Of a stretch of 25,525 bases of DNA, positions 1-25,525 are shown piece after piece. This DNA is from a virus. Position 1 is the stretch's first letter; each line of letters begins with the position of its first letter. The DNA lies in IMG/VR virus record IMGVR_UViG_3300042564_002465, positions 1 through 25,525 of that record; one strand, written 5' to 3'. The position numbers were made by a program, and so were the translations under genes. Below the pieces are notes generated by a model, which had not been told where the DNA came from, did not search any database, and saw nothing but the letters and a program-made list of their open reading frames with translations.

Positions 1-317
1 AACCTTTTATAAATTTTCGAATAAACCTCAAAGTTAGTAATATTAAAATTTTTATCTTCCCAGTTTTGAGTTATTTCAAACTTGCCCTCTGCTACTAAAT
101 TTTCAACATCATCTCTTCCAAATTTTTCAAGGCAAAAGTTTTTTAAATTTCCTAAATATTCTATACGCCAATCTTCTTCACCGATACTGTCTATAAGACT
201 AAAAATATCTTCTATTTCTTTTTCAGAAATAAAATTTTTTACTAATATAACATTGTCATCTATTTTTTTTATTTCAAAGTTATTTTCAATTAGTTCTTTT
301 TCTAAAAAAGCACTCAT
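1..317 (-). CDS. 2OG-Fe(II) oxygenase-like protein, N-terminal part
   Basis: This minus-strand frame is open from the ATG at 317 to the window edge, so about 105 N-terminal residues are visible. The segment around residues 22-45 (VILVKNFISEKEIEDIFSLI) matches the opening strand and helix of the neighbouring oxygenases (compare VVYENFLTAEESAKIILALE in the next gene). The catalytic HxD...H part would lie outside the window. Its start is 1 nt beyond the stop of the upstream gene, so it belongs to the same operon. The oxygenase assignment rests on N-terminal resemblance and context only. Confidence 0.55.
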   Translation of the reverse strand, partial: MSAFLEKELIENNFEIKKIDDNVILVKNFISEKEIEDIFSLIDSIGEEDWRIEYLGNLKNFCLEKFGRDDVENLVAEGKFEITQNWEDKNFNITNFEVYSKIYKR

Positions 318-318
318 A

Positions 319-1068
319 TTATTTTAACTCTTCTATGCTATATTTATTTCCACTTTCGTCTAACTTATATCCTTCTTTAAGAAGATTTTGCCATTCTTCT
401 TTTTCAATTTTTTGAGCAGCTCTAACTTTGTCCATCTCTTCTTTCCATGCAGCCCTTAGTTCTTCTGGATAATCTGATTCTTCTCTATCATCCCAAAAAG
501 ACCCCAGTGTATACCTAATTCCTTTAGTTATTATACTTACTTCATGCATGTTGTTGTGGCTACCATTAAATGCTGCAAGCATTCCAACTTTTGGAGATAG
601 CTCAACATTTCTATCTGGGAACTTTAATAGACCACCTTCAAAATTGTCATTAAGATATAGAAATGCTGCATATCTACTTCTTTCAAATGCTCCGAAATTT
701 CCATGCTCATCTGTATTATCCGAATGAATACGAGCAAATGCTCCTGGCTCCCATTTTTGTGTGTGATATCCTATTTGAGAAATTTTTTCTTCGGGGGTAT
801 TATGAACAGAAGCTACAGCTTTAATTATGCCATTTTTAATATCTGAAAATACAGTTGGTGTTAATCCAACCTCTTCTAATTCTGGGTCATTGTCTTGTGG
901 TAATACTGAAGAATATGATTCATAAAAAGATATAGGGGTCCATGAAATCTTTTGATTTTCTGCTTGTTTTTCTAATGCTAGAATAATTTTAGCAGACTCT
1001 TCGGCAGTTAAAAAATTTTCATAAACAACTAGGTCTTCATTGATTCTTTTTTTATCATTTAGATTCAT
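319..1068 (-). CDS. Fe(II)/2-oxoglutarate-dependent oxygenase (prolyl 4-hydroxylase-like)
   Basis: A 249-residue protein with the double-stranded beta-helix signature of the 2OG-Fe(II) oxygenase superfamily. Visible metal ligands are H115 and D117 (HSD) and distal H175. R185 in the motif KGIRYTLGSFW is the expected 2-oxoglutarate carboxylate ligand. FLYLNDNFEGGLLKFP is the strand pair typical of P4H-like enzymes. Members hydroxylate protein side chains or small molecules using O2 and 2-oxoglutarate; the substrate here is unknown. The start overlaps the upstream gene by 4 nt (ATGA), indicating translational coupling. A charged C-terminal extension of about 50 residues follows the core. Confidence 0.88.
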   Translation of the reverse strand: MNLNDKKRINEDLVVYENFLTAEESAKIILALEKQAENQKISWTPISFYESYSSVLPQDNDPELEEVGLTPTVFSDIKNGIIKAVASVHNTPEEKISQIGYHTQKWEPGAFARIHSDNTDEHGNFGAFERSRYAAFLYLNDNFEGGLLKFPDRNVELSPKVGMLAAFNGSHNNMHEVSIITKGIRYTLGSFWDDREESDYPEELRAAWKEEMDKVRAAQKIEKEEWQNLLKEGYKLDESGNKYSIEELK

Positions 1069-1736
1069 GGCTTTTTATCTCCAGTATGTTCTGTAATTTC
1101 CCAAAAAAATGGACACGTAAATCTTATGCCACTTTTTATTTCAGTTACTCCATGAATATATTGCATATCTCCTGGGAAAAAATAAGCAGCTCCAACTTTG
1201 GGTTTAAACTGAACCCCTTGGTTTGGAAAATATAATTCGCCACCCTCGTAGTCTTCGTTTAAATAAAATAAACTTGAAAGGTCGTAGTTTGGAAAATCAT
1301 TTGGCAATCCAGCATCTGGCCCCTCATGTAGCTCTTTATCTGCGTGGGGATGTTGATATTGTCCTGGAAGCCATTTTACTATTGTTGCTCCAGTTGGAAT
1401 AACTTTAACTTTATAAAAATCTTCAATAATTGGCTCTAGTCTTTTAAATAACCCTGTGATAACTGGTGCTATTTTAGGATCATTTTTATTTAAACTTGGA
1501 GTTGTGGCAACTCTATCTTTCCAGTAATCTGAATCATATATCACTGTGCCATTTTCATTAACATGGCTTTGTGTTACATCCCAAATTGTTATAGATTTTG
1601 CAGCATTTTCTAAAAACTCTATTTCATCTTGAGTCATAAAATTTTCTAACTCAACAATCATTTCTTTCCCACTACCAAACCAGCCAGAAGGTGTTTTAGA
1701 GGGTTTTCTTGTTACAACATTATCTAAGTCAGCCAT
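1065..1736 (-). CDS. Fe(II)/2-oxoglutarate-dependent oxygenase (prolyl 4-hydroxylase-like)
   Basis: A 223-residue enzyme of the same superfamily. The iron ligands are H131 and D133 (HAD) and H195; R205 (GIRFTCPFFW) should bind 2-oxoglutarate. FYLNEDYEGGELYFPNQG is the family's diagnostic core strand. With the next gene downstream it forms the arginine-type pair in this cluster, unlike the lysine-type enzymes at 2467 and 3939. An extended -10 (TGG then TATAAT) ends exactly 6 nt before its ATG, inside the 3' end of the upstream gene, so it may also have its own leaderless transcript. Substrate unknown. Confidence 0.88.
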   Translation of the reverse strand: MADLDNVVTRKPSKTPSGWFGSGKEMIVELENFMTQDEIEFLENAAKSITIWDVTQSHVNENGTVIYDSDYWKDRVATTPSLNKNDPKIAPVITGLFKRLEPIIEDFYKVKVIPTGATIVKWLPGQYQHPHADKELHEGPDAGLPNDFPNYDLSSLFYLNEDYEGGELYFPNQGVQFKPKVGAAYFFPGDMQYIHGVTEIKSGIRFTCPFFWEITEHTGDKKP

Positions 1737-1738
1737 AA

Positions 1739-2467
1739 TTAAATTATACCACCGCTTCTATTTTTAGTATTATCTTGAACAAAAAGCTTTAAAACTTTTG
1801 CTTCATGTTTTCCAGTGGTTTCACCTTTTTCATTTACAGCATCTCTATACCAATCTGTCCATTGTCCTTGAGAATTTATTTTTTGTGCTCCTTCTCCGTA
1901 AGATTTAATATTTTTTTGTCTTATATCCCCTGGATCGGAAAAATCAACAATATTAATCGATGTATTATTCATTTCAGTAAGTGATATTGGAATAATTTGT
2001 GCAATAGGAGTATTAGCTTTTATTAAAATATTTTTATTTGGAGATTTAGCTTTTATGGCTATTGGAAAATCTGTATCAAGCCAAGAAGTGCTAATCAAAG
2101 ATGACACAACTTCAAAATCATCATTAAAATAATTAATAGGATTTATTGTTAACATGCTAATATTTTCATCAGTTCTAAACACTAGGCCAGTTACTATGCT
2201 TACTGTTGCCTGACCTCTTCCAGTATAAAGAAAATCCTTTTTACTAAGGATATTAATATTTTCAGAACTTGTATCATTTATTCCATTCCAGACAAATTCA
2301 ATGTCTTGTGTGCAAGACAAACTCCAGCCAACCATATTGGCTTGAGTAACTGGAAAACACCTATATGCATGTTTTTCTGGAGTAAGGTCCATCCAATCTC
2401 TTTTTATAGACATGGGAGATATATTGATTACAGATTCTGTTTTTTTTTCAACTGATATGTTTAGCAT
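1739..2467 (-). CDS. DUF6065-like protein
   Basis: A 242-residue protein that I match, with moderate confidence and from memory, to the DUF6065 family. The recognisable parts are RDWMDLTPEKHAYRCFPVTQ (about 24-43), the following ANMVGW, the FVWNG strand, and a central NPINYFNDDFEV...SSLISTSWLDTDFP...NTPIAQIIPIS core. No catalytic residues are known to me. It shares the same order of motifs with the gene at 3155, so the two look like diverged paralogues. Its start overlaps the upstream oxygenase stop (TAATG). Placement between oxygenases suggests a shared substrate or target, which is inference. Confidence 0.6.
   Translation of the reverse strand: MLNISVEKKTESVINISPMSIKRDWMDLTPEKHAYRCFPVTQANMVGWSLSCTQDIEFVWNGINDTSSENINILSKKDFLYTGRGQATVSIVTGLVFRTDENISMLTINPINYFNDDFEVVSSLISTSWLDTDFPIAIKAKSPNKNILIKANTPIAQIIPISLTEMNNTSINIVDFSDPGDIRQKNIKSYGEGAQKINSQGQWTDWYRDAVNEKGETTGKHEAKVLKLFVQDNTKNRSGGII
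1743..1751 (-). promoter_or_regulatory. Extended -10 promoter for a leaderless transcript of the 1736 oxygenase gene
   Basis: On the minus strand TGG-TATAAT (1751 to 1743) is followed by exactly 6 nt and then the ATG at 1736. It lies within the last codons of the upstream gene. No ribosome binding site can fit in between, so translation would start on a leaderless mRNA. Confidence 0.6.
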
Positions 2468-3144
2468 TAGTCTTCGTCTGCACGATACATTTCTGGAGTA
2501 TGAAACTTTTTGTTGTAATCTAACATAGTGACAATAGAGTATTTTGTTCCAGAATGAACTGGCATTGCCCTGTGTGGATACATGAAATTAGAAGGAAATA
2601 TAAACAAGTCTCCTGCTTCTGGTTTAATATTTAAATTTTGTAGTCTAAAGTATAACTCTCCACCTTCATAATCATCGTTTACATAGGCTACCAATGAAAC
2701 TGTGCAGTTATATGAAAAACCGTGGTCGTGATGTTCTTGGAAGTGTTGTCCTGGACCATATTTAATAAAGTTAAAGGCTTCCCAATACTTTAAATCCATA
2801 ATGTTGTGATGTGCTCTATAGTCTTCAACTGCTTGAAACTGTGCATCATAAACATCTTGCCACAGTGCTTGAAGAGCTGCAGAATCGGGATCTAAATCTT
2901 GTTGTATATCAGTTTTTTTAAACTTAAAATCTGAACAGTCCCTGTATAATGGCATAAGCTCTTTATAACCTACATATGCTGGATTCCAGTGGTATTTCTT
3001 TCCATCTTTTGATAATTCTCCAATTGGTGCAATTTCTCCTAAAACATTTTCTAGTCTATTAATAACATCAAATTCTTTTTTTATAACATTTTTATATAAA
3101 AAAATTCCATTACCTAGATCTTGCTTTTCTGTCCAAGTTTGCAT
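2467..3144 (-). CDS. Fe(II)/2-oxoglutarate-dependent oxygenase, lysine type
   Basis: A 225-residue 2OG-Fe(II) oxygenase. The probable ligands are H138 and D140 (within HHDHG) and distal H191; K201 (SGTKYSIV) replaces the usual arginine as the 2-oxoglutarate salt-bridge residue, as in vertebrate prolyl 4-hydroxylases. YVNDDYEGGELYF marks the core. It is clearly more similar to the enzyme at 3939 than to the arginine-type pair: both share DC.DFK, a long helical insert, YYEAFNF or YWEAFNF, and YNCTVS. A good ribosome binding site (AAGGGG) precedes the ATG. Substrate unknown. Confidence 0.88.
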   Translation of the reverse strand: MQTWTEKQDLGNGIFLYKNVIKKEFDVINRLENVLGEIAPIGELSKDGKKYHWNPAYVGYKELMPLYRDCSDFKFKKTDIQQDLDPDSAALQALWQDVYDAQFQAVEDYRAHHNIMDLKYWEAFNFIKYGPGQHFQEHHDHGFSYNCTVSLVAYVNDDYEGGELYFRLQNLNIKPEAGDLFIFPSNFMYPHRAMPVHSGTKYSIVTMLDYNKKFHTPEMYRADED

Positions 3145-3154
3145 TTTATTCCCC

Positions 3155-3946
3155 TTATTTATAGTCTCTTTTAGACCAAACTTTATTTTTATAAATACCG
3201 CCGTCTGGTTGACGATAAAACTTCATGTTCTCTACCATTTTATCATAAATTTCTTTTTCTTGTTGAATGTGTATTTCTTGTTGCCAACCTTCTCTTTTAA
3301 AAGGCAAGATTTGCATGTATGGTGTTCCACCAGGAATAGTTCCTTCCCATCCTTCTGGAATAAAAAATGGAAACGTTCCTAATAAATTAACCTTATCCAC
3401 ATCTACAACACCCGTTGTATTTAAAAATGGAAGATCAAATCTATTCATTGGAGACATAAAAATAGCACTATATCCTTCTGGTAACTCTATAGCCCAATCT
3501 GGATACCAAGCAAAATGATCTTTATAAAATCCATAAGGATGTTCAAATTGTGGCATTGGAGGTCTTTTTCCACAAAAATCTTGATACCTTGGATCTAATA
3601 TTTTAACATCAATAGTTCCACCATCATTTTTAAAAAAAGTAATATCACAAGGTGTTTTCAATATATAGCCACTTGTAAATCCATCTAGTATAGCTGGACA
3701 TGCTTTCCAAGTTGGTATCTTTCCATAATCATTTTCTGTTCCCTCTTTTGGAAATGGACATATTGTTGATGGAGCATCATAGTATTCATCTGTAATTGGG
3801 TTTTTAGCAAACCTATCAGCTTCTTTATACCATTTTGGAATAGCATCTTGAGTTGGACTTGGAGCCGACATACTTTCTTTATTTAGCCATGGCCTATAAG
3901 ATATAAATTTGATTAAATTTAAAGATATATCAAATTTTTTAACCAT
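3155..3946 (-). CDS. DUF6065-like protein (paralogue of the 1739 gene)
   Basis: A 263-residue protein with PKWYKE near residue 39, then IPTWKACPAILDGFTSGYIL, a central WAIELPEGYSAIFMSPMNRF, then VVDVDKVNLLGTFPFF and GGTPYMQILPFKREGW. This resembles uncharacterised proteins seen in many aquatic phages. The order 'P-N-x-F ... VD or D-x-D ... FPF ... G-T-P-x-x-Q-I-x-P' repeats in the gene at 1739. The start overlaps the upstream oxygenase by 8 nt. It sits between two lysine-type oxygenases, so a functional link to them is likely but unproven. Confidence 0.6.
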   Translation of the reverse strand: MVKKFDISLNLIKFISYRPWLNKESMSAPSPTQDAIPKWYKEADRFAKNPITDEYYDAPSTICPFPKEGTENDYGKIPTWKACPAILDGFTSGYILKTPCDITFFKNDGGTIDVKILDPRYQDFCGKRPPMPQFEHPYGFYKDHFAWYPDWAIELPEGYSAIFMSPMNRFDLPFLNTTGVVDVDKVNLLGTFPFFIPEGWEGTIPGGTPYMQILPFKREGWQQEIHIQQEKEIYDKMVENMKFYRQPDGGIYKNKVWSKRDYK

Positions 3947-4655
3947 GTTGTTTGTGACCTAATTCATTAATATCTGTCATAACTACAACACAATACTTTG
4001 TTCCAGATTTTATTGGAAGGGATGCATGTTCATAGATATAGTTTGATGGACAAAGAACTATGTCTCCAACCTTTGGTTTATATACAAGGTTGTCTAACCT
4101 TGGAAATTTTAACTCTCCACCTTCATAGTCATCATTAATATATACTACAGCTGATACGGTGCAATTATATGCTGGTCCATGGTCTGCATGAATGTTGAAG
4201 TGAGATCCCTTTCCTTCATACTTAACAAAATTAAATGCTTCATAGTATGTTACATTTATTCCCCAGTATGCAGCATAGTCATCTACGCAGTATTTTAACT
4301 TTTCGTATATCTCTTGATGAAGATCTATAAGCTCTGCATTGTTTTCATTTCTTGGACCTAAATTTTCTTGTTTATACTTAAAGTCTACACAATCCCTTGC
4401 TTTTTTAATTGGAATTGTAGAGTTTGTTACCTGGGCTTCTGACCAATTGTATTCTTTGCCTTGACTCAAATTTGATTCTAAAGTGTTTATATATTTTTTA
4501 GAATCTTCTAATGAAAATACATTTTGATAAACATTAACACCTAATGCTAGATTTTCAACTAATATACCATTGTCTAAAGACTTTTTATTTACTCTATTAC
4601 TTGATGTTTCAGACCTGTCTTTTGTAAACCATTGATTTGAATTTTCATCATTCAT
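3939..4655 (-). CDS. Fe(II)/2-oxoglutarate-dependent oxygenase, lysine type
   Basis: A 238-residue enzyme; I chose the ATG at 4655 rather than one 30 nt upstream because AAGGGGG lies at proper spacing before it and an extended -10 lies just upstream. Ligands in this numbering are H156 and D158 (HAD) and H210; K220 (SGTKYCVVV) is the 2-oxoglutarate ligand. YINDDYEGGELKFPRL is the core motif. The first 30 residues are polar and probably disordered. It is the first gene of the oxygenase/DUF6065 operon. Close similarity to the 2467 enzyme suggests duplication of an oxygenase plus DUF6065 two-gene unit. Confidence 0.88.
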   Translation of the reverse strand: MNDENSNQWFTKDRSETSSNRVNKKSLDNGILVENLALGVNVYQNVFSLEDSKKYINTLESNLSQGKEYNWSEAQVTNSTIPIKKARDCVDFKYKQENLGPRNENNAELIDLHQEIYEKLKYCVDDYAAYWGINVTYYEAFNFVKYEGKGSHFNIHADHGPAYNCTVSAVVYINDDYEGGELKFPRLDNLVYKPKVGDIVLCPSNYIYEHASLPIKSGTKYCVVVMTDINELGHKQHG

Positions 4656-4673
4656 AAATGCCCCCTTTATATA

Positions 4674-4682
4674 ATCATACCA
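4674..4682 (-). promoter_or_regulatory. Extended -10 promoter of the oxygenase operon
   Basis: On the minus strand TGG-TATGAT reads 4682 to 4674, followed 18 nt later by the ATG at 4655 with an AAGGGGG Shine-Dalgarno in between. The TGG-TATNAT form matches the extended -10 upstream of several other minus-strand genes here (1743, 6976, 8214, 9437). Confidence 0.55.
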
Positions 4683-4706
4683 CAAACCTAAAATTTAATA
4701 AAGTTT

Positions 4707-5171
4707 TTAGAATCCAAAGAATGGAGGGAATTGAGGTGGGAAGAATGGGAAGAATGGTGGGAAGAATGGGAAGAACGGTGGGAAGAACGGGAAGAACGGT
4801 GGGAAGAATGGGAAGAACGGGAAGAATGGTGGGGCAACGGTAGCTGGAGTAACAGAATTAGAAGCAGAAGAAGCAATGGATGTTGCAATAACACTATTAT
4901 CAGAATTTCTTGTTTGTGCTGTTACGGTAAATGTATATGATGTTCCATTTGCTAATCCAGAAACAGTGATTGGTGATGTTGCAGAAGATCCTGTAATTGA
5001 ACTTGGGGTAGATGTTGCTATATATAAATTATTTGTTGATGGTTTTCCTAAATATGTTGGTTCTGTAAATGGAACACTTGCAGATGTATCTCCTGCACTT
5101 GCAGTTCCTATAATTGGTGCTGTTGGTTGACGTCCGTCAGAAGATGCTGACACCCCTGGAATTATTGGCAC
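4707..5171 (-). CDS. FnIII-domain protein with a Pro/Phe-only C-terminal repeat
   Basis: A 154-residue protein. I place the start at the GTG at 5171 (TAGTG overlap with the upstream stop); a TTG at 5201 is possible. Residues about 16-110 form one fibronectin type III domain, with the hallmark GLANGTSYTFTVTA. Residues 114-154 consist almost wholly of proline and phenylalanine, with four copies of PPFFPFF, one extra PFF, one Q and one terminal G. In DNA this is a 21-bp tandem repeat. FnIII domains are common on phage virion surfaces. The hydrophobic tail could be an adhesive or cell-envelope contact tip; that is inference. Confidence 0.75.
   Translation of the reverse strand: MPIIPGVSASSDGRQPTAPIIGTASAGDTSASVPFTEPTYLGKPSTNNLYIATSTPSSITGSSATSPITVSGLANGTSYTFTVTAQTRNSDNSVIATSIASSASNSVTPATVAPPFFPFFPFFPPFFPFFPPFFPFFPPFFPFFPPQFPPFFGF
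4712..4832 (-). repeat. 21-bp tandem repeat encoding PPFFPFF
   Basis: Purine-rich repeats on the plus strand (units close to GGTGGGAAGAATGGGAAGAA) encode the Pro/Phe tail on the minus strand. Units differ only at AAT versus AAC positions, implying recent expansion or contraction. Confidence 0.85.
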
Positions 5172-5959
5172 TATGCAACCAAATCTCCAATAAGAACCCA
5201 AGTATTTTCTGCACGTTTAATTAATGTAGCAGATGACCATTGCGCTCTTAACTTTAAACCAGGAGTTGCATTTATAGTTACCCCGCTAGTTGCTACTACA
5301 GTTGTTTGTCCAACTCCAGTTTGTAAAATATTAATTTGAGAGCCAATTGGATACGCTACTGATGAATTTAATGGAACAGTTAAGTTGTTAGCAGAAGCAT
5401 TACTTATTTCCACTAACTTATCTTTATCTGTTAATACTAATGTATATGATGCAGCTTGGGCATTTGTAACTAATGTTGATGGAGCAAAGTCTATTGCTGC
5501 CGTTGCATTTCCTACTTGAATCTTTTTATTTGTTGTATCCCAAGAAATTCTTGCATCTGTTGTAGAAGATGTTGTAGATAATGTTAGGTTTGGAGACAAT
5601 ATAGAATCTGACCATTCAAGACCTGTTGCGGTGGCACTATTAGTAGTTAAGATTCTTCCATTTGCGCCTGCGGTTAATATAAGTGGTGTATCATTTGCAG
5701 ATGCGCTAAGAAGATCTCCTTTAGCATTAAAATCAGCTTTTGCAACTGCTGCAGAAATATCAACGTTATCTATTTGTTCTTGAAGATCATTAATTGTATA
5801 TGCAATAGATGGGTTTATTAGGTTTGCAGTATTTGTTTCTGCAGTATCAAAAGTATATGACCCATAGTGATAGGCACGTAGTGCTGCTTGAATATCAGCG
5901 GCATCTGTATACCCTGGAATTTTTGTTGGAACCAGGGTTCCAATACTCTCAACTGCCAT
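5171..5959 (-). CDS. Phage tail-fibre-type structural protein
   Basis: A 262-residue protein starting at the ATG at 5959, which has an AGAGGTG ribosome binding site and an extended -10 upstream. Residues about 80-116 carry the segment GDLLSASANDTPLILTAG followed by a conserved GLEW, a recurrent module in actinophage tail-fibre and appendage proteins. Residues 53-68 (SIAYTINDLQEQIDNV) look like a short trimerising coiled coil. The C-terminal half is rich in beta-prone Ser/Thr/Val/Asn sequence. The N-terminal GTLVPTKIPGYTDAADIQ resembles tail-attachment modules. It probably contributes to the host-contact apparatus. Confidence 0.65.
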   Translation of the reverse strand: MAVESIGTLVPTKIPGYTDAADIQAALRAYHYGSYTFDTAETNTANLINPSIAYTINDLQEQIDNVDISAAVAKADFNAKGDLLSASANDTPLILTAGANGRILTTNSATATGLEWSDSILSPNLTLSTTSSTTDARISWDTTNKKIQVGNATAAIDFAPSTLVTNAQAASYTLVLTDKDKLVEISNASANNLTVPLNSSVAYPIGSQINILQTGVGQTTVVATSGVTINATPGLKLRAQWSSATLIKRAENTWVLIGDLVA

Positions 5960-5977
5960 CAAATCACCTCTTTAGAA

Positions 5978-5986
5978 ATTATATCA
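5978..5986 (-). promoter_or_regulatory. Extended -10 promoter upstream of the 5959 gene
   Basis: TGA-TATAAT reads 5986 to 5978 on the minus strand, with the ribosome binding site AGAGGTG and the ATG following within 20 nt. Confidence 0.5.
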
Positions 5987-5998
5987 TAAGTATACATA

Positions 5999-6607
5999 TT
6001 ATGACTCTTGAATTGCTAGAATTGATATAAAGATATGAGTTACAACTTCAGCATTTAAAAGTGCCCAATCTCCATATGGGCCAGAATCTACATCGGTTCT
6101 GTGTTCTACTGCTTTTAAATTAATTATAAGATTGTCCCCACCTGCACCAGAATCAATATCAAGTGCTGGAATAGTCATAGATGATGCTATTGGATTATCA
6201 TGAGCAATACTATATTGAACACTGAAATTATCAGCAGACAATGGAGTTCCAGTAATATCAATAATATTTGCAACTGGTATAACTATTTCTGCCGTTCCAG
6301 ATGTAAATGTAGTTAAATGATTTTCTGAATAAATAGTTGGGTTAACAGATAGCAATGGAATCCATGTATTTCCGCCAGGTTGAGATACATACTGATACAT
6401 GTATGCATAGTCGTCTCCTGGTGAAGCATTTATATATAGATCATTTAATATTGGGGTTTGCCCAATTTCAATATCATTTGGATTTCCGATACCCGCAAAA
6501 ACTTGACTGCCACGAGTTCCAGTTGGACCAATATCAACTAATACTTCAACAATTTCTGGTGGACCTAAAACAGTAACATCATCATTGCTTAATAATACAT
6601 CTGGCAT
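5999..6607 (-). CDS. Phage structural protein, function unknown
   Basis: A 202-residue acidic, beta-rich protein. Its N-terminus (VTVLGPPEIVEVLVDIGPTG then TRGSQVFAGIGNPNDI) is of a kind I recall in actinophage tail-region proteins, and the GPTGTRGS stretch is weakly collagen-like. The C-terminal half (SVQYSIAHDNPIASSM to VTHIFISILAIQES) reads as a beta-sandwich with long-chain acidic loops. The start overlaps the upstream stop as TAATG, giving translational coupling to the BppU-like gene. No enzymatic motif was seen. A tail or neck accessory role is inferred from its neighbours. Confidence 0.6.
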   Translation of the reverse strand: MPDVLLSNDDVTVLGPPEIVEVLVDIGPTGTRGSQVFAGIGNPNDIEIGQTPILNDLYINASPGDDYAYMYQYVSQPGGNTWIPLLSVNPTIYSENHLTTFTSGTAEIVIPVANIIDITGTPLSADNFSVQYSIAHDNPIASSMTIPALDIDSGAGGDNLIINLKAVEHRTDVDSGPYGDWALLNAEVVTHIFISILAIQES

Positions 6608-6960
6608 TACACGGCACCAGTAATATCGTCAGTTACAGTAATTGATCCAGTCAATACAGTTAAAATAACATCTGGGTTTGGAATGGCATTAGTAATTTGA
6701 ACATCATAAACATATGTGCCAGCAGCAAGAGTCCTTCCAACAGCTGGAGTAATTGTGCAAGTAATAATGTCTGTTGTAGCATTTGCTACAGCTGCTGCTA
6801 CATATTGAGTTCCTGTAGATCCACGTCTATTTGCAATAGTAAATGTTGCAGTGTAGTCTGTTAAATCATAAGCAGATCCGTTTGATGTTTTTGGACGGAT
6901 TACAAATTCTGCAGTATCACCACGGTAGTAGTTAAAATTATATGTTCCTGGAAATGCCAT
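6607..6960 (-). CDS. BppU-like Ig-type baseplate or appendage protein
   Basis: A 117-residue single beta-sandwich. YYRGDTAEFVIRPKTSNGSA near residues 12-31, YDLTDYTATFTI, and the closing AGTYVYDVQI...VLTGSITVTDDITG follow the plan of the N-terminal domain of phage upper baseplate proteins (BppU type) and related Ig-like linkers. It has the same plan as the protein at 7804 (RGDTA...A-YD...W or Y-T-A-T). A strong AGGAGG ribosome binding site lies 5 nt before the ATG. Confidence 0.6.
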   Translation of the reverse strand: MAFPGTYNFNYYRGDTAEFVIRPKTSNGSAYDLTDYTATFTIANRRGSTGTQYVAAAVANATTDIITCTITPAVGRTLAAGTYVYDVQITNAIPNPDVILTVLTGSITVTDDITGAV

Positions 6961-6975
6961 TATTCCTCCTATAAT

Positions 6976-6984
6976 ATTATACCA
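6976..6984 (-). promoter_or_regulatory. Extended -10 promoter of the 6960 gene
   Basis: TGG-TATAAT reads 6984 to 6976 on the minus strand. The short leader that follows carries a perfect AGGAGG, so this is a leadered member of the TGGTATAAT promoter set. Confidence 0.55.
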
Positions 6985-7710
6985 TTAGGAAACTGATATA
7001 TATATTCCTTTTAGCATAACAGTTCCTTCGTTGTCGGACCTAACTTGTAGTATACCACCAAAAGCCTTAACGTCTTTATTTTTAACAAAGATAGTTTGAC
7101 AAAAAGAAAAGTCATAAGAATATTGATATTTTAAATTTCCTAGATACCCCACTACAGAACTTTCTTCATCTACAGAAAATGTTCTAATCCATAGTTCTGT
7201 ATTATTATTATAGGTTTCTATTTCTAGATCATACCTAATATCAACTTTGGCCCCTAACTGAAATGCCCTAAGATTAATCCTTTTTGCTACTTCATTTAAA
7301 AGGGATACAGATTTATTTGGAAGATATTTTTCAACACTTTGTTCTTTATCTATATCTAAAAAAACAGATACCCATCCATCATCTCCTCTTTCTGGACCAA
7401 TCTTTATTTTGTTATTATTTTTATTTTTATAATAAGCCCATCCTGGATATTGTCCAGATGCACTATCGTATCCTTCTGCCCCCTTACCTGGCTCTCCACG
7501 CTCACCCTTTGGTCCTTCGGGTCCTTGTTTTCCAGGATCGCCCTTATCTCCCTTTGGTCCCTGAATTCCTTGTGGCCCAATAGGTCCTATATCGCCACGT
7601 TCACCTTGAATTCCTGGAACAGCAACATATTCTGTATTTACTACCTCTTTTACGGTTTCTGAATATTTTTTCTTTTTTGAAACATCTGGAAAGTCCATGC
7701 TTTTAGCCAT
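6985..7710 (-). CDS. Collagen-like phage appendage protein
   Basis: A 241-residue protein. Residues 33-77 are about 15 consecutive Gly-X-Y triplets (GIQ, GER, GDI, GPI, GPQ and so on), which should form a short trimeric collagen helix. After a Tyr/Gly-rich link (GYDSASGQYPGWAYYKNKNN) comes a C-terminal domain of about 150 residues that looks like a trimeric head (VSVFLDIDKE...TMLK-type strands). Collagen-like segments are common in phage tail fibres and act as trimeric stalks. No convincing ribosome binding site precedes the ATG, so translation may depend on coupling to the small upstream ORF. Confidence 0.75.
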   Translation of the reverse strand: MAKSMDFPDVSKKKKYSETVKEVVNTEYVAVPGIQGERGDIGPIGPQGIQGPKGDKGDPGKQGPEGPKGERGEPGKGAEGYDSASGQYPGWAYYKNKNNNKIKIGPERGDDGWVSVFLDIDKEQSVEKYLPNKSVSLLNEVAKRINLRAFQLGAKVDIRYDLEIETYNNNTELWIRTFSVDEESSVVGYLGNLKYQYSYDFSFCQTIFVKNKDVKAFGGILQVRSDNEGTVMLKGIYISVS

Positions 7711-7717
7711 GGATCAA

Positions 7718-7804
7718 TCATTTCTTTACTTTAAATATTTTTTTACCAATTTTAATAATTGGCGGAAGGTTATCTTTTTTTGCTGATACTTTTACTATTG
7801 GCAT
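7718..7804 (-). CDS. 28-residue basic microprotein
   Basis: This short frame begins at an ATG that overlaps the stop of the upstream gene by one base (TAATG) and ends 7 nt before the collagen-like gene. The product is very basic (ten lysines, with PPIIKIGKKIFKVKK at the end). Precise coupling at its start argues that it is translated, if only to carry ribosomes to the collagen-like gene, which lacks its own binding site. No family recognised. Confidence 0.45.
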   Translation of the reverse strand: MPIVKVSAKKDNLPPIIKIGKKIFKVKK

Positions 7805-8205
7805 TATAGACCTGGACTTATATCGCCTAATACACAGATAGTTCCAATTACTGGAGTCCATACAGTGTCTGTATCTTGACCACTACCACCTTCAATTACT
7901 ACCTGTAAATCAAATTGTAGCTCAGCAACAACTGATCGGTATTTGGTTGAGCCCCAATTTTCCGTAATAGATGCTGGTGCAAGAATCTCAACATATCCAT
8001 CTTCAGCGGTAGTAGTAAGCTCGTCTAAAACATCTCCATTAACATCATAAGCTGTTGCTGTATATGTCCAGTCTGAGGTGTCGTATGCCGTGGCTTCATC
8101 ATCTTCAAAAAATTCTACTTTTAATATTGCAGTATCTCCACGGACAACAGACCATTGAATATTTACTGGAGAAGCGCCATATTTTTCTATTGTAGGAGCA
8201 CACAT
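7804..8205 (-). CDS. BppU-like Ig-type structural protein
   Basis: A 133-residue beta-sandwich protein. VVRGDTAILKVEFFEDDEAT (about 20-39), YDTSDWTYTATAYDVNGDVL and the closing PVIGTICVLGDISPG match the plan of the 6607 protein and of BppU N-terminal-like domains. The ATG at 8205 lies 8 nt after an extended -10 with no ribosome binding site, so its mRNA may be leaderless or have only a one- or two-base leader. It is the first gene of the virion sub-operon running to 4707. Confidence 0.6.
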   Translation of the reverse strand: MCAPTIEKYGASPVNIQWSVVRGDTAILKVEFFEDDEATAYDTSDWTYTATAYDVNGDVLDELTTTAEDGYVEILAPASITENWGSTKYRSVVAELQFDLQVVIEGGSGQDTDTVWTPVIGTICVLGDISPGL

Positions 8206-8213
8206 AATAATTG

Positions 8214-8222
8214 ATTATACCA
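8214..8222 (-). promoter_or_regulatory. Extended -10 promoter of the 8205 gene
   Basis: TGG-TATAAT reads 8222 to 8214 on the minus strand, 8 nt from the ATG at 8205 and with no Shine-Dalgarno sequence. Confidence 0.55.
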
Positions 8223-8230
8223 TAATAAAG

Positions 8231-8280
8231 GACTAATCCCAAGGCGCTGTGGGGTGGGGGTTGCAACCTTGGGAAGAGTC
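8231..8280 (-). terminator. Long two-segment hairpin, possible terminator
   Basis: GACT (8231-8234) pairs with AGTC (8277-8280), then after a symmetric 2x2 internal loop TCCCAAGG (8237-8244) pairs with CCTTGGGA (8267-8274). The 22-nt loop is G-rich on the plus strand. On the minus strand the stem is followed by CTTTATTAT, so it could end transcripts from the glycosyltransferase gene. The weak T tract also allows an RNA-structural role. Confidence 0.5.
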
Positions 8281-8536
8281 TAACTAGATTATATCTTATA
8301 TTTTTGAAAAAACTCCAGAATATAGACTTTTATAACAAAAAGTTATAATTGAGGTTTAGACAATACGTATATAAAAAGTATAGAATCCAGGGTATTTTGA
8401 AATTGTTATCAAATCGTTATAAAGTCCAGGGTATTTGAAGTTGAAAGCCAGTAATCTATAGTGTATACTTAAAATATATAAAGAAAAGAATATACTGTAA
8501 ATAAGTTTTTAATATATCTTTATATATTATATATAG

Positions 8537-9193
8537 TTAAAATATCCAATTATTTTGTTTTGCTAAATCATAATATTTTATATATTCATTATTCCAATAA
8601 ACATCAAAATCTGAAGTGTATGAATAGCAGTCTCTTTCATGATATCCATGTAATGCTGATAATAAATTAAAATCAATTTCTTCGTTATAATTTTTAATTA
8701 TAGCTGCAAATTCAAAAAAAGTAATATTTACCACTCTGTCATTTCTTATAAACTCTTCTTTTATCCTTATTAGTAAATCATCAATTATTTTTTTTATGGT
8801 ATAAGATTTTCCTAAAGAAGCCATTGTTCCATTTGGCGCCATACCATATTTTATTTGAGGACCAAGTATAAAGTTATGGTTTTTAATGTTATTTTTAAAA
8901 ACTTGATTAAGGGGGTTTTGACAAACAGAATCCATGTCAGTATAGAACCCACCGTATGTGTATAAAACGCATAGTCTCCAAATATCTGCCTTGTTTATTG
9001 GACTTAAATATTGATAGTAGTAGTAAAGCTCATCGCTATACTCTTTTACGTGTATTTTTCTTGCTTCGGCATTACAATACCTATATTCCCACTCTGGATT
9101 TAGATTTTTCCAGGTTAAAGAGGCCATCCTGTAGTCATGCCGTAAATCATCATAGTCTAATTCATAGGTTTGCCAAATTATTTTAGGTATCAT
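8537..9193 (-). CDS. GT32-type glycosyltransferase with a DXD motif
   Basis: A 218-residue protein of the family related to OCH1 and capsular polysaccharide transferases. IPKIIWQTY opens the protein, NKADIWRLCVLYTYGGFYTD (67-86) is the highly conserved nucleotide-sugar and Arg motif, and D86-M-D88 is the metal-binding DXD. Such enzymes transfer a hexose from a nucleotide sugar in the cytosol. In a phage it may decorate virion proteins, DNA bases or host surface glycans; which one cannot be told here. It lies between the membrane protein and the structural genes. A weak TATGGT hexamer ends 6 nt before the ATG. Confidence 0.85.
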   Translation of the reverse strand: MIPKIIWQTYELDYDDLRHDYRMASLTWKNLNPEWEYRYCNAEARKIHVKEYSDELYYYYQYLSPINKADIWRLCVLYTYGGFYTDMDSVCQNPLNQVFKNNIKNHNFILGPQIKYGMAPNGTMASLGKSYTIKKIIDDLLIRIKEEFIRNDRVVNITFFEFAAIIKNYNEEIDFNLLSALHGYHERDCYSYTSDFDVYWNNEYIKYYDLAKQNNWIF

Positions 9194-9213
9194 GGATCTA
9201 CCATATATAGTAG

Positions 9214-9429
9214 TTATTTTTTATTATGATCTGAAATATGTTCAATTAATAGATCGAATATCTTATCAGTTTTTTCTTCAAGGCGCACAACAGAATCTTT
9301 TAGGCTGGATCCTGAATTGGGTTTAAGCTCGTTTAAATAATGCTTTACCATCCATTTGATTCCCCCAGCAAAAATTGCAAAAATAGAAAGTATAGATAAT
9401 ACTAACGCAGCCCAGTCTTGTGCAGTCAT
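9214..9429 (-). CDS. Small single-pass membrane protein (holin-like)
   Basis: A 71-residue protein with one hydrophobic segment at about 7-27 (AALVLSILSIFAIFAGGI), a basic hinge (KWMVKHY), and a charged helical C-terminus likely to form a coiled coil (LKDSVVRLEEKTDKIFDLLI). Size and topology fit class III-like holins or other small phage membrane proteins. No endolysin is visible in this window, so the holin label is tentative. The ATG lies 7 nt after a perfect extended -10 and has no ribosome binding site, suggesting a leaderless or nearly leaderless mRNA. Confidence 0.6.
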   Translation of the reverse strand: MTAQDWAALVLSILSIFAIFAGGIKWMVKHYLNELKPNSGSSLKDSVVRLEEKTDKIFDLLIEHISDHNKK

Positions 9430-9436
9430 AAGATTT

Positions 9437-9445
9437 ATTATACCA
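9437..9445 (-). promoter_or_regulatory. Extended -10 promoter of the 9429 gene
   Basis: TGG-TATAAT reads 9445 to 9437 on the minus strand, with 7 nt before the ATG at 9429. It is the start point of the leftward virion/accessory block. Confidence 0.6.
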
Positions 9446-9519
9446 GTATTTGAGATAATATAATTAGTTTTTCAATTTGGCGGAAATTAAAACGGCGCCG
9501 AAATAGAGGTTATACAAAC

Positions 9520-9542
9520 CTTCCCATAGACAACTATGGAAG
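9520..9542. other. Hairpin in the divergent intergenic region
   Basis: CTTCCCATAG (9520-9529) pairs with CTATGGAAG (9534-9542) with one bulged C and an ACAA tetraloop. No T tract follows. It lies in the 257-nt divergent spacer between the leftward and rightward blocks. Nothing else in 9446-9674 is supported beyond generally A/T-rich sequence. Confidence 0.5.
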
Positions 9543-9674
9543 AAACTTCCAATATGTCTAATAACGGTTATATCCCTAATTTGCGGGGGTATTTAAGTAT
9601 AAGCCAAAGTCCACTATGGGAATATACTTTAGTAGCTTTATATCGTCATATAGCTAGAATGGTTTGTTATAGGA

Positions 9675-9680
9675 TATACT
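9675..9680 (+). promoter_or_regulatory. -10 element for leaderless transcription of the 9687 gene
   Basis: TATACT is followed by exactly 6 nt (TTGTAT) and the ATG. No convincing -35 element was seen at 17 or 18 nt. No Shine-Dalgarno sequence can be accommodated. Confidence 0.5.
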
Positions 9681-9686
9681 TTGTAT

Positions 9687-9881
9687 ATGTCAGATGATGT
9701 TAAGGTTTGGGATTTATTTAATGGAGATAAGACGCCAGAGGAAATTTCTATGTCCCGCCTCGAAATTTGTAAAACCTGTGAATGGTTTAGACCTAAAACC
9801 CAAACATGTAAAAAATGTGGATGTTTTATGAAATTAAAAACAACTTTAGAAAAAGCTAAATGTCCTATTGGCAAATGGTGA
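9687..9881 (+). CDS. Small zinc-binding protein, DUF6171-like
   Basis: A 64-residue protein. I prefer the ATG at 9687 over a TTG at 9681 because it lies exactly 6 nt after a -10 hexamer. Six cysteines (28, 31, 41, 44, 46, 59) in the arrangement CKTC...CKKCGC...KCPIGKW form a likely zinc module. The pattern CGCFMKLKTTLEKAKCPIGK is shared by a widespread family of short phage proteins that I recall as DUF6171. Function unknown. It is the first rightward gene of the early block. Confidence 0.75.
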   Translation: MSDDVKVWDLFNGDKTPEEISMSRLEICKTCEWFRPKTQTCKKCGCFMKLKTTLEKAKCPIGKW

Positions 9882-9882
9882 C

Positions 9883-9911
9883 TTGCAATCCTAAAAAGTT
9901 TTTGATATACT
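9883..9911 (+). promoter_or_regulatory. Sigma-A-type promoter of the 9939 gene
   Basis: TTGCAA (9883-9888), 17-nt spacer, TATACT (9906-9911) with an upstream TGA giving an extended -10. A leader with AAGGAG follows. Confidence 0.7.
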
Positions 9912-9938
9912 TAATGTAAACCAACTAAGGAGAATAAA

Positions 9939-10124
9939 ATGACAAAAGATGAAATTTTAAAAATGATGCTAGAAAGTATTAATAACGATAATCGTCAAAT
10001 TTGTATAAGAAACCAAATGCCTGAAGATCAAATTGAAAAGTCGATAAAAGAAAGCCAAGCACCTTTGATGCTTATAGTAGAAAGTCTATACAATAAATTG
10101 AAAGAAAAGAATTTATTAGTATAA
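9939..10124 (+). CDS. Hypothetical early protein, helical
   Basis: A 61-residue protein preceded by AAGGAG and a well-formed promoter. The sequence is almost entirely helical and charged (KDEILKMMLESINNDNRQI ... LIVESLYNKLKEKNLL). No motif recognised. It converges on the 10127 gene, with only 2 nt between their stop codons. Confidence 0.7.
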   Translation: MTKDEILKMMLESINNDNRQICIRNQMPEDQIEKSIKESQAPLMLIVESLYNKLKEKNLLV

Positions 10125-10126
10125 AG

Positions 10127-10219
10127 CTATTCAGCTAAAGGCTTTGATGAGTGGGATTCTACGCAAATGCAACCAGAGCAGCATAGTCCTTCTTGTGGTG
10201 TAGTGGTTTCTTCAGTCAT
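10127..10219 (-). CDS. 30-residue Cys-rich microprotein, leaderless
   Basis: The frame starts at the ATG at 10219, exactly 6 nt after TATAAT in an extended -10 context. The product has a tight Cys cluster (CCSGCIC, residues 13-19) that could bind a metal or form disulfides. The TGA of the -10 extension is also the stop codon of the upstream gene. No family recognised. Promoter geometry is the main reason for calling it. Confidence 0.5.
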   Translation of the reverse strand: MTEETTTPQEGLCCSGCICVESHSSKPLAE

Positions 10220-10225
10220 AGGTTT

Positions 10226-10234
10226 ATTATATCA
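10226..10234 (-). promoter_or_regulatory. Extended -10 promoter, leaderless
   Basis: TGA-TATAAT reads 10234 to 10226, then 6 nt (AAACCT), then the ATG at 10219. The TGA doubles as the stop codon of the 10232 gene. Confidence 0.6.
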
Positions 10235-10453
10235 CTTATTATGATCAGATTCTGATTTATGGTTACAGCTATTGCAGCATGTGTCTGTAAATATCTTTAC
10301 CGCCAGATTTTGATGTTCGAATTGAAATTCTTTATCCCAGGCAGATTCTGAGTTATGATGTGGAATACATCCTTGTGGGTTCCAGCTGAATGGAAGTTCT
10401 TTTTTATCTTCCCAAAAAAAATCTGAGCTTTCTAAATTGTCTAATATAGCCAT
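10232..10453 (-). CDS. Hypothetical protein with Cys/His residues, leaderless
   Basis: A 73-residue acidic protein with several aromatic residues (SSDFFWEDKKELPFSWNPQG) and a C-terminal CCNSCNHKSESDHNK that may bind zinc. The ATG lies exactly 6 nt after TATAAT and no ribosome binding site is present. Together with the 10127 gene it makes a pair of minus-strand leaderless genes with nearly identical spacers (TAACCT and AAACCT). Function unknown. Confidence 0.6.
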   Translation of the reverse strand: MAILDNLESSDFFWEDKKELPFSWNPQGCIPHHNSESAWDKEFQFEHQNLAVKIFTDTCCNSCNHKSESDHNK

Positions 10454-10459
10454 AGGTTA

Positions 10460-10465
10460 ATTATA
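10460..10465 (-). promoter_or_regulatory. -10 element for the leaderless 10453 gene
   Basis: TATAAT reads 10465 to 10460 on the minus strand, 6 nt before the ATG. Just upstream is TCCAGGGTAT-type sequence ending in ACGC, the same core that is repeated at 8387 and 8428. The remaining sequence to 10577 is A/T-rich with two AAATCTGAA copies and no gene seen. Confidence 0.55.
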
Positions 10466-10577
10466 GCGTATACCCTGGAAATCTGAAAAAATTTCTATTT
10501 TGAGAAAATCTGAATATTTTTGTCAGATGTATGATACACAAATTGAAAAATAAAATATAAAATAATTAGTGAGCACA

Positions 10578-10598
10578 CTAGGGGATCTCTCCCCATAG
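10578..10598 (-). terminator. Terminator of the minus-strand small-gene operon
   Basis: Immediately after the stop at 10600, CTA-GGGG and CCCC-A-TAG form a 7-bp stem with one bulge and a 6-nt loop. On the minus strand a T-rich run (TTATTTTATATTTTATTTTT) follows about 15 nt later. The distance is longer than in a classical intrinsic terminator. Confidence 0.45.
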
Positions 10599-10599
10599 C

Positions 10600-10782
10600 C
10601 TACTTATCTAACTTAGTTCCTGTAATGAAACCTTGAAATCCCATGACATCACAATTAAAATTTAATCGTGTGTGCATAGGAGTATTCTTAGGTAACTCTA
10701 CTAGGAAAGTTTTTACTGATTCAGCGTCAGGTAAGTTAATTTTCTTAACGTTGCCGTTGAAACTTGTGAGTGTAACTATCAT
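10600..10782 (-). CDS. Hypothetical protein, paralogue of the 12623 gene
   Basis: A 60-residue beta-type protein. LTSFNGNVKKINLPDAESVK ... FNCDVMGFQGFITGTK aligns along its length with LETFNGSTKKINLASKGAVA ... MSCDALGLRGTIRGKA of the plus-strand gene at 12623. GGAGGG is the ribosome binding site, lying inside the upstream gene, whose stop overlaps this start (ATGA). It is the last of a four-gene operon. Function unknown. Confidence 0.75.
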   Translation of the reverse strand: MIVTLTSFNGNVKKINLPDAESVKTFLVELPKNTPMHTRLNFNCDVMGFQGFITGTKLDK

Positions 10783-10883
10783 TCTAGCCCTCCATTCTTA
10801 ATGTCTTTAATCATCATAACTACCATAGGGATAGTTACTGCTAGTAGTGCTAATTGCACTAGGCTTGTTAGTAGTCTATTCAC
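10779..10883 (-). CDS. 34-residue single-pass membrane peptide
   Basis: The frame starts at a GTG that overlaps the upstream stop (GTGA) and stops by overlapping the next ATG (ATGA). Its residues 4-25 (LLTSLVQLALLAVTIPMVVM) form a transmembrane helix, followed by a polar KDIKNGGLE tail. The double four-base overlaps are strong evidence of translation. Function unknown. Confidence 0.65.
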   Translation of the reverse strand: MNRLLTSLVQLALLAVTIPMVVMMIKDIKNGGLE

Positions 10884-11032
10884 TTAGCATCTACTCCTCT
10901 AATGTTGTAGGTAAAACCTTTACCTAATTTATTTAATTCTGCGATAACCGCAAGAATTTCCTCTGGCTTGTTAGCCTTTTGGTCAACGGCTAGCAGATAG
11001 CTACCTTGCCAAATTGAATATGTAATAGTCAT
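10880..11032 (-). CDS. 50-residue hypothetical protein
   Basis: The frame starts at the ATG at 11032, 2 nt after the upstream stop. The product (TITYSIWQGSYLLAVDQKAN then EEILAVIAELNKLGKGFTYN) looks like a compact alpha/beta fold, with Glu, Leu and Lys in a helical central part. No family recognised. It is the second gene of the minus-strand operon. Confidence 0.65.
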   Translation of the reverse strand: MTITYSIWQGSYLLAVDQKANKPEEILAVIAELNKLGKGFTYNIRGVDAK

Positions 11033-11034
11033 AA

Positions 11035-11193
11035 TTAGTTAACCTTTCTTGAACAATTGAATGAACCGCTAACAACGCTAGCGAATGCGGATAGGGGAGC
11101 ACCGTTTTGGTAACGGATTTCCTTATCGCAGTTAGCGCATATAGTAATGGCTTCTCCTGCGTAAGGTAGTTTAGGAGTATGTAGTGAATTCAT
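11035..11193 (-). CDS. 52-residue hypothetical protein with a CxxC motif
   Basis: The first gene of the operon, with AAAGGA 6-7 nt before the ATG. CANC (19-22) and C47 suggest a small metal-binding or thiol site; GSFNCSRK lies near the C-terminus. It is preceded by two tandem promoters (11310 and 11462) and a structured leader of about 110 nt. Function unknown. Confidence 0.65.
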   Translation of the reverse strand: MNSLHTPKLPYAGEAITICANCDKEIRYQNGAPLSAFASVVSGSFNCSRKVN

Positions 11194-11216
11194 ATTGAAT
11201 TCCTTTCTTTTAATTC

Positions 11217-11233
11217 GTTAGCCTTGTGCTAAC
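11217..11233 (-). promoter_or_regulatory. Leader hairpin of the minus-strand operon
   Basis: GTTAGC (11217-11222) and GCTAAC (11228-11233) form a perfect 6-bp stem with a 5-nt loop, about 25 nt upstream of the first gene's ATG. It could affect ribosome access or RNA stability. Confidence 0.45.
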
Positions 11234-11309
11234 TTTTTCCTTGACCTAGGTTATTTGCTCTTGCGAGGCTCACTAGGATTTTTCCTTATTTAGTTTTTCT
11301 TACTCCGTA

Positions 11310-11338
11310 AGTCTAACACACTTACCCTGAAAAGTCAA
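11310..11338 (-). promoter_or_regulatory. Leftward promoter P1
   Basis: TTGACT (11338-11333), 17-nt spacer ending TGT, TAGACT (11315-11310) on the minus strand. The predicted start is near 11303. GGCGTGTCGCC abuts the -35, and a CRP-like site is centred 64.5 bp upstream of the start. The initial transcript carries CTTAC-GGA-GTAAG, an inverted repeat around +1. Confidence 0.75.
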
Positions 11339-11351
11339 GGCGACACGCCGT
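11339..11351 (-). promoter_or_regulatory. CGGCGTGTCG box beside P1
   Basis: ACGGCGTGTCGCC on the minus strand directly abuts the -35 of P1. On the plus strand the copy extends to the perfect palindrome GACACG-C-CGTGTC (11342-11354). Candidate operator. Confidence 0.55.
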
Positions 11352-11359
11352 GTCTTTTG

Positions 11360-11375
11360 TGTGATTTAGACCACT
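11360..11375. promoter_or_regulatory. CRP/GlxR-like site upstream of P1
   Basis: TGTGA-TTTAGA-CCACT, centred 64.5 bp upstream of the predicted P1 start. One half-site is perfect and the other has two mismatches to TCACA. Confidence 0.45.
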
Positions 11376-11391
11376 TATTTGCTACGCTCAT

Positions 11392-11407
11392 TCGAACATC
11401 TGTTCGA
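11392..11407. other. 16-bp palindrome in the P2 leader
   Basis: TCGAACA-TC-TGTTCGA is a perfect 7-bp inverted repeat with a 2-bp centre. It lies between P2 and P1, so it could be an RNA hairpin in the P2 transcript or a DNA operator. Confidence 0.5.
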
Positions 11408-11461
11408 CTTATTTGGTAGGCTCATTAGCCAAATTGTCCTTATTTAATTTTCTATACTGCA

Positions 11462-11490
11462 AGTATAACACACAATACCTCAAAAGTCAA
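11462..11490 (-). promoter_or_regulatory. Leftward promoter P2 (duplicate of P1)
   Basis: TTGACT (11490-11485), 17-nt spacer ending TGT, TATACT (11467-11462) on the minus strand. The flanks match P1 (GGCGTGTCGCC before the -35; GAAAA-TAAATAAGG after the start). A CRP-like site is centred 75.5 bp upstream of its predicted start. Confidence 0.75.
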
Positions 11491-11503
11491 GGCGACACGC
11501 CGT
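11491..11503 (-). promoter_or_regulatory. CGGCGTGTCG box beside P2
   Basis: The same ACGGCGTGTCGCC as at P1, again directly abutting the -35 element, 152 bp further upstream. Confidence 0.55.
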
Positions 11504-11522
11504 GAATGACACCGTTGTAATT

Positions 11523-11538
11523 AGTGATATACACCACA
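11523..11538. promoter_or_regulatory. CRP/GlxR-like site upstream of P2
   Basis: AGTGA-TATACA-CCACA, one mismatch in each half-site, centred 75.5 bp upstream of the predicted P2 start. Confidence 0.4.
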
Positions 11539-11580
11539 CAATAGCTGGACATTTGAGGATCTTTTGTCTAAAACTCGGGG

Positions 11581-11589
11581 TTATCCACA
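11581..11589 (+). promoter_or_regulatory. DnaA box
   Basis: A perfect TTATCCACA. A weaker copy in the opposite orientation (TGTGGATTG, 11605-11613) lies 24 bp away. Between the two early operons this could be part of an origin or let host DnaA influence early transcription. Confidence 0.5.
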
Positions 11590-11643
11590 GGGTGATGCAT
11601 AGGCTGTGGATTGTTGTTCATCTGTTGTTCATCTTCAAAACCT

Positions 11644-11654
11644 GCGACACGCCG
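11644..11654 (+). promoter_or_regulatory. CGGCGTGTCG box (reverse orientation) at the 11661 promoter
   Basis: GCGACACGCCG lies 6 nt upstream of the TGTCAG box, covering the place of a -35 element. Confidence 0.5.
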
Positions 11655-11660
11655 AAGAAA

Positions 11661-11682
11661 TGTCAGTGGTAGGTGTTAGACT
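11661..11682 (+). promoter_or_regulatory. TGTCAG-N10-TAGACT promoter of the 11733 operon
   Basis: TGTCAG (11661-11666), 10 nt ending TGT, TAGACT (11677-11682). No TTGACA-like -35 is present, so the TGTCAG box seems to take its place. The initial transcript begins TTACAGTATAAAG. Confidence 0.65.
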
Positions 11683-11732
11683 TACAGTATAAAGAAAGTC
11701 AGAAAAGGTTTCTGAACTAGAAAGGAGTCAAT

Positions 11733-11921
11733 ATGACTCAAGTAATAAATATTGGATTAGCACTAGGTATATCTGGTGCGTTAGAAAATCGTATCATTCA
11801 CGATTGGAATAATGGTGGATGTAAATCCGCTTATGGTCTTAGCGTTTCACAACGCAAGGCGTTAATTAAAATTCTATTCTCTGCAAATGCACCTAAGTGT
11901 GCTTGCGTTAATTGTCTCTAA
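11733..11921 (+). CDS. Hypothetical early protein with a Cys-rich C-terminus
   Basis: A 62-residue protein with AAAGGAG 5-6 nt before the ATG. It has a hydrophobic start (INIGLALGISGAL), a central YGLSVSQRKALIKILFSA helix, and a CKS plus C-terminal CACVNC cluster that may bind zinc. First gene of a three-gene operon with two further Cys-rich proteins. Function unknown. Confidence 0.7.
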   Translation: MTQVINIGLALGISGALENRIIHDWNNGGCKSAYGLSVSQRKALIKILFSANAPKCACVNCL

Positions 11922-11934
11922 GAAAGGATAACTA

Positions 11935-12069
11935 ATGAGTAAATTAATTTGTTGTTTTTGTGAAAAAACTTATTCTGCTGGAACCATATTTTGTGGTTTC
12001 TGTAATGAATATAAAGGTCTGATGACTATTGAAAATTTTGATAAAGTATATGGAAGGTTGGTGAAATAA
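11935..12069 (+). CDS. 44-residue zinc-ribbon microprotein
   Basis: This reading frame has AAGGA upstream. CCFC (6-9) and CGFC (20-23) form a CxxC-x10-CxxC zinc ribbon, followed by a short charged helix. It sits 13 nt after the preceding gene, and the next gene starts directly after its stop (TAAATG). Function unknown; such ribbons usually bind nucleic acid or protein. Confidence 0.6.
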   Translation: MSKLICCFCEKTYSAGTIFCGFCNEYKGLMTIENFDKVYGRLVK

Positions 12070-12231
12070 ATGAGCACTTTTGTAAATCTTGATTCCGTTT
12101 GTGGAAAAAAATCTGCGTCAGTAGATATATTTGATTTGGATGCAAATCCAGATGGTGTTGTGTGTTGTGATAATTGTAAATCAATTTTAATTTGTCGTAA
12201 CGCTTGGAATTATTTATATAAAAATAAATAA
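12070..12231 (+). CDS. 53-residue Cys-rich microprotein
   Basis: The ATG directly follows the upstream stop. Cysteines at 11, 32, 33, 36 and 42 (VCCDNCKSILICRN) suggest a second small metal-binding protein in this operon. A hairpin terminator follows after 8 nt. Function unknown. Confidence 0.6.
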   Translation: MSTFVNLDSVCGKKSASVDIFDLDANPDGVVCCDNCKSILICRNAWNYLYKNK

Positions 12232-12239
12232 AAATAAAA

Positions 12240-12268
12240 TTGCAGAAAATAAAAAGCTGCAAATTTTT
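12240..12268 (+). terminator. Intrinsic terminator of the 11733 operon
   Basis: TTGCAG (12240-12245) pairs with CTGCAA (12257-12262) around an A-rich 11-nt loop, followed by ATTTTT. Confidence 0.6.
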
Positions 12269-12280
12269 CTCGGCGCTTTC

Positions 12281-12291
12281 GGGCGTGTCGC
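12281..12291 (+). promoter_or_regulatory. CGGCGTGTCG-type box
   Basis: GGGCGTGTCGC, 1 nt before a CRP-like 16-mer. It is the one copy that does not abut a promoter; the next promoter's -35 is about 50 nt downstream. Confidence 0.4.
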
Positions 12292-12292
12292 A

Positions 12293-12308
12293 TGTGTTTA
12301 AGATCACA
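12293..12308. promoter_or_regulatory. CRP/GlxR-like site
   Basis: TGTGT-TTAAGA-TCACA, one mismatch, centred 74.5 bp upstream of the predicted start of the 12405 promoter. Confidence 0.5.
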
Positions 12309-12326
12309 AAAAAACTTTTCCAAATT

Positions 12327-12368
12327 ACGGCGTGTCGATTTGCTTTTTTGAGATTTTTATGTTAGACT
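12327..12368 (+). promoter_or_regulatory. Promoter of the 12405 gene with an abutting CGGCGTGTCG box
   Basis: ACGGCGTGTCG (12327-12337) is followed 2 nt later by TTGCTT (12340-12345), a 17-nt spacer ending TGT, and TAGACT (12363-12368). The early transcript contains ACTTAC-ATA-GTAAGT, an inverted repeat also present at 13580. Confidence 0.7.
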
Positions 12369-12404
12369 TACATAGTAAGTAAATAAAGAAAGGAAGTCCT
12401 AACT

Positions 12405-12527
12405 ATGGGATATGTTGAAATTTTTAGACTAGATGAGCAAGGTGCTGGGTGGGTAGATTTATCTCAAGCCACTCCAGACGAGTTGCTTAATATAGAAATA
12501 GCCCTCTTTCAAGAAGGCGCTTTGTGA
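12405..12527 (+). CDS. 40-residue hypothetical protein
   Basis: The ATG has AAAGGAAG upstream. GYVEIFRLDEQGAGWVDLSQ then ATPDELLNIEIALFQEGAL reads as a beta hairpin followed by an amphipathic helix. The last codon and stop overlap the CRP-like site at 12523. Single-gene transcription unit. Function unknown. Confidence 0.6.
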   Translation: MGYVEIFRLDEQGAGWVDLSQATPDELLNIEIALFQEGAL

Positions 12528-12538
12528 TATAAATCACA
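12523..12538. promoter_or_regulatory. CRP/GlxR-like site (perfect)
   Basis: TGTGA-TATAAA-TCACA, both half-sites perfect (the palindrome runs TGTGAT-ATAA-ATCACA). Centred 64.5 bp upstream of the predicted start of the 12567 promoter. Confidence 0.65.
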
Positions 12539-12566
12539 CCCCCAACCCTTCTGATATGGGTCAAAA

Positions 12567-12588
12567 TGTCAGTGCCTAATGATAGGAT
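12567..12588 (+). promoter_or_regulatory. TGTCAG-N10-TAGGAT promoter of the 12623 operon
   Basis: TGTCAG (12567-12572), 10 nt, TAGGAT (12583-12588). No TTGACA-like element. The A before TGTCAG makes a spurious in-frame ATG at 12566. Confidence 0.65.
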
Positions 12589-12622
12589 AGTCTTATCAAT
12601 AAAAAAGAAAGGAAGTCAAAAT

Positions 12623-12817
12623 ATGACTTACACTATAACACTAGAAACCTTTAATGGTTCTACAAAAAAAATCAACCTTGCCTCAAAGGGTGCGGTTGCT
12701 AAGTTCGTAATGGAATATCCTCAGCAGTTGCCAGTTGGTATTTCCGTAAAAATGTCTTGCGACGCTCTAGGGCTTCGTGGAACAATTAGAGGAAAGGCGG
12801 TCCTCAATAATGGTTAA
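12623..12817 (+). CDS. Hypothetical protein, paralogue of the 10600 gene
   Basis: A 64-residue protein starting at the ATG at 12623, which follows AAAGGAAG; an upstream in-frame ATG lies inside the promoter and is discarded. It aligns with the minus-strand 10600 protein over nearly its full length (TFNGSTKKINL, then CDALGLRGTIRG). This suggests duplication with inversion between two early operons. The fold looks all-beta. Function unknown. Confidence 0.75.
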   Translation: MTYTITLETFNGSTKKINLASKGAVAKFVMEYPQQLPVGISVKMSCDALGLRGTIRGKAVLNNG

Positions 12818-12950
12818 TTCAGTATTGTCTATCGCTTGTGATGAATGTCTAGGTCATGGGTATCTTTTTTTTGGAGATGCTAATGACTACTCAGTGGAGT
12901 CTTGTCAGTGCCAAGATGTAAACTTATTTAATACACCCGAAGCAAACTAA
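12810..12950 (+). CDS. 46-residue DnaJ-zinc-finger-like microprotein
   Basis: The ATG overlaps the end of the preceding gene by 8 nt. CDECLGHGY (10-18) has the CxxCxGxG form of a DnaJ-type zinc repeat, and CQC (32-34) provides more ligands. Its 3' end contains a perfect TGTCAG-N10-TAAACT promoter arrangement. Function unknown. Confidence 0.6.
   Translation: MVNSVLSIACDECLGHGYLFFGDANDYSVESCQCQDVNLFNTPEAN
12903..12924 (+). promoter_or_regulatory. TGTCAG-N10-TAAACT promoter embedded in a coding sequence
   Basis: TGTCAG (12903-12908), 10 nt, TAAACT (12919-12924), inside the end of the 12810 gene and 46 nt before the 12970 gene. Its first ten bases (TGTCAGTGCC) are identical to those of the 12567 promoter. 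Confidence 0.5.
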
Positions 12951-12969
12951 AGAATAGGAAATAAAATAA

Positions 12970-13179
12970 ATGATAACACTAAACCACACTATAAACCTTG
13001 TTACTGAAATTGACGAGAACAAGATACCTGACCACTTGTTGGGCGTTCTTGTAAACCTTAGCGAAGTTCAAATGGAAATGATATTGCGTCAGACTTTTAT
13101 TAGCGCTATGGAAACCGAAGGTTTTTTGGAAGCAATCAACAAAGATAATTCATGGGCTACTGTAAAGGTGGTTAAATAA
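12970..13179 (+). CDS. Hypothetical early protein
   Basis: A 69-residue protein preceded by AGGAA. The sequence (LVTEIDENKIPDHLLGVLVN ... MILRQTFISAMETEGFL) is mainly helical and acidic. No motif recognised. It may be read from the embedded promoter at 12903 as well as from the operon promoter; its stop directly abuts the next ATG. Confidence 0.65.
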   Translation: MITLNHTINLVTEIDENKIPDHLLGVLVNLSEVQMEMILRQTFISAMETEGFLEAINKDNSWATVKVVK

Positions 13180-13404
13180 ATGATGACTCGTAAAGACTAT
13201 GTGTCTGTTGCTAGTATTTTAAATTCTTTTAAAAGTGAAATTGATGAATTAACTTTTGAAGATATGATTGATGAGTTTGGAGATATGTTTGCTGCAGATA
13301 ACGAAAGTTTTAAATTTGATAAATTTTATGCAGCCTGCACCAAAACAGAATTGCAAGAATTAGAATTAATGCAATCTGGAACTCGTTACAATAAAAATAT
13401 ATAA
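13180..13404 (+). CDS. Hypothetical phage protein with an FDKFYAAC-type motif
   Basis: A 74-residue helical, acidic protein. TRKDYVSVASILNSFKSEID at the N-terminus and DNESFKFDKFYAAC at about 50-63 resemble a common phage family whose pattern I recall as 'DNPRFDRxRFLAAC'. It starts at adjacent ATGs directly after the upstream stop. Function unknown. The first stop-associated hairpin lies 10 nt after its stop. Confidence 0.7.
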   Translation: MMTRKDYVSVASILNSFKSEIDELTFEDMIDEFGDMFAADNESFKFDKFYAACTKTELQELELMQSGTRYNKNI

Positions 13405-13413
13405 ATAAAAAAT

Positions 13414-13437
13414 CCTGAGCACGATCTAAAACTGCTC
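13414..13437 (+). repeat. Stop-associated hairpin element, copy 1
   Basis: CCTGAGCA...AAAACTGCTC, 24 nt: GAGCA pairs with TGCTC around an 11-nt loop. It is followed by GGGCCCGAG (13451-13459), a DnaA box, a CRP-like site and a promoter. Confidence 0.75.
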
Positions 13438-13473
13438 CCTCCAATTTTTGGGGCCCGAGGGTTTTCCACAGGC

Positions 13474-13482
13474 TGTGGATAA
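13474..13482 (-). promoter_or_regulatory. DnaA box
   Basis: TGTGGATAA, a perfect TTATCCACA on the minus strand. It is paired with TTTTCCACA (13462-13470) in the opposite orientation 3 bp away. Confidence 0.45.
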
Positions 13483-13494
13483 CTTTACGTTGTA

Positions 13495-13510
13495 TGTGAT
13501 TTTTCTCACA
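13495..13510. promoter_or_regulatory. CRP/GlxR-like site
   Basis: TGTGA-TTTTTC-TCACA, both half-sites perfect, centred 84.5 bp upstream of the predicted start at 13587. Confidence 0.6.
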
Positions 13511-13551
13511 AAGTTTGAGCGTCTCACTATTTGGAATTACTCGCTAGTAAT

Positions 13552-13580
13552 TTGATATTTTTAGTTTAATAAGATAGACT
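13552..13580 (+). promoter_or_regulatory. Upstream promoter of the 13693 operon
   Basis: TTGATA (13552-13557), 17 nt, TAGACT (13575-13580), then TTACATAGTAAG as in the 12363 promoter. Confidence 0.7.
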
Positions 13581-13614
13581 TACATAGTAAGAAAAATTAA
13601 ATAGTTTAAGAATT

Positions 13615-13656
13615 ACGGCGTGTCAGTTATGAATTGTCAGCCCTATATGCTAAGAT
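13615..13656 (+). promoter_or_regulatory. TGTCAG-N10-TAAGAT promoter with a CGGCGTGTC box
   Basis: ACGGCGTGTCA (13615-13625), then TGTCAG (13635-13640), 10 nt, TAAGAT (13651-13656). It is the second, downstream promoter of the 13693 operon and no CRP-like site is phased with it. Confidence 0.6.
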
Positions 13657-13692
13657 TATTTATATCAAGAAAAAAAGAAAGAAGGTTGGCAT

Positions 13693-13932
13693 ATGTCAGC
13701 AAAAACTTACTCAATAGAAACTCTCCTTGAAGGAAAAGTTTATCGCTCACTCTCTCGTAAGATTGAGGGAATTATTCAAGAAGCAGAAAAGCGTTCAGAG
13801 GTTTGGTATGGTGAAAACTTCGAGGCTTATCTCGTGCGTGTTCGCCCTCAATTCTCTAGCACAAGTGGATTGACTTCATTCAGTTATGGAAAAGATTTCT
13901 ATGCGACTATCGCAGTTAAGGTTGGTGAATAA
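13693..13932 (+). CDS. Hypothetical early protein
   Basis: A 79-residue alpha+beta protein preceded by AAGAAGG. SIETLLEGKVYRSLSRKIEG, then EVWYGENFEAYLVRVRP and SFSYGKDFYATIAVKV suggest a helix followed by a small beta sheet. I recall similar proteins from actinophages, but no function. First gene of a five-gene operon to 14856. Confidence 0.7.
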   Translation: MSAKTYSIETLLEGKVYRSLSRKIEGIIQEAEKRSEVWYGENFEAYLVRVRPQFSSTSGLTSFSYGKDFYATIAVKVGE

Positions 13933-13934
13933 TA

Positions 13935-14117
13935 ATGGGAAACTTATTTGATGAAATTGGAGATTGCTACACTTGCTACGATAGTGGAGTAATTGTAGAA
14001 AACGATATGGTAACAGAATATTGTGGTGATTGTGAAAAGGGTCAGCACTTGTTTAGTGAATTTGCAATATGGTATAGCGAAAATGAAATGAACGAATATA
14101 TAAAGGAGAATGCATAA
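13935..14117 (+). CDS. Small zinc-binding protein
   Basis: A 60-residue acidic protein with CYTC (11-14) and CGDC (30-33), a CxxC-x15-CxxC zinc ribbon, then a helical tail. It starts 2 nt after the upstream stop, and the next gene overlaps its stop as TAATG. Function unknown. Confidence 0.7.
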   Translation: MGNLFDEIGDCYTCYDSGVIVENDMVTEYCGDCEKGQHLFSEFAIWYSENEMNEYIKENA

Positions 14118-14332
14118 TGGAATACTTATACGCAGTAACCGCAACCTATGACGGAGATTTATCTCCTCATTGGGTTGGTCGCTATGATAATGCACTTGAC
14201 GCAGTAAGCGAATTTAATAAATTTGTAGACCACGGACTTGCTAGCCAATTTGCAACAATTAACCTGTCAGAGCCTTCAGGTAAGATGCATACTAAGATAT
14301 TTTATTCTAATGGAAGCGTAGGGGGAAAATAA
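14117..14332 (+). CDS. Hypothetical early protein
   Basis: A 71-residue alpha/beta protein (YLYAVTATYDGDLSPHWVGR then YDNALDAVSEFNKFVDHGLA). Its central YDNALDAV helix and flanking strands suggest a compact single domain. TAATG overlap with the upstream stop. Its 3' part contains a TGTCAG-N10-TAAGAT arrangement. Function unknown. Confidence 0.65.
   Translation: MEYLYAVTATYDGDLSPHWVGRYDNALDAVSEFNKFVDHGLASQFATINLSEPSGKMHTKIFYSNGSVGGK
14265..14286 (+). promoter_or_regulatory. TGTCAG-N10-TAAGAT arrangement inside a coding sequence
   Basis: TGTCAG (14265-14270), 10 nt, TAAGAT (14281-14286), about 48 nt upstream of the 14334 gene. Possible internal promoter. Confidence 0.4.
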
Positions 14333-14333
14333 T

Positions 14334-14618
14334 ATGGGAAGCGTAACAGCACTAGGAATTCAAGATGAAGTATTAGATTTGGAAACTCAGATTTTATATC
14401 ACTTAACAGGTAATCACTATCCACCAGTTCCAAAAGAAATGGTTAAGCCTTGCATAGATGCTATTGATGCATACTATGATTCAGACCATGACCGCATGAT
14501 TGATATGCCTATGGTTGGTGACTTTCAGATTCTATACCGTGGAGAATTGCAAGCACCTGCGTGGGCTATCATAGAGCAGCACCACTTAGAATTTTGGCTA
14601 CCAGAATACGAGGACTAA
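14334..14618 (+). CDS. Hypothetical phage protein
   Basis: A 94-residue acidic protein with AGGGGGA upstream. It is helical at the N-terminus (IQDEVLDLETQILYHLTGNH), with a proline-rich turn (YPPVPKEMVKPC) and a C-terminus rich in aromatics (APAWAIIEQHHLEFWLPEYE). No motif recognised. Confidence 0.65.
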   Translation: MGSVTALGIQDEVLDLETQILYHLTGNHYPPVPKEMVKPCIDAIDAYYDSDHDRMIDMPMVGDFQILYRGELQAPAWAIIEQHHLEFWLPEYED

Positions 14619-14622
14619 ATAA

Positions 14623-14856
14623 ATGGCTGCTATAATGAAAAACATGGAATTGAAAAAAGTTGATCGGTTAAAACCTTATGCACTAATGCCAGGAGATATA
14701 ATTTCATATGATGAAAGAATTGTAGAAGTTATATCTATCTCAGAAGATAATGATGGAAGCTTTTATTTTGTTGAATATCAAGATGACTTTGGTGAAAAAG
14801 ATGTTGCACAATTTCACTATGCAGAATTAATTGATTGGTTTGTTTACGTAGAATAG
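14623..14856 (+). CDS. Hypothetical protein, small beta-barrel-like
   Basis: A 77-residue protein. KPYALMPGDIISYDERIVEV, then ISISEDNDGSFYFVEYQDDF has the GD-x-I...V-x-V...Y-F-V-E rhythm of SH3-like or intein-Hint-like small barrels. A weak ribosome site (GAGGACT) precedes the ATG; M5 is an alternative start. Last gene of its operon. Function unknown. Confidence 0.65.
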   Translation: MAAIMKNMELKKVDRLKPYALMPGDIISYDERIVEVISISEDNDGSFYFVEYQDDFGEKDVAQFHYAELIDWFVYVE

Positions 14857-14910
14857 CTCCCGAAAACCCGAGGCCTAGACTTTTTGGGCCATTACGTCTA
14901 ATTAAGATAG

Positions 14911-14939
14911 TTGACATTTTTTCCCATATCTGCTAAGAT
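14911..14939 (+). promoter_or_regulatory. Consensus sigma-A promoter for a leaderless mRNA
   Basis: TTGACA (14911-14916), 17-nt spacer, TAAGAT (14934-14939), then exactly 6 nt and the ATG at 14946. It is one of the clearest leaderless promoters here and lacks both the TGTCAG box and a CRP-like site. Confidence 0.8.
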
Positions 14940-14945
14940 TATTAT

Positions 14946-15092
14946 ATGAAACAGCGAAAAACCAAAGATGAATTACGTATCCTAATGGAATTACGTAGGT
15001 CTAATGCTGCCTCCTCGATCCCGTCAAAGAAAAAATACAATAGAAAGAAATGTCAGTCCCTAATGCTAGAATTAAAGAAAGAAAGAGAGTAA
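14946..15092 (+). CDS. 48-residue basic protein, leaderless
   Basis: This frame begins 6 nt after a consensus -10. The product is strongly basic (RKTKDELRILMELRRSNAAS; SKKKYNRKK), suggesting nucleic-acid binding. The last third of the gene carries the TGTCAG promoter of the Gp88 gene, so codons and promoter are superposed. Function unknown. Confidence 0.65.
   Translation: MKQRKTKDELRILMELRRSNAASSIPSKKKYNRKKCQSLMLELKKERE
15051..15072 (+). promoter_or_regulatory. TGTCAG-N10-TAGAAT promoter of the Gp88-like gene
   Basis: TGTCAG (15051-15056), 10 nt, TAGAAT (15067-15072), inside the 14946 coding sequence. No TTGACA-like element lies at 17 nt. Confidence 0.6.
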
Positions 15093-15098
15093 CCCACC

Positions 15099-15821
15099 AT
15101 GACTAAACTACTTAGAAGCAAAGATAGGAAAGTAACTAATGCCGTCTCACCAAATGGAAAAACAGCAACAATTGCCAACACTTTCGGTTTACCTGCTGGA
15201 AAAGATTTCTCGTGCCCTGGTGCCACTAGTGTATGTGAAAGCGTATGCTATGCAGGAAAACTCGAAAACCTCTTCCCTGGAGTAAAGAAAAACCTCCTAC
15301 ACAATTGGGAATTAATAAAAAATGCAGATGAAGAAACTATGGTTTCTTTATTGTCAGTAATGATAGATGAATTTATTATTGACTGCGATAAGAAGAAAGC
15401 TCCTAAACTATTCCGCATTCACTGGGATGGTGACTTCTTTAATGATACTTATACTAATGCATGGAAGACAGTTATAACTAATCATCCCGAAATTCAATTC
15501 TGGGTATATACACGTGTCAGATCTGCCGCCCTTATATTGAACGGAATAGATAATCTATCTTTATACTATTCAACAGATAGTGAGAATAAGGCTATAGGTA
15601 TTGACCTTAAAGTTAATAATGGTATTAGATTAGCATACCTTGCCAAAAATTTTGCAATGGGTCAAGAAGACATGAAAGCACTAACGGGAAAGGTAGGGGC
15701 AAAGTGTCCTGAAAATAAAAAAGCAATTCCACTCATATCCACCGCTGGTTCCGCTTGCGTTTCTTGTAGTTTGTGTGTATACTCGAAAGCGGACATAGTT
15801 TTTTCCTCTAGTAAGAAATAG
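15099..15821 (+). CDS. Gp88-family phage protein (PF17338-like)
   Basis: A 240-residue protein matching, by recalled pattern, the 'gene product 88' family of actinobacteriophages. Diagnostic parts are NTFGLPAGKDFSCPGATSVC (27-46), then ESVCYAGK, then LFRIHWDGDFFNDTY (104-118), then FWVYTRV (134-140). Seven conserved-looking cysteines lie in two groups: C39, C46, C50, and C203 with C220, C223, C226 (CVSCSLC). The second group could ligate a metal or Fe-S cluster. H108, D110 and D112 are candidate active-site residues. Biochemical function is not known to me. The upstream ribosome site (AAAGAGAG) is only moderate. Confidence 0.85.
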   Translation: MTKLLRSKDRKVTNAVSPNGKTATIANTFGLPAGKDFSCPGATSVCESVCYAGKLENLFPGVKKNLLHNWELIKNADEETMVSLLSVMIDEFIIDCDKKKAPKLFRIHWDGDFFNDTYTNAWKTVITNHPEIQFWVYTRVRSAALILNGIDNLSLYYSTDSENKAIGIDLKVNNGIRLAYLAKNFAMGQEDMKALTGKVGAKCPENKKAIPLISTAGSACVSCSLCVYSKADIVFSSSKK

Positions 15822-15830
15822 GGTAAATAA

Positions 15831-15899
15831 ATGACACTCACAATTCTAAGCATATTGTTACTAGTCCTATTATTCTCAGGACTTGGACATACTAAGTAA
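15831..15899 (+). CDS. 22-residue hydrophobic peptide
   Basis: This short frame encodes LTILSILLLVLLFSGLGHTK, which is one transmembrane helix. AGGG lies about 8 nt upstream and the Gp88-like gene ends 9 nt before, so co-expression is plausible. It resembles the other single-helix peptides at 10779 and 22312 in size and layout. Could be a membrane-active early peptide; function unknown. Confidence 0.45.
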   Translation: MTLTILSILLLVLLFSGLGHTK

Positions 15900-15909
15900 A
15901 AATGTCTAA

Positions 15910-15925
15910 TGTGATATATCTCACA
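15910..15925. promoter_or_regulatory. CRP/GlxR-like site (perfect)
   Basis: TGTGA-TATATC-TCACA, both half-sites perfect, centred 83.5 bp upstream of the predicted start at 16001. Confidence 0.65.
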
Positions 15926-15965
15926 CAGATAAGCGTCTCAAAATGTGAGAAATGTCAGAAATAAC

Positions 15966-15994
15966 TTGATAATGTCAGTAGGAAATGTTAAACT
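15966..15994 (+). promoter_or_regulatory. Promoter of the 16025 gene with -35 and TGTCAG box
   Basis: TTGATA (15966-15971), TGTCAG (15973-15978), 10 nt, TAAACT (15989-15994); the -35 to -10 spacing is 17. A TGT precedes the -10. Confidence 0.7.
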
Positions 15995-16024
15995 TAATAT
16001 ATCAACCAAACGAAAGGAAACACA

Positions 16025-16189
16025 ATGTCAGTAGCAACAGCAACTTACAAAGTAGGAGATACCTACACAACACAAAAGTCAAAGGTAAGCGGAGTAATCA
16101 CAGAGATTACACCACAAGCCAATGGTAATGTTCGTGTCAAGTTAGATGTAAATGGCTCAACCCGTTACACAACTTGGACATCAAAGTAA
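16025..16189 (+). CDS. Hypothetical protein, paralogue of the 16787 gene
   Basis: A 54-residue all-beta protein with AAAGGAA upstream. TYKVGDTYTTQKSKVSGVIT, then TRYTTWTSK aligns with TYQLGDLFTTSKTGVTGRIY, then KRFAMVKTTK of the 16787 gene. The V-G-D, T-T, V-x-G spacing suggests an SH3-like or KOW-like barrel. Similar short proteins are, as I recall, frequent in actinophages. It ends 20 nt before a stop-associated hairpin. Function unknown. Confidence 0.75.
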   Translation: MSVATATYKVGDTYTTQKSKVSGVITEITPQANGNVRVKLDVNGSTRYTTWTSK

Positions 16190-16209
16190 TTAGTCAATAG
16201 ACTAACTAT

Positions 16210-16233
16210 CCTGAGCATGATGTAAAACTGCTC
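16210..16233 (+). repeat. Stop-associated hairpin element, copy 2
   Basis: CCTGAGCATG...TAAAACTGCTC, 24 nt, stem GAGCA/TGCTC. Only 7 nt separate it from the TGTCAG box of the next promoter. Confidence 0.75.
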
Positions 16234-16240
16234 AACACAA

Positions 16241-16262
16241 TGTCAGACCTATCCCCTATACT
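16241..16262 (+). promoter_or_regulatory. TGTCAG-N10-TATACT promoter of the 16296 gene
   Basis: TGTCAG (16241-16246), 10 nt, TATACT (16257-16262). The -35 position (AACACA) is poor. Confidence 0.65.
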
Positions 16263-16295
16263 ATAAATAACCCACTAAAGAAAAGAGAAAAACAA

Positions 16296-16718
16296 ATGGC
16301 AAGAGGCAAAGCAATAGCAGTAAAGATACCAACACAGCGTATAATTGACGCACTAACTCAATCACTAAATAAGTTAGAACTTGACTACACATCACAAGAA
16401 CAAAAAGAAGCAGAATACCAAATTGCTTACAAGGCTTGGCAGACAGAACTAGCAAATTGGGCGGTAGCCAATTTCTCAAAGGCTGAGAATATCAGAACTA
16501 ACTATCGTTCTTGGAATAATCAACTTAATGTTGATTTTGACCTTACTACAAAAGAAAATGCGTTTCCTGCTGAACCCGTAAAGGATTTTGATACAATCCA
16601 TCAGCACAACTATCGTGAGCAAAAAGAGGAAATCTCTAATGCTATCCGTATTCTAAAGATGACAGATGAGGAAACAGTTTCCACATCAACCTATCAAGCG
16701 GTTGCCCGTTATCTCTAA
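16296..16718 (+). CDS. Hypothetical phage protein, helical
   Basis: A 140-residue, mostly helical protein. AVKIPTQRIIDALTQSLNKL, then EAEYQIAYKAWQTELANWAV reads as a long coiled-coil-prone region. The C-terminal ISNAIRILKMTDEETVSTST and YQAVARYL match a pattern ('LRMTDEETVxxSTYxxVxRYL') I associate with a recurrent actinophage protein of unknown function. AAGAGA lies upstream of the ATG. Confidence 0.75.
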   Translation: MARGKAIAVKIPTQRIIDALTQSLNKLELDYTSQEQKEAEYQIAYKAWQTELANWAVANFSKAENIRTNYRSWNNQLNVDFDLTTKENAFPAEPVKDFDTIHQHNYREQKEEISNAIRILKMTDEETVSTSTYQAVARYL

Positions 16719-16730
16719 ATAGTTTAACAA

Positions 16731-16754
16731 CCTGAGCATGTTGTAAAACTGCTC
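16731..16754 (+). repeat. Stop-associated hairpin element, copy 3
   Basis: CCTGAGCATG...TAAAACTGCTC, 24 nt, 12 nt after the stop of the 16296 gene. No promoter follows before the next gene, so transcription probably reads through it. Confidence 0.75.
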
Positions 16755-16786
16755 AACCAACCACCACAAAAGAAAAGGAAAACAAA

Positions 16787-16957
16787 ATGACATTACAAGG
16801 ATACACATACCAACTAGGTGATTTATTCACAACAAGCAAGACAGGAGTTACAGGGCGTATTTATTCTTTCGCTCCACAAAGCAACACAGTAACTCGTGTA
16901 GGTTTGCAATTGGCAAATGGTTCAAAGCGTTTTGCTATGGTTAAAACAACCAAGTAA
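16787..16957 (+). CDS. Hypothetical protein, paralogue of the 16025 gene
   Basis: A 56-residue all-beta protein with AAAAGGAAA upstream. It aligns end to end with the 16025 protein (LGDLFTTSKTGVTG; RVGLQLANGSKRF). The pair flank the 16296 gene, suggesting duplication around it. Its stop is followed 39 nt later by another hairpin element. Function unknown. Confidence 0.75.
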   Translation: MTLQGYTYQLGDLFTTSKTGVTGRIYSFAPQSNTVTRVGLQLANGSKRFAMVKTTK

Positions 16958-16996
16958 ATAAATGTCCCTGCCAGTGCTATAGCGAGGCATACAATT

Positions 16997-17020
16997 CCTG
17001 AGCATGAATTAAAACTGCTC
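16997..17020 (+). repeat. Stop-associated hairpin element, copy 4
   Basis: CCTGAGCATG-AATTAAAACTGCTC, 24 nt, followed 6 nt later by GGGCCCGAG (17027-17035). Confidence 0.75.
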
Positions 17021-17039
17021 CCTTTTGGGCCCGAGATCG

Positions 17040-17055
17040 AGTGGCCAATATCACA
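17040..17055. promoter_or_regulatory. Weak CRP/GlxR-like site
   Basis: AGTGG-CCAATA-TCACA; one half perfect and the other 3 of 5. It is included because it is centred 74.5 bp upstream of the predicted start at 17122, like the stronger sites. Confidence 0.35.
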
Positions 17056-17086
17056 TGTATTACGGGTAAGCTTTAAGACCCCTAGG

Positions 17087-17115
17087 TTGCAAATGTCAGT
17101 CGCTCCTGCTAGAAT
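17087..17115 (+). promoter_or_regulatory. Promoter of the 17145 gene with -35 and TGTCAG box
   Basis: TTGCAA (17087-17092), TGTCAG (17094-17099), 10 nt, TAGAAT (17110-17115); the -35 to -10 spacing is 17. Confidence 0.7.
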
Positions 17116-17144
17116 TATATTATAACCTACAGAAAGAGGCCCCC

Positions 17145-17561
17145 ATGGACCAGATGACCACAACGTTTGCAGCAACACAAGAATATCTTCGTTCTCAGAT
17201 AGATGAAAAGACTAACAAGATTATTCAATTAGAAAAAGCGCTAGAAGCAGCACGAGACATTAATCGTAGCAATGCTAATGAAATGAATAACACAAGAGAC
17301 GCAATTCAATCCTGGACGCTAGAAGAGTTTGAGAATGGTCAACTTACAGAATCACAAGCAGAAGAAATTGCAGGCATATGTGGTTTTGAATTAACTAAAG
17401 AAGTTGAAGTTGAAGTTACTGTTACATATAACTTAACTGTTACCGTTAGCCCTAATGAAGATGTTGAATCAATTATAAATGATATTGATTTTGATACCGT
17501 CTCATACAACGATGATAATATTTCTTACATGTCATCTAATGTTGACAGAATAGATTTTTAG
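17145..17561 (+). CDS. Hypothetical protein with coiled coil and beta domain
   Basis: A 138-residue acidic protein. Residues about 10-50 form a coiled coil (YLRSQIDEKTNKIIQLEKAL). A middle motif, WTLEEFENGQLTESQAEEIA, is followed by GFELTKE, then a beta-rich half (VEVEVTVTYNLTVTVSP). The pattern suggests a small effector or adaptor of unknown role. AGAGG lies upstream of the ATG. Confidence 0.7.
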   Translation: MDQMTTTFAATQEYLRSQIDEKTNKIIQLEKALEAARDINRSNANEMNNTRDAIQSWTLEEFENGQLTESQAEEIAGICGFELTKEVEVEVTVTYNLTVTVSPNEDVESIINDIDFDTVSYNDDNISYMSSNVDRIDF

Positions 17562-17613
17562 TAGGGGGCTACTATGAGAAGACCTATCAGATGTCTTTAA
17601 ACTGGGTAAGGGC

Positions 17614-17639
17614 CCTGAGCACGGCCATGTAAACTGCTC
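17614..17639 (+). repeat. Stop-associated hairpin element, copy 5 (long loop)
   Basis: CCTGAGCACGG...AAACTGCTC, 26 nt; the stem is conserved but the loop is 2 nt longer. It is followed by CTCGGGGCCC (17660-17669), the reverse-oriented form of the GGGCCC-GAG motif. Confidence 0.7.
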
Positions 17640-17670
17640 ACTTTTTATTGCAGCTAAATCTCGGGGCCCA

Positions 17671-17686
17671 TGTGATCAAACTCACA
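17671..17686. promoter_or_regulatory. CRP/GlxR-like site
   Basis: TGTGA-TCAAAC-TCACA, both half-sites perfect, centred 86.5 bp upstream of the predicted start at 17765. Confidence 0.65.
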
Positions 17687-17728
17687 TTTAAGAACAAGCT
17701 ATATTTTCCCCATATCTACCTATACGGC

Positions 17729-17758
17729 TTGACATATGTCTGCCCGTCCTGTTATACT
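17729..17758 (+). promoter_or_regulatory. Promoter of the DUF932 gene
   Basis: TTGACA (17729-17734), TGTCTG (17737-17742), 10 nt ending TGT, TATACT (17753-17758); the -35 to -10 spacing is 18. It combines a consensus -35 with a one-base variant of the TGTCAG box. Confidence 0.75.
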
Positions 17759-17792
17759 TGAGATAACAACAACAAAAAGGAGAAAAATACCT

Positions 17793-18809
17793 ATGGCACA
17801 TGACCTAGAAAGTCAAAATGGAAAAGCGTCTTTTGCGTCTTTCCGTGAACCTGCATGGCATGGATTGGGAACTGTATTCACAGAAGAAAAAAACACCACA
17901 GAAATGCTGGAAGCAGCAAATCTAAATGGTTGGAATGTTCGTCTGCAAGATATGGAAATTCCATCTACACTAACAAGCGATAAATCATATCAATATGTTT
18001 TACGCACTAACCCTACTAATAATACCCAGACAGATGTTTTGGGAATTGTTGGTGAGCGATATGTTCCACTACAAAATGAAGATTTATTTTCATTCGGTGA
18101 TAATATCCTAGATGGTGGTGGACGTTGGGAAACCGCAGGTTCAATCAAGGGTGGGCGTGTTGTATTCGGCTCTCTTGCATTAGAGCGTGAGACAATCCTA
18201 GACCCTAGCGGTGTTGCAGATAAGGTTAAAACTTATCTACTTATTAACACATCACACGATGGCTCAATCGCTATTCAAGCAAGCATTACACCTGTTCGTG
18301 TTGTGTGCGCTAACACTCTCAACCTTGCACTAAATCAAAAGAAAAAGAAAAATGGTGTCAAGCAATCTTTCAAGATTCGCCACACTCAGACCGCAGAAGG
18401 CAAAATCCAAATTGCTCGTGAGACTTTGGGCATGGCTAATGCATACATGGATGAATTCGACATCATGGCTAAAGCGATGATTGAGAAGGAAGTTTCTGCT
18501 AAGCAATTCAATGACATCATTCTTGCGGCATATGCTAAGCCAGATAAAGATACTAAGGGTGCTATCAAGAAATGGGAAAATAAAGTTGACATCATCAATG
18601 ATATTTATACTGGTGAATTTAACGGAATGATTGCGGGTAATGCGTGGGGTGCTTTCAATGCACTAACCGAACGCCTTGATTGGTATCGTTCTGCTCGTGG
18701 TGGTTCTAATGAATCAATCCTTGCAAGTGCAAGTGGTTTTGACCCTGCTATCAATGCAGAAAAAAATCGTTTGCTAAAAGTTGTTCAGAATGTTATGCAA
18801 CTAGCATAA
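17793..18809 (+). CDS. DUF932 / TIGR03299 phage-plasmid protein
   Basis: A 338-residue protein starting at the ATG at 17793, which follows AAGGAG; an upstream in-frame ATG lies inside the promoter. PAWHGLGTVFTEEKNTTEML (near 20-39), GIVGERYVPLQNEDLFSFGD, SHDGSIAIQASITPVRVVCA and the C-terminal NAWGAFNALTERLDWYRSAR are hallmarks of the DUF932 family (TIGR03299, LGT-like) found on phages and plasmids. The length is normal for the family. The biochemical role is unresolved; a role in DNA metabolism or host takeover is often suggested. It is the largest early gene here. Confidence 0.9.
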   Translation: MAHDLESQNGKASFASFREPAWHGLGTVFTEEKNTTEMLEAANLNGWNVRLQDMEIPSTLTSDKSYQYVLRTNPTNNTQTDVLGIVGERYVPLQNEDLFSFGDNILDGGGRWETAGSIKGGRVVFGSLALERETILDPSGVADKVKTYLLINTSHDGSIAIQASITPVRVVCANTLNLALNQKKKKNGVKQSFKIRHTQTAEGKIQIARETLGMANAYMDEFDIMAKAMIEKEVSAKQFNDIILAAYAKPDKDTKGAIKKWENKVDIINDIYTGEFNGMIAGNAWGAFNALTERLDWYRSARGGSNESILASASGFDPAINAEKNRLLKVVQNVMQLA

Positions 18810-18817
18810 TAAAAATT

Positions 18818-18841
18818 CCTGAGCATGAATTAAAACTGCTC
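18818..18841 (+). repeat. Stop-associated hairpin element, copy 6
   Basis: CCTGAGCATG-AATTAAAACTGCTC, identical to copy 4 over all 24 nt. It separates the DUF932 stop from the tRNA, so it may also mark the processing point between mRNA and tRNA. Confidence 0.75.
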
Positions 18842-18846
18842 ATCTT

Positions 18847-18923
18847 GATCTGTTAGCTCAGTTGGTTAGAGCGCTACCCTGTCACGGTAGAGGTCGTGGG
18901 TTCAAGTCCCATACAGGTCGCCA
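18847..18923 (+). tRNA. tRNA-Asp (GTC), CCA encoded
   Basis: A full cloverleaf: acceptor GATCTGT/ACAGGTC (7 bp with one G-T pair), D arm GCTC/GAGC, anticodon stem CTACC/GGTAG with loop CTGTCAC (anticodon GTC at 18881-18883), T arm GTGGG/CCCAT with loop TTCAAGT, discriminator G and encoded CCA. No promoter of its own is evident, so it is probably cotranscribed with the DUF932 gene and processed. Confidence 0.95.
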
Positions 18924-18924
18924 G

Positions 18925-18956
18925 GAATTCGGGCCCGAGAATTCTAACATTTTTTT
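18925..18956 (+). terminator. Terminator after the tRNA, containing GGGCCCGAG
   Basis: GAATTC (18925-18930), GGGCCCGAG, then GAATTC (18939-18944) form a hairpin with one small bulge, followed by a run of seven T. The GGGCCCGAG motif of the intergenic cassette is part of this stem. Confidence 0.6.
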
Positions 18957-18961
18957 AAGTA

Positions 18962-18977
18962 TGTGATTAAGATCATA
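18962..18977. promoter_or_regulatory. CRP/GlxR-like site
   Basis: TGTGA-TTAAGA-TCATA, one mismatch, centred 75.5 bp upstream of the predicted leaderless start at 19045. Confidence 0.5.
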
Positions 18978-19009
18978 TGACATTTTTCCCAGTTTTTTAT
19001 TACGTAAGG

Positions 19010-19038
19010 TTGATATTTATCCCATTTTGCCCTATACT
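19010..19038 (+). promoter_or_regulatory. Leaderless promoter of the 19045 gene
   Basis: TTGATA (19010-19015), 17 nt, TATACT (19033-19038), exactly 6 nt (TAATAT), then the ATG. Confidence 0.75.
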
Positions 19039-19044
19039 TAATAT

Positions 19045-19197
19045 ATGACCACAAAAACAAATGAGAAGACCATAGCGCAATTAGTAGAAACCATATATGA
19101 GGATAATTACTCTCATATTGAATTCATGGATAATATGGGGGGAGATTGTGATTGTCAAATCCACTCTACCCTTGATACTATCATAAGGTATTGGTAA
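19045..19197 (+). CDS. 50-residue hypothetical protein, leaderless
   Basis: This reading frame begins 6 nt after TATACT. TIAQLVETIYEDNYSHIEFM then CDCQIHSTLDTIIRYW reads as two helices bridged by a CxC turn; the ligands C35, C37 and H40 might bind a metal. No ribosome binding site. It is followed 2 nt later by the 19200 gene. Function unknown. Confidence 0.65.
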   Translation: MTTKTNEKTIAQLVETIYEDNYSHIEFMDNMGGDCDCQIHSTLDTIIRYW

Positions 19198-19199
19198 TT

Positions 19200-19352
19200 A
19201 TGTTAGGATATGAAGTATATGACCAAGAAGAAATGGTTGTTGCATTAGATAAAGTATTATCTAGTATTGATTCAGACCCCGTTTTATATGAGGGTGTTTG
19301 GAAAGCAAGGGATTTAATACAAGGACTATGGGCAGAAGGGTATTTTGACTAA
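19200..19352 (+). CDS. 50-residue hypothetical acidic protein
   Basis: The frame starts 2 nt after the previous stop, with no clear ribosome site (AAGGTATTGGTA upstream), so reinitiation is likely. The product is helical (DQEEMVVALDKVLSSIDSDP; YEGVWKARDLIQGLWAEGYF). Function unknown. Confidence 0.6.
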   Translation: MLGYEVYDQEEMVVALDKVLSSIDSDPVLYEGVWKARDLIQGLWAEGYFD

Positions 19353-19374
19353 TGTCAGTAGCACCCTATATACT
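19345..19374 (+). promoter_or_regulatory. Promoter of the 19407 operon with -35 and TGTCAG box
   Basis: TTGACT (19345-19350), TGTCAG (19353-19358), 10 nt, TATACT (19369-19374); the -35 to -10 spacing is 18. It overlaps the end of the 19200 gene. An ATG lies 5 nt after the -10 (19380). Confidence 0.7.
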
Positions 19375-19406
19375 TAATAATGACCACCAACGAAAGGAAT
19401 ACTAAT

Positions 19407-19625
19407 ATGAACCTAAACGCACTTAAAGAATATATCAGACTACACCTAATAAGCCTAGAGCAAGACATGGCTACAATCAAGAAACAATTTCAAGAATCTG
19501 ATGAGGACTACGAGGATACTATATTAGAAGATGTCCTAATCCTAGACGGACAGATACAGGCTACATCTCACCTTTTATCAGTTGCCAATGACATGGCTAA
19601 TAATAAATATGCAGATAGAGGATAA
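19407..19625 (+). CDS. Hypothetical helical protein
   Basis: A 72-residue acidic, helical protein. I favour the ATG at 19407, which has AAAGGA 8 nt upstream; a leaderless start at 19380 (5 nt after the -10) would add nine residues and may also be used. Its sequence (LKEYIRLHLISLEQDMATIK then EDVLILDGQIQATSHLLSVA) predicts a helical hairpin. First gene of a long operon to 21004. Function unknown. Confidence 0.65.
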   Translation: MNLNALKEYIRLHLISLEQDMATIKKQFQESDEDYEDTILEDVLILDGQIQATSHLLSVANDMANNKYADRG

Positions 19626-19627
19626 TC

Positions 19628-19885
19628 ATGGATAAATTACAACCACGATTACAAAAAGCGGTAGATGTAGGTATATCAGGTCTTGATATTATTCATGGCG
19701 AACTAAAGCATATGATGTTAGAGGCAGAAGAAGGTCTTAACATAGCACAGGCTGAGGAAGATGAATCAGGCGAAGCAATGGATTCAATGGAACGTAAATA
19801 CTGGGAAGGACAATTAGACGCTCTGTCTATTGTATATGAGTTAACATATAAACTATCATTTGCAATAGGAGATAAAAATGGATAA
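19628..19885 (+). CDS. Hypothetical helical protein
   Basis: An 85-residue, strongly acidic and helical protein (LQKAVDVGISGLDIIHGELK; YWEGQLDALSIVYELTYKLS). It starts 2 nt after the previous stop and overlaps the next gene by 8 nt. It resembles its upstream neighbour in size and helical layout. Function unknown. Confidence 0.65.
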   Translation: MDKLQPRLQKAVDVGISGLDIIHGELKHMMLEAEEGLNIAQAEEDESGEAMDSMERKYWEGQLDALSIVYELTYKLSFAIGDKNG

Positions 19886-20321
19886 CTTTATTGAAATGAC
19901 CTTTGAGGAAGCAGATGAGAAGTTTAGATTCATGGTTAATAACTATGATGAATATGCTTCATTTAATGGTTTGATGTTTGAGACCTATGGTGATGAAGTA
20001 GAGTATGTTAAATCTATTTTGTCTTCATCCCCTGACAGAGTGTGGACCTTTGGCGATGGTGACGACGGTGGTGGCTATATTTGGAATGGTTGGTCTTTCG
20101 TTAACCGTATTGGTTATTTTATTAGTGAGGTTCCTTGTCCAGCTGACACTACTATACAGATTATGGTTTCTGAACCATGCTATTTTTGTGAGACCTGTGA
20201 TACAGAATGGGACGACCCTGATAATCTAATCAGAGATATGTTCCAAGAGTGGGATTTGGATAAATGTCCTAACTGCGCTACAATTGAAGAAATAGAACTA
20301 GTAGGATGGAAGGCCCAATGA
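19878..20321 (+). CDS. Hypothetical protein with a C-terminal zinc ribbon
   Basis: A 147-residue acidic protein. The first part (MTFEEADEKFRFMVNNYDEY) is helical, a Gly/Trp-rich middle (WTFGDGDDGGGYIWNGWSF) follows, and then CYFCETC and CPNC give two knuckles of a zinc ribbon. The start overlaps the preceding gene and its stop overlaps the next start (ATGA). Function unknown. Confidence 0.7.
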   Translation: MDNFIEMTFEEADEKFRFMVNNYDEYASFNGLMFETYGDEVEYVKSILSSSPDRVWTFGDGDDGGGYIWNGWSFVNRIGYFISEVPCPADTTIQIMVSEPCYFCETCDTEWDDPDNLIRDMFQEWDLDKCPNCATIEEIELVGWKAQ

Positions 20322-20467
20322 AAACAACCTATCTTATTGAACTGTGTGTAGATGAAAAATGGTTTAAGGCCATAGATGAATTCACTGCTAATGTGTATGA
20401 AGGCGAAACATGTGAATGGATTCGTGTAGACGCACAGACAGAGGGTGAAGATGAAGATCAAGACTAA
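20318..20467 (+). CDS. 49-residue acidic hypothetical protein
   Basis: The ATG overlaps the upstream stop (ATGA). TTYLIELCVDEKWFKAIDEF, then CEWIRVDAQ and a terminal acidic TEGEDEDQD give a small alpha/beta protein. Its last 17 nt overlap the next gene. Function unknown. Confidence 0.6.
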   Translation: MKTTYLIELCVDEKWFKAIDEFTANVYEGETCEWIRVDAQTEGEDEDQD

Positions 20468-20642
20468 TAGACTTGATAAACGTTTAAGCGATTATACTTT
20501 TGATGAACTATGCGAGGCCATATGTGAATGGTGCCTAGACCCAGAAATGAACATGTCTGAGTATATGTGCCCTACCTGCTATAAGGACGATGAACAAATC
20601 TGCACAGAGTGTTGCGGATGTTATGATGGGGAGAGAGAATAA
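20451..20642 (+). CDS. Cys-rich zinc-binding protein
   Basis: A 63-residue protein; I prefer the ATG at 20451 with AGAGGG upstream, while a GTG at 20445 is possible. Nine cysteines (21, 25, 28, 40, 43, 51, 54, 55, 57), including CPTC and CTECCGC, suggest two zinc sites. It overlaps both neighbours (TAATG at its end). Function unknown. Confidence 0.7.
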   Translation: MKIKTNRLDKRLSDYTFDELCEAICEWCLDPEMNMSEYMCPTCYKDDEQICTECCGCYDGERE

Positions 20643-21004
20643 TGGGAGCACGTATTAATTATATATTCAAGAACAATGAGGGGCCGCATGTGGTTTTATA
20701 TAGCCATTGGGGTGAGACTGAGTGGAAGACTGATATCGCTGCAGCGCTAGACCATGCACGTCCAAGGTGGGGCGACGAATCATATCTGACACGTATGGTT
20801 ATTAGTTATCTTATCCAAGACCAACTGCTAGACCAGCACGGTTTTGGTATTTATGCTATTAGTGATATTGAACAAGACCTAGGCGACACTACAATTATTA
20901 TTGATATTAATCAAGAGACTGTTATTGATATGGGTAACAAGGTAGACTGGGATTTATTTGTCCAGGCCTATGGACCAAAGATCTTATCTGAGCAGACGGT
21001 GTAG
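20642..21004 (+). CDS. Hypothetical phage protein
   Basis: A 120-residue alpha/beta protein. ARINYIFKNNEGPHVVLYSH then WGETEWKTDIAAALDHARPR and WGDESYLTRMVISYLIQDQL, with a closing ETVIDMGNKVDWDLFVQAYG, match a pattern I recall from many actinophage genomes. No catalytic motif known. It is the last gene before a strong terminator. Confidence 0.75.
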   Translation: MGARINYIFKNNEGPHVVLYSHWGETEWKTDIAAALDHARPRWGDESYLTRMVISYLIQDQLLDQHGFGIYAISDIEQDLGDTTIIIDINQETVIDMGNKVDWDLFVQAYGPKILSEQTV

Positions 21005-21023
21005 GGTCACACCGCAAAAGGTT

Positions 21024-21066
21024 GAAGGGCGTATTCTGTGGTGGGTTGCGCCCTTCACCACTTTTT
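21024..21066 (+). terminator. Terminator with two competing stems
   Basis: GAAGGGCG (21024-21031) pairs with CGCCCTTC (21049-21056), an 8-bp stem; GTGGTG (21038-21043) pairs with CACCAC (21056-21061) directly before TTTTT. The two stems interlock, sharing base 21056, so they are mutually exclusive or form a pseudoknot. Confidence 0.7.
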
Positions 21067-21074
21067 GATATAAT
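21046..21074 (+). promoter_or_regulatory. Promoter of the 21091 genes, overlapping the terminator
   Basis: TATAAT (21069-21074) with an upstream TGA (extended -10) and TTGCGC (21046-21051) at 17 nt. The following leader carries a run of seven G as ribosome binding site. Confidence 0.6.
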
Positions 21075-21090
21075 GAAATGAGGGGGGGAT

Positions 21091-21321
21091 ATGAGAAGCA
21101 TTAGACTTGCTATGAGCAAGGAAGAAAAAGTAGCACTATCTATATCTAGACTATTATCAGATTTCTCTCTAGACCTAGAAGCAATCGGATATTATTTAGT
21201 AAGAGCAATACCATATACAGTTTATCGCAGGGCACTTGAAGTATTAGAATCAGCAGAGTATAATAAAGAAGTATCAGAATACGACACTAGGGGAAAGAGT
21301 TATCATGACAGACTTCGATAA
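21091..21321 (+). CDS. Hypothetical helical protein
   Basis: A 76-residue helical protein; the ATG follows GGGGGGG at correct spacing. EEKVALSISRLLSDFSLDLE then AIGYYLVRAIPYTVYRRALE suggest a compact three-helix fold. A basic tail (YDTRGKSYHDRLR) overlaps the next gene by 17 nt. Function unknown. Confidence 0.65.
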   Translation: MRSIRLAMSKEEKVALSISRLLSDFSLDLEAIGYYLVRAIPYTVYRRALEVLESAEYNKEVSEYDTRGKSYHDRLR

Positions 21322-21574
21322 TAAATGTGAAATACTTGGACAGTTTTATTCTCAATACAGAGAGGTGAAAGATTTCCAAGACTTCATGGAGTTTAATGAT
21401 TTAGGTTTACCATTAGCATATTTTGTATCAGAAAATTTATGTGAGGTTTCAGATGATGGAGTTAGATATATAAATGAAACATATGATTTGTTTATTGCTT
21501 CATTGGAAATAAAAGATACAGGGTTTGCTAATTTGGAAGATGTATTTTTAGCAGCAGAGAAACTTAAAGAGTAG
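21305..21574 (+). CDS. Conserved phage protein with an FNDLGLPLAYF motif
   Basis: An 89-residue acidic protein. FYSQYREVKDFQDFMEFNDL then GLPLAYFVSENLCEVSDDG is a recognisable motif of a short protein family common in actinophages, whose function I do not know. The remaining ETYDLFIASLEIKDTGFANL is helical. A hairpin terminator follows 7 nt after its stop. Confidence 0.75.
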   Translation: MTDFDNKCEILGQFYSQYREVKDFQDFMEFNDLGLPLAYFVSENLCEVSDDGVRYINETYDLFIASLEIKDTGFANLEDVFLAAEKLKE

Positions 21575-21580
21575 TAGCTG

Positions 21581-21611
21581 AGGCCCCTGCGGGGCCCCGA
21601 GATTTTGTTTA
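21581..21611 (+). terminator. GC-rich terminator after the 21305 gene
   Basis: GGCCCC-TGC-GGGGCC (21582-21596) forms a 6-bp stem with a 3-nt loop; CCGAGATTTTGTTT follows. It includes the GGGCCCCGAG form of the cassette motif. Confidence 0.6.
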
Positions 21612-21639
21612 CCAAACCTTAAAACCTTATTACGATAAA

Positions 21640-21711
21640 GACATTACGATCCCAAACCTTATTTTCCAGAAATACATTAAGAACCTTTTCTAAAAAATCG
21701 CTGAAAGTTTT
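21640..21711 (+). repeat. Direct repeat block, copy 1
   Basis: Contains GACATTACGATC, CCAGAAAT and AAAAAATCGCTGAAAGTTTT. The same three modules recur after the 21742 gene in a slightly different order. Confidence 0.7.
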
Positions 21712-21729
21712 CAAACCTTATATAGGGTG

Positions 21730-21735
21730 TATAAT
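21730..21735 (+). promoter_or_regulatory. -10 element for the leaderless 21742 gene
   Basis: TATAAT followed by exactly 6 nt (GTATAT) and the ATG. Upstream TTTTCA at 16 nt is a weak -35. Confidence 0.55.
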
Positions 21736-21741
21736 GTATAT

Positions 21742-21894
21742 ATGAGTCCAAGACATTTTTCTAGTAAGGGTGGACCTTATTTCATTAATGATGGTTTTAC
21801 AAAACAAAACGATCATATACCTACTACCCCTAGTGTTTCTTTTATAGATAAGGTTAAAGCTTTCTTTAAGTCCCGCCGAGGACGCAACAAATAA
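21742..21894 (+). CDS. 50-residue basic protein, leaderless, inside the repeat region
   Basis: A short frame beginning 6 nt after TATAAT. The product has a Gly/Ser/Pro-rich start (SPRHFSSKGGPYFINDGFTK) and a basic end (DKVKAFFKSRRGRNK), suggesting nucleic-acid or membrane contact. It is flanked by direct repeats (21640-21711 and 21903-21940). Its position in the putative origin hints at a replication role, which is inference. Confidence 0.55.
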   Translation: MSPRHFSSKGGPYFINDGFTKQNDHIPTTPSVSFIDKVKAFFKSRRGRNK

Positions 21895-21902
21895 TCCTAT
21901 TA

Positions 21903-21956
21903 GACATTACGATCGAGGCCAAAAAATCGCTGGAAGTTTTGCGGGATCCAGAAATC
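21903..21956 (+). repeat. Direct repeat block, copy 2
   Basis: GACATTACGATC (21903-21914), AAAAAATCGCTGGAAGTTTT (21921-21940, one mismatch to copy 1) and CCAGAAAT. With copy 1 it brackets the 21742 gene. Confidence 0.7.
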
Positions 21957-22237
21957 AATACACATAATACCCCCTATATAAAACAATAGAATATCAAACC
22001 TTTTCTCCTGGTTTTTAAATATTTATCAAACCTTTATATATTTTTTCCTGGTTTTCTGGGCAAATTTGGATATTTTTTTATAGGGTTTTAAGGTTTGGTA
22101 TTTGACATATAAGGTTTTATATGGTAGGGTTTGGCCGCTAGACATTACGAAGCGCTTTGTCTAATCCCCATAATCACCCACTTTCCTCCCTTTCAAACCA
22201 TTCAAACCATATATTAAAAATATCAGTAAGATTTATA

Positions 22238-22290
22238 TGTGGATAACTTGTGGATAACTATCATATTTTAACCTATTGACATGTGGATAA
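22238..22290 (-). promoter_or_regulatory. Three phased DnaA boxes
   Basis: TGTGGATAA at 22238-22246, 22249-22257 and 22282-22290, all in one orientation, with start-to-start distances of 11 and 33 bp (one and about three helical turns). The last box is inside the promoter spacer of the 22312 gene. Confidence 0.65.
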
Positions 22291-22305
22291 CTCTTATGTT
22301 ATGAT
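22276..22305 (+). promoter_or_regulatory. Leaderless promoter with a DnaA box in its spacer
   Basis: TTGACA (22276-22281), 18-nt spacer that begins with TGTGGATAA, TATGAT (22300-22305), then exactly 6 nt and the ATG at 22312. Confidence 0.7.
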
Positions 22306-22311
22306 GGGTAT

Positions 22312-22398
22312 ATGAAACCTTTTCTTATTATAATGCTAGGACTATTTCTTTTTGTTAACTACATGGCATATCTTCAACATCTACGTATGACTCAATAA
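22312..22398 (+). CDS. 28-residue membrane peptide, leaderless
   Basis: The product (PFLIIMLGLFLFVNYMAYLQ and a polar HLRMTQ tail) is a single transmembrane helix. The consensus -35, the -10 and the 6-nt spacing to the ATG support its expression. DnaA bound to the spacer box would block it, so it may be silenced or released with replication state. Function unknown. Confidence 0.55.
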   Translation: MKPFLIIMLGLFLFVNYMAYLQHLRMTQ

Positions 22399-22481
22399 TT
22401 CCAGGGGATAAATATCTCTGGCTATGGGTCATATCTGGCATATCTGGGATGTATTACTACTAGGGGTTATAGTGCTTATTC

Positions 22482-22510
22482 TTGACTTTCCCCCGAAAAA
22501 TTGAGATAAT
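22482..22510 (+). promoter_or_regulatory. Leaderless promoter of the 22516 operon
   Basis: TTGACT (22482-22487), 17 nt, GATAAT (22505-22510), 5 nt, then the ATG at 22516. Confidence 0.65.
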
Positions 22511-22515
22511 AAGAT

Positions 22516-22725
22516 ATGAAATCAAATAGAGAGGCAGCCTTAACTCGTAGAGACAGGGTTAAGCCAAGAAATGTAACAATGCCAAAAAAGGCAATGAAGT
22601 TATTAGTTAGATTAGAATATGCAAGAAACTATAAAGATAAAACAAGATATAACAATATATTAAAAAAGTTAGTTGATCAATATCCAGAATATGCAGAGTC
22701 TATAGAAAAGTTATATTGGAGATAA
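22516..22725 (+). CDS. Basic hypothetical protein, leaderless
   Basis: A 69-residue, highly basic helical protein (REAALTRRDRVKPRNVTMPK then AMKLLVRLEYARNYKDKTRY). The charge suggests DNA or RNA binding. The ATG lies 5 nt after the -10 with no ribosome binding site. The next gene starts directly after its stop. Function unknown. Confidence 0.65.
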   Translation: MKSNREAALTRRDRVKPRNVTMPKKAMKLLVRLEYARNYKDKTRYNNILKKLVDQYPEYAESIEKLYWR

Positions 22726-23040
22726 ATGACTACAACAAGACATCAAAAACCAAAGCTTTGCAAATACAGAAAGCATGACTGGGAAGGTGAATACATAAAT
22801 GGTTGGCTTAACATTAACTGCACTATATGTAAGGTAAAGAATGTATCGTATTACCTATCTAAACGTGAACTTGAGTGTATTGAAAAAGGTTGGTGGACAG
22901 TAAATGATCTGCATATCCGTGTTGATAAAAAAGGAAATGTTATTGATGCAAAAGGTAGGAAGAAGGTTACTAAGGCTATGCTAGACTCACTTCCAAAGAT
23001 TGATGTATTTGACGATCCCGCCAAAAATTGTTATAATTGA
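22726..23040 (+). CDS. Hypothetical zinc-binding protein
   Basis: A 104-residue basic protein. C12, H17, C32 and C35 (CTIC) could form a zinc site near the N-terminus; YYLSKRELECIEKGWWTVND follows. The C-terminal half is lysine-rich (VDKKGNVIDAKGRKKVTKAM). Its last codons hold the promoter of the next gene, and its TGA stop lies between that -10 and the next ATG. Function unknown. Confidence 0.65.
   Translation: MTTTRHQKPKLCKYRKHDWEGEYINGWLNINCTICKVKNVSYYLSKRELECIEKGWWTVNDLHIRVDKKGNVIDAKGRKKVTKAMLDSLPKIDVFDDPAKNCYN
23009..23037 (+). promoter_or_regulatory. Leaderless promoter embedded in a coding sequence
   Basis: TTGACG (23009-23014), 17-nt spacer ending TGT, TATAAT (23032-23037), exactly 6 nt, then the ATG at 23044. 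It is wholly inside the 3' end of the 22726 gene. Confidence 0.75.
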
Positions 23041-23043
23041 TAC

Positions 23044-23214
23044 ATGAGCCTTGATGATATGATGCTAAAAAAAGAAATAGCCGAGCTGTTAAACAAAGAG
23101 TCTTATCGTATTTGGGATAGTGCCAAAGTGATTAAGAACCAAGACTACCATGATGGCCTAGTTAAAGGTCTTAAGATGGCTTCTCAGTTTGTGGCTAAGT
23201 TAAATGATATATAA
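23044..23214 (+). CDS. 56-residue hypothetical protein, leaderless
   Basis: The product is helical with mixed charge (DDMMLKKEIAELLNKESYRI; DYHDGLVKGLKMASQFVAKL). The consensus promoter 6 nt upstream is the main evidence. It overlaps the next gene by 11 nt. Function unknown. Confidence 0.65.
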   Translation: MSLDDMMLKKEIAELLNKESYRIWDSAKVIKNQDYHDGLVKGLKMASQFVAKLNDI

Positions 23215-23344
23215 ACTTATTGGCATTGTCTGTAGGTTTAAAGGCCATGTGTTGGTAATGGCTGGTAGCTGTCCTTTTACAGGATCAACATATCAATACT
23301 GTGAAAGATGCCATGCAATGATTCCTATGCAGGAGGTAGTATAA
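23204..23344 (+). CDS. 46-residue zinc-finger-like protein
   Basis: The frame starts inside the end of the preceding gene. C10, H15, C23 and C33 with C36 (GIVCRFKGH ... YCERC) fit a small zinc-binding module resembling the 'CrxxGH...C.rC' proteins seen in phages. The next ATG follows its stop directly. Function unknown. Confidence 0.6.
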   Translation: MIYKLIGIVCRFKGHVLVMAGSCPFTGSTYQYCERCHAMIPMQEVV

Positions 23345-23479
23345 ATGGATTGCTCTAAATGCGGTATGGAAAAAGAACATCTTGAATATTGGATCACTCA
23401 TCAGACCATGCAAGACAACACTATTTGGTGTGTAAATGTTAAGGATGGATTTATAGGTGGGTCTCAGACACAAGGGTGA
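23345..23479 (+). CDS. 44-residue Cys-containing protein
   Basis: The ATG directly follows the preceding stop. CSKC (3-6), H12, H19 and C29 may bind zinc. Its last 23 nt overlap the HNH gene. An upstream AGGAGG (within the preceding gene) provides a good ribosome site. Function unknown. Confidence 0.6.
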   Translation: MDCSKCGMEKEHLEYWITHQTMQDNTIWCVNVKDGFIGGSQTQG

Positions 23480-23897
23480 ACCGCCTCACGGCACCCGTTC
23501 AGGATATGATTGGCATAGACGAGACATGAGGCAAGAGCCCTGCTACGAATGTCGTGAAGCAGAGGCAGCATATTGGAGAAATGAAAGAATCATTAGAGGC
23601 CATGTCATTCGTGCCAATAACCAAAGAAGAAGAGCCAAAAGATATAAGGCTTTGGGGTTAGATAATGAAATGGTTAGATATACCGAAACCGAGATATTAG
23701 AAAAATATGGAACCCTTTGCCATATATGTAATCTTGAAATAGATATGAATGCACCAAGGCAAGTAGGTAGATTAGGTTGGGAGATGGGGTTACATTTGGA
23801 TCATGTATATCCGTTATCTAAAGGTGGGGATGATACTATAGAAAATGTAAGGCCTTCTCACGGTAGGTGTAATATTATTAAATCAGCTACTATTTAA
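23457..23897 (+). CDS. HNH endonuclease
   Basis: A 146-residue protein beginning at a GTG inside the preceding gene. The N-terminal KGEPPHGTRSGYDWHRRDMR with CYEC (29-32) is a small-zinc module common in actinophage HNH proteins. The nuclease domain has CHIC (88-91), then LHLDHVYPLSKGG (112-124) with D115-H116 as the metal and general-base pair, N130, H135, and C138-N139. The C88, C91, C138 set plus one more residue should bind structural zinc. It nicks or cuts DNA; in phages such enzymes serve packaging, homing or recombination. No terminase is visible here, so the role is open. Confidence 0.88.
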   Translation: MGLRHKGEPPHGTRSGYDWHRRDMRQEPCYECREAEAAYWRNERIIRGHVIRANNQRRRAKRYKALGLDNEMVRYTETEILEKYGTLCHICNLEIDMNAPRQVGRLGWEMGLHLDHVYPLSKGGDDTIENVRPSHGRCNIIKSATI

Positions 23898-23942
23898 CTT
23901 CCCCGCATATTAACCAATATTGCCCGTGTAGGGCAGGGGAAG
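23898..23942 (+). terminator. Terminator of the rightward block
   Basis: CTTCCCC (23898-23904) pairs with GGGGAAG (23936-23942), with an inner stem GCCC/GGGC (22-nt region 23922-23934). TTTGCTTGTCTCTATTTT follows. Confidence 0.65.
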
Positions 23943-23968
23943 GTTTGCTTGTCTCTATTTTGGCGCCG

Positions 23969-23998
23969 AAGTTAAAAACCATTTTTTTGGCTTAACTT
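23969..23998. terminator. Bidirectional terminator between convergent blocks
   Basis: AAGTTAA (23969-23975) pairs with TTAACTT (23992-23998) with ACC/GG inside. T-rich sequence follows on the plus strand, and a T run lies within the loop. It separates the rightward early block from the leftward tail-fibre genes. Confidence 0.55.
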
Positions 23999-24027
23999 TA
24001 TATTATTTTATTGAAAAAATGACCAGT

Positions 24028-24036
24028 TTATCCACA
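24028..24036 (+). promoter_or_regulatory. Isolated DnaA box
   Basis: A perfect TTATCCACA in the convergent intergenic region. Its significance is unclear. Confidence 0.35.
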
Positions 24037-24063
24037 TGGTCAGGTGGTTATATTAAGAGTTAT

Positions 24064-24282
24064 TTACTCTGTTGGTGTTAATTTTGCAAGTTCTTCTTGG
24101 TGAATCACAATAGCGCTATCAAGGATTGCTAGAGCGTCATCAGCAAGCTTTATTGCTTCTGCATTATCTCCAGCCATCTTCTTGTTGATTGTGTGTTGGT
24201 AAGCTTCTGAGGCAAACTGTGTTAGACGCTGATCAAGAATTGACTTCTTTTGTTCGTCTGTGAGTAGTGATGAGTAGTCCAT
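24064..24282 (-). CDS. Small conserved protein beside the tail fibre
   Basis: A 72-residue helical protein (LLTDEQKKSILDQRLTQFAS then EAYQHTINKKMAGDNAEAIK). AAGGAG precedes the ATG by 6 nt. It lies 21 nt after the tail-fibre stop. I recall similar proteins near tail-fibre genes in aquatic actinophages; a fibre-assembly or chaperone role is possible but unproven. Confidence 0.7.
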   Translation of the reverse strand: MDYSSLLTDEQKKSILDQRLTQFASEAYQHTINKKMAGDNAEAIKLADDALAILDSAIVIHQEELAKLTPTE

Positions 24283-24303
24283 TTGTTTCTCCTTAGTTAG
24301 TTT

Positions 24304-25525
24304 TTAGGCTGCGCCTAAAGTTGTGATTGTTCCTGATGAGCCTCGAAATTTGAGTGCTCCTGCTTCTACATATAAGTAGCCACCAACTCCTGAGTTAGCA
24401 GCAGGTGCTGTAGATGAACCTAGTTCTAGCCAAGCATCTTTAGTTACTGCAGCAAGAACCGTCCCAGCAGAGTTCTGCCACTGTTGAAGGTTGGCAGTTC
24501 CGCCTGATTCCTGTCTGACTACTATACCCTTTGAACCAAATTCATTTAGAATATTTAGATTAGCGCCTAAGTCTGTGCTTCCTCTGAATATTCTTCCGCC
24601 TGTTGAATATAAGTCGCCGTAGGAATTAACTTTAGCAAGCACAGTCCCTGCAGAGTTCTGCCATTCTTGAAGGTTGGCAGTTTGAGAGGCTGCGGCTTTG
24701 ACGACTAGACCTACATTGGTTGTGGTTGCATTAGTAACTGTTAATTGTGCTCCAGTTGTTTGGGCTGTTCCAATATTTAATAAAAGTCCATTAAAACGAA
24801 TAGCGTAAGTTCCATTAGAAGCAATACCATTAGCAGATTGCCCTACATTTAAAAAAGCGCCTGTTACGCCACCATTTTGGTCAACCCTTGCTAGTATGCC
24901 TCCTGCACTATCCTGCCACTCCTGCATATTGGCGGTTTGTGAGGCAAACGCTCTTACAACAACATTTTTAGTTGAAGTATTATCATTACCAAAGTATGCC
25001 CAAGCAATTCCTTCTGGGGCTCCTTTAATTCCTAAATCATATAATCTTGCTCCACCAAAACTTTTAATATTTGAAAGCACGGTTCCTGCACTATTCTGCC
25101 ATTGCTGTAGATCGGCAGTTTGGGAGGCTATACCACGAACCACGATTGGACTTACGGCTGCATTAAATGTGGTTGCATTGAGATACCCTAAAGTTCCCGT
25201 TGTCATCTTTCCACCTGAGTATGATGTGGAAAGAACACCTTCGGTTGCTGTTAGTCCTCCAGATGAGTTAAAATATGTTATGGCGGTTCCACTTGAGTTT
25301 TGAAACTCAAAAAGATTTGCTGATTGAGATGCAGCGGCTTTAACAATTAAACCTTTAGTTGCAGCACTTGCAGTTGTAATCTGTTGCACTCCACCAGTAA
25401 ATGTATTGGCGGTAGCAAGATAAGGAACACCATCAATTGCTGAACCTGCTGGAATTGTTACTGTGCCAGTAAAAGTGGGGGAAGCAATAGGTGCTTTGGC
25501 AGAAATATCTGGCATAGCAGCAAGA
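24304..25525 (-). CDS. Repetitive tail-fibre protein, C-terminal part
   Basis: The frame continues beyond the right edge; at least 406 residues are visible. ISAKAPIASPTFTGTVTIPA near the edge is a classic tail-fibre module. Five repeats of about 30 residues follow the plan VVKAAASQTANLQEWQNSAG-TVLA-x-V, with spacing of 30-80 residues. The C-terminus (YVEAGALKFRGSSGTITTLG then AA) is a common phage fibre ending. The repeats probably build a trimeric beta-helical shaft. The methionine at 25515 is preceded by in-frame codons, so the true start is outside the window. Confidence 0.85.
   Translation of the reverse strand, partial: LAAMPDISAKAPIASPTFTGTVTIPAGSAIDGVPYLATANTFTGGVQQITTASAATKGLIVKAAASQSANLFEFQNSSGTAITYFNSSGGLTATEGVLSTSYSGGKMTTGTLGYLNATTFNAAVSPIVVRGIASQTADLQQWQNSAGTVLSNIKSFGGARLYDLGIKGAPEGIAWAYFGNDNTSTKNVVVRAFASQTANMQEWQDSAGGILARVDQNGGVTGAFLNVGQSANGIASNGTYAIRFNGLLLNIGTAQTTGAQLTVTNATTTNVGLVVKAAASQTANLQEWQNSAGTVLAKVNSYGDLYSTGGRIFRGSTDLGANLNILNEFGSKGIVVRQESGGTANLQQWQNSAGTVLAAVTKDAWLELGSSTAPAANSGVGGYLYVEAGALKFRGSSGTITTLGAA

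What the first reader, a model, noticed from the sequence alone, without database searches (positions are those of the whole stretch)
1..4655. Cluster of five 2OG-Fe(II) oxygenases with two DUF6065-like genes
Four complete enzymes keep the HxD...H iron ligands and an Arg or Lys for 2-oxoglutarate, and a fifth starts at the left edge. Single 2OG oxygenases occur in many aquatic phages, but five in a row sited after tail genes is unusual. They may modify virion proteins (for instance the collagen-like or Pro-rich proteins nearby, natural prolyl hydroxylase substrates) or a host glycan or nucleotide.
Basis: partly seen in the sequence, partly recalled or inferred. Interest (0 to 1): 0.75.

Follow-up and report, generated by a model that had tools for sequence, protein, structure and literature searches.

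The report
Oxygenase cassette paired with Pro-Phe tail repeat
These aquatic viruses of bacteria carry a block of five to eleven protein-hydroxylase-like enzymes that almost always travels with one odd proline- and phenylalanine-rich repeat on a tail protein, which suggests (not yet shown in the lab) that the virus chemically remodels its own tail.

Summary
Confirmed and extended. The window holds four complete 2OG-Fe(II) oxygenases (PF13640) plus the start of a fifth, with two DUF6065-like genes between them. A 99.8% identical contig shows the whole cassette: seven oxygenases, then a short-chain dehydrogenase. It is a conserved module: across diverged IMG/VR phages, 48 complete cassettes carry both DUF6065-like genes and 5-11 oxygenases in distinct orthologous slots, with iron and 2OG ligands kept.

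The main new result is a candidate substrate. The gene just upstream (4707-5201) is an Fn3-type tail protein ending in an array, PPFFPFFPPFFPFF... A blind DNA scan for this repeat found the cassette directly downstream in 69/76 loci (collagen-repeat control 2/66). Conversely, 34/34 cassettes with enough upstream DNA have the array. In alleles of the same tail protein where the array is replaced by FGFSP/YSFTP repeats or a hint domain, the cassette is missing. Closest solved structures of the five slots tested are protein hydroxylases (P4H, P3H1, PHD2, LH3).

Best explanation: sequential hydroxylation of the Pro/Phe array on a tail protein. The chemistry itself is untested. The collagen-like neighbour is not the partner. 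Both DUF6065-like proteins have a predicted dUTPase-like fold, which leaves a nucleotide-modification rival open.

The parts
4707..5201 (-). Fn3-type tail protein carrying the Pro/Phe array; proposed substrate
   Evidence: fn3 E 8e-5 (below cut-off); homologues over the cut-off; linked to the cassette in both directions. Start codon uncertain (TTG/GTG).
4710..4835 (-). C-terminal array APPFFPFFPFFPPFFPFFPPFFPFFPPFFPFFPPQFPPFFGF
   Evidence: units PPFF 1457 and PFF 1449 across relatives, first F varies (Y 190, S 48), second F kept in 3158 of 3191
3939..4685 (-). oxygenase slot D (first in transcription order), HxD..H..K; an internal ATG at 4655 is an alternative start
   Evidence: PF13640 41.8 bits; nearest solved structure P4H, E 5e-6
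3155..3946 (-). DUF6065-like protein 2 (phrog_7084)
   Evidence: phrog_7084 E 3e-32; AlphaFold2 pLDDT 91; Foldseek top 50 nearly all dUTPase/dCTP deaminase, weak
2467..3144 (-). oxygenase slot C, HxD..H..K
   Evidence: PF13640 57.3 bits; nearest solved structures P4H and LH3
1739..2467 (-). DUF6065 protein 1 (PF19541)
   Evidence: 110.7 bits; AlphaFold2 pLDDT 87; 30 PDB matches at E<=1e-3, all dUTPases, TMt up to 0.74
1065..1736 (-). oxygenase slot B, HxD..H..R
   Evidence: PF13640 35.4 bits; P3H1 and P4H nearest among natural proteins
319..1068 (-). oxygenase slot A, HxD..H..R
   Evidence: PF13640 35.2 bits; P3H1 E 1e-9
3..317 (-). oxygenase slot 0, N-terminal part only (cut by the window edge)
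   Evidence: full-length copy L005:8013-8669 is PF13640 E 2.2e-11 with HDHR. Beyond the edge in L005: two more oxygenases (8685-9311, 9339-10040) and a short-chain dehydrogenase (10047-10712)

Best explanation
The cassette is a dedicated post-translational modification unit for a phage tail protein. The first gene makes an Fn3-type tail protein with a C-terminal array of (P)PFF units. The oxygenases, each in its own conserved slot, hydroxylate residues of this array one after another, most likely prolines (peptidyl prolyl 3-/4-hydroxylation) and possibly the phenylalanines. The repeat offers several chemically different positions (single Pro, first and second Pro of PP, first and second Phe), which would explain why several distinct enzymes are kept. 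In some phages a dehydrogenase encoded directly behind the last oxygenase may oxidise a hydroxyl further. Hydroxylation would make a very hydrophobic Pro/Phe tail soluble and able to hydrogen-bond or stick, giving a modified adhesive or receptor-binding tip. The two DUF6065-like proteins have a dUTPase-like predicted fold and probably act as a binding or assembly partner rather than a dUTPase. Shown: gene content, conserved catalytic residues, and two-way linkage of array and cassette including their joint absence. Inferred: that the array is the substrate, which residues are modified, and what the modification does.
For: Blind scan for DNA encoding PFFPPFFPFF: cassette downstream on the same strand in 69/76 loci, upstream in 0/55; collagen-repeat control 2/66 and 0/83 (Fisher 2.5e-29). 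Reverse: 34/34 cassettes retrieved with the slot C enzyme and having >=3 kb upstream have an array within 2.1 kb. Same tail locus (marker gene, >=8 kb downstream): 43 array+/cassette+, 6 -/-, 1 -/+, 2 +/- (Fisher 9e-6); the two +/- (L381, L382) actually carry YSFTP repeats. Fn3 homologues: 54 +/+, 5 -/-, 1 -/+, 0 +/-. Pooled, deduplicated: arrays with >=2 oxygenases 106 of 109. Arrays on unrelated carriers (PT-rich, PASTA-like) mostly lie on contigs that carry the cassette elsewhere. 48 complete cassettes: DUF6065-like 1 and 2 48/48, slots C, B, A 48/48, D 47/48, slot 0 42/48; slots mostly form their own clades. Catalytic set kept: HDHR 385 and HDHK 335 among the aligned domains of 875 enzymes, most of the rest being split alignments. 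Nearest solved natural structures for five slots are P4H, P3H1, PHD2, LH3, PiuC.
Against: No chemistry shown. The PDB members of this Pfam family are mostly protein hydroxylases, so nearest-structure evidence is biased. Loci are related, not independent: slot C proteins of the blind set form 10 clusters at 70% and 20 at 80% identity. Known enzymes of this fold do not commonly hydroxylate Phe (own knowledge). DUF6065's dUTPase-like fold is unexplained here, and a DUF6065-like gene remains in alleles without oxygenases. One contig of 38 kb has an array but no cassette (G312). That the tail protein is in the virion is inferred from neighbours only.
Confidence: 0.72

Rival explanations
1. Nucleotide or DNA-base modification: the oxygenases hydroxylate a base (as TET/JBP enzymes do) and the dUTPase-like DUF6065 proteins process the modified nucleotide pool.
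For: DUF6065-like models match dUTPases. Relatives sit beside thymidylate synthase in a halovirus and near ribonucleotide reductase in cyanophage S-RIM4. A B12-dependent ribonucleotide reductase follows the cassette in one 115-kb phage. Weak, sub-threshold Tet_JBP hit for slot B.
Against: Does not explain why a Pro/Phe repeat is linked to the oxygenases in both directions and absent with them. Nearest solved structures are protein hydroxylases. A DUF6065-like gene stays next to the reductase when all cassette oxygenases are gone, so the two can be uncoupled.
Confidence: 0.1
2. The cassette modifies a cell-surface glycan or small molecule of the host; the PFF tail protein is only part of the same host-recognition island.
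For: The cassette lies among variable tail genes; the window has a DXD glycosyltransferase at 8537-9193 and some loci have other enzyme-like neighbours.
Against: Those neighbours are sporadic (glycosyltransferase family in 4 loci), whereas the array is near-universal. Other array types in the same tail protein lack the cassette.
Confidence: 0.1
3. The oxygenases modify another virion protein, such as the collagen-like fibre at 6985-7710, as the first reader suggested among other options.
For: Collagen is the classic prolyl/lysyl hydroxylase substrate; a collagen-repeat protein (PF01391) is in the window.
Against: Collagen-repeat loci have the cassette in 2/66 cases; the collagen-like family appears in only 13 loci.
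Confidence: 0.05

Closest known systems
Bacterial and collagen prolyl 4-hydroxylase / prolyl 3-hydroxylase 1 / PHD2 (peptidyl hydroxylases of the 2OG-Fe(II) superfamily)
   Same: Same superfamily, HxD..H plus Lys/Arg, best matches among solved natural proteins
   Different: Distant (E 1e-9 to 1e-2); five or more paralogous slots in one cassette; no PFF substrate is known for them (own knowledge)
Viral collagen hydroxylases (mimivirus lysyl hydroxylase, chlorovirus prolyl 4-hydroxylase; own knowledge)
   Same: Precedent for a virus encoding hydroxylases for its own repeat proteins
   Different: Eukaryotic viruses, one or two enzymes, collagen or similar substrates; here a bacteriophage, 5-11 enzymes, a Pro/Phe array
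Cyanophage 2OG-Fe(II) oxygenases (PMC3037559)
   Same: Nearest cultured-phage relatives of slot C; up to five per genome in that paper's table
   Different: Proposed there for 2OG/nitrogen status or DNA repair, with no linked repeat substrate; all places under 60% identity and none covers 80% of the query
YhhC-type 2OG oxygenase of ribosomally made peptides (NF041706)
   Same: Peptide-modifying 2OG oxygenase; slot A has a weak match (E 7e-6)
   Different: Far below the cut-off (25.8 against 150 bits)
dUTPase superfamily
   Same: Predicted fold of both DUF6065-like proteins
   Different: No sequence match to solved dUTPases; where dUTPases have the GxxDxDY motif (own knowledge), protein 1 reads LISTS and protein 2 keeps VxDxD (read by eye)

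Membership tests
2OG-Fe(II) oxygenase PF13640 | Score above the curated cut-off | tested here: met
   Four window genes and the full-length edge gene plus two further genes in L005
2OG-Fe(II) oxygenase PF13640 | HxD...H iron ligands and Arg/Lys 2OG anchor | tested here: met
2OG-Fe(II) oxygenase PF13640 | Iron- and 2OG-dependent turnover | not testable with these tools
   Needs an assay
Peptidyl prolyl hydroxylase | Close sequence relation to P4H/P3H | tested here: inconclusive
   Best natural solved relatives in all five slots tested, but distant and from a biased library
Peptidyl prolyl hydroxylase | Hydroxylates proline in a peptide | not testable with these tools
   Only linkage to a Pro/Phe array is shown
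DUF6065 (PF19541) | Score above the cut-off 26.6, gene 1739-2467 | tested here: met
   110.7 bits
DUF6065 (PF19541) | Score above the cut-off 26.6, gene 3155-3946 | tested here: not met
   No Pfam hit; homologous to the other by profile comparison, so called DUF6065-like
dUTPase | dUTPase fold | tested here: met
   Predicted models only: 30 hits at E<=1e-3; weaker
dUTPase | Sequence match to known dUTPases | tested here: not met
   No solved-structure hit at E<=1

The most novel reading that the evidence does not exclude
A new kind of phage virion chemistry: a multi-enzyme assembly line of 5-11 2OG hydroxylases, with dUTPase-fold helper proteins, that heavily hydroxylates both Pro and Phe of a repeat array and turns a hydrophobic tail tip into a mussel-like or glycosylated adhesive, swapped as a unit with other array types to change host attachment.
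Probability: 0.3. Interest if true: 0.92.

Novelty: new variant of a known kind. Interest (0 to 1): 0.77.

Why it matters
Phage 2OG oxygenases are common in aquatic viromes, and no substrate for them was found in the papers searched. This gives a specific, testable one: a short repeat peptide and a defined set of enzymes that can be co-expressed in E. coli. If true, it shows that phages invest several enzymes in modifying one tail protein, offers a set of peptide hydroxylases with different site preferences, and gives DUF6065 a structural context. It also suggests that phage adhesion in oxygenated surface water may depend on oxygen and 2OG.

Tried and rejected
Collagen-like neighbour as the partner: rejected by the control scan. 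Array as a mere DNA repeat: unlikely, because the second Phe is nearly invariant while Pro codons vary. Array outside cassette phages: a blind genome scan gave 10 contigs, only one with the cassette (L208, in a MAG contig that may be a phage fragment). Array length against oxygenase number: no correlation (rho 0.17, p 0.24); modest slot effects, uncorrected and confounded by lineage, were not used. The DUF6065 protein 1 query found nothing in bacterial genomes with the pattern scan. Pfam DUF6065 occurs in 16 of 299 proteobacterial genomes over the cut-off, and no 2OG oxygenase was found in the short flanks held; larger flanks gave no clear context. Literature: no paper in the library holds the word DUF6065; no paper linking phage oxygenases to a tail repeat was found. 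Near-identity and protein searches of cultured phages found neither the cassette nor the array protein; the low-complexity filter limits the last.

Full report
WHAT IS THERE. On the minus strand the window encodes, in transcription order, an Fn3-type protein ending in a Pro/Phe array (4707-5201), oxygenase D (3939-4685), DUF6065-like 2 (3155-3946), oxygenase C (2467-3144), DUF6065 1 (1739-2467), oxygenase B (1065-1736), oxygenase A (319-1068) and the start of oxygenase 0 (3-317). The four complete oxygenases pass the PF13640 cut-off and keep HxD...H and Lys or Arg. They are 23-30% identical to the first sequence in a joint alignment, so they are old paralogues, not fresh duplications. IMG/VR contig L005 is the same virus (99.82% over 8,330 bp) and continues the cassette: the complete slot 0 enzyme, two more oxygenases and a short-chain dehydrogenase.

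HOW WIDESPREAD. Nearly all show the same order D-2-C-1-B-(E)-A-0-F/G. Among 48 complete cassettes, both DUF6065-like genes and slots C, B and A are in all, D in 47, slot 0 in 42, and each has 5-11 oxygenases. A second arrangement, D-C-1-2-B, also occurs. A maximum-likelihood tree places the main slots mostly in separate clades across loci, with D and C as sister clades; some long branches are unsure. The catalytic set is kept almost throughout. So each slot is under selection as an enzyme (inference).

THE PARTNER. The gene 5' of the cassette encodes a protein with an array built from PFF and PPFF units in about equal numbers (1449 and 1457). The first Phe varies (Y 190, S 48), the second almost never (3158 of 3191 kept). 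Three scans test the link. First, a blind DNA scan for PFFPPFFPFF, which knows nothing of oxygenases: cassette downstream on the same strand in 69/76 loci with at least 3 kb of sequence, upstream in 0/55; a collagen-repeat scan gave 2/66 and 0/83. Second, the reverse: 34/34. Third, a natural experiment. Phages sharing the same tail locus, found with a conserved tail gene or with the Fn3 part of the protein minus the array, split into array+/cassette+ (43 and 54) and array-/cassette- (6 and 5), with almost nothing between. The array-less alleles carry FGAFGFTP, FGFSP or YSFTP repeats or a hint-like C-terminus. Four of these have two oxygenases nearby, but these are weak matches to cassette slots and lie several kb away. 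Pooled and deduplicated, 106 of 109 arrays have the cassette. Arrays also sit on unrelated carriers (PT-rich, PASTA-like), and most of those contigs carry the cassette elsewhere. One 38-kb contig (G312) is a clear exception. Loci are related, so p-values overstate independence; the slot C proteins of the blind set form 10 clusters at 70% identity and 20 at 80%.

WHAT THE ENZYMES RESEMBLE. Profiles of slots D, C, B, A and 0 find bacterial P4H, collagen prolyl 3-hydroxylase 1, PHD2, lysyl hydroxylase LH3 and PiuC among solved structures; slots B and C also hit a few unrelated or designed proteins by short stretches, taken as chance. Slot A has a weak match to a peptide-modifying oxygenase, YhhC. 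All are consistent with peptide hydroxylation, but the library is biased that way.

DUF6065. AlphaFold2 models of both proteins are confident (pLDDT 91 and 87), and Foldseek returns dUTPases and dCTP deaminases. The fit is moderate (TMt up to 0.74 for protein 1, mostly 0.4-0.6 for protein 2) and there is no sequence match. Relatives lie beside thymidylate synthase in a halovirus and near ribonucleotide reductase in a cyanophage. This keeps a nucleotide rival alive, but a DUF6065-like gene stays when the oxygenases are gone.

THE PHAGE. A 115-kb contig with the cassette has a terminase 55% identical to Streptomyces phages such as StarPlatinum, so this group probably infects Actinobacteria (inferred for the relative, not shown for the window).

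MECHANISM AND CONFIDENCE. Stepwise hydroxylation of the array is the best reading (0.72). Shown: genes, residues, linkage and joint absence. Inferred: substrate, positions, biological effect, virion location. Novelty: a multi-enzyme variant of viral repeat-protein hydroxylation, in bacteriophages and on a new type of repeat.

Noticed in passing
window 4710-4835 and relatives: Codon use in the arrays is inverted: Phe is TTC in about 90% (5781 TTC, 630 TTT) against 14% in cassette genes, and CCG is far commoner. Not explained; may reflect repeat expansion or translation control.
   Followed up: partly
L415:12580-14172, L392:5698-7209, L047:632-1936, L019:2603-3907: Alleles of the Fn3 tail protein end in hint/intein-like domains (read from sequence; weak Intein_splicing match for L019).
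   Followed up: partly
L398, L415, L513, L477, L504: A second type of tail array (FGFSP, FGFTP, YSFTP) replaces the Pro/Phe array in related phages and lacks the cassette.
   Followed up: partly
L392:8184-8894, L394:15073-15783, L428:13891-14610: A further DUF6065-like gene sits next to the B12-dependent ribonucleotide reductase even without oxygenases.
   Followed up: partly
L364:386-2899, L434:2241-3194, L387:2929-4701: PT-rich, Cys-containing proteins with short Pro/Phe arrays, possible extra substrates in the same phages.
   Followed up: partly
L356:11832-13382: Tryptophan halogenase (PF04820 E 7e-102) in the 115-kb relative.
   Followed up: no
window 8537-9193 (-): DXD glycosyltransferase (PF04488 E 2e-14) among the tail genes; family in only 4 loci.
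   Followed up: partly
window 15099-15821 and 17736-18809 (+): GP88-family and DUF932 proteins.
   Followed up: no
L208: Chitinophagaceae MAG contig carrying array and cassette, probably a phage fragment binned with the genome.
   Followed up: no

Follow-up and report, generated by a model that had tools for sequence, protein, structure and literature searches.

What purpose do prolyl-4-hydroxylases (P4Hs) serve in viruses? Among the auxiliary genes of aquatic viruses, those for P4Hs are abundant, and according to a survey of the Baltic Sea viral use of P4H "remains cryptic" (PMC9301287). A chlorovirus P4H is carried by the virus particle and is active on peptides that contain proline, and hydroxyproline was sought in chlorovirus virion proteins and not found (PMC7019647). 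The window analyzed here, a stretch of 25,525 nucleotides (IMG/VR record IMGVR_UViG_3300042564_002465, positions 1 to 25,525), offers a concrete candidate substrate: a protein ending in an array of proline and phenylalanine (the P/F array), encoded next door to a P4H-like enzyme. If the enzyme modifies the array, the question of what such viral enzymes are for would be answered.

The array gene and its place in the tail region

The gene lies on the minus strand at 4707–5171 and encodes 154 residues, beginning with a GTG at 5171 that overlaps the TAG stop codon of the upstream fiber gene by one base (TAGTG). In close relatives (L002 and L006, '...CIMPIIPG') an ATG replaces the GTG at the matching start, the GTG-type context '...CIVPIIPG' being common to the window, L001, and L005. 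The frame is open, and because these relatives have ATG at that start, the gene limits given in the first-pass annotation are right. We considered a frameshift that would fuse the FnIII frame to the fiber, as the frame is also open upstream; it is not our default reading because the relatives' ATG sits exactly at the overlap and truly fused versions exist separately.

The protein has two parts. An FnIII domain (4841–5130, minus strand, limits approximate) scores 23.5 bits (E = 6.8e-5) against PF00041, for which the curated cut-off is 25, and relatives exceed that cut-off (39 bits in L079, 45 bits in L066). AlphaFold2 models this part as an all-beta domain with pLDDT mostly >90, which Foldseek matches to phage FnIII proteins (E = 1e-11), while the array is given no structure (pLDDT about 56–67); structure prediction, proposed at first pass, was thus informative for the domain and not for the tail. 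The array, which with its stop codon occupies 4707–4832 (minus strand), reads PPFFPFFPFFPPFFPFFPPFFPFFPPFFPFFPPQFPPFFGF: 41 residues comprising 22 F, 17 P, 1 Q, and 1 G. What had been described as a Pro/Phe-only tail of 41 residues is therefore P/F at 39 of them, with two exceptions, and its single glycine leaves no Gly-X-Y repeat. Tandem Repeats Finder places a 21-bp repeat of 4.1 copies (95% match) at 4735–4820 on the same strand.

The array is not a matter of chance: a protein scan of IMG/VR returned 143 candidate stretches encoding a relative, and of the 79 loci kept and read, nearly all retain it. Hundreds of uncultured viral contigs contain P/F arrays, and a DNA pattern for FFPFFPPFFPFF found at least 120 stretches in viral contigs. 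The same 12-residue pattern had zero matches in bacterial and archaeal genomes totaling 257 Gb, and a nine-residue pattern had 25 genome matches with one real array among them (L216), within a phage-type FnIII gene. The 5-kb contig that holds this array is assigned to a Chitinophagaceae MAG and is probably phage or misbinned, and we thus set aside a prokaryotic origin. Among 50,697 phage records, BLAST found no match to the FnIII-P/F protein or to a longer two-FnIII relative, in a search that masks the array, so that arrays in other contexts could escape it. Our search of the open-access literature turned up no description of such arrays.

The gene upstream (5171–5962, minus strand) encodes a tail-fiber protein whose last ∼115 residues match minor tail proteins of Gordonia phages. 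P/F arrays adjoin tail-fiber proteins or are fused to them: in L179 one chain unites a P/F array and P/T linkers with a relative of the 5171–5962 protein (34% identity, E = 6e-28), and L166 looks by eye like the same fusion. Both gene order and fusion thus associate the array with the tail fiber, and from these sequence comparisons we consider it likely that the FnIII-P/F protein is a part of the tail. A close described arrangement is that of gp37-gp38 of Gordonia phage JKSyngboy, in which a fiber C-terminal domain is directly succeeded by a gene that overlaps it and is labeled minor tail protein; gp38, however, has no P/F array in its sequence, and no oxygenase is annotated in the Gordonia phage stretch examined. 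An actinobacterial host is suggested because a GP88 homologue resembles mycobacteriophage proteins (about 53% identity).

The neighboring oxygenase

The gene directly downstream (3939–4685, minus strand) encodes a 2OG-Fe(II) oxygenase that scores 41.8 bits against PF13640 (cut-off 27, E = 2e-10). Its start lies 22–51 bp downstream of the array gene; the listed TTG at 4685 is probably not genuine, as the ATG at 4655 fits the relatives. The nearest solved relatives by sequence are the Bacillus anthracis P4H and, more weakly, collagen lysyl hydroxylases, and the nearest folds are prolyl hydroxylases (BaP4H, PBCV-1 vCPH, and human C-P4H-II; E about 1e-7, from a model of middling confidence with pLDDT 73). 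The hallmark of the P4Hs, an HxD...H iron triad followed, ten residues beyond the distal histidine, by a basic residue for 2OG, is present as H166-x-D168, H220, and K230, which are invariant in alignment A2, and an HxD...H...K/R motif occurs in 153 of 155 array-linked enzymes. By sequence, motif, and predicted fold, then, the enzyme is prolyl-4-hydroxylase-like, much as the first-pass annotation had called it. Its matches among the 50,697 phage records searched by BLAST are distant only, at under 60% identity.

This enzyme is the first of four PF13640 oxygenase genes in a 4.7-kb minus-strand cluster (window positions 1–4685), the second, a profile match, lying at 2467–3144, the third at 1065–1736, and the fourth at 319–1068; a possible fifth at 3–317, seen by eye, is cut by the window edge. 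Interspersed are genes for a phrog_7084 protein (3155–3946) and a DUF6065 protein (1739–2467), both on the minus strand and both conserved neighbors (in 60 and 57 of 72 P/F loci, respectively), which from their conservation may share a pathway with the oxygenases. Because there are several oxygenases per phage, other substrates are likely as well.

Linkage of array and enzyme

Because a P4H-like gene almost always adjoins the array, modification of the repeat by the enzyme is suggested. The link between array and hydroxylase drawn at first pass from a single locus was borne out in loci picked by the oxygenase alone: among 52, an array lay no more than 1.5 kb upstream in 48 and somewhere in the locus in every one, these being the closest relatives, of one clade, with at least 1.5 kb of upstream sequence, and the seven oxygenase-picked loci without an array each have <1 kb of it. 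In three locus sets chosen by genes other than the oxygenase, array genes had an oxygenase no more than 1.5 kb downstream at rates of 82, 72, and 79%, as compared to 44, 27, and 17% for other ORFs, and had one upstream in 0% of cases in each set. Whole contigs behave similarly. The oxygenase family was present in 16 of 20 contigs with arrays, the other four being fragments of 13–26 kb, and in 3 of 17 contigs selected because the fiber or FnIII gene had no array nearby; a later pattern search found arrays elsewhere in two of these 17, both among the three oxygenase carriers. When the contigs are pooled, the oxygenase is present in 18 of 22 with arrays versus 1 of 15 without (p = 7e-6, which assumes independence of loci that are related).

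When a distant oxygenase was used as the query, full-length relatives of at least 42% identity were mostly near arrays or P-x-F variants, and those below 40% identity almost never were. On a tree of the fiber domain, two to three independent pairs differ in both traits; every one of them goes the expected way and none the opposite way, too few for significance. Proteins with other proline-rich ends (PT, PPP, PPSFGPSF) at the array-protein position do have an oxygenase nearby. One group (L320–L325) is an exception, carrying oxygenases and a glycine-rich protein and no array. On balance, we consider it probable that array and oxygenase are functionally coupled, and the first-pass suggestion that prolines of the tail could be hydroxylated gains real support.

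The array could instead be an unmodified hydrophobic tip that adheres or contacts membranes, with the oxygenases traveling alongside in a late cluster and acting elsewhere, e.g., on a host protein. Arrays often terminate their proteins and are extremely hydrophobic in composition, as such a tip would be, and a host target is possible because binding of EF-Tu has been described for bacterial P4Hs, according to the titles of 5v7y and 4iw3. However, where glycine-tailed FnIII or sister proteins occupy the array-protein position, an oxygenase was nearby in 0 of 6 cases, and contigs with related fibers carry array and oxygenase together or neither. We regard an unmodified tip as unlikely, also because of the ordered structure to which the position of tyrosine in the repeat points (see below).

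The window itself contains a competing candidate substrate, a collagen-like fiber protein with GXY repeats (6985–7710, minus strand), and the collagen lysyl hydroxylases among the weaker sequence matches would be in keeping with a collagen hydroxylase acting there and not on the P/F array. Among 262 oxygenase loci of at least 6 kb, however, an array occurs in 242 and a collagen-like ORF in 58, a count in which many loci were chosen for arrays and farther collagen genes would be missed. Collagen as the sole substrate is weakened by this, and we hold that reading to be improbable.

Selection on the repeat

A neutral C-terminal expansion, produced by replication slippage of a simple DNA repeat, would account for a repeat whose length varies between near-identical loci. 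The repeat does vary: array lengths differ in 15 of 34 locus pairs with flanks at least 95% identical, in steps of whole units, the pairs sharing members and short-read assembly collapse of repeats possibly contributing. In several pairs the flanks are identical and the lengths are not (84, 96, and 108 residues in L345, L353, and L351, respectively). The first-pass expectation that the 21-bp repeat can change length therefore held, subject to that possible contribution from assembly.

The content of the repeat is another matter. Across the family the unit is P or PP, then F or Y, then F, with runs of proline one or two long in 4,618 of 4,645 cases (234 distinct arrays). We made a simple count of how codons depart from the commonest P and F codons of their array: 69% of these departures were synonymous, as compared to the about 21% that selection-free change would give; a change duplicated along with its repeat unit enters more than once, and linkers inside some long arrays swell the non-synonymous side. 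Tyrosine, present in 85 of 214 distinct arrays, occupied the first aromatic position 282 times and the second 0 times, despite the codons that form it being equally mutable at both. Arrays also stay in frame, with further domains behind them. Neutral slippage is rejected by the codon and tyrosine-position tests, and we assign it very little probability. By these counts the arrays are under strong selection at the protein level, and because of the synonymous excess together with the confinement of tyrosine to the first aromatic position, the pattern points to a defined structure. The first-pass view of an extremely hydrophobic tail stands as to composition; a merely greasy one is weakened by so strict a unit grammar.

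Proposed function and comparison with known systems

The best explanation that we can offer, in which our confidence is about evenly balanced, is that the array bears hydroxyproline and serves the tail-fiber complex as a distal stalk or tip. The FnIII-P/F protein would be a component of a tail-fiber adhesin, translated directly after the fiber protein from the overlapping start codon, and would consist of a short N-terminal anchor, the FnIII domain, and, at the far end, a stalk or tip built from P(1–2)-[F/Y]-F units. The neighboring P4H-like enzyme would hydroxylate prolines of the array, a step for which we see the case as roughly equal on either side. Hydroxylation would stiffen the array into an extended polyproline-type rod that is soluble instead of insoluble; changes in repeat number would tune the length of the rod, and in relatives the rod would bear exchangeable tips. 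It is from the sequences that we infer the presence of the protein in the virion, its hydroxylation, its rod shape, and its contact with the host. A broader proposal we put forward tentatively, at a little under even confidence: viral structural repeats would gain a new class in the P/F arrays, which a dedicated phage prolyl hydroxylase would modify to give a length-variable adhesive fiber with hydroxyproline and exchangeable tips. If so, this strict two-residue repeat, found in phages and almost nowhere else in the genome collection searched, would be a protein material of an unusual kind, and it would supply the substrate missing for the P4H genes of aquatic viromes, where they are classed as auxiliary metabolic genes.

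One close parallel is the pairing of collagen with P4H (in animals, and with PBCV-1 vCPH and the Bacillus anthracis P4H), which likewise joins a proline-rich repeat protein to a P4H-like enzyme with the iron triad HxD...H and a lysine ten residues on. Unlike collagen, the P/F unit, P(1–2)[F/Y]F, has no glycine, its modification is predicted, and the array and oxygenase genes are adjacent within the tail region of a phage. Plant hydroxyproline-rich glycoproteins (extensins) are built of proline-rich extended repeats, and the P/F repeats are proline-rich and expected to be extended in the polyproline manner; they differ from extensins in having no Ser or sugar sites. A glycosylated hydroxyproline was considered and set aside, as the window's glycosyltransferase occurs in only 3 of 72 P/F loci. 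In the collagen-like and glycine-rich tail-fiber proteins of phages, too, a fiber-associated protein has a low-complexity repeat distally, and in some relatives glycine-rich ends occupy the array position; the P/F composition and the linked oxygenase set the arrays apart. Finally, FnIII proteins of uncultured Caudovirales in BFVD (A0A6J5MR53 and others) belong to the same FnIII family, with best identities of 46–54%, and are annotated as FnIII only.

Variation within the family

The array is found with varied partners on both sides. It is preceded by one to several FnIII domains, by a short charged N-terminus alone (L095, L140), by Pro/Thr-rich linkers (L147, L166, L179), or by an unrelated N-terminus (the L311 group); in some proteins it is C-terminal, and elsewhere it is followed by Cys-rich tips, Hint/intein-like domains, a short 'SSERFKHSI' end, or more FnIII. 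Because of this variety the P/F array is, on sequence grounds, a movable stalk-like module.

Several of these arrangements deserve description. Short Cys-rich tips behind arrays (L139, L099, L178, and others; e.g., GCTNCYKACWSCSCPSCCGSCAY) are many and diverse in sequence and look like exchangeable knobs. Hint/intein-like domains lie behind arrays in L023, L053, L066, L079, and others, with matches under the cut-offs in three of them, to PF14890 in L079 (E = 2e-5) and weakly to PF13403 and PF07591 in L066 and L053 (Intein_splicing, Hint_2, and PT-HINT); such domains might cut or ligate the fiber protein. A second, non-FnIII family with PPYFPPFF arrays is encoded upstream of the fiber gene in L311, L313, L318, L326, L333, and L340. 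Two long fiber-like proteins (L049, 1560–5246; L195, 6708–9920) carry repeated WSAWSxC...RTRTC segments before the array, which by eye resemble thrombospondin type 1 repeats, Pfam having given fn3 only.
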